A stretch of 49,163 bases of DNA from Paracoccus sp. (in: a-proteobacteria). Its GTDB lineage: Bacteria > Pseudomonadota > Alphaproteobacteria > Rhodobacterales > Rhodobacteraceae. The stretch lies in contig JAUNTL010000013.1 in assembly GCA_030538705.1 (NCBI GenBank), positions 1 through 49,163 on the forward strand, written 5' to 3'. This document shows positions 1 through 49,163 of this stretch, in pieces. The notes under the pieces are model-generated. The model saw nothing but the letters and a program-made list of their open reading frames with translations. It made no database searches and was not told the DNA's origin. Every line of letters begins with the position of its first letter. The first letter of the stretch is position 1. The translations under genes were made by a program, and so were the position numbers.

Positions 1-1160
1 AGGCCGGGCTGATCCCGATGTTCCTGATCATCGGGATCTGGGGCGGCAAGGACCGCATCTACGCCGCGTTCAAGTTCTTTCTTTACACCTTCCTCGGCTC
101 GGTGCTGATGCTGGTCGCGATGGTCGCGATGTATCGCATGGCGGGGACCACCGATATCGTCGCGCTGCTGGACCCGGCCCGGACCCCGTTCCCGTCCGAG
201 ACGATGCGCGTGTTGGGCATCAGCGTGATCGGCGGTATGCAGACGCTGCTGTTTCTGGCCTTCTTTGCCAGCTTTGCGGTCAAAATGCCGATGTGGCCGG
301 TCCATACCTGGCTGCCCGACGCCCACGTTCAGGCGCCCACCGCCGGCTCTGTCGTGCTGGCGGCGGTGCTGCTGAAAATGGGCGGCTATGGTTTCCTGCG
401 GTTCAGCCTGCCGATGTTCCCGGTTGCCAGCGACATCTTTCAGCCGGTGGTGTTCTGGATGTCGGCGATCGCCATCGTCTATACCTCGCTGGTCGCGCTG
501 GCGCAGTCGGACATGAAAAAGCTGATCGCCTATAGCTCGATCGCGCATATGGGCTATGTCACCATGGGGATTTTCGCGGCCAATCAGGCCGGCGTGAATG
601 GCGCGATCTTTCAGATGCTCAGCCACGGGTTCATCTCGGGCGCGCTGTTTCTGTGCGTCGGTGTGATCTATGACCGCATGCACACGCGCGAGATCGACGC
701 CTATGGCGGGCTGGTCAATCGCATGCCGAAATACGCGCTCGTCTTCATGTTCTTCACCATGGCCAATATCGGCATGCCCGGCACTTCGGGGTTCGTGGGC
801 GAGTTTCTGACGCTTCTGGGTGTGTTCCGGGTCAACACCTGGGTCGCACTGGTTGCGGCGACGGGGGTCGTCCTGTCGGCGGCCTATGCGCTGTGGCTGT
901 ATCGCCGGGTGACCTTGGGCGCGCTGATCAAGGAAAGCCTGCGCACCATCACCGACATGACCCCGCGCGAAAAATGGATCTTCGTGCCGCTGATCGTCAT
1001 GACCATATGGCTGGGCGTCTATCCGCGCGCCGTGATCGACATCACCGGCCCCAGTGTCGAGGCGCTGGTGAGCAACTATTCCGCCGCTACCGCCGAGAGG
1101 CCGGAAAGCCCGGCCGCCTATCGCGTGGTCGGGGCCGCCCCGGCCGAAGCCGAGCATTGA
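1..1160 (+). CDS. nuoM: NADH-quinone oxidoreductase subunit M (5' partial)
   Basis: Membrane subunit of respiratory complex I, one of the three antiporter-like subunits that pump protons while NADH electrons pass to quinone. The reading frame is already open at base 3 ([15 protein letters not shown]), so the first quarter or so of the roughly 510-residue protein lies outside the window; about 385 residues are visible. The core channel sequence is present: [20 protein letters not shown] with the conserved lysine, then [10 protein letters not shown], then [19 protein letters not shown]. It ends in TGA at 1158-1160, 10 bases before nuoN, and is clearly the same transcript. The soluble tail is short and Ala/Pro rich. 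Identification is secure from these family motifs. Confidence 0.97.
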
Positions 1161-1170
1161 GAGGGCCGAC

Positions 1171-2661
1171 ATGACTTCGCTTGATTTTACGATCATCATG
1201 CCGGAAATCCTGCTGGCGGGCTTTGCCCTGCTGGCACTGATGGCGGGGGCCTATCTGGGCAAGGACCGGCTTGGCCCGACGCTGCTTTGGGTCACGGTCG
1301 CGGTCTTTGTTGCGCTGGCGCTGTATATCGGGGCCGGTCATCCGGCCGAGGGGCCGGCATTCTACGGCATGTTTGTCAGCGATACATTCGCGCGTTTCTG
1401 CAAGGTCGTGATCCTGTTGTCGGCGGCTGCGGTGCTGGCGATGAGCGCCGATTACATGCAGCGCCGGGATATGCTGCGGTTTGAATATCCGGTCCTGATC
1501 GCGCTGGCGGTTCTGGGCATGATGGTCATGGTGTCAGCAGCCGATCTGCTGACGCTTTACATGGGGCTGGAGCTGCAATCTCTGGCGCTTTATGTGGTGG
1601 CCGCCATGCGCCGCAACTCGGTGCGCTCGTCCGAGGCGGGGCTGAAGTATTTCGTGCTTGGCTCGCTGTCCTCGGGGCTGCTGCTTTATGGGGCGTCGCT
1701 GGTCTACGGGTTTGCCGGCACGACCAGCTTTGCCGGTATCATCTCGGTGGTCGAGGGTGGTTCCTTGCCCGTCGGGCTGTTGTTCGGGATGGTTTTCGTC
1801 ATCGTTGGTCTGGCATTCAAGATCAGCGCCGTGCCTTTCCATATGTGGACGCCTGATGTCTATGAGGGTTCGCCGACGCCGGTGACGGCACTGTTTGCCA
1901 GTGCGCCCAAGGTCGCGGCGATGGCGCTCTTGGCGCGGGTGCTGATGGATGCCTTTGGTCAGGTGCCGGGCGACTGGGGCCAAATTCTGGCGATGCTGGC
2001 GGTTCTGTCGATGTTCCTCGGCTCGATCGCGGGGATCGGGCAGACCAATATCAAGCGGCTGATGGCTTATTCCTCGATCGCGCATATGGGGTTTGCACTG
2101 GTCGGGCTGGCTGCGGGGACGGCAGTTGGCGTGCAGGCGATGCTGCTTTACATGACCATCTATGCGGTGATGAACGTCGGTGCCTTTGCATGGATTTTGT
2201 CGCTGGAACGCGATGGCGAGCCGGTGGCTGATCTGGCCTCGCTGCATCAGTTCGCGCGGGTCGAGCCGGTCAAGGCGCTGGCGGTGCTGGTGTTGTTCTT
2301 CAGCCTTGCCGGCGTGCCGCCGATGCTGGGCTTTTTCGCCAAATTCGCCGTGCTGAATGCGGCCGTCGATGCCGGGATGGCGTGGCTGGCGGTTGCCGGT
2401 GTCATCGCATCGGTGATCGGCGCCTTCTATTATCTGCGCATCGTCTATTACGTCTATTTCGGCAATGATATCACACCGGCCGACAGCCGTATGGGGCCGG
2501 TCTCTGCCGGGCTGCTGGCGGTGTCGGCTGCGGCGGTTCTGCTGGGTGCTGTGACCATGTTCGGCGTTGATCGCGCCGCAGGGCGGGCGGCCGATACGCT
2601 GGTGGTCATCCAGCCTGAAACCCCGGCTGTCCAGACCGCCGCTGCAACCCAAGGTGACTGA
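1171..2661 (+). CDS. nuoN: NADH-quinone oxidoreductase subunit N
   Basis: Second antiporter-like membrane subunit of complex I; 496 residues, the usual length. It is strongly hydrophobic throughout, with about 14 predicted membrane segments. Family motifs seen are [20 protein letters not shown] near residue 155, [20 protein letters not shown] near 215 and [18 protein letters not shown] near 295, the last two holding the lysines and proline of the proton path. The start at 1171 follows GAGGGCC. The 3' end overlaps the GTG start of birA by 8 bases (2654-2661), so birA translation is probably coupled to nuoN. nuoM-nuoN is the normal end of the alphaproteobacterial nuo operon. Confidence 0.97.
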
Positions 2662-3406
2662 CCTGCCGATCTGGCCCGAGGATGTGGCGCGGCATGTCCT
2701 GCCGCGCTGCGCCTCGACCAATGCCGAGGCCCTGCGCATCGCACCCACGGGTGGCGGTCGCGCCTGGGTGATGACGCATGAGCAGTTTCAGGGCCGTGGC
2801 CGGCGTGGCCGCGACTGGGTGATGCCGGCGGGGAACTTTGCCGCATCGCTGGCGCTGCGCCCCGCAGGCGGGCCGGGGCAGGCCGCACTTTATTCCTTTG
2901 TCGCGGCGCTGGCGGTTCATGATACGCTGGCGCGGATCTGCGGGCCGCATGCGCGGCTGGCGCTGAAATGGCCCAATGACGTTTTGCTCAATGGCGGCAA
3001 GGTGGCCGGGATCCTGCTGGAAAGCGCGGGTCAGGCCGGAACGCTAAGCGCGCTTGCGGTCGGCATCGGTGTCAATCTGGCGGCTGCCCCGCCCGCCGAT
3101 CCGGCCGCGGCCTTTGCCCCCGTCAGCCTGAGGGGCGAGACGGGGATCACGGTTTCGCCCGACGAGTTTCTCGACCTGCTCGGCCCCGCCTTTGCCGGCT
3201 GGGAAGCTCGCCTCTTGAGCGAAGGCTTTGCCCCCGTGCGTGACGCCTTTCTTGCCCGTGCCGCGCGTTTGGGCGAAACCATCACCGCCCGCACCGGCCG
3301 CGAGGAACTGACCGGCAGGTTCGAGGGGCTGGACGATTCGGGCGCGCTGATCCTGACCACCCAAACGGGGCGCCATTGCGTCCCGGCCGCGGATGTATAT
3401 TTCTGA
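2654..3406 (+). CDS. birA: Biotin--[acetyl-CoA-carboxylase] ligase
   Basis: Attaches biotin, through biotinyl-5'-AMP, to the carrier lysine of acyl-CoA carboxylases. The 250-residue protein has the ligase core: GRGRRGRDW (the adenylate-binding GRGRxGR loop), [19 protein letters not shown] with the catalytic lysine, and a short C-terminal SH3-like domain ending [11 protein letters not shown]. No N-terminal helix-turn-helix precedes the core, so this is a monofunctional enzyme and not the E. coli-type repressor. The frame stays open upstream to an ATG at 2567 inside nuoN, but that extension has no family similarity. GTG at 2654, overlapping the nuoN stop, is the natural start. The stop shares one base with the coaX ATG (TGATG). 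Confidence 0.93.
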
Positions 3407-4185
3407 TGCTGCTTTGTATCGACACCGGCAATACCAATACGGTCTTTTCAATCTGGAACGGCGCACAGTTCCTGTCGCACTGGCGCATAAGCACCGATCA
3501 CCGGCGCACGGCGGATGAGTATTTCGTCTGGCTGCAAACCATGATCTCGCTGACGCATTTCGATCTGGATATCACCGATTGCATCATCAGCTCGACCGCG
3601 CCGCGTGTGGTGTTCAACCTGCGCGTGCTGTGCAACCGCTATTTCAACACCCGCCCGCTGGTCGTCGGCAAGCCCGAGACCCTCTTGCCGGTGCCGCCGC
3701 GGGTCGATCCCGGCACCCGCCCCGGTCCCGACCGTCTGGCCAATGCCGTCGGCGCCTTTGACCGCCATGGCGGGGAGTTGATCGTTGTCGATTTCGGCAC
3801 CGCGACGAATTTCGATGTCGTTGACGTAGACGGTGCCTATGTGGGCGGGGTGATCTCGCCCGGTGTCAACCTGTCGCTCGAGGCGCTGCATATGGCTGCG
3901 GCCGCGCTGCCTCATGTGGATGTGACCATGCCCGATCAGGTCGTCGGCCGAAATACCGTCGCCTGCATCCAGTCCGGCATCTACTGGGGCTATATCGGGC
4001 TGATCGAGGGCATCACCAAGAGAATAAGGGCCGAGCGTGACCGCCCGATGAAGGTCATCGCAACCGGGGGGCTTGCGCCGCTGTTCGATCAGGGCTTCGA
4101 TTTGTTTGACGCGATCGAAGACGATCTGACGGTGCATGGCCTGCGGCTGATCTGGGATTACAACAAGGAGTTGGACAATGTCTGA
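3406..4185 (+). CDS. coaX: Type III pantothenate kinase
   Basis: Phosphorylates pantothenate in the first step of coenzyme A synthesis. The 259-residue protein has the ASKHA fold hallmarks of CoaX: LCIDTGNTNT at the N terminus (phosphate loop), PGPDRLANAVGA near 107-118 (pantothenate binding), VDFGTATNFDVVD (second phosphate loop) and GGVISPGVNLS. The start was moved from an ATG at 3376 to 3406 because DTGNTNT sits at the very N terminus in this family and because 3406 gives the coupled TGATG junction with birA. Its last 8 bases overlap the ATG of the RNase J gene. Type III enzymes are not feedback-inhibited by CoA (family knowledge). Confidence 0.96.
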   Translation: MLLCIDTGNTNTVFSIWNGAQFLSHWRISTDHRRTADEYFVWLQTMISLTHFDLDITDCIISSTAPRVVFNLRVLCNRYFNTRPLVVGKPETLLPVPPRVDPGTRPGPDRLANAVGAFDRHGGELIVVDFGTATNFDVVDVDGAYVGGVISPGVNLSLEALHMAAAALPHVDVTMPDQVVGRNTVACIQSGIYWGYIGLIEGITKRIRAERDRPMKVIATGGLAPLFDQGFDLFDAIEDDLTVHGLRLIWDYNKELDNV

Positions 4186-5851
4186 CCGGCTGATCTATGT
4201 CGCCCTCGGCGGCGCGGGCGAAATCGGCATGAATGCCTATGTCTATGGTTACGGCAAGCCCGGACAGGAGCGGCTGATTGTCGTCGATCTGGGCGTGACC
4301 TTCGGTGATATGGAGAGTGCGCCGGGCATTGATCTGATCATGGCGGATACCGCCTGGCTGGAACAGAACCGCAACCGGATCGAGGCGATCTTTATCACGC
4401 ATGGGCATGAGGATCACGTCGGCGCGCTCGGCCTGATCTGGGACCGGCTGGAACGCCCGATCCATTGCCGCCGCTTTACCGGTGCGCTGGCGCGGATGAA
4501 GATGGAAGAGCGCGGTCTGCCGACCGACCAGATCCATATCCACGAGCCGCGCCCCGAGGTCGTCACCGCTGGCCCGTTCAAGGTCCAGTTCGTGCCGATC
4601 AGCCATTCGATCCCCGAAAGCTCGGCCCTGATCATCGACACGCCCGCCGGCCGGATCGTGCATTCGGGCGATTTCAAGCTGGACGGCAGCCCCGTCGTGG
4701 GCGAGCCTTTCGATGCGGTCATGTGGCATGACATCGCCCGCGAGGGTGACGGGGTAAAGGTTCTGGCCTGCGATTCCACCAATGTTTTCAGCACTCATCC
4801 CGGCCGGTCCGAGGCGCTGCTGGCCAACCCGCTGCTGGATTTCGTCATGAGCCAGCCCAATCTGGTGGCGGCGACGACATTTGCCTCGAACGTGGCGCGG
4901 CTCAAGACACTGGCCGAGGCTGCCATCGCCGCGGATCGAAAGATCTGCCTGCTGGGGCGCTCGATGCGCAAGATGGTGCAGGCGGCGCTTGAAACCGGGG
5001 TGCTGGAGCGTTTTCCCCCGACCATCAGCCCCGAAGAGGCCGCCGATCTGCCGCGTGACAAGGTGATGCTGATCGTCACCGGCTCTCAGGGCGAGCGCCG
5101 CGCGGCCTCGGCCCAGCTGGCGCGCGGGCCATATCTGGGGCTGCGCATGAAAGAGGGCGACAGCTTTCTGTTCAGCTCCCGCACGATTCCGGGAAATGAG
5201 CGCGGGGTGATCCGCATCATGAACCAGTTTTCCGAGCTGGGGGTCGATGTCTATGACGCCGATGACGGCACTTATCACGTGTCGGGCCATGCCAACCGCC
5301 CCGATCTTGAGGCCGTCCATGACCTGATCCGCCCGCAGATCCTGATTCCGATGCATGGCGAACATATGCATCTGCGCGAACATGCCGGGATTGCGCAGGG
5401 CAAGGGCATTGCCTCGGTCGTGGCGGTCAACGGCGATGTGATTGACCTGACCGGCGATAGCCCGCGTATCACCGAACGGATTGATACGGGCCGGATTTAT
5501 CTGGACGGCACCGTGCTGATCGGGGCTTATGACGGGGTGGTGCGCGACCGTATCCGCATGGCGCTGAACGGGCATGCGCTTGTCAGCGTGCTGGTCGATG
5601 AAAACGACGCGCCCTTTCCCGACGCATGGGTCGAGACCATGGGCCTGCCCGAGCGCGGACGCTCGAACGCGCCGCTGGCCCAGCAGGTGGAAACGGAACT
5701 GGCCGGTTTTCTGGACCGCGCCGATGCCAAGACCGTCGCAGACGACACCAAGCTGGAAGAGGCCGTCCGCCGCATCACACGGCAGGTCACCATGGACGAG
5801 ATCGGCAAAAAGCCCGAGGTCACGGTCATCATCAGCCGGCTGGCACCTTAA
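4178..5851 (+). CDS. rnj: Ribonuclease J
   Basis: Metallo-beta-lactamase/beta-CASP ribonuclease with 5'-3' exonuclease and endonuclease activity, used in rRNA maturation and mRNA decay. The 557 residues begin with GGAGEIGMN, then the zinc-binding THGHEDHVGAL (His75, His77, Asp79, His80), later HSGDFKLDG, the beta-CASP segment with TGSQGE, SSRTIPGNE, then HVSGHANRPD and PMHGEHMHLREH. Length and motif order match RNase J. It is the last gene of the nuoM-nuoN-birA-coaX-rnj block, starting 8 bases before coaX ends. No U-rich terminator is visible in the 142 bases before the CRISPR array. Confidence 0.96.
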   Translation: MSDRLIYVALGGAGEIGMNAYVYGYGKPGQERLIVVDLGVTFGDMESAPGIDLIMADTAWLEQNRNRIEAIFITHGHEDHVGALGLIWDRLERPIHCRRFTGALARMKMEERGLPTDQIHIHEPRPEVVTAGPFKVQFVPISHSIPESSALIIDTPAGRIVHSGDFKLDGSPVVGEPFDAVMWHDIAREGDGVKVLACDSTNVFSTHPGRSEALLANPLLDFVMSQPNLVAATTFASNVARLKTLAEAAIAADRKICLLGRSMRKMVQAALETGVLERFPPTISPEEAADLPRDKVMLIVTGSQGERRAASAQLARGPYLGLRMKEGDSFLFSSRTIPGNERGVIRIMNQFSELGVDVYDADDGTYHVSGHANRPDLEAVHDLIRPQILIPMHGEHMHLREHAGIAQGKGIASVVAVNGDVIDLTGDSPRITERIDTGRIYLDGTVLIGAYDGVVRDRIRMALNGHALVSVLVDENDAPFPDAWVETMGLPERGRSNAPLAQQVETELAGFLDRADAKTVADDTKLEEAVRRITRQVTMDEIGKKPEVTVIISRLAP

Positions 5852-5993
5852 AGCGCCAGCCGCCTCGCGTCAGGGCCGGCCCGAATGGTCACGCGGACCT
5901 GCGGGCCTGCCCGGGTGCCGGCCGATGACCGGGCCAGGTTCAGCGTTATATGCGCGGGGGGCTATATGCGGGCGCTTCCCGAAAGACCCGGGT

Positions 5994-6936
5994 CGCCTGT
6001 TCCCCACGTGGGCGGGGAACAGGATGAGGCGGGTTTTGAGAGTGACGAGTTGGTCGGTTCATCCCCGCGCGGGCGGGGAACAGTTGCCTCCCGCGCCAGC
6101 ATGGTTGCCGCGACCGGTTCATCCCCGCGCGGGCGGGGAACAGCCGCCCAGGGCGCCCGCCGTCACGATGCCCAGCGGTTCATCCCCGCGCGGGCGGGGA
6201 ACAGTGATCTGTCGCAGGATGTCGCGGCCGCCGTGACGGTTCATCCCCGCGCGGGCGGGGAACAGCGGCTGACCAAAGACGTCGACGTTGTCGACATCGG
6301 TTCATCCCCGCGCGGGCGGGGAACAGTCGGGATGTTGCCAGCTGTCGCGGGTCTTTACCGGTTCATCCCCGCGCGGGCGGGGAACAGCCACCAGCCCACA
6401 AGGTTGCACCCTCGGGAACCGGTTCATCCCCGCGCGGGCGGGGAACAGACGCATCGAAGGCGGATCAGGCATGGGGGACGCGGTTCATCCCCGCGCGGGC
6501 GGGGAACAGTTGGTTCAGATAGTTACTCTCAGACCTTTGGCCGGTTCATCCCCGCGCGGGCGGGGAACAGCTGCACGACATCGCTATCAATGACCGCGAT
6601 GCCGGTTCATCCCCGCGCGGGCGGGGAACAGGGCGATGCGGGCGGGATGCCAGCATCGTTGAGCGGTTCATCCCCGCGCGGGCGGGGAACAGCGCCGTCA
6701 TATGTTCCCGCACGATGAAAATGACGGTTCATCCCCGCGCGGGCGGGGAACAGTGTTCGTTTGCGGCCCATGTCGAACGCGGGGCCGGTTCATCCCCGCG
6801 CGGGCGGGGAACAGATTCAGCATTCCACCGGGATCGTCCGCGATGGCGGTTCATCCCCGCGCGGGCGGGGAACAGTTCCGGTCTTCGTCGCGCGGCAGTG
6901 GATTCGCCGGTTCATCCCCGCGCGGGCGGGGAACAG
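5994..6936 (-). CRISPR. Type I-E-like CRISPR array, 16 repeats and 15 spacers
   Basis: Repeats are 29 bp. On the plus strand each starts CGGTTCATCCCC and ends GGCGGGGAACAG. Starts are 5994, 6055, 6115, 6176, then every 61 bp to 6908. Fifteen copies (6055 onward) are identical; the copy at 5994-6022 has six differences. Spacers are 32 bp except the one at 6084-6114, which is 31 bp. The reverse complement, CTGTTCCCCGC...GGGATGAACCG, has the standard orientation of I-E repeats, so crRNA is expected from the minus strand, with the leader near 6937 and the degenerate copy at the leader-distal end. That is where decayed repeats normally sit. Repeat length, spacer length and sequence all fit subtype I-E. 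No cas gene occurs in this window. Confidence 0.97.
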
Positions 6937-7020
6937 TCTTCGTTTTATCAGGAAACCCGTGATCTCCTCGTCTGTTCTGGCACCGGTGGGCGTTTCCGGC
7001 GTGTTGTCGCGGCACGTGGG
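6937..7020 (-). promoter_or_regulatory. Probable CRISPR leader
   Basis: By repeat orientation the leader should lie here, between the last repeat and the stop of the permease gene at 7021. Only 84 bases are available. The part next to the repeat, on the minus strand, reads CCTGATAAAACGAAGA and is the only AT-rich portion. The functional leader may extend into the 3' end of the permease gene. No clear -10/-35 pair or IHF site was recognised. Assignment is by position. Confidence 0.4.
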
Positions 7021-8811
7021 TCACAGTGGGAATACCAGCAGCAGCATCGGGATCGACACGGCCAGAACGATGATTTCCAGCGGCAGGCCCATGCGCCAGT
7101 AATCCCCAAAGCGATAGCCGCCCGGACCGAGGATCAGCGTATTGTTCTGATGCCCGATCGGGGTCAGAAACGCGCAGGAGGCCGAAACGGCGACCCCCAT
7201 CAGGAACGCGTCCGGGTTCACGCCGATTTCCTGCGCCAGCCGGATTGACACCGGCGCGACCAGAACCGTCGTCGCATTGTTGTTGAGCATGTCCGACATG
7301 CACATGGTTGCCGCCATCAGCAAAAGCAGTGCCACCCATGGCGGATAGCCTGCCGTCAGCCTTTGCAGCCAGCTTGCGATCAGGACCGAACCTCCGGTCG
7401 TCTCCAGCGCCATCCCCAGCGGGATCATCGCCCCCAGCAGGACGATGATCGGCCAGTCGATATGATCGTAGATCTCTTGCAGGTTCAGCACGCCCAGCAG
7501 CACATAGGCCAGCAACACCACGCCAAGCGCGATCGGCATAGAGATCAGCCCGATGCTGGTTGCCATGATCGCCGCCGCAAACACGCCAAGCGCCGTCCAC
7601 AGCCGCGATTCCCTGGTGACCTGCCGTGCGCTGTTTTCCAGCACCAGCAGATCGCGCGGATCAAGCGCGGCCCCCATCCTGTCCTCTGGCACCAGGAGCA
7701 GCAGCACATCGCCGTGACGGACGCGGCGCAGGCCCAGCTTTTCACGCAGGTTCTGGCCTTCGCGGCGGATGCCCAGCAAGATGCCGTCGGTCTCATGCCC
7801 GCGAAACAGCAGATCACCGCGCCGCCCGATCAGACGCGAGTTCTGCGGCACCGCGGCCTCGATCAGAACCCGGCCGCCTGCGTCCAGCCGCGCGCTGCGC
7901 AGATCGTCGCCGTCCTCATTCTCGGGATAGGACAGGCCAAATTCGGTCCGGAACTCCTCGATGGCCTCGGGGCCGGCTTCGATAATCAGCCGGTCGCCGG
8001 GGGCAAGCTCCAGCGAGCGCGCGCCGCGGTAATGGCGGATGCCGTCACGTTCCAGCGCGAGGATCACGACATCGCCGCTGGCCTGAGCCAGATCGGCCAA
8101 TGTGCGGCCGATGGCCCCCCCGGTCTTGGGCAGCACAAGCTGGGCCACGTAATCACGCAGAACCTCGGGCGCGCTGTCGCCTTCGCCTTCGCCTTCGGCC
8201 AGACGGGTCGGGATCAGCCGCCAGCCGATCAGCGCGATAAAGACGATGCCCGCCAGCGCGACCGCACCACCCACCGGCAAAAAGTCGAACATGCGGAACG
8301 GCTCGCCGGTCTCTGCCTCGCGGAACTGCGACACAAGCAGGTTGGGCGGCGTGCCGATCAGCGTCATCATGCCGCCCAGAATGGTGGTAAATGCCAGCGG
8401 CATCAGCGTCAGCGCGGCGGCGCGCCCGGCCTTGCGCGCGGTCTGGATGTCGATCGGCATCAGGATCGCCAGCGCCGCGACATTGTTCATAAAGCCCGAC
8501 ATCGCGGCCCCGACCGCGCCCATGATCGCCACATGCAGCGAAACGGACCGCTTTTCGCCCGACAGCATGCGCGTCAGCATCGCCACCACGCCCGAACGCT
8601 GCAACCCCGCCGTGACGACAAGGATCAGCGCGACGGTGACGGTGGCGGGGTTGGCAAAACCGGAAAACGCCTCGCCCGCCGGGACGATGCCCGTGAGGAC
8701 GCCGGTGATCAGCCCGGCAAAGGCCACGAGGTCATAGCGCCAGCGGCCCCAGAGCATCAGCAGAACGACCCCGCCGAAGATAACGAAAAGTGTGATCTGG
8801 TCAGCTGTCAT
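7021..8811 (-). CDS. SLC13-family permease with two RCK_C (TrkA-C) domains
   Basis: Inner-membrane transporter of the divalent anion/sodium symporter (DASS) type. The 596 residues form an N-terminal membrane half (about 1-200), two cytosolic RCK_C domains (about 215-295 and 310-395) and a C-terminal membrane half. The paired family motifs are visible: SGFMNNVAALAILMP with TLIGTPPNLLV in the first half, and SDMLNNNATTVLVAP with TPIGHQNNTLI in the second. Relatives carry sulfate, dicarboxylates or other anions; the substrate cannot be told from sequence. It is transcribed toward the CRISPR array and divergently from trmB, with 78 bases between the two starts. The start at 8811 is the only Met near the beginning of the membrane domain. 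Confidence 0.9.
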   Translation of the reverse strand: MTADQITLFVIFGGVVLLMLWGRWRYDLVAFAGLITGVLTGIVPAGEAFSGFANPATVTVALILVVTAGLQRSGVVAMLTRMLSGEKRSVSLHVAIMGAVGAAMSGFMNNVAALAILMPIDIQTARKAGRAAALTLMPLAFTTILGGMMTLIGTPPNLLVSQFREAETGEPFRMFDFLPVGGAVALAGIVFIALIGWRLIPTRLAEGEGEGDSAPEVLRDYVAQLVLPKTGGAIGRTLADLAQASGDVVILALERDGIRHYRGARSLELAPGDRLIIEAGPEAIEEFRTEFGLSYPENEDGDDLRSARLDAGGRVLIEAAVPQNSRLIGRRGDLLFRGHETDGILLGIRREGQNLREKLGLRRVRHGDVLLLLVPEDRMGAALDPRDLLVLENSARQVTRESRLWTALGVFAAAIMATSIGLISMPIALGVVLLAYVLLGVLNLQEIYDHIDWPIIVLLGAMIPLGMALETTGGSVLIASWLQRLTAGYPPWVALLLLMAATMCMSDMLNNNATTVLVAPVSIRLAQEIGVNPDAFLMGVAVSASCAFLTPIGHQNNTLILGPGGYRFGDYWRMGLPLEIIVLAVSIPMLLLVFPL

Positions 8812-8889
8812 CCCGGTCTCTCACTTTGCTGTCTTGTGTCATGATGCGGCGGCCTTGACCAGCGGCGCGCCGCGGGGCATTCGGGCGCC

Positions 8890-9597
8890 ATGTCAGACAA
8901 GCCCTTTGATCCGAACCCGACGCATCGCAATTTTTACGGCCGCCGCCACGGCAAGACCCTGCGGCGCAGCCAGAAGGGTTATCTGGCCGATGACCTCGGC
9001 CCGCTGCGCCCGTCAGGGATCACACTGGCCGAAAATCCGCTGCGGACGCCCGTCGATCCGGCGGCGATCTTTGGCGATGATCGCCCGGTCTGGCTGGAAA
9101 TCGGTTTCGGCGGCGGCGAGCATATGGTCCATATGGCGGCCCGCTATCCCGAGGCCGGCATCATCGGCTGCGAGCCGTTCATCAACGGTGTCGCCATGCT
9201 GGTCGGCAAGATCAAGGCGGCGGGCGTGACTAATGTCTCGGTCCATCCCGGAGACGCGCGGGATCTGATGGATGTGCTGCCCGAAGGCGTGATCGCGCGG
9301 GCATTTCTGAACTATCCCGACCCCTGGCCAAAGCGCCGCCATCACCGCCGCCGCTTTGTGACGCCCGAGCATCTGATCCCGCTGCACCGTGTCATGGCAC
9401 CGGGGGCCGAGTTCCGGGTGGCCACCGACATTCCGTCCTATGTCCGTCAGACCCTGACCGAACTGCCGCGTGCCGGGTTCGAACTGGTCAGCCTTCGCGC
9501 CGAAGCCTGGCCCGACTGGTCGTCGACCCGGTATGAGCAGAAGGCCCTGCGCGAGGGGCGTGTGCCGGCCTATATGAGCTGGCGCCGCAAGGGCTGA
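8890..9597 (+). CDS. trmB: tRNA (guanine-N7-)-methyltransferase
   Basis: Makes m7G46 in the variable loop of tRNAs using S-adenosylmethionine. The 235 residues contain the AdoMet-binding EIGFGGGEH (70-78), GCEPFINGVA (93-102) and the diagnostic NYPDPWPKRRHHRRRF (141-156), plus ATDIPSY near 178. Length and motif order are normal for bacterial TrmB. It stands alone, divergent from the permease gene. A GC-rich inverted repeat and a dispersed intergenic motif follow the stop. Confidence 0.96.
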   Translation: MSDKPFDPNPTHRNFYGRRHGKTLRRSQKGYLADDLGPLRPSGITLAENPLRTPVDPAAIFGDDRPVWLEIGFGGGEHMVHMAARYPEAGIIGCEPFINGVAMLVGKIKAAGVTNVSVHPGDARDLMDVLPEGVIARAFLNYPDPWPKRRHHRRRFVTPEHLIPLHRVMAPGAEFRVATDIPSYVRQTLTELPRAGFELVSLRAEAWPDWSSTRYEQKALREGRVPAYMSWRRKG

Positions 9598-9607
9598 TCG
9601 CGCAGGA

Positions 9608-9656
9608 CCGGGGCGCCGCGCCCCGGACCCCGGGGATATTTGGGGACAGAAGATGA
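9608..9656 (+). repeat. GC-rich hairpin joined to a dispersed GGGGATATTTGGGGACAGAAGA motif
   Basis: Eleven bases after trmB an inverted repeat (CCGGGGCGC / GCGCCCCGG, 9608-9626) is followed by a box beginning GGGGATATTT at 9632. The same box recurs as an inverted pair at 45894-45944. The hairpin has no U-run, so it is at best an inefficient intrinsic terminator. From memory, similar boxes after genes are common in Rhodobacteraceae. Confidence 0.6.
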
Positions 9657-9785
9657 CGCGGGCATTTGCGCGTTGCGAATCGCTGTTTCTGTTGCCGCCC
9701 TGACGCGGCAATGATCGGTGTTCCCGCATGCGATTTCGGGTTCAGACAGTGGGCAGGTGCCGAATGATCCCTGAGGTCGGGCGCA

Positions 9786-10616
9786 TTATGGCCGCTCGGC
9801 GGCCTTGGCGGCATTCCAAAGCGCGTCCATCTCGGCGAGGTCTGATTCCTCGGGGCGGCGGCCTTGCGCCGATAAGGCCGCCTCGATGGCGCGGAAACGT
9901 CGGGTAAATTTTGCGTTTGCGTCGCGCAGCGCGGCCTCGGGGTCGATCTCGAGGTGGCGGGCCAGATTGGCCATCACGAACATCAGATCGCCGAATTCCT
10001 CGTGCAGATGGCGGGGATCGGCATTGTCGCGCGCCTCGACCAGTTCGGCCGCCTCTTCTGTCAGCTTGTCCAGCACCTCGGCCGGGCCGGGCCAGTCAAA
10101 GCCGACACGGGCCGCGCGGTTTTGCAGCTTGATCGCGCGTGTCAGCGCAGGCAGGCCAAGTGCCACCCCGTCCAGCACGCCCTTTTCAGCCTTGGAAGCG
10201 CGTTCGGCCGCCTTGATCGCCTCCCAGTCGCGGACCTGCTGGGCCGCGGATTTATCGCGGGATTCATCACCAAAAACATGGGGATGGCGTGATATCAGCT
10301 TGTCCGAGATACGCGCGGCGACATCGGCAAAGGTGAACATGCCACGTTCTTGTGCCATCCGGGCATGAAAGACGACCTGCAACAGCAGATCGCCCAGTTC
10401 GGCGGGAAATTCGTCCCAGGCGCCGCGCGCGATGGCGTCGGCGACCTCATGGGCCTCTTCGATCGTATAGGGGGCGATCGAGGCGAAATCCTGTTCGATA
10501 TCCCAGGGGCATCCGGTTTCAGGGTCGCGCAGCGCGGCCATGATTGCGATCAGCCGGGCGATTTCGACTTGGTCGCGGTCATCGCCGGCGGACGGGGCGG
10601 GCATGGTCAGGGGCAT
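9786..10616 (-). CDS. mazG: Nucleoside triphosphate pyrophosphohydrolase
   Basis: Hydrolyses (d)NTPs to monophosphates and pyrophosphate, a house-cleaning and stress function. The 276 residues contain two MazG domains. The first has CPWDIEQDF, EEAHEVADAI (Glu53, Glu54, Glu57) and ELGDLLLQVVFH (Glu73, Asp76). The second repeats the pattern as EEAAELVEA and HEEFGDLMFVMANLARH. The Mg-binding EExxE...ExxD sets are intact in both. A strong AAGGAGAC lies 4-11 bases upstream of the ATG (10621-10628 on the plus strand). It is divergent from yajC. Confidence 0.95.
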   Translation of the reverse strand: MPLTMPAPSAGDDRDQVEIARLIAIMAALRDPETGCPWDIEQDFASIAPYTIEEAHEVADAIARGAWDEFPAELGDLLLQVVFHARMAQERGMFTFADVAARISDKLISRHPHVFGDESRDKSAAQQVRDWEAIKAAERASKAEKGVLDGVALGLPALTRAIKLQNRAARVGFDWPGPAEVLDKLTEEAAELVEARDNADPRHLHEEFGDLMFVMANLARHLEIDPEAALRDANAKFTRRFRAIEAALSAQGRRPEESDLAEMDALWNAAKAAERP

Positions 10617-10767
10617 CGCGGTCTCCTTTTCAGGGGCAGCCGTGCCATAGTGACGGCGCGGAGTCTATCGCGGCTTTCTTGCGTTCTGGCGATGGCGCCA
10701 TTAGGTTGCGCGGCAATTCCGGGCCTGATCCCGTTTTCCCACCACGATCCTGTCGAAAGGACCATTG

Positions 10768-11097
10768 ATGTTCGTGACCCCTGCCTATGCCCAGACCGCC
10801 GGAGCCGGTGGCGCGGGTGCCATCGCGCAGTTCATCCCGCTGATCCTGATCTTCGTCATCATGTATTTCCTGATTCTGCGCCCGCAGCAAAAGCGGGTGC
10901 GCCAGCACCGCGACATGGTTCAGGCGCTGAAGCGCGGCGATCAGGTCGTGACCCAGGGCGGTCTGATCGGCAAGGTCACGGACGTCAAGGATGATGAGGT
11001 CAGCGTCGAAATCGCGCAGGGCGTCAAGGTCCGTGTCGTTCGTGCCACCATCGCGCAGGTCATCAACAAGACCACCCCTGTCGCCGCGAACAGCTAA
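10768..11097 (+). CDS. yajC: Sec translocon accessory subunit YajC
   Basis: Small inner-membrane partner of SecDF in protein export. The 109 residues have one membrane span (about 14-34), then the family motif LRPQQKRVRQH and a basic/acidic soluble domain with GDQVVTQGGLIGKV. The start is ATG 10768 following GAAAGGA at 10755-10761; a TTG at 10765 just upstream is less likely. It is the first gene of a long co-directional block (yajC-secD-secF-Mth938-ccmABCDG), and secD starts 12 bases after its stop. Confidence 0.95.
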   Translation: MFVTPAYAQTAGAGGAGAIAQFIPLILIFVIMYFLILRPQQKRVRQHRDMVQALKRGDQVVTQGGLIGKVTDVKDDEVSVEIAQGVKVRVVRATIAQVINKTTPVAANS

Positions 11098-11109
11098 GGT
11101 CAGGACGCC

Positions 11110-12774
11110 ATGCTGCATATCCCGCTCTGGAGGCGCGTCCTGATCCTGGGCATTGTCGTGCTTGGCCTGTTGCTGGCCTTGCCGAACCTGTTCTATCAGC
11201 GGGTCGAGGCCCATAACGACGCTTTGGCTGAATCGCAAAAGGCCGGCTTTGTCACCGCAGAGCAGGAGGCGGCGATTGCTGCATGGCCCAGCTGGCTGCC
11301 AAGCGGGCTGGTCAATCTGGGGCTGGATCTGCGCGGCGGTGCGCATCTGCTGGCCGAGGTCCATGTCGAGGATGTTTACAAATCGCGCATGGACGGGCTG
11401 TGGCCGGAACTGCGCCGCGCCCTTGCCGATCAGCGCGATACGATCGGCGCGGTCCGCCGGCTGCCGGGACCGGGCGATGAGCTGCGCATCGAGATCGAAA
11501 ATGCCGATCAGATGGCCCGCGCGGTGGAAATCGCGCGCGGTCTTTCGACGCCGGTGATCTCGCTGACCGGGGCATCGCAGTCGGATATGGAGTTTTCGGT
11601 CTCGGGCAATGTGCTGACCGTGCGGCTTTCAGATGCCGAGAAACGTGCCACCGATGACCGCACCATCCAGCAATCGCTGGAGATTGTGCGCCGCCGCGTC
11701 GATGAGGTCGGCACGCGTGAACCGACGATTCAGCGGCAGGGTGGGGACCGCATTCTTATTCAGGTGCCCGGCATCGGTTCCGCGGCCGAACTGAAAGAGC
11801 TGATCGGCACCACCGCCAAGCTGACCTTTAACCCTGTGATCGGCCGCACCACCGATGCCGCCGCGCGTCCGGGGCTGGGCAATGTCGTGCTGCCCTCGAT
11901 GGATGAGCCGGGCGTCTATTACATTATCGAGGACACGCCCGTCGTTACCGGCGAATTGCTGACGGATGCCCGGCCATCATTCGATCAAAACAGCCAGCCG
12001 GCGGTTGATTTCCGTTTCAATGCCGACGGTGCGCGGCGCTTTGGCGCCTATACGACGGCGAATATCGGCCAGCCATTTGCCATCGTGCTTGATGATCAGG
12101 TGATCTCGGCCCCGGTCATCCGTGACGCGATCACCGGTGGCACGGGCCAGATTTCCGGTTCGATGGATGTCGAAGGCTCTACCCGGCTGGCGGTTCTGCT
12201 GCGTGCCGGTGCCCTGCCGGCCGAGATGACCTTTCTGGAAGAGCGCACAATCGGTCCCGAACTGGGGCAGGACAGCATCGACGCCGGCCGGGTTGCGGCC
12301 ATCGTCGGCTTTATCGCCGTGATCGGGCTGATGATTGCCAGCTATGGGCTGCTGGGGCTGTTTGCCTCGATCGCGCTGACGATCAATATGGGGCTGATCT
12401 TTGGCCTTTTGTCGCTGATCGGTGCGACGCTGACCTTGCCGGGTATTGCGGGCATCGTGCTGACCATCGGTATGGCGGTCGACGCTAATGTGCTGGTATT
12501 CGAGCGTATCCGCGAAGAGCTGCGCCGCGCCAAAGGTCCGGCACAGGCGATCGAGATGGGGTATCGCAATGCCATGTCGGCCATCGTTGACGCCAATGTC
12601 ACCACGATGATCATCGCCGGTATCCTGTTCATGATGGGCTCTGGCCCGGTCAAGGGCTTTGCCGTGACGCTGGCGATCGGCATCATCACCTCGGTCTTTA
12701 CGGCGCTGTGGGTAACGCGGCTGATGACGGTGACGTGGTTCGAGCGCACCCGCCCCAAGACGATGGAGGTCTGA
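11110..12774 (+). CDS. secD: Protein translocase subunit SecD
   Basis: Proton-motive-force-driven subunit that pulls exported proteins from the periplasmic side of SecYEG. The 554 residues have an N-terminal span, the LGLDLRGGAHLLAEV motif near 65-80, a large periplasmic domain (P1 region with RRRVDEVGTREPTIQRQGGDRI), and five C-terminal spans with GMAVDANVLVFERIREELRRAK, the RND-type signature. The gene ends one base before the secF ATG, so the two subunits are translationally coupled. Confidence 0.97.
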   Translation: MLHIPLWRRVLILGIVVLGLLLALPNLFYQRVEAHNDALAESQKAGFVTAEQEAAIAAWPSWLPSGLVNLGLDLRGGAHLLAEVHVEDVYKSRMDGLWPELRRALADQRDTIGAVRRLPGPGDELRIEIENADQMARAVEIARGLSTPVISLTGASQSDMEFSVSGNVLTVRLSDAEKRATDDRTIQQSLEIVRRRVDEVGTREPTIQRQGGDRILIQVPGIGSAAELKELIGTTAKLTFNPVIGRTTDAAARPGLGNVVLPSMDEPGVYYIIEDTPVVTGELLTDARPSFDQNSQPAVDFRFNADGARRFGAYTTANIGQPFAIVLDDQVISAPVIRDAITGGTGQISGSMDVEGSTRLAVLLRAGALPAEMTFLEERTIGPELGQDSIDAGRVAAIVGFIAVIGLMIASYGLLGLFASIALTINMGLIFGLLSLIGATLTLPGIAGIVLTIGMAVDANVLVFERIREELRRAKGPAQAIEMGYRNAMSAIVDANVTTMIIAGILFMMGSGPVKGFAVTLAIGIITSVFTALWVTRLMTVTWFERTRPKTMEV

Positions 12775-12775
12775 C

Positions 12776-13750
12776 ATGGCTTGGCGTCTGAAGCTTGTCC
12801 CTGAAGAGACGAATTTCGACTTTTTCCGCTGGCAATGGCTGACCTTTGGCCTGTCGGCGCTGCTCATGGTTGCCTCGGTCGTCATCACGCTGATGATGGG
12901 GCTGAATTTCGGCATCGACTTCCGGGGTGGCACCACGATCCGCACCGAGGCCAGCCAGCCGGTCGATGTCGGTGAATACCGGCAGGCGATTGCGCCGCTG
13001 GATCTGGGTGATGTCGCGATATCGCAGGTCTATGATCCCGGCTTTGGGCCGGACCGGCATGTCACGCAGATCCGTATCCAGGCCCAGGACGGGGCCGAGG
13101 CGATGTCACCCGAGACGATCCAGCAGGTGCTGACCGTGCTTCAGGCTGTGGACCCGACGCTGAGTTTTGCCTCGGTCGAATCGGTCGGGCCGAAAGTCTC
13201 GGGCGAGCTTATCAAAACTGCGATCTATGCGGTTCTGGTCTCGCTCATCGCGATCTCGATCTATATCTGGATGCGCTTTGAATGGCAGTTTGCGGTCGGG
13301 GCCTTTGTCTCCCTGCTCCATGACGTCGTTGTCACGCTGGGGGTGTTCAGCCTGTTCCAGATCAGGTTCGATCTGACGATTATCGCGGCGCTGCTGACGA
13401 TCCTGGGTTATTCGATCAACGACACCGTCGTCGTCTTTGACCGTCTGCGTGAAAACCTGATGAAATACAAGACGATGGCACTGCGCGAGGTGATGAACCT
13501 CTCGGTGAACGAAACGCTTTCGCGCACCGTGATGACCTCGGGCACGACGCTGGTGGCGCTGATCGCGCTGCTGGTGCTGGGCGGCGATGTGGTGCGGGGC
13601 TTTGTCTTTGCCATTACCTTCGGGATCGTGATCGGGACCTATTCCTCGATCTATGTCGCCAAGAACATCGTGCTGTGGCTGGGCGTCAAGCGCGACTGGT
13701 CCAAGACCGATGCAGGCGAGTTGCCCAAGCAGTTCCGGGAAACGCCCTGA
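12776..13750 (+). CDS. secF: Protein translocase subunit SecF
   Basis: Partner of SecD in the SecDF export motor. The 324 residues contain an N-terminal span, LNFGIDFRGGTTIRTEA, a shorter periplasmic domain, and membrane segments with LGYSINDTVVVFDRLRENL, the SecF counterpart of the SecD RND motif. The ATG is one base after the secD stop. Its own stop shares a base with the next ATG (TGATG at 13748-13752), so the following small gene is read by coupling. Confidence 0.97.
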   Translation: MAWRLKLVPEETNFDFFRWQWLTFGLSALLMVASVVITLMMGLNFGIDFRGGTTIRTEASQPVDVGEYRQAIAPLDLGDVAISQVYDPGFGPDRHVTQIRIQAQDGAEAMSPETIQQVLTVLQAVDPTLSFASVESVGPKVSGELIKTAIYAVLVSLIAISIYIWMRFEWQFAVGAFVSLLHDVVVTLGVFSLFQIRFDLTIIAALLTILGYSINDTVVVFDRLRENLMKYKTMALREVMNLSVNETLSRTVMTSGTTLVALIALLVLGGDVVRGFVFAITFGIVIGTYSSIYVAKNIVLWLGVKRDWSKTDAGELPKQFRETP

Positions 13751-14106
13751 TGCGGCTGGCCGAGGCCCGTTACCCCTCGGGGGCGCTGCCCGTCGATGGT
13801 TATGGCCCCGGCTTTTTTCGCTTAGGCGGGCAGGTCATCCAAGGCCCGCTGCTGCTGTCGCCTGCTGGTCAGGCGGCGTGGCAGGGGCTGGACGATCTTG
13901 CCGCATTCGGCGCGCTGGCGGGGCAGGCGGATGTGCTGTTTCTGGGTATGGGTGCCGATATCGCGCGCCCGTCCGCGACCCTGATGACCGAACTGACCCG
14001 CCTCGGGCTGATGCCCGAGCCAATGTCCACGCCCTCGGCCGCGCGCAGCTATAACGTCCTGCTGGCCGAGGGTCGCCGCGTTGCCTGCGCCCTGATCCCG
14101 GTATGA
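13750..14106 (+). CDS. Mth938-like domain (DUF498) protein
   Basis: A 118-residue soluble protein of the Mth938/NDUFAF3-like family. Visible features are [22 protein letters not shown] at the start, [10 protein letters not shown] in the middle and [26 protein letters not shown] at the end, typical of this fold. The eukaryotic member assists complex I assembly; the bacterial role is not established. The start was placed at 13750 because it gives the family's usual N terminus and the TGATG overlap with secF; the open frame runs further upstream inside secF. It overlaps ccmA by ATGA. A member between secF and ccm is common in alphaproteobacteria, as I recall. Confidence 0.88.
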
Positions 14107-14738
14107 GCCTGCTGGCCGTCCATGACCTGTCAGTTACACGTGGCGGCATGCGCACGCTGGAAGGTCTGGATTTTGTCCTGAATGCCGGGCAGGCGCTGAT
14201 CCTGCGCGGGCCGAACGGGATCGGCAAGACGACGCTTCTGCGCACGATCGCCGGGCTTCAGCCCGCGCTTGCCGGGCGGATCGAGATGATGCCTGACGCC
14301 ATCGCCTACGCCGCCCATGCCGACGGGCTGAAACCGGCGCTGAGCGTGGCCGAGAACCTGCATTTCTGGGCCGCCGTCTTTGGCCGGTCCGAGATTGACG
14401 GGGCGATTGGCGCGATGAATCTGGTGGCACTTGCCGCGCGGCCGGCGGGGTCGCTGTCGGCGGGGCAAAAGCGGCGTCTGGGGCTGGCGCGGCTGATCGT
14501 GACCGGCCGGCCCATCTGGGTGCTGGACGAGCCGACGGTGTCGCTGGATGCCGAATCGGTGGCGCTGTTTGCGGATGTGGTGCGTGCCCATCTGACGCAG
14601 GGCGGGGCCGCGCTGATGGCCACCCATATCGACCTTGGCCTGCCCGAGGCGGGCGTGCTGGATCTGACGCCCTTTCGCGCTGATCCGCACCGCCGCCCGG
14701 CCGCTGTCGCGGCCGGCTTCAACGAGGCTTTCGCATGA
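14103..14738 (+). CDS. ccmA: Heme exporter ATP-binding protein CcmA
   Basis: ABC ATPase of the CcmAB complex in system I cytochrome c maturation, which releases holo-CcmE from CcmC-CcmD. The 211 residues contain Walker [10 protein letters not shown] (36-44), the signature LSAGQ (118-122) and Walker B WVLDEP (139-144), followed by a short C-terminal tail with no extra domain. It overlaps the gene before it (ATGA at 14103) and ccmB after it (ATGA at 14735). Confidence 0.95.
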
Positions 14739-15391
14739 TTGCCCTGTTGGCCCGCGATCTGCGGCTGGCGGTGCGCGCCGGCGGTGGCTTTGGTCTTGGC
14801 ATCGCGTTCTTTCTGATCGTCTGCACGCTGGTTCCTTTTGGTGTCGGACCCGAGGGCGGGACGCTGGCGCGGATCGCAGCCGGCGTTCTGTGGCTGGGCG
14901 CGCTGCTGGCCTGCCTGCTGTCGCTGGACCGCATCTTTGCGCTGGATCATGAAGACGGGTCGCTGGACCTGCTGGCCACCGCGCCCCTGCCGCTGGAGGG
15001 CACGGTCGCGATCAAGGCCGCCGCGCATTGGATTACCACCGGTCTGCCGCTGGTCGTGGCGGCCCCGCTGTTTGGCATCCTGCTGCATCTGCCGGGCGCG
15101 GCTGTACCCTGGCTGACGGCCTCGCTTTTGATCGGGACGCCGGCGCTGTCGATGCTGGGGGCATTCGGCGCCGCGATCACCGTCGGGCTGCGGCGCGGCG
15201 GGTTGCTGATGTCGCTGCTGGTGCTGCCGCTTTACGTGCCGACCCTGATCTTTGGCGCCGAGGCCGCCCGCCGCGGGGCCGAGGGGCTGGACGCGACCGC
15301 GCCGCTGATGCTTCAGGGTGCAATCACATTGTTGACGGTCGCGCTTATTCCCTTTGCCGGGGCTGCGGCATTGCGTATCAACCTGCGCTAA
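14735..15391 (+). CDS. ccmB: Heme exporter membrane protein CcmB
   Basis: Membrane subunit of the CcmAB ABC complex. The 218 residues have about six hydrophobic segments. Family features include [17 protein letters not shown] near 68-84, the cytoplasmic loop that contacts CcmA, and [16 protein letters not shown] near 160. The start lies inside the end of ccmA (ATGA). A 39-base gap separates it from ccmC, the only real gap in the block. Confidence 0.95.
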
Positions 15392-15430
15392 AGACTTCAC
15401 CCCATCCCCGCAAAACGCTAGGACAGGTTC

Positions 15431-16156
15431 ATGTCGATCTGGGAATATGCCAACCCCGTCAAGTTCATGCGCACATCAGGCGCGGTGCTGCCCTTTGTCG
15501 TCGCCGGCGCGGCGCTGTGTACGGTGGGCGGGCTGGTCTGGGGGTTCCTCACGCCCGAGGATTACAAGCAAGGCTCGACCGTCAAGATCATGTTCCTGCA
15601 TGTGCCCGCCGCGCTGATGGCGATCAATATCTGGCTGATGATGCTGGTGGCCTCGCTGATCTGGATCGTGCGGCGCCACCATGTCAGCGCGCTCGCGGCC
15701 AAGGCCGCGGCCCCCGTGGGCGCGGTGATGACGCTGATCGCGCTGATAACCGGGGCGATCTGGGGCCAGCCGATGTGGGGGACATGGTGGGAGTGGGACC
15801 CCCGGCTGACCTCGTTTCTGGTGCTGTTTCTGTTCTATCTGGGCTATATCGCGCTGTGGGAGGCAATCGAGAACCCTGACAGTGCCGCCGATCTGACGGG
15901 GGTTTTGTGCCTTGTCGGTTCGGTCTTTGCGATTCTGTCGCGCTATGCGGTGAATTTCTGGAATCAGGGGCTGCATCAGGGGGCATCGCTGTCGGTGCAA
16001 TCGGGCGAGAGGATGAGCGCGGTCTATCGCTATCCGCTATATGCGGTGATGGCGGGCTTTTTTCTGTTGTTCGTCGCGCTGTTGCTGATCCGCACCCGCA
16101 CCGAGATCCGTATCCGCCGCACGGCGGCATTGCAGGCCCGCGAGGAAAGAGCATGA
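15431..16156 (+). CDS. ccmC: Heme exporter protein CcmC
   Basis: Presents heme to the chaperone CcmE in the periplasm. The 241 residues have six membrane spans and the tryptophan-rich WWD motif (WGTWWEWDPRLTS, residues 116-128), flanked by the heme-ligating histidines His57 (IMFLHVPA) and His182 (NQGLHQGAS). These are the defining features of CcmC. The stop overlaps the ccmD start (ATGA at 16153). Confidence 0.96.
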   Translation: MSIWEYANPVKFMRTSGAVLPFVVAGAALCTVGGLVWGFLTPEDYKQGSTVKIMFLHVPAALMAINIWLMMLVASLIWIVRRHHVSALAAKAAAPVGAVMTLIALITGAIWGQPMWGTWWEWDPRLTSFLVLFLFYLGYIALWEAIENPDSAADLTGVLCLVGSVFAILSRYAVNFWNQGLHQGASLSVQSGERMSAVYRYPLYAVMAGFFLLFVALLLIRTRTEIRIRRTAALQAREERA

Positions 16157-16305
16157 TCGAGCTGGGAAAATACGCCACTACCGTGCTGACAGCCTATGGC
16201 ATCAGCCTTGCGCTGCTGGGCGCCATCATCTGGCAGAGCATCGCGCGCAATGCCCGCGCCCGGCGTGATCTGGAACGACAGGAAGGGGACCGCCATGCGC
16301 GTTAA
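16153..16305 (+). CDS. ccmD: Heme exporter protein CcmD
   Basis: Fifty-residue single-span protein that joins CcmC and CcmE in the CcmABCD release complex. It starts MIELGKYATTVLTAYG, has one membrane segment (about 10-28) and a basic, charged cytoplasmic tail (ARARRDLERQEGDRHAR), which is the CcmD pattern. Its position between ccmC and ccmG with overlaps at both ends (ATGA before; 11 bases into ccmG) confirms it. Genes this short are easily missed. Confidence 0.9.
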   Translation: MIELGKYATTVLTAYGISLALLGAIIWQSIARNARARRDLERQEGDRHAR

Positions 16306-16840
16306 ACCCCTGATGCTGATCCCTCCGGCGATTTTTCTCGGGCTGGCCTTGTTGTTTTACTGGGGCATGGGCCGGGAGGATCCGACGCGCCTGCCTTCGA
16401 CCTTTGTCGGCCGCGAGGCGCCGGCGGTGCCGCAGACCACCTTGCCCGGCAATACCCAGCTGACTGACGAGATGTTGCGCCAGCCCGGTGTCAAGCTGGT
16501 GAATTTCTGGGCCAGCTGGTGCCCGCCCTGCCGGGCCGAGCATCCGACGCTGATGCAGCTTGCGCAGCAGATGCCGGTCTACGGCGTCGATCTCAAGGAT
16601 CGCGAGGCCGATGCGCTGCGTTTTCTGGCGGCTGACGGCAATCCCTTTGCCGCCATGGCGACCGATCCGCAGGGACGCGGCGCGATTGAATGGGGTGTGA
16701 CCGCGCCGCCCGAAACCTTTATCATCGACGGTCAGGGCCGTATCCTTTACCGCCATGCGGGTCCGCTGATCCATGACGATTACCGCAACCGCTTTCTGCC
16801 TGAACTGGAAAAGGCCCTCGCGGCAGAGCCGAAGGAATGA
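16295..16840 (+). CDS. ccmG: Thiol:disulfide interchange protein CcmG (DsbE)
   Basis: Membrane-anchored periplasmic thioredoxin that keeps apocytochrome c cysteines reduced for heme ligation. The 181-residue form starting at 16295 has an N-terminal anchor (about 5-24), the active site WCPPC (75-79) within VNFWASWCPPCRAEH, and the CcmG-specific GVTAPPETFIIDGQGRI. The start follows GGAAGGGGAC at 16281-16290 and lies within the end of ccmD. An in-frame ATG at 16196 would place a non-hydrophobic stretch before the anchor and is rejected. Confidence 0.95.
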   Translation: MRVKPLMLIPPAIFLGLALLFYWGMGREDPTRLPSTFVGREAPAVPQTTLPGNTQLTDEMLRQPGVKLVNFWASWCPPCRAEHPTLMQLAQQMPVYGVDLKDREADALRFLAADGNPFAAMATDPQGRGAIEWGVTAPPETFIIDGQGRILYRHAGPLIHDDYRNRFLPELEKALAAEPKE

Positions 16841-17877
16841 TGTTCCTGACGCTTGATGATGCAAGGGTCGAACTCGCCAGATATCTGGACCCGCCCCGGA
16901 TCGAGGAAGCCGCGGCCCTGCTCAGCCCGGTCACGGCGCTGATCGCGGCGGATGACGCCCCGCCCGGAGGTCATCAGATCGGTGGCCTGCCGCGTGCGGG
17001 GGCGGATTTCGTCTGGCCCGCGGTTGATGAGGCGGCACTGTTTGCGACCACGCTTCGGGCCGGACATCCCGATGCCAATGCCGCAAACCGCGCCCATCTT
17101 GACGCCGGCATTCCGATGAGCTTTGTCGCCCGGATCGAGCTGAGCGCGCTGGACCGGACCGGCGGCCTGTCGGCGCTGCCGGATCAGGGGCGGCTGCTGT
17201 TTTTCTATGATTTCATGATCGGGTCGTATGAAAGCACTGCCCAGACCGGCCGGGTCATCTGGGACCGGGCCGAAGCGGCGGAAATCCGTGATATTCCTCT
17301 GCCCGCGGCGCTGAGCCGTGCTGCCGGACAGGCCCGCGATGAAACGCGCGCGCTGAACGCCGAATTCGGCACCGGCGAGGATTGGGACGGCTTTGGCACT
17401 GTTTTTGAAACGGCTGCCCGCCCGGCCCGGATCACGCAGGGGGTGGAACTGCCCTCGCCCTATATGTTGCAAGCCGGCGCGGCGCCCGCAGATCTGGTTG
17501 CCGCCATCCGGGGACAGACCGATGACGATGAAGCCCATGATCTGCGCGATCAGTATGAAGAGGCCTATTACGCCCTGATGCCCGAGGACGCGCCGGTCCT
17601 GCGCCTGCTCAGCCTGGCCGTCCCGGAACAGGATGATCCGCGCTACAATGCCGTCGTCACGACCCGTTTTGGCAAGGAGTTTCTGTCCCACGAGGAATGG
17701 CAGCAGCACCACGACCAGATCGACGCGGGCGCGGCGGAATGGGTCACGCTGGCGCAGCTGGATATCGCCGCATGGTTGCAGGATAATGCCGAAGGACAGG
17801 TGTATTTCCTGATCCGCGCCGAAGATCTGGCCGCGCGGCATTTCGACCGTGTGGTGGCGGTTTATCAACAGACCTGA
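16837..17877 (+). CDS. DUF1963 (YwqG-like) protein
   Basis: A 346-residue cytoplasmic protein of the YwqG/DUF1963 family. Recognisable family features are GGLPRAGADFVWP near 49-61, PMSFVARIELSAL near 94-106, LPDQGRLLFFYDF near 115-127, a central acidic segment and the end VYFLIRAEDLAARHFDRVVAVYQQ. The biochemical role of the family is unknown. The ATG overlaps the ccmG stop (ATGA), so it is translated as the last gene of the sec-ccm block, though it need not act in cytochrome maturation. No hydrophobic segment or signal peptide is present. Confidence 0.8.
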   Translation: MMFLTLDDARVELARYLDPPRIEEAAALLSPVTALIAADDAPPGGHQIGGLPRAGADFVWPAVDEAALFATTLRAGHPDANAANRAHLDAGIPMSFVARIELSALDRTGGLSALPDQGRLLFFYDFMIGSYESTAQTGRVIWDRAEAAEIRDIPLPAALSRAAGQARDETRALNAEFGTGEDWDGFGTVFETAARPARITQGVELPSPYMLQAGAAPADLVAAIRGQTDDDEAHDLRDQYEEAYYALMPEDAPVLRLLSLAVPEQDDPRYNAVVTTRFGKEFLSHEEWQQHHDQIDAGAAEWVTLAQLDIAAWLQDNAEGQVYFLIRAEDLAARHFDRVVAVYQQT

Positions 17878-18600
17878 GAGGGTCAGCTGTGACGCGGCTG
17901 GCGCGTCGGGTCGCGGCCATCGCACCGACCGCCGCAGGGCGGCGTCGTTTGCGGTCGCGCTATCCGCCCCCGACCGGTTCGATCTGGCACGGCAGCCTGC
18001 CCCCCCTGCGACATGGTGAACAGGGCAATCCCTTCGCTTGCTGGCACCGCGATCCATGCCGTCCTGCGCCGCGCGATGGCTGATGATTGGCGCGGTGATC
18101 GCGGACCAATGGGGTGAGCAGATCGCCGTCCAGCCGGGGGCATGCCTGCGTGTGAGAGGTCGGGAACCGTGACGGCCCGGGTCCATTTCCTGCGGCGATT
18201 GGTCCGGCCGAGGCGGCCGATCAGGGTCAGGCCGGCGCGAGCAGGCAAGGCAGGCGGATGAGGGCCGCTGAAACCGGCGAAAGACCGGGGCGCAAGCGAC
18301 GCCATCGCGTGATCCTTTGCCCGGCGCAGCAGCGGTGCGTGACGTGGCAGGGACGGCGCGGCGACTTTATCGCGAGGCCGAACGGTTCAGGTCAGATCGG
18401 CCCGGGTCCATTTCCTGCGGCGATTGGTCCGGCTGAAGCGGTCGATCAGGGTCAGGCCGGCGCGAGCGGGATGACGGCCGCTGAAACCGGCGAAAGGCCG
18501 GGGCGAAAACGATGTTATTGCGCGAGCCTTTGCCCGGCGCAGCAGCGGTAGCGTGACGTGGCAGGAACGGCGCGGCGATTTTATCGTCAGGCCGGGCGGT
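17878..18600. other. Gene-poor region with decayed or duplicated sequence
   Basis: No open frame here has convincing protein character. The left half (17878-18170) contains no repeat, tRNA or terminator that I can recognise. The right half is a tandem duplication, listed separately. A minus-strand open frame at 17883-18305 is rich in Arg and Pro, as expected from reading GC-rich non-coding DNA. Confidence 0.6.
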
Positions 18601-18614
18601 TCAGGTCAGATCGG
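18173..18614. repeat. Tandem duplication of about 220 bp
   Basis: Two direct copies lie head to tail, 18173-18397 and 18399-18614, offset about 225 bp. Both begin CCCGGGTCCATTTCCTGCGG and end GGTTCAGGTCAGATCGG, with small indels and roughly 85-90 per cent identity by eye. The right edge of copy 2 covers the last codons of the cupin gene. The junction of copy 1 and copy 2 carries the same TCAGGTCAGATCGG, so the unit seems to include the 3' tip of that gene (minus strand: WTRADLT-stop against WIQTDLT-stop). Confidence 0.8.
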
Positions 18615-18951
18615 TCTGGATCCATTCCGGGCTGTGGTGAATATCCACCGTCCGCAACCGCCCCGGCCCGAGGTTGGTAAAGCGATGGGGCACGCCCCCG
18701 GGACCGATCAGGACATCGCCGGCCGCCGCTTCGATCACCGTCTCGCCAATCTGATAGCGGGCGCGGCCCTCGACGACGATGAAGGTTTCGGCATAGGGGT
18801 GAAGATGCAGGACCGGGCCGGCGCCGACCTCGTCGGTTTCACAACAGACCACGGTGACATCGGTGCCCATCTGCGCCCCGTTCAGGCTGCCGCGCCAGAT
18901 GCCGGGGCGCCGCTGCCAGTCTTTGGGTGTGAAATGCCGGGCTTTGCTCAT
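18601..18951 (-). CDS. Cupin-domain protein
   Basis: A 116-residue single-domain cupin. Motif 1 is GPVLHLHPYAETFIVVEG with metal ligands His49, His51 and Glu55; motif 2 is GDVLIGPGGVPHRFTN with His89. All four metal ligands are present, so a bound divalent metal is expected. Small cupins of this kind include isomerases, dioxygenases and sensors, and the substrate cannot be told. It follows the helicase gene by 9 bases on the same strand, so it is probably co-transcribed. Its last codons fall within a duplicated DNA unit. Confidence 0.85.
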   Translation of the reverse strand: MSKARHFTPKDWQRRPGIWRGSLNGAQMGTDVTVVCCETDEVGAGPVLHLHPYAETFIVVEGRARYQIGETVIEAAAGDVLIGPGGVPHRFTNLGPGRLRTVDIHHSPEWIQTDLT

Positions 18952-18960
18952 TCTTTCTGC

Positions 18961-21348
18961 TCAGAACGGCACGTCATTGCCGGCACCTGCGGGCTGGACA
19001 TAGCCCGCCTTGACGTTTTTGAAGCCGGCGGCGAACTGGATTGTCAATGTATCCTCGGCGATGCCCATCACTGTGCCCTCGCCGAATTTCGCATGATTCA
19101 CGCGGTCGCCCACGCAAAAGCCCACCGCCTCGGCGTCGATCACCACAGATGCCGGCGTTCGCGGTTTTACCTTGCGCTCGGGCTGCTGGCTCATGCGTTT
19201 CCACCCCGGCGAGTTATAGACATCTGCCCGTGCCGCGCGATCCTGCATTCCGGCGCCGAAATCCGTGCCGGCCGCCATTGCCGCCGGACCATATCCGGCC
19301 CCGTAAAGGCCGGGCGCGGTCAGCACATCGACATGATCCTCGGGCAGCTCGTCGATAAAGCGCGAGGGCAGGGATGATTGCCACTGGCCATACATCCGCC
19401 GGTTGCCGGCGAAACTGATCGTGGCCAGCTTTTCCGCCCGTGTGATGCCGACATAGGCAAGGCGGCGCTCTTCCTCCAGCCCTTTCAGGCCGGATTCGTC
19501 CATGCTGCGCTGGCTGGGGAACAGACCGTCCTCCCACCCCGGCAGAAAGACGATCGGATATTCCAGCCCCTTGGCGGCATGCAGCGTCATGATCGAAACC
19601 GCATCCTGCACCTCGTTATTGTCGCGCTCCATCACGAGGGCGACATGTTCGAGAAACCCCTGAAGATTGTCGAACTCTTCCAGTGCCTTGACCAGTTCCT
19701 TGAGGTTTTCCAGCCGGCCGGGCGCGTCGGGCGATTTGTCGTTCTGCCACATCACAGTATAGCCGGATTCGTCCAGAATCCGCTCTGCCAGCCCGACATG
19801 GCTGACGTCCGGGTCAATCGCATCGGCGTGCCAGCGGCCCATGGCATTGACGAACTCGCGCAGGTTTGCCCCGCCCTTGCCGCCGATCACGCCGCCGGCG
19901 ACCACAGCCTGCGCCCCGATCAGCAAAGGTTCGGCCAGTCGCCGCGCCTCGGTCTGAATGATCTGTGTGGCCTTGTCGCCAAGGCCGCGCTTGGGTGTGT
20001 TCACGATCCGCTCGAAGGCCAGATCATCGGCGGGGCTGACCGCCAGCCGGAAATAGGCCATGGCATCGCGGATTTCCTGCCGCTCATAAAATCGCGGGCC
20101 GCCGATCACGCGGTAAGGCAGGCCGATGGTCAGAAAGCGATCCTCAAAGGCGCGCATCTGATGGCTGGCCCGCACCAGAATGGCGATGTCATTGAGGTCG
20201 TGGCGGCCGATACTGCGCCGCGTGCCGGAATGAAAATCCTCGATTTCTTCGCCGATCCAGCGGGCTTCTGCCTCGCTGTCCCAATGGCCGATCAGGCGCA
20301 CGGGCAGACCGTCCTGCATATCGGTCCACAGCGTCTTGCCCAGACGCCCCTTGTTGGCCGCAATCAGCCCCGAGGCGGCGCCAAGAATATGCGGGGTCGA
20401 GCGATAATTCTGTTCAAGCCGGATGACCTGCGCGCCGGGGAAATCACTCTCGAACCGCAGGATGTTGCCGACCTCGGCCCCGCGCCAGCCATAGATCGAC
20501 TGGTCGTCATCGCCGACGCAGCAGATGTTGCGATGGGACTGGGCCAGCAGCCTCAGCCACATATATTGGGCGACGTTCGTATCCTGATATTCGTCGACGA
20601 GGACATAACGGAAACGATCCTGCCACAGCGCCAGAATGTCGGGATGGGCCTGAAACAGCGTCACGCAATGCAGCAGGAGGTCGCCGAAATCCACCGCATT
20701 CAGCGCCAGCAGCCGCTCCTGATAGGCGCGGTAAAGCTGGACCCCTTTGCCATCGAAGGCCGTGATTTCGCCGCGCGGCACGCGATCAGGTGTCAGCGCG
20801 CGGTTTTTCCAGCCGTCGATCAGACCGGCCAGTTGCCGCGCCGGCCATCGCTTGTCGTCGATATTCTCGGCCGAAATCAGCTGCTTGAGCAGCCGGATCT
20901 GGTCGTCCGTGTCCAGAATCGTAAATGACGGCTTCAGATGCAGCCCACCGGCGCCGATCAGCTCGGCGTGGCGGCGCAGGATCTTGACCGAAACGCTGTG
21001 AAAGGTGCCCAGCCATGGCATGCCCTCGACCGCCTCGCCCAGCAGGCGGCCGATGCGGTCGCGCATCTCGCGGGCGGCCTTGTTGGTGAATGTGACGGCA
21101 AGGATCTGCCCGGACCGTGCCCGGCCTGTGTGGATCAGATGGGCGATACGCGTGGTCAGCGCGCGGGTCTTGCCGGTGCCGGCACCCGCCAGCATCAGGA
21201 CAGGGCCGTCCAGCGTCTCGACCGCGAGGCGCTGCGCCTCGTTCAGCCCGTCCATATAGGGCAGGGGTGCGCCAGGGCTCAGCCCCATGGCGCGCTGTGA
21301 CAGGCTCTGCCTTTGTTCGGCGGCCTCGAAAGGGTCATCCTCGTTCAT
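18961..21348 (-). CDS. uvrD: ATP-dependent DNA helicase, UvrD/PcrA/Rep type
   Basis: Superfamily 1A 3'-5' helicase of nucleotide excision and mismatch repair. The 795-residue form has Walker A GAGTGKT (55-61), VTFTNKAAREMRDR, Walker B VLVDEYQDTN, GDDDQSIYGWRGA, LEQNYRS, TLHAAKGLEYPIVFLPGWEDGLFPS and VGITRAEK, the complete set of helicase motifs in order. The C terminus ends with a short tudor-like segment (VGDRVNHAKFGEGTVMGI), as in PcrA/UvrD. ATG at 21348 (MNEDDPFEAAEQ) is preferred over one at 21420 because the extension is unlike the family. No clear ribosome binding site precedes either, so the start is uncertain. Confidence 0.95.
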   Translation of the reverse strand: MNEDDPFEAAEQRQSLSQRAMGLSPGAPLPYMDGLNEAQRLAVETLDGPVLMLAGAGTGKTRALTTRIAHLIHTGRARSGQILAVTFTNKAAREMRDRIGRLLGEAVEGMPWLGTFHSVSVKILRRHAELIGAGGLHLKPSFTILDTDDQIRLLKQLISAENIDDKRWPARQLAGLIDGWKNRALTPDRVPRGEITAFDGKGVQLYRAYQERLLALNAVDFGDLLLHCVTLFQAHPDILALWQDRFRYVLVDEYQDTNVAQYMWLRLLAQSHRNICCVGDDDQSIYGWRGAEVGNILRFESDFPGAQVIRLEQNYRSTPHILGAASGLIAANKGRLGKTLWTDMQDGLPVRLIGHWDSEAEARWIGEEIEDFHSGTRRSIGRHDLNDIAILVRASHQMRAFEDRFLTIGLPYRVIGGPRFYERQEIRDAMAYFRLAVSPADDLAFERIVNTPKRGLGDKATQIIQTEARRLAEPLLIGAQAVVAGGVIGGKGGANLREFVNAMGRWHADAIDPDVSHVGLAERILDESGYTVMWQNDKSPDAPGRLENLKELVKALEEFDNLQGFLEHVALVMERDNNEVQDAVSIMTLHAAKGLEYPIVFLPGWEDGLFPSQRSMDESGLKGLEEERRLAYVGITRAEKLATISFAGNRRMYGQWQSSLPSRFIDELPEDHVDVLTAPGLYGAGYGPAAMAAGTDFGAGMQDRAARADVYNSPGWKRMSQQPERKVKPRTPASVVIDAEAVGFCVGDRVNHAKFGEGTVMGIAEDTLTIQFAAGFKNVKAGYVQPAGAGNDVPF

Positions 21349-21516
21349 GAAGAGAACATAGCGACGCGCGGGCGCGGCGGAAAGTGGTGTTCTTGAATTG
21401 TTCGTGATTGATGATCGCAATTCACCGCCTGCCGGCAGGGCAGGCGCGTTAACCGGACCGAAAGATTCCCGCGGCAGAATGGCTGCATGACGCCCCGATT
21501 CGTGCCCTTCCGGCGG

Positions 21517-22692
21517 CTATGCCAATGCCTGACGCAGATCCGCGATCAGATCATCGGCATGTTCCAGCCCGACCGACAGGCGCAGCAGGCCGGGCGTAAT
21601 GCCCAGCCGCGCCTTGTCGGCGGCGCTGAGCCGCTGATGGGTCGTGGTCGCCGGGTGGGTGATGATCGAGCGCGCGTCACCGAGATTGTTCGACATCAGA
21701 ATCAGTTCCAGCCGGTTCAGCGCGGCAAAGGCGGCATCCTTGCCGCCCGCGACCTCAAGCGCGATTATCGTGCCGCCGCTTCCGATCTGGCTCATGGCCA
21801 GATCGTGCTGAGGATGGGTGGCAAGTCCGGGATAGATAACGCGCGTCAGCCCGGGATGCCCGCTCAGCGCCTGCGCCACGGTCAGGGCGCTGTCAGCCAT
21901 GGCGTTGACGCGCAGATCCATCGTCGTCAGCCCGTTCAGCATCAGCCAGGCGGCAAAGGGGCTGATCGCGGCCCCGGTATGTTTCAGATAGGGCTCGGCC
22001 TGTTCACGCACGAACTGCCGGGTTGCGCAGATCACCCCGCCGAGCGCGCGGCCCGACCCGTCGATATGTTTGGTTGCCGAATAGATCACCACGTCGGCGC
22101 CCAGTTCAACCGCGTGGCTGAAGGTCGGCGTGGCAAAGACGTTATCCACCATGACAAGCGCACCGGCCTGATGTGCGATTGCTGCCACCGCCGCAAGGTC
22201 GATCACCTCAAGCGTCGGGTTGGAGACCGTTTCACAAAATACCGCCCGCGTGCCGGGCCGGATCGCGGCGCGCCACTGCGCCAGATCGGTTCCGTCGACA
22301 AAGGAGATTTCAACCCCGAACTTTGCCAGCAGATCAAGGATGAACAGGTTCGAGCCGAACAGCGCGCGCGACGAGACGATATGCGCCCCCGGCTCGGCCA
22401 CGGCCATCAGCGCGCCATTGACCGCCGCCATGCCCGAAGCGGTGGCAAAGGCGTCCTCTGTCCCCTCGAGTGCCGCGATGCGGTCTTCAAACATGCGATT
22501 GGTCGGGTTGCCATAGCGGGCATAGATGAACTCATCAGGGCCGACATGCTCGAACCGCGCCTCGGCCTGTTCGGCGCTGTCATAGACGAAACCCTGGGTC
22601 ATGAACATCGCCTCGGCCATCTCGCCGTATTGGCTGCGGCGGGTGCCGGCATGGACGGCAAGGCTGCGCTTGTGCAGGGATCGCTTGGTCAT
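21517..22692 (-). CDS. metZ: O-succinylhomoserine sulfhydrylase
   Basis: PLP enzyme of the Cys/Met metabolism family that makes homocysteine from O-succinylhomoserine and sulfide. The 391 residues contain YARYGNPTNRMFEDRIAALEG, the PLP-stacking and phosphate-binding region, and IYSATKHIDGSGRALGG with the Schiff-base lysine Lys208. The N terminus MTKRSLHKRSLAVHAGTRRSQYGE resembles alphaproteobacterial MetZ more than cystathionine gamma-synthase or beta-lyase, though close paralogues cannot be fully excluded. The start at 22692 has AAAGAGG about 8 bases upstream. The frame is open far upstream, but that part is repeats. Confidence 0.9.
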   Translation of the reverse strand: MTKRSLHKRSLAVHAGTRRSQYGEMAEAMFMTQGFVYDSAEQAEARFEHVGPDEFIYARYGNPTNRMFEDRIAALEGTEDAFATASGMAAVNGALMAVAEPGAHIVSSRALFGSNLFILDLLAKFGVEISFVDGTDLAQWRAAIRPGTRAVFCETVSNPTLEVIDLAAVAAIAHQAGALVMVDNVFATPTFSHAVELGADVVIYSATKHIDGSGRALGGVICATRQFVREQAEPYLKHTGAAISPFAAWLMLNGLTTMDLRVNAMADSALTVAQALSGHPGLTRVIYPGLATHPQHDLAMSQIGSGGTIIALEVAGGKDAAFAALNRLELILMSNNLGDARSIITHPATTTHQRLSAADKARLGITPGLLRLSVGLEHADDLIADLRQALA

Positions 22693-22747
22693 CGGGGCCT
22701 CTTTGGTTCGCGTTTCGGCGTTACTCCTGCCCGGCGGTGATGGCAAG

Positions 22748-22766
22748 CCGCCGGACGGTCCGGCGG
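22748..22766 (-). promoter_or_regulatory. Perfect hairpin in the metZ leader
   Basis: CCGCCGGAC and GTCCGGCGG are separated by one base, forming a strong stem about 56 bases upstream of the metZ start codon. No U-run follows on the metZ strand, so it is not an intrinsic terminator. A role in controlling metZ is possible but unproven; I could not fit the leader to a known S-adenosylmethionine riboswitch. Confidence 0.35.
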
Positions 22767-22832
22767 GGGCAGCACGCAGGGCGGCCGGTTGAAATACCGC
22801 AGGGCAAAGCCGGTGCGCGCGCCGGGCGGTAG

Positions 22833-22860
22833 GGTTAAGGTTAAGGTTAAGGTTAAGGTT
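22833..22860. repeat. Hexanucleotide microsatellite (GGTTAA)n
   Basis: Four complete GGTTAA units plus GGTT lie in tandem without error, about 140-170 bases upstream of metZ. Each unit is 6 bases, so slippage here would not shift any reading frame. On the minus strand it would read as alternating Asn and Leu if translated. Confidence 0.9.
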
Positions 22861-23033
22861 CACCATGCTCTCATGGCGGCCGTCGCCTGATCGCCGGGAT
22901 GCGGCATTACCGGGACGCCGCCGCACCGGGGACGCCGCCGCGATAGCCGGGTTGTCCTCATTCATGACGGGTCTGGGCCTGAAAAAAACCGACCAGTGGC
23001 GGCCGGACAGACTATCTGCCGGGCCGGCCTGTC

Positions 23034-23383
23034 GCCGGATTGCGGTCCGCGATGCCCGTCTGCCGGTGCCGGGGCTGACGGTGCTGTGGCATGCAGCACA
23101 GGGATAACAGGCGCAAGGATGACGGCGCCGGGAGCGGCGGTGTTGCCGGGCCGGCCTGTCGCCGGATTGCGGTCGCGATACCCGGCAGCCGGCGCCGGGG
23201 CTGACAGCGCTGTGGCATGCAGCACAGGGATGGCCTGAGCATGGTTGACAGGCGCTAGGAAGACGTCGAAGGCTGCGGCGGCCTGACCGAGGAACTGACT
23301 GGCTCGCCAGACGCCGGATTGCGGCCGCGATGCCCGGCAGCCGGTGCCGGGGCTGGCAGCGCTGTGGCATGCAGCGCAAGGAT
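23034..23383 (+). repeat. Three degenerate direct repeats with a core of about 72 bp
   Basis: Cores at 23034-23105, 23161-23231 and 23313-23383 all run from GCCGGATTGCGG to GCATGCAGC followed by a G/A-rich end, with about 85 per cent identity by eye. Offsets are 127 and 152 bp. The third copy runs directly into the mutase remnant. In copy 2 the following sequence (to about 23270) still resembles the start of that remnant, so the repeats look like partial tandem duplications of one gene end. Confidence 0.75.
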
Positions 23384-23630
23384 GGCCAGACCATGCTCGA
23401 CCGGGGCGAAGAAGTCATCCTTGGCGTCAACAAATACCGCACGGAAAAAAGACCCGATCAACATTCTGGACATCGACGATATGAAGGCGCGCGACAGCCA
23501 GATTGCCTGACTGGAGCGCATCCGCAGCAGCCGCGATCGGGCTGCCTGTGACGCGGCGCTGAACGAAATCACCCGCCGCGCCGAACAGGGCGGCAATCTG
23601 CCGGAAGCGGCGGTCGGGATTGCAGCGAAC
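23369..23630 (+). pseudogene. Remnant of a methylmalonyl-CoA mutase large subunit
   Basis: Conceptual translation across the damage gives LDRGEEVILGVNKYRTEK, then KDPINILDIDDMKARDSQIA, then LERIRSSRDRAACDAALNEITRRA. This matches the linker region of the cobalamin-dependent mutase, which in relatives reads like IDRGEEVIVGVNKYR, DPIDIL and IARLERIR. Two lesions are visible. One is a one-base expansion of an A-run (six A at 23445-23450) that shifts the frame. The other is a TGA at 23508-23510 where relatives have CGA for arginine. The preceding 500 residues and the C-terminal B12 domain are missing. It is a dead fragment; an intact copy may exist elsewhere. Confidence 0.8.
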
Positions 23631-23807
23631 GGCGGCATCGCAGCGAACGGCGGTGCGGCTTGGCAGGGGCGCATCCGGGCGGTGGTCGTCTTGCGCCATG
23701 GGGTGCGGTCCTCCGGCCATATGTCACGGCGGATTCATCACAGCTTCATGCAGATGTCGTGCGCGCGGGATATCGGCAGGTTGACGAAACGCACAGCGAT
23801 ACTGCCA

Positions 23808-24722
23808 ATGGCCGTGATCCCGCTCAATGCCGGTGACCCGATCCCCGCAGACCTGATGTCGCGGGCAGCGGACCTGCCGCGCGGCGCGCCGCTGATCGTG
23901 ATGATCCACGGCTATCGCTATTGTCCTGCCAGCCCGCCGCACGACCCTCATCTGGGCATTCTTGCCCCCCGGTCCGCGCCTGTTCAGGGGGGCGGGCGGC
24001 TGCGGTCATGGCCGCAATCGCTGGGGCTGAGCGATCGGGGCGCCGAGGGGCTGGGCCTGACCTTTGGCTGGCCGGCACGCGGCACGCTTGGTCAGGTCTA
24101 TCGCCGTGCCGCCGGGATCGGCGAGGCGCTGGCGCGCAGCCTTGATCTGATCTCGGCGGCGGCGTGCCGGCCGGTTCACCTGATCGGGCATTCGCTGGGT
24201 GCGCGTGTCGCGCTCCGGGCGTTGGAGGTGGCGCAGCCGGGCACGATCGGGCGCCTGATCCTGATGGCCGCGGCCGAGCTGCGCCCCGAGGCAGAGCGCG
24301 CCGTCGCCTCGCCCGCCGGCGCGCAGGCCGAGATCATCAATGTCACCTCGCGCGAGAATGACATCTTTGATTTCATGCTGGAGGTGACGGTCGGGCGCGG
24401 CCGCCGGCCGGCGCTGGGCTTTGGCCTGTCGCAGCCGCGGCACAACTGGCTGGATCTTCAGATCGACGCGGCCGAAACGCGCGCGGCACTTGCTTCGCTG
24501 GGGTTCGGCATCGGGGCGGATGTCGTGCGTGCCTGTCACTGGTCGCCCTATCTGCGCGAGGGCATGTTCGATTTCTACCGCGTTGCCATGGGGCAGCCCT
24601 GGGCGCTGCCGCTGCCGCTGTTGCGCGCGCATCTGCCGGTCCGGCAGGCCCGCCGCTGGTCGCGACTGTTGCAGGTGCCGGGGCGTGGCGGCGGGTCTCA
24701 GTCGTCCTTTTCCAGCGCATAG
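23808..24722 (+). CDS. Alpha/beta hydrolase-fold protein
   Basis: A 304-residue putative hydrolase. It has an oxyanion-hole region MIHGYRYCP (32-40), a nucleophile elbow GHSLG with Ser129 (127-131) and a C-terminal RHNWLDLQ that may carry the catalytic histidine. The substrate is unknown; the serine-esterase family is broad. ATG at 23808 (MAVIPLNAGDP) was chosen because the frame upstream reads through repeats; no good ribosome binding site is seen, and a TTG at 23778 is an alternative. Its last 25 bases overlap the 3' end of the convergent ispZ gene. Confidence 0.75.
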   Translation: MAVIPLNAGDPIPADLMSRAADLPRGAPLIVMIHGYRYCPASPPHDPHLGILAPRSAPVQGGGRLRSWPQSLGLSDRGAEGLGLTFGWPARGTLGQVYRRAAGIGEALARSLDLISAAACRPVHLIGHSLGARVALRALEVAQPGTIGRLILMAAAELRPEAERAVASPAGAQAEIINVTSRENDIFDFMLEVTVGRGRRPALGFGLSQPRHNWLDLQIDAAETRAALASLGFGIGADVVRACHWSPYLREGMFDFYRVAMGQPWALPLPLLRAHLPVRQARRWSRLLQVPGRGGGSQSSFSSA

Positions 24723-25291
24723 CGCGAAAACAGCCCGGCATTGGCGATAAAAAAGGCAAACATGATCGCCGGCAGGCCGAAGGTCTTGAAATTGACCCAG
24801 GCCGTGTCCGACATGCTGCGCCAGATGATTTCATTCAGCACCGCCAGCCCGATAAACAGCGCGATCAGACGCCGTGTCAGCCGCATCCAGCCTTCGTGCT
24901 GCATCGGCAGGGCCTCGCCCATGACCAGTTCCAGCCAGTTGCGGCCGAGCAGCAGCCCCAGACCCAGCAGGCCGGCAAAGATCGCATAGATCAGCGTCGG
25001 CTTCATCTTGAAGAAACGCTCGTCATTCAGCCAGACCGTCAGCCCGCCAAAGACGACGACCAGCACCAGCGTCAGCAACTGCATCGCCGAGATTTTGCCG
25101 CTGAGCCGCCACAGCGCCAGAACCGAGGCGACGAGGATGGGCACAAAGACCATGGTCGCAACGATAAAGCCGCCGTATTCGGTGCCGCCCATCATGACCG
25201 TGCGGTTCCGCATCAGCATGAAGACCACGAAAAAGACGATCAGCGGGCCATATTCCAGCGCGGCCTTGACGGTGGGGCTGACCTTTTTCAT
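24698..25291 (-). CDS. ispZ: Septation protein A / YciB-type inner membrane protein
   Basis: A 197-residue integral membrane protein with five or six spans. Family features are LEYGPLIVFFVVF at the start, KPTLIYAIFAGLLGLGLLLG in the middle and LTRRLIALFIGLAVLNEIIWR...WVNFKTFGLPAIMFAFFIAN near the end. The family (IspZ/YciB) is linked to cell-envelope synthesis and septation. AAAGGA precedes the ATG at good spacing (about 25298-25304). The 3' end overlaps the convergent hydrolase gene by 25 bases. Confidence 0.93.
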   Translation of the reverse strand: MKKVSPTVKAALEYGPLIVFFVVFMLMRNRTVMMGGTEYGGFIVATMVFVPILVASVLALWRLSGKISAMQLLTLVLVVVFGGLTVWLNDERFFKMKPTLIYAIFAGLLGLGLLLGRNWLELVMGEALPMQHEGWMRLTRRLIALFIGLAVLNEIIWRSMSDTAWVNFKTFGLPAIMFAFFIANAGLFSRYALEKDD

Positions 25292-25391
25292 CGCTTTATC
25301 CTTTCATGGCGGCATTCGGGCGGGCAATGTGACCCGCTGCGGCGGTGTTCTGGCCTGCCCGGCCTCCGGGGGCAAGCCCTGCGGCGCGCGG

Positions 25392-26417
25392 TCAGTCCAG
25401 TCGCACCGTGGCAAGGATCTCTGCCGGCATCTCTTTGGGCATATGCTGCACGATCAGCACATGGCGGGTATCGGCCGGCAGGCTGCGCGGCGCGCCGGCG
25501 CCCAGTGTCACCGACAGGCGCAGCGGGGCCTTGCCGTCCCATCGTGCCAGCACCTCGCTGGCGACGACGACATTGTGCATCTGAAGGACGCGGCCATTGT
25601 TGTCACCGGCACCGATCTCGACACTGCGCCGGGGCAGATAGCGCACCAGCTGGACAGCAATACCGGAGGGCAGGGTGCCAAGCGGCGTCAGCTCGATCTC
25701 GGTGCGGGCGCCTGATACGCGCTGCGTGACGCTGATATGATCGCCCTCGGCCATCTCATGACGGATTGCCGCCATCAGATCGGCCGGCCGCGATTCGTTG
25801 ATTGCCATCTCGCCGCCGATGACGAACTGGGGCGTGAACAGCGCGCGGGCACCACGCAGCCGGTTATACCCTTTCTGGCGGTTGCTGAATTCCGGCCGCG
25901 CAAAGCTGTCGGGCCAGCCGAGATAGTCCCAGTAATCGACATGCCAGCTCAGCGCCAGAACGTCGCGGCGCGCGGCCAGATCGCCCAGCAGATCCTGGGC
26001 AGGCGGACAGCCGCCGCAGCCCTGGGCGGTAAACAGCTCGACCACGACGGGCGAGGGGATGCGCGGTCCCTGACGGGCCGGGGTCGCAGGTTTGTGTGAC
26101 CGAGAACCCGAGGCGGCAGAGGGCGCAGGGTATGACGGACCCGCGCGCGGGGCGAACCCGCCGCCAAAGCCGCTGAACTCCTCGCCCGACAGATCGCCCA
26201 TGGCGTCGATCACGGCATTCACATCATCCATGATCGTGTCATAGACTTCGGAGATCGCCTGCTCGGTGGCGGATATATCATCTGTGGCGGCCGGGTGGTC
26301 ATCCTGGATGGCGCCGGGCGTCCCGTGGGGTCCGCCCTGCGGGCTGTCCGCATGTATCGGCCCCGCCCCAAGCATCAGCGCCATCAGCGCCACCACGATA
26401 TATCCCGTAACCCGCAT
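25392..26417 (-). CDS. DUF1223 secreted thioredoxin-fold protein
   Basis: A 341-residue exported protein. The first 23 residues form a signal peptide (MRVTGYIVVALMALMLGAGPIHA), which selects ATG 26417, preceded by GGAAAGG. After a low-complexity linker (about 24-120) comes the DUF1223 core: VVVELFTAQGCGGCPPAQDLL with Cys134 and Cys137, then LSWHVDYWDYLGWPDSFARPEFSNRQ and TPQFVIGGE. The CxxC suggests a periplasmic redox role, but none is established. The linker makes it longer than most family members. It is divergent from acnA. Confidence 0.88.
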   Translation of the reverse strand: MRVTGYIVVALMALMLGAGPIHADSPQGGPHGTPGAIQDDHPAATDDISATEQAISEVYDTIMDDVNAVIDAMGDLSGEEFSGFGGGFAPRAGPSYPAPSAASGSRSHKPATPARQGPRIPSPVVVELFTAQGCGGCPPAQDLLGDLAARRDVLALSWHVDYWDYLGWPDSFARPEFSNRQKGYNRLRGARALFTPQFVIGGEMAINESRPADLMAAIRHEMAEGDHISVTQRVSGARTEIELTPLGTLPSGIAVQLVRYLPRRSVEIGAGDNNGRVLQMHNVVVASEVLARWDGKAPLRLSVTLGAGAPRSLPADTRHVLIVQHMPKEMPAEILATVRLD

Positions 26418-26506
26418 TCGCGCCTTTCCATGTGACGTCTGCGAGATATGCCATCGCCGCGTGAAACCCAAATCAACGCTGTGTTATACGAAAGTGCCGC
26501 GGGGTC

Positions 26507-26552
26507 CGTTGCACTTGTGCAACGTCGCCTTTTGCGGTATGCAATCGCATAC
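26507..26552 (+). promoter_or_regulatory. Two palindromic operators over a candidate acnA promoter
   Basis: CGTTGCAC-TT-GTGCAACG (26507-26524) and GTATGC-AATC-GCATAC (26537-26552) are perfect inverted repeats 12 bases apart. A plausible promoter runs through both: TTGTGC (26515-26520), a 17-base spacer, then TATGCA (26538-26543), about 100 bases before the acnA start. Two different dyads covering -35 and -10 suggest repression by one or two dimeric regulators. Which regulators is unknown. The promoter of the divergent DUF1223 gene may share the sites. Confidence 0.6.
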
Positions 26553-26643
26553 AAACTGCATGCCCGGCACTTGAAACGCTCCGTCGAATGGGGCATTTCA
26601 GGCGCGAACCCGCCGAACCCATCAAACCGACAGGGAGGCCCTG

Positions 26644-29412
26644 ATGCCCATCGTCACCGGAACCGATACCGCCAGCACGCGCCGCACGCTGAATGCGGGT
26701 GCGCAAAGCGTCGATTACTATTCCATCCCCGCCGCGACCGAGGCAGGTCTGGGCGATTTCTCCAAGCTGCCGGCCAGCCTCAAGGTGGTGCTGGAAAACA
26801 TGCTGCGCTTTGAGGATGGCGGCCGCACTGTCAGCGTGGACGACATCAAGGCATTCGCCGAATGGGCGCAAAAAGGCGGCCAGAACCCGCGCGAGATCGC
26901 CTATCGCCCGGCCCGCGTATTGATGCAGGATTTTACCGGCGTGCCGGCGGTCGTTGACCTTGCCGCGATGCGCGACGGGATCAAGGCACTGGGCGGCGAC
27001 GCGCAGAAAATCAACCCGCTGAACCCGGTTGATCTGGTCATCGACCATTCGGTCATGATCGACGAGTTCGGCACGCCGCGCGCATTCCAGCGCAACGTCG
27101 AGCTGGAATATGAGCGTAACATCGAACGCTATACCTTCCTGAAATGGGGCCAAAAGGCGTTCAACAACTTCCGCGTGGTGCCGCCCGGCACCGGCATCTG
27201 CCATCAGGTCAACCTTGAATATCTGGCGCAGACCGTCTGGACCGATACCGACCAGAACGGCGCGACCGTGGCCTATCCTGACACGCTTGTCGGCACCGAC
27301 TCGCATACGACGATGGTCAATGGCCTTGCCGTTCTGGGCTGGGGCGTCGGCGGGATCGAGGCCGAGGCCGCGATGCTGGGTCAGCCGATTTCCATGCTGA
27401 TCCCTGAGGTTGTCGGCTTTAAAATCACCGGCGCGCTGCGCGAAGGCGTAACTGCCACCGATCTGGTGCTGAAGGTCGTGCAAATGCTGCGCGCCCATGG
27501 CGTGGTGAACAAATTCGTCGAGTTCTATGGCGAGGGGCTGGATCACATGCCGCTGGCCGACCGCGCGACCATCGCCAACATGGCCCCGGAATATGGCGCG
27601 ACCTGCGGCTTTTTCCCGATCGACAACGAAACCCTGCGTTACCTGCGCCAGACCGGCCGGGACGAAGACCGTATCGCGCTGGTCGAGGCTTACGCCAAGG
27701 AAAACGGCTTCTGGCGCGATGCCGATTATGCGCCGGTCTACACCAGCACGCTGGAACTGGATCAGGGCGATGTCGTGCCCGCGATTTCCGGCCCGAAACG
27801 CCCGCAGGATCACGTTCCGCTGACCGAATCGGCGCGCGTGTTCGGCGAGTATATCCGCGGCACCCGCAAGATCCCGAACGTGACCCCGGATCAGAACGCG
27901 CAGTGGAAAAAGGACGGCGGGGCCGAAGCGCCCAAGGAAATCCCCGGCGATCTGCACGGCTTTGCCTGCGGCCCGGTCGAGGGCGAGGATTACGACCTGC
28001 GCGACGGCTCGGTGGTGATCGCCTCGATCACCTCCTGCACCAATACTTCGAACCCTTATGTCCTGATGGCTGCGGGTCTGGTCGCCCGCAAGGCGCGTGC
28101 GCTGGGTCTGAACCGCAAGCCCTGGGTGAAAACCTCGCTGGCGCCGGGATCTCAGGTGGTCGAGGAATATCTGAAAGCCGCCGGATTGCAGGAGGATCTG
28201 GACGCGCTCGGCTTTAACCTCGTCGGTTTTGGCTGCACGACCTGTATCGGGAACTCCGGCCCGCTGGAACCCGCGATCTCCAAGTCGATCAATGACAATG
28301 ATCTGGTCGCGGTGTCGGTCCTGTCGGGCAACCGTAACTTTGAGGGCCGGATTTCGCCGGATGTCCGCGCCAACTATCTGGCCTCGCCGCCGCTGGTCGT
28401 CGCCTATGCCATTGCGGGCGACATGAATATCGACCTGACGACCCAGCCGCTGGCCCATACGCCCGAAGGCAAGCCGGTCTATCTGAAAGATATCTGGCCG
28501 ACCTCGAAAGAGGTTGCGGAACTGGTCGACACCATCGTCACGCGCGAGATGTTCCAGACCAAATATGCCGATGTGTTCAAGGGCGACGCGCGGTGGCAGG
28601 CGGTGGAAACCACCGACAGCGAAACCTATGACTGGCCGCCGACCTCGACCTATATCCAGAACCCGCCCTATTTCCGCGGGATGAGCAAGGGCGCCGGCGA
28701 AATCCACGATATCAAGGGCGCGCGCGTCCTCGCGCTGCTGGGCGACATGATCACCACCGACCACATCAGCCCGGCCGGTTCGTTCAAGCCGACCACCCCC
28801 GCCGGTCAGTATCTGACCGAACGGCAGGTGGCGCCCAAGGATTTCAACAGCTATGGCTCGCGCCGCGGCAACCACGAGATCATGATGCGCGGCACCTTCG
28901 CCAATATCCGCATCAAGAACGAGATGCTCGACGGTGTCGAAGGCGGATATACCAAAGGCCCCGACGGCCAGCAGGCGGCAATCTATGACGCGGCCATGGC
29001 CTATGAGGCCGCGGGCACGCCGCTGATCGTCATTGGCGGTCAGGAATACGGGGCCGGTTCATCGCGCGACTGGGCCGCCAAGGGGACCAACCTGCTGGGC
29101 GTCAAGGCCGTCATCGCCGAAAGCTTTGAGCGTATCCACCGCTCGAATCTCGTCGGCATGGGTGTCATCCCGTTCGAGTTCACCGGCGGGGACAGCCGCA
29201 AATCGCTGAGCCTGACCGGGGACGAGGTCGTCACCATCGAGGGTCTGGGCGAGGTCAAGCCGTTGCAGATCGTCGATGCGCAGATCAGATATGCTGACGG
29301 CACTGAAAAGACCATCAAACTCAAGGCGCGGATCGATACCGAGGTCGAGATTGATTACCTGAAAAACGGTGGCGTGCTGCATTATGTGCTGCGCAATCTG
29401 GCTGCGTCGTAA
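26644..29412 (+). CDS. acnA: Aconitate hydratase A
   Basis: TCA-cycle enzyme that converts citrate to isocitrate through a [4Fe-4S] cluster. The 922 residues match the AcnA/IRP type in length. Cluster ligands are Cys465 (SCTNTSNP) and Cys531/Cys534 ([13 protein letters not shown]). Other signatures are [32 protein letters not shown], the swivel-domain [13 protein letters not shown] and [18 protein letters not shown] strong GGGAGG precedes the ATG. It stands alone, with a promoter region holding two palindromes upstream and a textbook terminator downstream. Confidence 0.98.
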
Positions 29413-29432
29413 GACGCGCTGCTGAGTGACAG

Positions 29433-29464
29433 CCCCCGGCCCGCGCGGCCGGGGGTTTTTCTTT
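29433..29464 (+). terminator. Intrinsic terminator of acnA
   Basis: CCCCCGGCC (29433-29441), a 5-base loop and GGCCGGGGG (29447-29455) form a 9-bp GC stem followed directly by TTTTTCTTT. It lies 20 bases after the acnA stop. Confidence 0.95.
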
Positions 29465-29615
29465 GCCCGCAGGTCAGGGGCGGCTTTCGTTGCGGCTCTC
29501 CGGTGGCTCTCCGGCGGGTAACGGCGCGCAAACAGGCCGGCCACGCGGGCTTTCCTTTTGACGCCCCCCGCCTGTCTGTTAGGCTTGAGCCGTTCAGCGG
29601 TTTCGAGAAGCCAAG

Positions 29616-30254
29616 ATGATTTTCGACATTCTGATAGGTCTGTTTCTGCTCGGCGCGTTCTTTTTCGGCACTCAGTCCGAGACCTCCATGCCGTATCCGG
29701 CCCCCGACATCGAACAACCCATGATCGGGCTGGGCGACGATTTCGTGGTTCTGGCGCTGGATGAACTGGACTGCACCCGACCTCCGCAGCCGACGCCCGT
29801 CCTGCGCCGGCTGATGGATGATGGCCTTATCCTGGCCGAGAGGCGGGTCGATATGGATGGCTATTCATGCTTTCCCCTGACCGGGGCGGCCGCGCTGGGG
29901 CCGATTGTCATCGATTCGGTCTGCGGCGGCGTGCTGGACCCGGCTGAAGGCACCGCAAACCCCGATCTCTATCCACCGGGTGATCAGATCCGCGACGAGG
30001 ACCGCATTCAGGTTCTGGCCTTTGGCACCCATGAGACAGAGGATTACCTGCTGGACCTTTCTCATGCCATGTATGGTCCGCGCACAATTGCCGAGTCCGG
30101 CGTGACTGACCGGCTGTTCACGCAATTCCGTGCGCGCAGCGAAATTTTCTGTGACGACATTCTGGCCGAGACCATTATGCAGTCTGAGGCAGAGGCAGAG
30201 GCATGGGCGCGCCCGCCTGTGCCCGGCGTGCCAGCCCCGCCCGCGCCGCAATAG
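29616..30254 (+). CDS. Hypothetical membrane-anchored protein
   Basis: A 212-residue protein I do not recognise. It starts with a hydrophobic segment (residues 2-18), probably an uncleaved signal anchor, so the rest is likely periplasmic. The body holds four cysteines (53, 85, 103, 179), which could form two disulfides, and ends in a Pro/Ala-rich tail (PPVPGVPAPPAPQ). Codon use looks like the neighbouring genes, which supports a real gene. It is convergent with rlmJ, with 9 bases between the stops. Confidence 0.7.
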   Translation: MIFDILIGLFLLGAFFFGTQSETSMPYPAPDIEQPMIGLGDDFVVLALDELDCTRPPQPTPVLRRLMDDGLILAERRVDMDGYSCFPLTGAAALGPIVIDSVCGGVLDPAEGTANPDLYPPGDQIRDEDRIQVLAFGTHETEDYLLDLSHAMYGPRTIAESGVTDRLFTQFRARSEIFCDDILAETIMQSEAEAEAWARPPVPGVPAPPAPQ

Positions 30255-30263
30255 GGGCGGCGT

Positions 30264-31037
30264 TCAGGCGCTAAACAGGGCCTCGATCCGCGCGGCCTCA
30301 TCCGCCAGCCCCCATGGTGGGTTGACGACGAACATGCCCGATCCGACCATGCCGTGCCCCGGCTTCGCCGGTGGGAACCCCAGCTCGGACGACAGCGCCG
30401 CAGGGAAGGCCGCGCGCAAGCCGGTGACCATGGCGCGCTGGCGCCCGTCGCTCAGCAGCGGATACCACAGCGCCAGCGTGCCGACGTTCCACTTTCGCGC
30501 GATATCTTGCAAAAAGGCCGGAATGGCCGCGTAATCAGCCTTTACCTCATAGCTGGGGTCAATCAGCATCAGCCCCCGGCGCGGGGTCGGCGGCACAATG
30601 GCGCGCGCCATGGCAAAACCGTCCTGATGGTAAAGCCTCGCCCGGCCCGCGACAGCCGACAATGCCTGATGCTCGGCGGGGTGCAATTCCGCCAGATGGG
30701 CGCTGTCGCCGGGCCGCAGAAAATGCTGGGCGATCACCGGAGAGCCGGGATAGGCCCCCGGCCCATGGCCTGCACGCGTCTCGGACAGCGCCCGCATCAG
30801 CGGATGCGCGTCATTCAGCCATGCCGCGCGCTCGGCCCGGATGATGCCGGCATCGGCTTCGGCGGTTTTGCGCGCCTCGGGCGAGGTCAGGTCATAAAGG
30901 CCACGTCCGGCATGGGTCTCGATATAGGAAAGCGGCTTATCCTTGGCGGTCAGATAATCCAGCATCCATGCCAGAAGCGCGTGCTTGTGCAGATCGGCCG
31001 CGTTTCCGGCGTGATAAATGTGCTGATAGGACAACAT
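30264..31037 (-). CDS. rlmJ: 23S rRNA (adenine(2030)-N6)-methyltransferase
   Basis: Methylates A2030 of 23S rRNA. The 257 residues begin with the family hallmark MLSYQHIYHAGNAADLHKH, have the catalytic motif LMLIDPSYE (DPSY, an N6-adenine methyltransferase motif IV) and end NPPWGLADEA. Slightly shorter than the E. coli enzyme (about 280 residues), otherwise normal. It lies downstream of, and on the same strand as, the anti-Shine-Dalgarno hairpin array, separated from it by a terminator, so it probably has its own promoter within the 25 bases between them or depends on read-through. Confidence 0.95.
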   Translation of the reverse strand: MLSYQHIYHAGNAADLHKHALLAWMLDYLTAKDKPLSYIETHAGRGLYDLTSPEARKTAEADAGIIRAERAAWLNDAHPLMRALSETRAGHGPGAYPGSPVIAQHFLRPGDSAHLAELHPAEHQALSAVAGRARLYHQDGFAMARAIVPPTPRRGLMLIDPSYEVKADYAAIPAFLQDIARKWNVGTLALWYPLLSDGRQRAMVTGLRAAFPAALSSELGFPPAKPGHGMVGSGMFVVNPPWGLADEAARIEALFSA

Positions 31038-31062
31038 GCGCCCTTATCCACTGACCGGCCGC

Positions 31063-31105
31063 AAAAGAAAAGCGGCGGCGCCCAGGGAGGAGGGGGCGCC
31101 GCCGC
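31063..31105 (-). terminator. Intrinsic terminator formed by the last array hairpin
   Basis: On the minus strand a perfect 12-bp stem (GCGGCGGCGCCC / GGGCGCCGCCGC; plus-strand arms 31094-31105 and 31072-31083) is followed by TTTTCTTTT. Its loop contains CCTCCTCCC, so one structure is both the last repeat of the array and its transcription stop. Confidence 0.9.
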
Positions 31106-31136
31106 GTCAACGCTGGCCCAGGGAGGAGGAGGGCCG
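31063..31136 (-). ncRNA. CcsR-like sRNA module 5 (terminal)
   Basis: Hairpin one: short GGGCC/GGCCC stem with the motif at 31121. Hairpin two: a 12-bp perfect GC stem with the motif at 31085, followed by the U-run that ends the transcript. Confidence 0.75.
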
Positions 31137-31146
31137 CGGATGGGGT

Positions 31147-31209
31147 GCGATACAGGCGGGGAGGAGGATGCCCGCATCGCTGACACGACCCGGGGAGGAG
31201 AGGGCCGCG
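31147..31209 (-). ncRNA. CcsR-like sRNA module 4
   Basis: Hairpin one: a 9-bp stem with wobble pairs around the variant TCTCCTCCC (plus-strand motif 31193). Hairpin two: an 11-bp stem (plus-strand arms 31147-31157 and 31170-31180). It shares CCCGCATCGCTGAC with module 3 at a 70-base offset (31171 and 31241), so the two arose by duplication. Confidence 0.75.
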
Positions 31210-31217
31210 TATAGGGT

Positions 31218-31286
31218 GCGACGCAGGCGGGAGGAGGGTGCCCGCATCGCTGACGGCCGCCCCGGGGAGGAGGAGGGGCTGCCGTG
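31218..31286 (-). ncRNA. CcsR-like sRNA module 3
   Basis: Hairpin one has plus-strand arms ACGGCCGCCCC (31253-31263) and GGGGCTGCCGT (31275-31285). Hairpin two has an 11-bp stem with two G-U pairs (arms 31218-31228 and 31240-31250). Motifs are at 31265 and 31229. Module 4 is an exact 70-base shift of part of this one. Confidence 0.75.
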
Positions 31287-31298
31287 TCCGGTGTTCAG

Positions 31299-31373
31299 CG
31301 GCGCCCCCGCAGGGAGGAGAGCGCAGACGCCGCCGTCACCAGCAAGGCTCCGGGAGGAGGAGAGAGAACCTTG
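31299..31373 (-). ncRNA. CcsR-like sRNA module 2
   Basis: Two weaker hairpins with motifs at 31352 and 31312 (plus strand). Outer stems CAAGG/CCTTG and CGGCG/CGCCG hold larger irregular loops. The second loop has the variant TCTCCTCCC. Confidence 0.65.
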
Positions 31374-31383
31374 CCGTATCTGT

Positions 31384-31457
31384 CGGCGGCACCTCCAGGG
31401 AGGAGGAGGGGGAGGTGCCGCCTTAACCCGGACCCAGGGAGGAGGGAGGGTCGGGTA
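31384..31457 (-). ncRNA. CcsR-like sRNA module 1 (promoter-proximal)
   Basis: Two hairpins. The first pairs ACCCGACCC with GGGTCCGGGT (plus-strand arms 31448-31456 and 31426-31435). The second has a perfect 12-bp stem (plus-strand arms 31385-31396 and 31411-31422) and a 14-base loop carrying CCTCCTCCC. Confidence 0.75.
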
Positions 31458-31464
31458 TTCTGTC

Positions 31465-31689
31465 CTACTTGCCCCAGGCTGCCTGATTGGCGACCTGCGG
31501 GATCATGCTGCGCTCAATGCCCAGATCGGCCAGTTCGCGGGCCGAAAGGCGCGACAGCTCTGCAACCGTGGTGCGATACAGGGCGCGGCGCGCACGGCCT
31601 TCCTGAACGCGTGCAATCAGCCCCAGAATGCCGGTGCCGGCCTGCCGCGCCTCGCGGGCGCTCTGGGTGATGATGTCGGTCGATGCCAT
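31465..31689 (-). CDS. DUF1127 small protein, CcaF1-like
   Basis: A 74-residue basic protein. The C-terminal half, RRALYRTTVAELSRLSARELADLGIERSMIPQVAN, is a DUF1127 (YjiS-like) domain. In Rhodobacter sphaeroides the DUF1127 protein encoded just ahead of the CcsR sRNAs, CcaF1, binds RNA and helps mature those sRNAs; the same layout here supports the same role. The start at 31689 (MASTDIITQS) gives the length of that protein. An in-frame ATG at 31803 would add 38 residues without family similarity. The Shine-Dalgarno is weak (CAGGCAA). The hairpin array starts 7 bases after the stop, so mRNA and sRNAs share one transcript. Confidence 0.85.
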   Translation of the reverse strand: MASTDIITQSAREARQAGTGILGLIARVQEGRARRALYRTTVAELSRLSARELADLGIERSMIPQVANQAAWGK

Positions 31690-31974
31690 TTGCCTGATCG
31701 CTTCGTCTGCTTGTTTCGTGGTGGCGCTGTCGTCTTGCGCCGTTGGTATGAAGATGGCCGCGATGCTGCGGCTGCACAACATATATCCCTTCAATGCTGC
31801 CATGCAGAAAGTGCATCCCTGGGAAGAGGTGAACGAAAATGTGAGACGTCAGATGTCTGTCATGTCTGCGCCGCAGGGTTTGTAGGGCAGCGCTGGAGGC
31901 TGCACAGCCCGGATTTTTATCGGGTCAGGGCCACTGACCTGTTAGCGCCTATAGTTTAGCGGCACCGGTTCCAT

Positions 31975-31989
31975 ATGACGTTACGTCAT
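31975..31989. promoter_or_regulatory. Palindrome ATGACGT-T-ACGTCAT
   Basis: Seven-base perfect arms around a single central T, in AT-richer intergenic DNA about 285 bases upstream of the DUF1127 start codon. It looks like an operator for a dimeric regulator; no regulator can be named. Confidence 0.5.
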
Positions 31990-32260
31990 TTCAAGAATGG
32001 TCTCGTGGCGCCGATTATGATGGACGGCCCGCCGATTTTCCGGGCAGCCGGCCCCCCGGGGGCAGCCTTCGGCATCGGATGTCTGGCGGGGCGGGTGGTC
32101 CGGGTCGTTCGGTCGGGTTGGTGATTCGGGTGCGGCAGCATGTGGACCTCGGCAGGCGGTATGCCGTGCCGGGCCGGGCGGGCAGTGGTATCTCTGATCT
32201 TGCGGGTGGGAATGGCCGATCAATCCTTTGGGAAATCGTGGGATCGGGTGCCGCCGATGC

Positions 32261-32290
32261 GAATCACCCCGATGTGATTCAGTGTGATTC
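32261..32290. promoter_or_regulatory. Phased GTGATTC boxes
   Basis: GAATCAC (32261-32267) is inverted relative to GTGATTC at 32274-32280, and a further GTGATTC follows at 32284-32290, exactly 10 bases later. Boxes one helical turn apart suggest cooperative protein binding. It lies about 500 bases upstream of mraZ. Confidence 0.45.
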
Positions 32291-32496
32291 CGCGGGGGAG
32301 AGCCGGAAATGCTTGCACAAAAGCGGGAATCCTGATCCTCGTCGGGATTTTCCGGGATAATGTGGCTGGGCGGCCGCACACACCATATGTTGTGGCTTCT
32401 TTGGATATTCATCCCATTTCTGCTATTCCTGCGATGCGCTGCCGGTGATGTTCATGTAACGTTCACGGCCGCTCGCACATGGTCGGGACTTGGTTG

Positions 32497-32529
32497 CCCG
32501 TCATTTTCCATTGCGTCCCGTAAATTCCC
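32497..32529 (+). promoter_or_regulatory. Candidate MraZ-binding repeats
   Basis: Plus-strand (T/G)CCC or TTCC boxes end at 32499, 32509, 32519 and 32529, an exact 10-base period; on the other strand they read GGG(A/C), GGAA, GGGA and GGGA. MraZ is known to bind short TGGG-type direct repeats spaced one helical turn apart in front of its own gene. Sequence and position fit an autoregulatory operator just ahead of the likely leader start. Confidence 0.55.
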
Positions 32530-32539
32530 ATGGCATCAC

Positions 32540-32747
32540 CAACTCACGGAACGGGCTTAAGGGCGATCAAGACCCGAAGGCGATAGCAGGCTTCATACAG
32601 GCACCCGCTCCGACAGACGGCCCCGGATGTGCGAGCAGCACCTCCCCCAAGGTGGCACAGGGGTCGGCCCGCCAACGATGCGGGCCCCAGAAATGGGAAC
32701 GAGGGCGGCGGATCGGGCGGTGGCAGCAGCCCGGTCCGCCTTTCTTT
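32540..32747 (+). ncRNA. UpsM-like sRNA in the mraZ 5' leader
   Basis: The 250 bases before mraZ hold no gene but are structured: GGCCCGC (32666-32672) pairs with GCGGGCC (32680-32686), and a strong intrinsic terminator sits at 32707-32747, before mraZ. In Rhodobacter sphaeroides the dcw cluster is preceded by an unusually long leader from which the abundant sRNA UpsM, about 206 nt, is produced by termination upstream of mraZ. Length, terminator position and genomic place agree here. The 5' end at about 32540 is inferred from that length and not seen directly. Confidence 0.7.
32707..32747 (+). terminator. Intrinsic terminator/attenuator before mraZ
   Basis: GGCGGATCGGGC (32707-32718) pairs over 12 bp (one G-U) with GCCCGGTCCGCC (32729-32740), followed by TTTCTTT. 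It ends 44 bases before the mraZ start, so part of the transcription must pass it for the dcw operon to be expressed. Confidence 0.9.
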
Positions 32748-32791
32748 GCCGGGCAACCGGAGAGGGACAGGATCGCAGGAAAGGCTTGCCG

Positions 32792-33307
32792 GTGGTGCGC
32801 AAGTTCAGAGGCTCGGAAGAGGTCAAGGTGGATGGCAAGGGTCGCATGTCGATCCCGGCCCGCTTTCGCCGCATCTTCGAGAGCGGCGACCCTGATTGGC
32901 GCGCCGACAGCCGCGCCCGCATGATCGTCGTCTACGGTCCCGCAAACTGGAAAAAACTGGAATTCTATACCGTCGAGGCCGCCGAGCGTATCGACGCGGA
33001 AATCGACCGCCTGCCGCGCGGATCAAGCGAACGGCTGTGGCTGGAAACCCTGATGAACGGCATGGCCACCGAGGCCGAGATCGACAATGACGGCCGGCTG
33101 GTCCTGCCCCAGAGGCTGCGCGACAAGATCGGGCTGGAGGGCGAGGCTTTCTTTACCTCCAAGGGCGATTTCATCGAGGTCTGGTCACCGGCGAACTATT
33201 CGGAATCGAGCGGTTCGCTGGAGGCGTTCATGGCGCAGTTCCCGGCAGATTTCGATCCGCGCAGTTTCCTGAACGCGGCTTCAGCCCAAGATATACCCGA
33301 GGGCTAG
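32792..33307 (+). CDS. mraZ: Transcriptional regulator MraZ
   Basis: First gene of the dcw cluster; a ring-forming SpoVT/AbrB-type DNA-binding protein that represses its own operon. The 171 residues carry two AbrB repeats: VDGKGRMSIPARFRRIF near 11-27 and IDNDGRLVLPQRLRDKIG near 92-109. The start is GTG at 32792, 7 bases after AGGAAAGG (32777-32784), matching the usual N terminus (RKFRGSEE...). A second GTG follows directly at 32795. An in-frame ATG at 32627 lies inside the leader sRNA and is rejected. rsmH starts 3 bases after the stop. Confidence 0.93.
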   Translation: MVRKFRGSEEVKVDGKGRMSIPARFRRIFESGDPDWRADSRARMIVVYGPANWKKLEFYTVEAAERIDAEIDRLPRGSSERLWLETLMNGMATEAEIDNDGRLVLPQRLRDKIGLEGEAFFTSKGDFIEVWSPANYSESSGSLEAFMAQFPADFDPRSFLNAASAQDIPEG

Positions 33308-33310
33308 GCC

Positions 33311-34306
33311 ATGGCCGCGCCTTCATATGATCCTGATGCCCCACATGTTCCGGTGCTGATCGACCCGCTGATCGCGGCGGTTGCGCCGGTGGCGGGTATC
33401 TGGGTGGATGGCACCTTTGGCGCGGGCGGCTATGCGCGCCGGCTGCTGGCGGCCGGTGCCGGTCGCGTCATCGGCATTGACCGCGACCCCTCGGTGCTGG
33501 CCATGGCAGCCGGATGGGCGGGGGAATACGGTGATCGTCTGGTGCTGTCGCAGGGGGTGTTTTCCGATCTGGACCGTATCGCGGGCGTGCCGGTTGACGG
33601 TGTCGTTCTGGATCTGGGCGTCAGCTCGATGCAGCTGGACCAGCCCGAGCGTGGCTTTTCATTCATGCGTGACGGACCGCTGGATATGCGCATGGGCGAT
33701 GACGGGCCGGATGCGGCCGAACTCGTCAACCGCGCGGATGAGGCGCTGATCGCGGATGTGCTGTATCACTATGGCGAAGAGCGGGCGGCGCGGCGGATCG
33801 CACGGGCCATTGTCGCGGCGCGTCCGCTGCATACGACGGCGGAACTGGCGGCGGTGGTTTCGGCGCAGCTGCCACGACCCAAGCCGGGCCAGAGCCACCC
33901 CGCAACGCGCAGCTTTCAGGCGATCCGCATCTGGGTCAATGACGAGTTCGGCCAGCTTGCCGCCGGGCTGGCGGCTGCGGAACGGGCGTTGAAACCCGGC
34001 GGATATCTGGCCGTGGTCAGCTTTCACTCGCTGGAGGACCGCGTCGTCAAACGCTTTTTGCAGTCGCGCGCCGCAAGTGCGGGTAGCGGTTCGCGCCACG
34101 CACCCGAGGCCACGGTTGCCGCCCCGACCTTCACGCTGCCCTTTCGTCGCGCCGTCGCGGCCTCCGAGGCCGAGACCGCCCTTAACCCGCGCGCGCGCAG
34201 CGCCTTTCTGCGCATCGGCATCCGCACGGAGGCGCCGGCCCGCCCGCTGGATGATGCGGCCGTCGCGCTGCCCCGGCTGCCCGTGGGGAAAGGCGGCCGA
34301 AGATGA
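33311..34306 (+). CDS. rsmH: 16S rRNA (cytosine(1402)-N(4))-methyltransferase
   Basis: Methylates C1402 in the ribosomal P site with S-adenosylmethionine. The 331 residues begin [13 protein letters not shown], then the AdoMet loop [16 protein letters not shown] and IDRDPSV, then [16 protein letters not shown]...PLDMRM, and [18 protein letters not shown], the family signatures. It overlaps ftsL by ATGA (34303). Confidence 0.97.
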
Positions 34307-34692
34307 GATCGGTTCTCGCGCTGTTGATTGTGATGGTGGTGATGTCGCTGGCCTTTTGGGCTTACCGCGAGAATTACCGCACGCAGGCGGCACTGAATGA
34401 AATGGGCGCGGTGCAGCGCGAAATCGCGGGGCTGCGCGAAGAGCTGGTCGTGCTGCGTGCGGAATGGGCCTATCTCAACCGGCCCGAGCGGCTGCGCGAG
34501 CTGGTGGCGCTGAACGCCGGGCGGCTGAACCTTGCGCCGATCAGTGCTGATCAGTTCGTCGATGTTCCCAAGGTTGCCTTTCCGCCCCCGCCGGTGCGCG
34601 GCCCGCCGCGCCGTCCCGAGAATTTCATCCCCCCCGACGGGGCCGAGATCACCGACGCCGACCCAAGCCCGTCCGAACAGGAGCCTCAGTGA
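34303..34692 (+). CDS. ftsL: Cell division protein FtsL
   Basis: Bitopic septal protein that pairs with FtsB and activates FtsWI. The 129 residues have one membrane span right at the N terminus (about 3-20) and a periplasmic heptad coiled coil (about 25-60), followed by [21 protein letters not shown], the conserved C-terminal block. A Pro-rich, acidic tail (about 93-129) is an addition. Sequence divergence is high in this family, so the identification rests on topology, the conserved block and its place between rsmH and ftsI. Confidence 0.9.
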
Positions 34693-36500
34693 TGATCCGC
34701 ATTCCGCTGCGCCCGCTGGCCCGCATCCTTCGCGCCCGGGAAACCGGGCAGGATCCCGACGCGATCGAGGCCGAGAACCGCGCCCGCCGCCATGCCGAGA
34801 TCCAGGATCGCGCCCGCAAACGGGCCGAGGGGCGTCTGGTGTTCATGGCCATGGGCTTTCTCATCGCTTTCGGCACGGTCGGGCTGCGGATGGGCGCGCT
34901 GGCGGCATCCGATCCGGCAGAGCCGCGCGCGCAGGCCACCGGGGCGCAGATCATCAGCCAGCGTGCCGATATCACCGACCGCAAGGGCAGGGTGCTGGCG
35001 ACCAATATGCTGACCCACAGCCTCTATGCCCAGCCCAACCAGATGGTTGACGGTGCCCGCGCGGCCGAGGCGCTGGCGCGGATCTTTCCTGATCTGGACG
35101 GCGCGCGGCTGGCGCAGGATTTCACCAATCCGAACCGCAAGTTTCTGTGGATCAAGAAAAAGATCAGCCCCGAACAGATGCAGGCCGTCCATGATATCGG
35201 CGAGCCGGGTCTGCTGTTTGGCCCGCGCGAGATGCGGCTTTATCCCAATGGGCGCAGCGCCAGCCATATTCTCGGCGGTGCGGGCTTTGGTGCCGAGGGC
35301 GTCAATTCGGCCGAGGTGATCGGCACCGCCGGGGTTGAAAAGGCTTTTGACGGCTGGCTGCGCAACCCCGCGAACGAAGGCGCGCCGCTGCGTCTGTCGA
35401 TCGACCTGACCGCGCAATCCGCAATGGAAGAGGTGCTGGGTGCGGGCATGCGGCGCATGAACGCCAAAGGCGCCGCCGGCGTCCTGATGGAGATCGACAC
35501 CGGCGAAATCATCGCCATGGCGAGCCTGCCCGATTTCAACCCCAATGACCGGCCCACGCCGCTGCTCAAGGGGGATCCTTCGGACAGCCCGCTGTTCAAC
35601 CGGGTGGTGCAGGGCCAGTATGAACTCGGCTCGACCTTCAAGATCTTTCCGATTGCGCAGGCGATGGACCTGCGGCTGGTCAATCCCAATACCCATATCA
35701 ACGCGCGCTCGCCGATGAAGATCGGTAAATATTCAATCCGTGATATTCACAGCTATGGCGACAGCCTGTCAGTCGCCGATATCATCGTGAAATCCTCGAA
35801 TGTGGGCACGGTGCGGGTCGCGCAGATGATCGGGGTCGAGCGGCAAAAGGACTTTTTGCAGAAGCTTGGCTTTTTCGATCCGACCACCGTCGAGATGGTC
35901 GAGGCCCCGACCGGCCGGCCGATCGTGCCGTCACGCTGGCCGGCAGTGACGGCGGCAACGGTCAGCTTTGGTCACGGGCTGGCGGCCAGCCCGCTGCATC
36001 TGGCGTCGGCCTATGCGACGCTGGCCAATGGCGGGCGCAAGGTCACCCCGACGCTGGTTCACGGCCGCACCCGCGCGCCGGGCGAACAGGTGCTGTCTGA
36101 ACAGGCGGCAAAGCTGTCGATGAACCTTCTGCGCGAGGTCGTGGTGCGCGGCACCGGGCGCTCGGGCAATGTTGCGGGCTATCAGATCGCCGGCAAGACC
36201 GGCACCGCCGACAAGCCGCGCCCCGGGGGGGGCTATTACAAGAACCGCGTTGTTGCGAATTTCGCCGCCGTCTTTCCCTCGGACAGGCCGAAATATGTGC
36301 TGGTTGTGACGCTGGATGAACCCACCGGCATGCTGGGCGGTGGCGAAAGCCGCGTGGCCGGTGCAACCGCCGTGCCGGTCGCCGCCGATCTGATCCGCCG
36401 TCTGGCGCCGGTTCTGGGCTTGCGCCCGGTTGATACGACGCCTCTGCCCGACATTGAAGCACCCCCCGGAACCGGGTTAAAGGTCGCCGCAAAAGATTGA
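34692..36500 (+). CDS. ftsI: Septal peptidoglycan transpeptidase FtsI (PBP3)
   Basis: Cross-links septal peptidoglycan with FtsW; target of beta-lactams. The 602 residues have a cytosolic basic N terminus, one span (about 49-70), a dimerisation domain with RADITDRKGRVLATN and a transpeptidase domain with catalytic STFK (Ser314-Lys317), SSN (368-370) and KTGTA (502-506). ATG 34692 is 8 bases after AGGAG; a GTG at 34689 is possible. It shares a base with the ftsL stop (TGATG). Confidence 0.97.
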   Translation: MIRIPLRPLARILRARETGQDPDAIEAENRARRHAEIQDRARKRAEGRLVFMAMGFLIAFGTVGLRMGALAASDPAEPRAQATGAQIISQRADITDRKGRVLATNMLTHSLYAQPNQMVDGARAAEALARIFPDLDGARLAQDFTNPNRKFLWIKKKISPEQMQAVHDIGEPGLLFGPREMRLYPNGRSASHILGGAGFGAEGVNSAEVIGTAGVEKAFDGWLRNPANEGAPLRLSIDLTAQSAMEEVLGAGMRRMNAKGAAGVLMEIDTGEIIAMASLPDFNPNDRPTPLLKGDPSDSPLFNRVVQGQYELGSTFKIFPIAQAMDLRLVNPNTHINARSPMKIGKYSIRDIHSYGDSLSVADIIVKSSNVGTVRVAQMIGVERQKDFLQKLGFFDPTTVEMVEAPTGRPIVPSRWPAVTAATVSFGHGLAASPLHLASAYATLANGGRKVTPTLVHGRTRAPGEQVLSEQAAKLSMNLLREVVVRGTGRSGNVAGYQIAGKTGTADKPRPGGGYYKNRVVANFAAVFPSDRPKYVLVVTLDEPTGMLGGGESRVAGATAVPVAADLIRRLAPVLGLRPVDTTPLPDIEAPPGTGLKVAAKD

Positions 36501-36510
36501 CGGAGAAATC

Positions 36511-37995
36511 ATGAGCCAGGACCAGAAGCGGCTGTCCCAACTGGGGCTGAGCGCCATTGCCGGGCACGACCCCGCGATCACCGGCATCTCGGTTGACAGC
36601 CGCACGGTCCGGCCGGGTCATCTGTTCGCGGCGCTGCCCGGATCGGCGCTTCATGGCGGGGAGTTCATTCAATATGCCCTGCGCATGGGCGCGGCGGCGG
36701 TGCTGACCGACGCGGCCGGCGCTGCGCTGGCGGCCGATCATCTGCGCGGCTGGGACGGCGCGCTGATCGTGGCCGAGGACCCGCGCGCGGCGCTGGCGGG
36801 GGCGGCGGCGCTGTGGTCGGGCGCGCAGCCCGAATATATGGTTGCGGTGACCGGAACCTCGGGCAAGACCTCGGTCGCGACCTTCACCCGCCAGATCTGG
36901 CAGGCGCTTGGCCACAAGGCGATCAGCCTTGGCACGATGGGCGTCGAGGGCGATTTCGAGGCCCGGCTGGCCCATACCACGCCCGAACCCGTGACCCTGC
37001 ACCGCGTGCTGGCCGAGGCCGCGCGCGCCGGCATCACCCATGCCGCGATGGAGGCATCGTCCCACGGGCTGGATCAGCGCCGGCTGGACGGGGTGCGGCT
37101 GATGGCCGGGGCTTTTACCAATTTCAGCCAGGATCATCTGGATTATCACGCCGGCTTTGACGAATATTTCGCGGCCAAGGCGCTGTTGTTCAGCCATATC
37201 CTCAGCCCCGGCGAGGCGGCGGTGATCAATACCGACAGCGAGCGCGGCCGGCAGATGGCCGATATCGCCCGCGAGCGCGAGCTGGCGCTGATGACGGTCG
37301 GGCGGGACGCGGATTGTGACCTGCGCATCCTCGCACAGCGCTATGACGCCACCGGGCAGGAACTGCGCTTTGCCTGGCAGGGACAGGCGCAGCTGGTCCG
37401 GCTTAACCTGATCGGCGGCTTTCAGGCGGAAAACGTGCTGGCGGCGGCGGGTCTGGCCATCGCGACCGGCGACGAGGCCGAGGCAGTGCTGGCATCCCTG
37501 CCGGGGTTGACGACGGTGCGCGGGCGCATGCAGCTGGCTGCGCAGCGCAACAATGGTGCGGCGGTCTTCGTTGATTACGCCCACAAGCCCGGCGCGGTGA
37601 TCGCGGCGCTGCAATCGCTGCGCCCGCATGTGATGGGCCGGATCATCGTCGTGCTGGGCGCGGGCGGCGACCGCGACCGTGGCAAGCGGGTGGTGATGGG
37701 CGAGGCGGCAAAGAATTTCGCTGATGTGGTTTATATCACCGATGACAACCCGCGGACCGAAGATCCGGCGGCAATCCGGGCCGAGGTGATGGCAGGCGCC
37801 GGCCGCGATGCGGTTGAAATCGGTGACCGGGCCGAGGCGATCCTGCGCGGCGTTGATGCGCTGCAACCCGGCGACGCGCTTTTGATTGCGGGCAAGGGGC
37901 ATGAGACCGGGCAGATCGTCGGCAATGACGTCTTTCCCTTTGATGATGCCGAACAGGCATCGGTCGCGGTCGCGGCTCTGGACGGGCGGATCTGA
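36511..37995 (+). CDS. murE: UDP-MurNAc-L-Ala-D-Glu:meso-diaminopimelate ligase
   Basis: Adds the third amino acid to the peptidoglycan precursor. The 494 residues have ATP-binding GTSGKTS (115-121), the DHLDYH block ([15 protein letters not shown]) and DNPR (412-415). The DNPR motif marks enzymes specific for meso-diaminopimelate, normal for a Gram-negative. The start is preceded by GGAGAAATC. The stop shares a base with murF (TGATG). Confidence 0.97.
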
Positions 37996-39374
37996 TGGCG
38001 CTCTGGACCTCTGAGGATGCGGCGGCGGCGACGGGCGGCCGGGTTACCCGGCCATGGCAGGCCGATGGCGTCAGCATCGACACCCGCACGATCCGGCCGG
38101 GCGATCTTTTCGTGGCGCTTCAGGCGGCGCGTGACGGGCATGATTTCGTTGCCGCCGCATTGGCGCGCGGGGCGACGGCGGCGATGGTCAGCCACCGCCC
38201 CGCAGATCTGCCCGCCGATGCGCCGCTGCTGGTCGTCGATGATGTGCTGGAGGCGCTGGAGGCACTGGGCCGTGCCGGCCGGGCGCGCATCTCGGGCAAG
38301 GTCATCGGCGTGACGGGATCGGTCGGCAAGACCTCGACCAAGGAGATGCTGCGCGCGGCCCTGAACGGGCAGGGGCAGATTCATGCCGCCGAAGCCAGCT
38401 ATAACAACCATTGGGGCGTGCCCCTGACGCTGGCGCGGATGCCCGCCGACACGGATTTCGCCATTATCGAGATCGGAATGAGCAATCCCGGCGAAATCGC
38501 GCCGCTGGCCCGGCTGGCCCGCCCTCATGCCGCGCTGATCACCACCATCGCGCCGGCCCATATCGGCGCCTTCGGCAGTCTCGAGGGGATCGCGCATGAA
38601 AAGGCCGCCATCTTTTCCGGGCTGGAACCGGCAGGGGCGGCGATCATCCCGGCCGGGCTGGACACATCCGGCATTCTGCGTGCCGCCGCCGATGCCGCCG
38701 GTGCCCCGATCCTGAGCTTTGGCGCCGATGGCGAGGCGCGGCTGATCGACGCCACCCCCGAGGGCGAGGGGCTGGCAGTGCGCGCGGCGCTGTCGGGCCG
38801 GCCTGTGCGTTTCGCGCTGCGATCACTCGGGCCGCATTTCGCGATGAACGCCATGGGGGTGCTGGCCACGATCAGCGCGACCGGCGGTGATGTCGATCAG
38901 GCCGCGCAGGCGCTGGCGGACTGGCAGCCGCCGCAGGGCCGCGGCGCGGTCGAGGATCTGGGCGCCATCCGGCTGATCGACGATGCCTTTAACGCCAACC
39001 CTGCCTCGATGCGGGCCGGTCTGGCCACGCTGGCGCGCCTGCCCGGCCTGCGCCGTGTCGCGATTTTAGGTGATATGCTGGAACTGGGTGCAGGTGAAAT
39101 TGCCGATCATGCCGCACTCGCGGATGATCCGGCGATGGCATCGGTTGATGTCGTCCATTGTGCCGGCCCATTGATGCGGCATCTGCATGCGGCGCTGCCC
39201 GAGGGGCGCCGGGGGATATGGGCGGAATCCGCCGATGCACTGGCAAGCCGTCTGGACGAGATGGTCTGTCCCGGCGATACGGTGCTGGTCAAAGGCTCGA
39301 AAGGGTCGCTTATCAGCCGCGTCGTCACGGCGATGCGCAAGGCCGGGAACACGGCCACCGTTACGGGGACATGA
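37995..39374 (+). CDS. murF: UDP-MurNAc-tripeptide:D-alanyl-D-alanine ligase
   Basis: Completes the pentapeptide precursor by adding D-Ala-D-Ala. The 459 residues carry [15 protein letters not shown] (ATP loop, about 105-119), [27 protein letters not shown] and the C-terminal [15 protein letters not shown]. This set separates MurF from the other Mur ligases. It overlaps murE by one base; mraY starts 3 bases after its stop. Confidence 0.97.
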
Positions 39375-39377
39375 TCC

Positions 39378-40460
39378 ATGCTATACTGGCTGTATGAACT
39401 GACCGGCGGACAGGGACCGTTCAACCTGTTTCGCTATATCACCTTTCGCGCGGGCGGGGCGTTCTTTACGGCGCTGATCTTTGCCTTTCTGTTTGGCCGG
39501 CCGCTGATCGAATATCTGCGCCGGGTCCAGAAAAAGGGCCAGCCGATCCGTGACGATGGCCCCGAAACCCATTTCATCAAGGCCGGCACGCCGACCATGG
39601 GCGGCATTCTGATCCTGTCGGCACTGCTGGTCGGCACATTGCTCTGGGCGCGGTTGTCGAACGGCTATGTCTGGATCGTGCTGATGGTGACCTACGGCTA
39701 TGCGGCGATCGGCTTTGCCGATGATTTCGCCAAGGTCAGCAAGCATAACACCAAGGGCGTTTCGGGCCGGGTGCGCATGGCGCTGGGGCTGGGGCTGGCG
39801 CTGATCGCCTCGGTCTGGGCGGCCTGGCTGCACCCCGAGGCGCTGACCAACCAGCTTGCACTGCCATTTTTCAAGGACACGCTGATCAGCCTGTCGCTGT
39901 TCTTTGTGCCCTTTGCCATGGTGGTGATCGTCGGTGCGGCCAATTCGGTCAACCTGACCGACGGGCTGGACGGTCTGGCCATCATGCCGGTGATGATCGC
40001 GGCCGCCACCTTTGGCGTCATCGCCTATATGGTCGGCCATGCCAATTTCGCCAATTATCTGGGCCTGCATTATGTTCCCGGAACGGGCGAGCTGGTGATC
40101 TTTGTCGCCGCGCTGATCGGCGGGGGGCTGGGTTTTCTGTGGTATAACGCGCCGCCGGCTGCGGTGTTCATGGGTGATACCGGCAGCCTTGCCCTCGGCG
40201 GGGCGCTGGGCGCCATCGCGGTCGTCACCAAGCACGAGATCGTGCTGGCCATCGTCGGCGGCCTGTTCGTGGTCGAGGCGCTGAGCGTCATCATTCAGGT
40301 GCTTTATTTCAAGCGCACCGGAAAGCGCGTCTTTCTGATGGCGCCGATCCACCACCACTTTGAAAAGAAGGGCTGGAAGGAAAGCCAGATCGTCATCCGC
40401 TTCTGGATCATCGCGCTGATTCTGGCGCTGATCGGTCTGGCGACGCTGAAGCTGCGCTGA
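39378..40460 (+). CDS. mraY: Phospho-N-acetylmuramoyl-pentapeptide transferase
   Basis: Makes lipid I by moving phospho-MurNAc-pentapeptide to undecaprenyl phosphate. The 360-residue protein has about ten spans and the catalytic motifs GFADDFAKV (DDD-type site), [13 protein letters not shown] and [12 protein letters not shown], with the C-terminal [11 protein letters not shown]. Spacing and motifs are standard. Confidence 0.98.
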
Positions 40461-40462
40461 GC

Positions 40463-41050
40463 ATGGATGACGCGGCATCGGGCGCCCCCGCCGCCCCGTC
40501 CGATGCGGCGGCTGACCCGGATGCCGGCCCTCGCGCCTCATCAGCCGGTGGCCCCGCGCCCCTGCGAGAGATCGCGGCCGAGCCCTATTTCAAAAGCTGG
40601 GATGACGCTGCTGCCAGATTGGTGCGCAGCGTGTTCCTGTTGGGTGCGGGCGGTCTGGGGCTGCTGTTTTTGCCGGTTGTCTTTGGGCCGGTGGTCGGGG
40701 TTCTGGCTGCGCCTGCCTCTTTCGGGGGGCTTTATCAGTTCATCGTAACCTTGTTTGCCGCGCTGATTTTCATGGCCGGCGTGATCGGCAGCCTGATCTG
40801 GGGCGCGGTCGTGCTGCTGGGCGCGATCAACGCGGCGATCATCGCGGCCTCGCAGGACATGCCCGAGGCGGCCGGCCGTATCAGTTCGGGCCTGCTGCGT
40901 CTGTTCAGCCGTGAACGGCGCTTTGTGGCAATGGTCTTGCCGGCGATGTCGCTCAGCGTCATTCTGGTTGTCGTGCTGATATCCGGGATCAGCGCATCGA
41001 AGGACCTGATCCGGGATGTGTTTCGCGCAACAGGAGTTTTGTCGCCATGA
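40463..41050 (+). CDS. Unknown membrane protein inside the dcw cluster
   Basis: A 195-residue protein I do not recognise. The N terminus (1-35) is Ala/Pro/Asp rich and probably disordered. Three strongly hydrophobic stretches follow (about 58-85, 90-125 and 155-180). The start is 2 bases after the mraY stop, and its end overlaps murD by ATGA, so it is read as part of the cell-wall operon. The intrusion between mraY and murD suggests a role at the membrane step of precursor synthesis, but that is inference from position only. Codon use is like its neighbours. Confidence 0.8.
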
Positions 41051-42453
41051 TCCCCGTCCAAGGTGTCACCGGCCAGGCCATCGCCGTTCTGGGCCTCGGC
41101 CGTTCGGGCCGGGCCACCGCCGCCGCGCTGGCGGCGGGCGGGGCGCAGGTCATCGTCTGGGACGACGGGCAGGAGGCCCGCGCCATGGCCGCATCCGAGG
41201 GGATGGAGCTGCGCGATCTGACCGAGATACGGGCCTGGGACGGGGTGGCGGCGCTGATTACCAGCCCCGGCATTCCCCATCTTTACCCCCGCCCGCATCC
41301 GGTGATCGCCGTGGCGCTGGAACTGGGGGTGCCGGTCGATAACGATATCGGGCTGTTCTTTCGCAGCTTTGCCACCCCGGACTGGGACGGATACGACGTG
41401 ACCCCGCGCGTCATCGCCGTGACCGGATCGAACGGCAAGTCGACGACCTCGGCGCTGATCCACCATATCCTGCGTGCGGCGGGCCGTCCGGCACAGCTGG
41501 GCGGCAATATCGGCACCGGCGTCCTGTCGCTGGAGCCGGCCCATGACGGCGAGGTCGTCGTGCTGGAGCTGTCCTCTTACCAGACGGACCTTGCCCGCAG
41601 CCTGACACCCGATGTCGCCGTCTTTACCAATCTGTCGCCCGATCATCTGGATCGCCACGGCGGGCCGGGCGGCTATTTCGCGGCCAAGCGGCGGCTGTTT
41701 GCCGAAGGCGGGCCGGATCGTTGCGTCATCGGCGTCGATGAGGTTGAGGGGCGCTTTCTCGCGGGGCAGATGGCACTGGGCGCGGCTGATGATCGCGTGA
41801 TCCGTGTGTCCGCGCACGAGCGGCTGGACCGCTTTGGCTGGTCGGTCTCGGCGCGCAAGGGATTTCTGGCCGAATATCGCAAGGGGCGTCAGATCGCCTC
41901 GGTCGATCTGCGCGGCGTGACCGGGCTGCCGGGGGCGCATAATCACCAGAATGCCGCCGCCGCATGGGCCGCCTGCCGCGCGACCGGCCTTGCCCCGCGC
42001 GAGATCGAGGCCGCATTTCACACATTCGCGGGCCTGCCCCATCGCAGCCAGACCGTGCGCGAGCTGGACGGTGTGCGTTGGGTCAACGATTCAAAGGCGA
42101 CGAATACCGATGCCGCCCAGCAGGCGCTGCGCGCCTTTGAGCGCACGCGCTGGATCGCCGGCGGGCTTGGCAAGGAAGGCGGGATCGAGGCCCTGTTGCC
42201 GCATCTGGGGCATGTGGTCAAAGCCTATCTGATCGGCCATTCGGCGCGCGATTTCGCGCTTCAGCTGGGTGAGACGCCCCATGAGGTCGTCGATACGATG
42301 GATCAGGCCGTTGCCCGCGCCCATGCCGAGGCCAGCCCCGGCGAGACCGTGTTGCTGGCCCCTGCCGCCGCCAGTTTCGACCAATATCCGAATTTCGAAA
42401 AGCGGGGCGAGCATTTCACCGCGCTTGTCACCGCGCTTGAACCGCGCCGGTAA
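41047..42453 (+). CDS. murD: UDP-MurNAc-L-alanine:D-glutamate ligase
   Basis: Adds D-glutamate, the second residue of the stem peptide. The 468 residues have a Rossmann-like N terminus ([20 protein letters not shown]), the ATP loop GSNGKSTTS (127-135), [13 protein letters not shown] and the C-terminal [16 protein letters not shown], all MurD signatures. It is the last gene of the cluster here: ftsW and murG, which normally follow, are absent. Confidence 0.97.
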
Positions 42454-42914
42454 CACGCCTGCCGTGGTTGTCTGCGGCCCGGCTTTGGTGGAACTCGCGC
42501 CGGATCAGCGGGCTAAAGCGGTGCGGGATCTGTGACGGAACCGTCAGCCCGGCCCGTGGCCTTGCCGTGGCGACGATCAGACGCAGTGCCTGCCCTGTAG
42601 CCCGTGATCTCTGCGCGCGGCGCTGTCTTACCGGTGCCGGGAAGATGGCACGCGGTTCGGTCGCCGACGGGCAGAGCTGTGGGCAGAGCGGTTGCCCGAT
42701 CAGGCGATGACGGGCGCATGTCTGGAATACAGGCAATCCGCGCGGCGATTTTCGGCAGGCATCGGTCGCCACAGCCCGGCCGCGCAGCCCGGATCTGATC
42801 GGGGCTGTTCTCGGGCGATCTGTCCGATGGCTGACACAGCCCTATGCATCAGCGATGCCGGTCAGGCCGTGCAGGGATAACGCGATGCCGCCGGACAGGG
42901 CTGACGGTCGCGGC
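42454..42914. other. Intergenic gap after the truncated dcw cluster
   Basis: About 460 bases without a convincing gene. A short dyad TGACGG-AA-CCGTCA lies at 42533-42546. No terminator with a U-run, tRNA or transposase remnant was recognised. The open frames present are short, Arg/Pro rich and without start signals. Confidence 0.6.
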
Positions 42915-43424
42915 TCAGGGCCGCTGGGACGACAGAAACCGCGCCGCCATAAAGCCGTTGCGCCCCTGGGCGTCGCGGATCTCGACCCAATTGTCGGGCG
43001 CCGGACCGATGACGGTCACGGACTGGCCACGGGACAGCCGCCCGATCACCGCGTCCCCGGTGGTCGGGCCGGCACGGAAGTTCACCGAATTGGCGGTCAC
43101 ATACAGCAGGTCGCTTGCCGCGACCTCCAGCGGGGGCGGCGGTTCGGACCCGGCGAATTCGGGTGAGGGGCGCAGATCAGGCCCGGCAAAAGGGGACGCC
43201 TGCTGCGGTGTCTGTTCGACCTCCGAGGCGGGGACCTGCGCCGTGCCCTCGGGCTGGCGCGGGTTCAGAGAGATGCGCACCGGCGCGGCCTCGGGTGTCG
43301 CGGCCTCCTGCGGCGTTGCGGTGGCCGTGGGGGGCGCGACGCGGACTGATCGGCCTTCACCGCCGCCCAGCACCCACATCGCCCCGAACAGCCCCAGTAA
43401 TGTCACCGCAATCAGCCTGAACAT
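42915..43424 (-). CDS. Exported SH3b-domain protein
   Basis: A 169-residue envelope protein. It has an N-terminal hydrophobic anchor (about 3-20), a long Pro/Ala/Glu linker (about 25-105) and a C-terminal bacterial SH3 domain: LYVTANSVNFRAGPTTGDAVIGRLSRGQSVTVIG...WVEIRDAQGRNGFMAARFL. SH3b domains often bind cell-wall peptides or serve as scaffolds; the role here is not known. GGGAGAG precedes the ATG. It is divergent from parC. Confidence 0.85.
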   Translation of the reverse strand: MFRLIAVTLLGLFGAMWVLGGGEGRSVRVAPPTATATPQEAATPEAAPVRISLNPRQPEGTAQVPASEVEQTPQQASPFAGPDLRPSPEFAGSEPPPPLEVAASDLLYVTANSVNFRAGPTTGDAVIGRLSRGQSVTVIGPAPDNWVEIRDAQGRNGFMAARFLSSQRP

Positions 43425-43600
43425 CCGCTCTCCCGTTCCTGTTCAACGTGCCGGCCGGATCACAGGTCACGGCCGGCCCCGCGCGCTCGCGCCGCGATAC
43501 GCCGGGTTAACGCAACAGGCAAGCCCGCCGTTCCGCCGATGGCGCATGGTCCGGTGCATTTCGACTGGACCGGCCCGGCCTGCCGGCCTAAATCCGTCCT

Positions 43601-45868
43601 ATGTCTGACGATCTCATCCCCGAGCAACCCGAAAACCTCAGCCTGGAACCGCTGTCGCGTGCCATTGGCGAGCGTTACCTGACCTATGCGCTGTCGACGA
43701 TCATGCACCGGGCTTTGCCCGATGCGCGCGACGGGCTGAAACCGGTCCATCGCCGCATTCTGTATGCGATGCGCGAATTGCGCCTGTCGCCGGGCGGGGC
43801 TTTTCGCAAATCGGCCAAGATCGCCGGCGATGTGATGGGCAACTATCACCCGCATGGCGATGCGGCGATCTATGATGCCATGGCGCGGCTCGCGCAGGAT
43901 TTCGCGATGCGTTATCCGCTGGTCAACGGGCAGGGGAATTTCGGCAATATCGACGGCGACAGCCCCGCCGCCTCGCGTTATACCGAGGCGCGGCTGGCGC
44001 AGCCGGGCGATGTGCTGATGGAGGGGCTGGCCGAGGATGCGGTCGATTTCCGTCCGAATTACGATGGCACGCTGACCGAACCGGTCGTGTTGCCCGCGGC
44101 CTTCCCGAACCTGCTGTGCAACGGTGCATCGGGCATTGCGGTTGGTATGGCCACCAATATTCCGCCCCATAACCTGCACGAGGTCATCGACGCCTGTCTG
44201 CATCTGATCAAGACGCCGGACGCGCGCGACGACACGCTGCTGAACTTCGTGCAAGGCCCTGATTTTCCGACCGGCGGCGTGCTGGTCGAAACCCCCGATG
44301 CGCTGCGCGAGGCCTATCGGACCGGGCGCGGCAGCCTGCGGTTGCGCGCCCGGTGGCGGCAGGAGGATCTCGGCCGGGGCACATGGCAGATCGTGGTGAC
44401 AGAGATCCCGTATCAGGTTCAGAAATCCCGCCTGATCGAGCGTCTGGCCGAGCTGATCCAGACCAGAAAGCTGCCGATCCTTGCCGATGTGCGCGACGAA
44501 TCCGCCGAGGATATCCGCATCGTGCTGGAGCCAAAGACCCGCAGCGTCGACCCCGCCCAGTTGATGGCGGCGCTGTTCCGGGTCTCGGATCTGGAGACCC
44601 GTTTCGGGTTGAACATGAACGTGCTGATCGACGGGCGGGTGCCCCGTGTCTGCTCGCTCAAGGAGGTGCTGCGCGCCTTTGTCGACCATCGCCGCGACGT
44701 GCTGCTGCGCCGCTCGCGCTTTCGTCTGGACAAGATCGCCTCGCGGCTGGAGGTTCTGGAAGGGTATATCATTGCCTTCCTCAACCTCGACCGGGTGATC
44801 GAGATCATCCGCTATGATGACGACCCCAAGGCCGGGCTGCTGGCCGAGGACTGGGCGCCGGCCGGCGCGGCGGCGGCGCTGCACCTGACTGAAACGCAGG
44901 CCGAGGCGATCCTGAACATGCGCCTGCGCGCGCTGCGCAAGCTCGAAGAGATGGAGTTGCGGGCCGAGCGTGACAGGCTGCGTGACGAGGGCGCCGGGCT
45001 TGAGGCGCTGATCGCCGATGAGGGCGCACAATGGGACCGCGTTTCGGCAGAACTGCGCGAGACCCGCAACCAGTTCGGAAAATCGGCCGAGGGCGGCATG
45101 CGCCGCACCGAGATCAGCGCGTCCGAGGATGTCCAGCCGCTCGATATGGATGCGATGATCGAGCGCGAGCCGGTGACGGTCATCCTGTCAAAGATGGGCT
45201 GGATCAGGGCGATGAAGGGCCATCAGCCGCTGGAGGCCGAGGTCAAGTTCCGCGATGGCGACGGACCGTTCATGGCCCTGCATGCAGAGACCACGGACAA
45301 GCTGATGCTGTTTGGATCGAACGGGCGGTTCTATACGCTCTCGGCCAATGATCTGCCCGGCGGGCGCGGGCTGGGCGAACCGGTGCGCCTGATGGTCGAT
45401 CTGCCCAATGATGCGGCCATCGTCGATCTGTTCGCCTGGCGTGACGGGGTGAAATACCTCATCGCGTCCAAGGCGGGGGACGGGTTTGTCGTCAATGCCG
45501 CCGACATCCTTGCCCAGACCAAAAGCGGCAAGCAGGTGCTGAACGGCACTGCCCTGCTGTGCCGGCCGGTCTCGGGCGATCACGTTGCCTGTGTGGGTGA
45601 AAACCGCAAGATGCTGGTCTTTGCGCTGTCCGAACTGCCTGAAATGGCGCGCGGCAAAGGTGTGCGGCTGCAAAAGTTCAAGGATGGCGGGCTGTCGGAT
45701 GCGATCTGCCTGACGCTGGCCGAGGGGCTGCGCTGGCAGGAAAGCGGCGGGCGCACCCGGACCGAACCCGATCTTGGCGAATGGCTGGCCAAACGCGCAA
45801 GCGCCGGGCGCATGGCCCCGCGCGGATTTCCGCGTAACAATAAATTCAACGAGGCCGCGGACCGGTAA
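43601..45868 (+). CDS. parC: DNA topoisomerase IV subunit A
   Basis: Breaks and rejoins DNA to separate daughter chromosomes. The 755-residue protein has YHPHGDAAIYDAM (82-94) in the DNA-gate helix and catalytic Tyr127 in AASRYTEARL. It is shorter than GyrA in its C-terminal domain and lacks the GyrA box, which favours ParC. The position matching GyrA Ser83 and ParC Ser80 is Ala88. The start at 43601 gives the family-like N terminus ENLSLEPLSRAIGERYLTYALSTI. No good Shine-Dalgarno is seen upstream. Confidence 0.93.
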   Translation: MSDDLIPEQPENLSLEPLSRAIGERYLTYALSTIMHRALPDARDGLKPVHRRILYAMRELRLSPGGAFRKSAKIAGDVMGNYHPHGDAAIYDAMARLAQDFAMRYPLVNGQGNFGNIDGDSPAASRYTEARLAQPGDVLMEGLAEDAVDFRPNYDGTLTEPVVLPAAFPNLLCNGASGIAVGMATNIPPHNLHEVIDACLHLIKTPDARDDTLLNFVQGPDFPTGGVLVETPDALREAYRTGRGSLRLRARWRQEDLGRGTWQIVVTEIPYQVQKSRLIERLAELIQTRKLPILADVRDESAEDIRIVLEPKTRSVDPAQLMAALFRVSDLETRFGLNMNVLIDGRVPRVCSLKEVLRAFVDHRRDVLLRRSRFRLDKIASRLEVLEGYIIAFLNLDRVIEIIRYDDDPKAGLLAEDWAPAGAAAALHLTETQAEAILNMRLRALRKLEEMELRAERDRLRDEGAGLEALIADEGAQWDRVSAELRETRNQFGKSAEGGMRRTEISASEDVQPLDMDAMIEREPVTVILSKMGWIRAMKGHQPLEAEVKFRDGDGPFMALHAETTDKLMLFGSNGRFYTLSANDLPGGRGLGEPVRLMVDLPNDAAIVDLFAWRDGVKYLIASKAGDGFVVNAADILAQTKSGKQVLNGTALLCRPVSGDHVACVGENRKMLVFALSELPEMARGKGVRLQKFKDGGLSDAICLTLAEGLRWQESGGRTRTEPDLGEWLAKRASAGRMAPRGFPRNNKFNEAADR

Positions 45869-45893
45869 CGCCCGCGCCTTCGTCACCGCCCAT

Positions 45894-45944
45894 GGATATT
45901 TATGGACAAGAGAAAGCCACGGCTTCTTCTGTCCTCAAATATCC
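45894..45944. repeat. Inverted pair of the dispersed GGATATTT motif
   Basis: GGATATTTATGGACAAGAG begins the left arm (45894-45918). The right arm (45921-45944) is its near-complete inverse, beginning GGCTTCTTCTGTCC. Together they can form a hairpin of about 24 bp, 25 bases after parC. A diverged third copy follows near 46020 and another lies after trmB. The hairpin may end or stabilise parC mRNA. Confidence 0.7.
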
Positions 45945-46120
45945 CCGCCGGAGGCATCCGGCATCGCCTCTGGTCACTGCGCTGGCGGGGCCGCCCGGCG
46001 GCAGACACCGCGCGGCCATGAGTACTTGGACAAAAAGGAAAACCTCAAGCCAAGTGCTTGACCCGGGCGTGCCCGATGCCCCCATGGCTCCGGCATGGCA
46101 CGTGACCATATGCGCCATAA

Positions 46121-46150
46121 AAAAGGGGGCCGCTGAACGCGCCCCCTTTT
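46121..46150. terminator. Bidirectional intrinsic terminator
   Basis: AAAAGGGGGC (46121-46130) and GCCCCCTTTT (46141-46150) are perfect 10-base complements around a 10-base loop, with U-runs on both strands. It sits between parC (plus) and the small secreted-protein gene (minus) and serves both. Confidence 0.9.
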
Positions 46151-46200
46151 ATGTTCCCTTCGGAACGTGATGCCGCGCCGGAAGGGCGGCTGTTTTCAGA

Positions 46201-46341
46201 TCAGCTGTTGCTTTGCGGCGGTAGGATGACCGGGCCGGTCGTGGCCGTCTGGTCCAGAGCTTTGCGCGAACAATCGGCCGAGGCCGGAAGTGCTGCAAGC
46301 ATCAATGCCGCTGCGGCGAGTGCCGCGCCGAATTTCGTCAT
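46201..46341 (-). CDS. Small secreted protein (46 residues)
   Basis: MTKFGAALAAAALMLAALPASA is a clear signal peptide with an ASA cleavage site, followed by a short mature part (DCSRKALDQTATTGPVILPPQSNS) with one cysteine. A strong AAAGGAG lies at good spacing before the ATG, and the bidirectional terminator lies 50 bases after the stop, so it has the layout of a real one-gene unit. No lipobox: the residue before Cys is Asp. Function unknown; it is too short for most gene finders. Confidence 0.75.
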   Translation of the reverse strand: MTKFGAALAAAALMLAALPASADCSRKALDQTATTGPVILPPQSNS

Positions 46342-46441
46342 GTAAGCTCCTTTCATGCTGTGGCAGGTCAGGGCTGCGGAAGCGGCAGGTCCCTCTGCCG
46401 GCTTCCTGATCAGGGTCTCATATATGACGATTCGATGATAC

Positions 46442-47059
46442 TCACGGCTTCGTGATCTCGTCGCGCACCTCTTTCTGGCCGTGGATCATCGGGCCGACCA
46501 GATCCTCGTGCTTCCAGAAGCGATAGAACAGGATCACCGCAACATGCAGCAGCACCAGGATCAGCACGATCATTGCGCCGGTATGATGCCAGCCCACCGC
46601 CGCGCTTGCGGTCTGGCGGCTGACGGATGATGCCAGCGGGCCGACATTGATGAAATCATCCGGGTCCGAGATCAGCCCCGTCGTCACCTGCGCGGCCAGC
46701 ACCGCCAGCATCGCAATCACCGACAGCGCACCCAGCGGGTTATGGCCGGGCCAGTAACTCGGCTCGCGCAGAAATATCTGGCGCATATAGGCGGCGGTTG
46801 TGCCCGGTCCGCGCAGGAAATGGGCAAAACGCGCCGGTGCGGGGCCGGCAAAGCCCCAGATCAGCCGAAAGACCAGCAGCCCCGCAACGATATAGCCGCA
46901 CCAGAAATGCAGCGTCATCTGGTTCGGCCCGAACTGACCCAGCAGCCAGGCGGCGATGACAAAAAAGGCCAAAAGCCAGTGGAATCCCCGCAACAGGGGA
47001 TCCCACAGCCTGATCTTTCGCCTGCCCGGCGCCGCGCCGGGATTTACGCCTCCGGCCAT
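46442..47059 (-). CDS. Cytochrome b561-family protein
   Basis: A 205-residue membrane protein with four spans. Histidines in membrane segments, at RGFHWLLAFF, MTLHFWCGY, GWHHTGAM and LLHVAVILFY, are the expected ligands of two b-type hemes. It starts 5 bases after the cytochrome c' stop on the same strand, so the two make an operon in which the b-type protein probably passes electrons between the quinone pool and the periplasmic c-type protein. MAGGVNPG at 47059 is preferred over an ATG at 47101 inside the upstream gene. Confidence 0.88.
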   Translation of the reverse strand: MAGGVNPGAAPGRRKIRLWDPLLRGFHWLLAFFVIAAWLLGQFGPNQMTLHFWCGYIVAGLLVFRLIWGFAGPAPARFAHFLRGPGTTAAYMRQIFLREPSYWPGHNPLGALSVIAMLAVLAAQVTTGLISDPDDFINVGPLASSVSRQTASAAVGWHHTGAMIVLILVLLHVAVILFYRFWKHEDLVGPMIHGQKEVRDEITKP

Positions 47060-47064
47060 GGCGC

Positions 47065-47523
47065 TTACCGTTTGCGATAATTGTCGTGGCAGGCCTTGCA
47101 ACTGCCGCCAAGCGCCTGAAGCACCGGGCCGATATCTGCGGCACCGCCGGCAACCCGGTCGCCCGCGCCGGCCGCGGCTTCCTGAAACTGGGCGTATTTG
47201 GCGGCGAAATCATCGGGGTTCTGCCATACCGCCTGAAGCGCTCCGGTCTCGACCCCGTCATCGGGTGCGCTGCCCTGAATGAACAGCCCCGCGATGTCAT
47301 AGCCGGCAAGCGCCGCGATATTATTGCCGGCGGTGCGTGCCGCCGCTTCGTCATAAGGGATATCGCCGCGGGCCATGCCAGACAGCGTTCCCATGTCGAT
47401 ATTGAGCATCTTCATATAGCCTTCGCGCGCCTCGATGGCGTCTTCGATGGCATCTTCGGCAAGGGCGCCCATCGGCGCAATAACTGGAGCGGCCGCGAGG
47501 ATGGCAGCGATGAACAGTCTCAT
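47065..47523 (-). CDS. Cytochrome c' (class II, four-helix)
   Basis: A 152-residue periplasmic heme protein. Residues 1-22 are a signal peptide (MRLFIAAILAAAPVIAPMGALA), which fixes the start at 47523; GGAGGTTGAT precedes it. The heme motif CKACH lies at the very C terminus (GGSCKACHDNYRKR), the class II position, and the preceding helices are typical (AREGYMKMLNIDMGTLSGM...). Cytochromes c' bind NO and may protect from it. The heme must be attached by the Ccm system encoded at 14103-16840. Confidence 0.93.
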   Translation of the reverse strand: MRLFIAAILAAAPVIAPMGALAEDAIEDAIEAREGYMKMLNIDMGTLSGMARGDIPYDEAAARTAGNNIAALAGYDIAGLFIQGSAPDDGVETGALQAVWQNPDDFAAKYAQFQEAAAGAGDRVAGGAADIGPVLQALGGSCKACHDNYRKR

Positions 47524-47640
47524 ATCAACCTCCGTAGGTAGCGTAAAAGAATAGTCAAACAGTGGCAGAGAGACGGGCCGGGGGCAATGCAGCCGCCTGC
47601 CGGGGTCGATCACAGATGCGCCAACTGACCGGATTGCCTG

Positions 47641-47672
47641 AAAAAAAGACGGGCACCGCTCTGGTGCCCGTC
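47641..47672 (-). terminator. Intrinsic terminator of the DUF533 gene
   Basis: On the minus strand GACGGGCACC and GGTGCCCGTC form a 10-bp stem around a 5-base loop, followed by seven T (plus-strand A-run 47641-47647). It lies 28 bases after the stop at 47701. Confidence 0.95.
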
Positions 47673-47700
47673 ACGCGTGCGTTAACTGTCGCGTCCTGCG

Positions 47701-48627
47701 TCAGCTATACAGGTTCTGGACGCCGACCTGCTGATGGATCTGGTTGACCATCTGCGGCTGAAGGCCCAGCGATTGCGCAAGATCATGCAGGTAGCGCGCC
47801 TCTTCCTGGCTGTCGAAGTCGATGGCCATGACCGACATCAGATAGACCTGAGCCTCCAGCCCCTTGGGGACTTCGCGCGCCAGCGCGGCCGCATCGACCG
47901 GCGCCGCCATCTGCTCGCGCAGAAAGGCACGCTCCGCATCGTCAAGATCGCCCAGCTCGCCCATCAGGCGCTGTTTCTCGCCCTCGTCGATCTTGCCATC
48001 AGCCTTGGCCGCCTGAATCATCGCGCGCAGCATCAGGCCGGCAACGGCGTTCTGTTCCGCCGTCGGGGCGATTTCCGGCTCATCACGGCGGCTGAGCGAG
48101 TCGTTGAGCAATTCGCCGAATGAGGCATCATTGCTGGCCTGCGCGCCACGGCTGGCCAGCCCGCCGGCCGCCGCCCCGCCCAAAAGCCCGCCAAGAAGAT
48201 CACCGATCCCGCCGCCCTGCGCAGTGCTGCTGGTCTTGGTTCCGCCGGTCAGCTGACCCAGAAGATCACCCAGCCCGCCCGCGCCCGATCCACCCGAGCC
48301 GCGCGCGCTGTTGGTCAGCTGATCGAGCATGCCGCCCAGCCCGCCCGAGGCACCGGTCGAGTTCGGCCCGCCATAACGCCGCCCGCTGCCTGCGCTGCCA
48401 GAGGGCTGGCCGCCCAGCACCTGCCCCAGCAGATCGTCGATGCTGCCCCCGCTGCCTGACTGGCCGCGGCCCTGCGTTCCCTGGGTGATCTGGTCCAAGA
48501 GGCCGCCACCGGTGCGGCGCGAACCTGATTGCGTCTGACGCGCGCCGGCGTTCTGCATCATCGTGCTCATGCCCTTGGCGACCAGCACACCGGCGGCCAC
48601 GCGGGCAAGGGTTTTCATCAGACTCAT
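47701..48627 (-). CDS. DUF533 (TerB-like) protein
   Basis: A 308-residue protein. The N terminus [19 protein letters not shown] is followed by a long Gly/Ser-rich stretch (about 30-165) holding repeated [13 protein letters not shown] units. The C-terminal domain has [26 protein letters not shown] with an acidic metal-type DGKIDEGE, the DUF533/TerB feature. Function is unknown; TerB-like domains occur in tellurite and envelope stress loci. The start at 48627 has GGAGAACC at good spacing. It is divergent from tuf. Confidence 0.88.
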
Positions 48628-48748
48628 CTCGGTTCTCCAAATCCGAACGGATGCCCGCGCGGAATGCCGGGCATGCTGCGGGATTCCAACGCGATTTGAC
48701 CCGCCGGGTTCCATGTGCATCGCAAGGGCCGCGAAGCCCTGCGCACCC

Positions 48749-48776
48749 TTGATTTTTCCCGAATCTGCTTTTATCT
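48749..48776 (+). promoter_or_regulatory. Probable tuf promoter
   Basis: TTGATT (48749-48754), 16 bases, then TTATCT (48771-48776), about 60 bases before the tuf start. The T-rich spacer contrasts with its GC-rich surroundings. The next GC-rich stretch could start the transcript. Confidence 0.5.
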
Positions 48777-48835
48777 CGCCCCCGATACGACAACCGGGGA
48801 ACGGACCGCCATCTGCCCCGATCAAGGAGGCCCTA

Positions 48836-49163
<328 letters not shown>

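Follow-up and report, generated by a model that had tools for sequence, protein, structure and literature searches.

What kind of element is the chain of hairpins that follows a DUF1127 gene on the minus strand of this Paracoccus contig? An earlier note, made from the letters alone, had described ten hairpins sharing an anti-Shine-Dalgarno loop and considered them relatives of the CcsR small RNAs (sRNAs) of Rhodobacter sphaeroides. We examined this array within the whole stretch of 49,163 nucleotides (the window) and in related genomes. In our view it is likely to be a CcsR/cuckoo locus, in which one RpoH-type promoter would drive a DUF1127 gene and a ten-hairpin 3′ UTR, the latter being cut into hairpin-pair sRNAs that block ribosome-binding sites. 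A literature search found no paper on a small RNA associated with DUF1127 in Paracoccus.

Ten hairpins behind a DUF1127 gene

The gene upstream of the array (31689-31465, minus strand, 74 aa) had been read as a DUF1127 gene, which its match to PF06568 confirmed (47.6 bits against a cut-off of 23.3, E 1.3e-12); judged by sequence and position, it is the counterpart of ccaF1. The array starts 8 nt past its stop codon, on the same strand. The order on the minus strand is DUF1127 gene, ten hairpins (31456-31072), TTTTCTTTT and a gene for an RlmJ/RsmJ-family methyltransferase (31037-30264). A plus-strand ORF spanning the array (31036-31959) was regarded as spurious, by judgement.

Between 31456 and 31072 we found ten hairpins, as described earlier. 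Their loops read CCUCCUCCC in eight cases (CCTCCTCCC at the DNA level) and the one-base variant UCUCCUCCC (TCTCCTCCC) in the other two, at 31312 and 31193. The minus strand of the window has 14 copies of the heptamer CTCCTCC, all of them within the array, and the plus strand has none. When one mismatch to CCTCCTCCC is allowed, the count over the whole window is not above chance (18 copies, shuffle mean 16.0; 32 of 100 shuffles reach 18), and the evidence therefore rests on clustering. The largest cluster of non-overlapping copies per 405 nt holds 10, whereas 200 shuffles of the window give clusters of no more than 2, and dinucleotide shuffling of the array, repeated 1000 times, never gives 10 (maximum 4). 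The predicted fold of the array is for the most part a string of separate hairpins, with an energy of -214.4 kcal/mol compared to -162.0 +/- 5.5 in shuffles (z -9.5; 0 of 100 as stable).

At the 3′ end of the array, hairpin 10 with its anti-Shine-Dalgarno loop (12 bp) is followed by TTTTCTTTT, and together they form a predicted Rho-independent terminator (31063..31105, minus strand). A consensus terminator scan gave one terminator-like site, at 31083-31070, which taken alone is not above chance since shuffles give 0.6 on average.

Arrays of the genus: size, promoter, stems and pairs

Of 114 Paracoccus genomes, among them that of the window, 110 contain a triple-loop pattern, although a backward-read version also matches in most of these genomes and is thus a poor control. 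Four genomes lack the pattern. Two of them, G007 and G051, nevertheless have 7-hairpin arrays, and in a third, G102, loops of an array lie at the ends of contigs, so that such genomes were rejected as an array-less contrast for the target analysis below; in the fourth, G072, no array was seen. We inspected the first 30 loci of this survey, one for each of 30 Paracoccus genomes. A DUF1127-like ORF, judged by eye, precedes the hairpins in 25 of them, its stop codon lying 20-65 nt before the first loop; 10 of these ORFs coincide with Pfam DUF1127 matches over the cut-off and the other 15 were assigned by eye.

With the window added, the 26 DUF1127-linked arrays have 8-14 hairpins, and the count is even in 25 of the 26 (L038 was counted as 4 + 6 across a wide gap; L058 has 11 and, by eye, a weak twelfth). 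Ten hairpins, or five units, are the average for this Paracoccus sample. The module count that the earlier note had proposed thus speaks against its own idea of an expanded array: 8-14 is normal here, and another genus reaches 26. In Paracoccus, the number of units changes in steps of one pair.

Five loci (L033, L042, L053, L054 and L056, with 8, 3, 3, 3 and 7 hairpins) share this promoter but have no DUF1127 gene between it and the hairpins. The distance from the predicted start to the first loop is 15-16 nt in four of them and 77 nt in L033, which suggests that these RNAs would be free-standing, like rhizobial NfeR1. In other arrays of the genus (among them L036, L040, L052 and L058; not in the window) an extra small hairpin lacking the anti-Shine-Dalgarno loop lies between hairpin blocks. 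Among 43 long gaps, 32 contain a GCCGC/GCGGC stem, often with a CCCATCT-like loop, one a GCCAC/GTGGC stem (a paired change), four other 5-bp stems and six none.

The predicted promoter of the window, TTGTGC-N16-CCATCTT, lies at 31751..31779 (minus strand) and is part of a conserved pattern. It would start transcription at 31743, 54 nt upstream of the ATG. The pattern TTG-N2-CA-N17-A-N2-T, drawn from the conserved upstream block of these loci themselves, is found in 29 of 31 loci (the 30 and the window) and has no hit in the reverse-read control (21700 nt). With the first T set at -36, which is our placement, its elements are TTG from -36 to -34, A-12 and T-9. In the part of PMC3441632 available to us, TTG matters for both RpoH factors, T-9 is critical for RpoHI and A-12 essential for RpoHII. 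We predict a promoter of RpoH type and infer the sigma factor itself. Upstream of it lies a palindrome, CTGC-ATG-GCAG (31797..31807, minus strand), whose 8-mers GCATGGCA and CATGGCAG occur in 20/31 and 18/31 upstream regions. It is a possible regulator site and presumably resembles the PhaR binding motif.

The stems had been said to differ and to compensate. Arm swaps in the window bear this out: mean duplex energy is -22.1 kcal/mol for own arms versus -12.4 when arms are swapped among the ten hairpins. For eight of the ten, the own 3′ arm pairs better than any of the nine foreign ones; for each of the other two, one foreign arm is at least as good. Compensation was also sought across species, as the earlier note had suggested. 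In swaps between the 26 DUF1127-linked arrays, own arms were better in 85-93% at six of eight hairpin positions. At the last two positions the figures were 0.39 (-2, no effect) and 0.70 (-1, weak), in our reading because the sequence there is too conserved to tell. Examples of paired changes among species are found in hairpin 2 (CGGCATCCTC/GAGGATGCCG, CGACACCCTC/GAGGGTGTCG and TGGCGCCTCC/GGAGGCGCCA); since these helices were chosen by the fold, they are an illustration rather than a test.

Such stems bear on whether the hairpins have a regulatory role. A terminator-like chain with no role but to shield the DUF1127 mRNA or to insulate the gene that follows would agree with the position directly behind the gene and with the terminator-like last hairpin. 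We hold this to be very improbable, since the loop sequence is kept while the stems change and since, in 5 of the 30 congeneric loci, the promoter runs into the hairpins with no DUF1127 gene between.

The ten hairpins of the window can be drawn, from their linkers, as five pairs, all on the minus strand: pair 1 (31385..31456) with hairpins 1 (31456-31426) and 2 (31422-31385); pair 2 (31290..31375) with hairpins 3 (31375-31341) and 4 (31340-31290); pair 3 (31218..31285) with hairpins 5 (31285-31253) and 6 (31250-31218); pair 4 (31147..31210) with hairpins 7 (31210-31183) and 8 (31180-31147); and pair 5 (31072..31142) with hairpins 9 (31142-31108) and 10 (31105-31072). The same division is seen in the genus sample. 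In 27 arrays of at least 7 hairpins, with pairs counted from the 3′ end, the median length of the bare linker is 2 nt inside pairs and 7 nt between them; this set includes two arrays without DUF1127 and leaves out L038 and the three 3-hairpin loci. When each linker is extended by 3 nt upstream and 6 nt downstream, 58 of 123 linkers between pairs contain AUACG, compared to 0 of 146 within pairs. The flanks were added since part of the motif is often base-paired in the fold; in bare linkers AUAC(G) occurs in 8/123 and 0/146, respectively. In the window, exact AUACG with flanks is present in two of the four between-pair linkers. The 3′ hairpin is the stabler one in 140 of 148 pairs (mean -23.4 vs -16.1 kcal/mol). 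Parity, linker length, stability and AUACG thus support the hairpin pair as the unit of the array, and between-pair linkers would be the cutting sites.

A recent duplication between modules 3 and 4, at an exact offset of 70 bases, had also been claimed. It stands for 26 nt, where 25 of the 26 are identical at offset exactly 70 (31229-31254 and 31159-31184), but the wider match of 43 nt has offset 71 and 79% identity. Hairpin 8 contains a near copy of the 26 nt around hairpin 6.

Relation to CcsR, ar14 and other RNA families

At gathering scores, Rfam gave no match in the window. Models were also scored with E-values up to 10, a covariance search that the earlier note had called for. The CcsR1 model (RF02791, 83 nt) aligns over positions 1-83 with pair 1 at 31460-31381 (42.9 bits, E 5.4e-9) and at full length with pair 5 (31143-31067, 29 bits, E 6.7e-5) and, weakly, with pair 3 (31288-31212, 20.6 bits, E 0.021) and pair 2 (31380-31293, 19.8 bits, E 0.035). 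Pair 4 has no CcsR1 match up to E 10 and only a 6C match (E 0.89). The borders of these matches nearly coincide with the pairs drawn from linkers. The model ar14 (RF02344) matches the window twice, with E 7e-6 and 1e-5. Kinship with CcsR/cuckoo RNAs is thus supported by E-values of both families, while the scores stay below gathering: 42.9 bits at best against 65.3 for CcsR1, and 40.5 against 58.8 for ar14. We ascribe this to divergence of the Paracoccus stems from CcsR. Over 11 stretches, including an own-genome stretch without array in which nothing matched (L335), all 31 CcsR1 matches with E <=0.01 were under the gathering score (best 54.6), and five ar14 matches were above that of ar14. 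6C RNA is an actinobacterial family with C-rich paired hairpin loops, of which we found only weak model matches (RF01066, best 29.4 bits against a gathering score of 47; E 0.1, close to chance).

According to the available portions of PMC8625941, PMC10253847 and PMC8307010, the 3′ UTR of the R. sphaeroides DUF1127 gene ccaF1, which stands behind an RpoHI/RpoHII promoter, contains CcsR1-4; the earlier note likewise gives four such sRNAs. The same portions of PMC10253847 and PMC8625941 describe ccaF1-CcsR1-4 as co-transcribed and the precursor as cut by RNase E with CcaF1. The cuckoo motif is defined by 2-4 hairpins with a conserved loop motif (PMC4504443, in part), and RS0680a of R. sphaeroides has two stem loops, each bearing the motif (PMC3927594, in part). 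The two loops per CcsR sRNA that the earlier note gives are described for RS0680a. The Paracoccus locus shares with the R. sphaeroides locus (CIN1) a DUF1127 gene, tandem CCUCCUCCC RNAs, two-hairpin units, a predicted promoter of RpoH type and a terminal terminator. It differs in having five units instead of four, here deduced from sequence. We take RS0680a to be the earlier name of a CcsR RNA. CcsR RNAs repress flhR and pyruvate dehydrogenase genes.

Features that mark the CcsR/cuckoo family are found here: the loop motif in every hairpin on variable stems, two hairpins per RNA unit (by linkers, parity and stability in the genus, and by CcsR1 on four of five pairs, two of them weak), a short DUF1127 gene directly upstream and, by its sequence, a Rho-independent 3′ terminator. 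Loops, DUF1127 gene, fold, CcsR1 alignments and conserved promoter together support a locus of CcsR/cuckoo (CIN1) type with five predicted sRNAs, and the five two-hairpin units proposed at the outset are supported too.

The array might also act uncut, as a single multivalent RNA that binds several mRNAs, or RNAs of other kinds, through its ten loops, or that serves as a sponge for purine-rich RNA. Nearly identical loops on different stems, in a fold that is mainly a chain of separate hairpins, would suit such a role. Regular two-hairpin units, distinct linkers and asymmetric stability argue against it, as does the cutting of the R. sphaeroides precursor into CcsR1-4 (PMC8625941 and PMC10253847, both in part). 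We consider an uncut array quite unlikely.

The rhizobial ar14/NfeR1 RNAs of the cuckoo family have the identical loop motif in every hairpin and variable stems too. In the accessible text, however, NfeR1 is free-standing, with three hairpins and its own sigma-70 promoter, and no free-standing three-hairpin RNA was found here, where ten hairpins follow a DUF1127 gene as a 3′ UTR array. AbcR1/2 (ar15) also carry anti-Shine-Dalgarno motifs and act on ABC transporter mRNAs; they differ by two motifs per RNA, three stem loops and Hfq binding (PMC7143759, in part).

Arrays occur outside the genus as well. A stricter triple pattern was found in 111 of 296 genomes of a family sample. In the first 30 loci of this sample the largest arrays have 3-26 hairpins (median 8; at least ten in 7/30), and no even-number rule was seen outside Paracoccus (16/30 even). 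The array of 26 anti-Shine-Dalgarno hairpins belongs to another genus (L296; G265:C1, about 334950-336120). Its tandem repeat unit of about 140 nt comprises three hairpins and is nearly identical from copy to copy, which looks like a very recent expansion.

We also observed ar14-type anti-Shine-Dalgarno RNAs in phage contigs of IMG/VR (L182-L292; for example L183:1019-1101, L196:191-273 and L200:1798-1885). Of 111 pattern-matching contigs, 55 have a 3-4-hairpin array with a mean energy of -14 or lower. These contigs hold 56 arrays, 38 of them distinct, and a few with 30-nt spacing may be due to chance. A match to a phage DNA helicase lies within 500 nt of 40 of the 56, many having a match to a Cas4-type exonuclease in the same stretch. 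Eleven of 12 contigs tested exceed the Rfam ar14 gathering score. One 191-nt phage-array query had no match in a phage record collection, and a literature search found no report of ar14-type RNAs in phage contigs.

Candidate targets and array dose

GGGAGGA, the complement of UCCUCCC, occurs 3-11 nt before an ATG at 56 sites of the genome, compared to 4 in a backward-read control. An ORF of at least 80 aa is opened at 49 of these sites (7 dropped). All 49 were scanned, and 20 belong to solute-binding-protein Pfam families (these 20 were also scanned singly). Two other strong sites served as controls. AAGGAGG (55 sites, 43 ORFs kept, 12 dropped) and CGGAGGH (30 of 120 sites taken, 24 ORFs kept, 6 dropped) gave two and one solute-binding proteins, respectively, among the matches listed; these came from the 25 commonest families listed from alignments and two candidates scanned singly, so a hidden member is possible. 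The bias is thus 20/49 versus 3/67 among the matches listed (Fisher P about 2e-6).

Four other Paracoccus genomes gave 8 solute-binding proteins in 24 GGGAGGA ORFs (from 30 of 341 sites, with 6 dropped); Pfam scans covered 10 of these ORFs, and the others were judged by eye. In four genomes of other genera without detected array there were 6 in 21 (30 of 400 sites, 9 dropped; 8 of the 21 scanned, the others judged by eye), which indicates that the bias is wider than the array and not tied to it. The preference of solute-binding-protein genes for GGGAGGA, compared to two other strong sites, thus extends to relatives without detected array.

The loop and the anti-Shine-Dalgarno sequence of 16S rRNA share CCUCC and differ beyond it. 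As mimics of the 16S rRNA 3′ end, the loops could occupy Shine-Dalgarno sites generally during stress, in keeping with the shared CCUCC and with the excess of GGGAGGA before ATG (56 against 4 backward). We find such general damping of translation unlikely: the loop departs from the rRNA end outside CCUCC, and GGGAGGA precedes a special class, solute-binding proteins, more often than other strong sites do (20/49 vs 3/67).

The CcsR/cuckoo reading agrees with what is reported for rhizobia. NfeR1 silences ntrB via its CCUCCUCCC motifs (PMC10746234, in part), and periplasmic substrate-binding proteins are the products of its two other validated targets (PMC8844928, in part), with which the bias found here concurs. 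In the available text of these two papers, predicted and tested ar14/NfeR1 targets include substrate-binding-protein mRNAs, as the GGGAGGA sites suggest for Paracoccus.

In the mechanism that we favour, the RpoH-type promoter would yield a single transcript with the gene of a DUF1127 RNA-binding protein and ten anti-Shine-Dalgarno hairpins in its 3′ UTR. An endonuclease, probably RNase E helped by the DUF1127 protein, would cut the linkers between pairs, as the units and the R. sphaeroides system suggest. Five sRNAs of about 64-86 nt would result, the 5′ hairpin usually being the weaker of the two. Each loop could pair with purine-rich ribosome-binding sites and block translation during stress, above all for genes of solute-binding proteins and metabolism, and five similar units would give more RNA output per transcript. 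Processing, stress induction and dose effects in Paracoccus are extrapolated here from R. sphaeroides and by inference. Tentatively, array length might be an evolvable dose setting: whole AUACG-bounded pairs would be gained or lost, tuning sRNA number in each species against a nutrient-uptake regulon that matches the loop over seven bases.

The Paracoccus locus is now placed in the CcsR/cuckoo family by tests and not by recall. The two-hairpin unit rule and the survey of hairpin numbers are the most useful additions; module borders and the candidate boundary element AUACG are defined and directly testable. The overlap between the loop complement and the ribosome-binding sites of solute-binding-protein genes, a bias that does not need the array, links the arrays of Rhodobacterales to the targets of rhizobial NfeR1 and AbcR. 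Finally, since arrays in the family sample range naturally from 3 to 26 hairpins, a comparison of strains could address the dose question.
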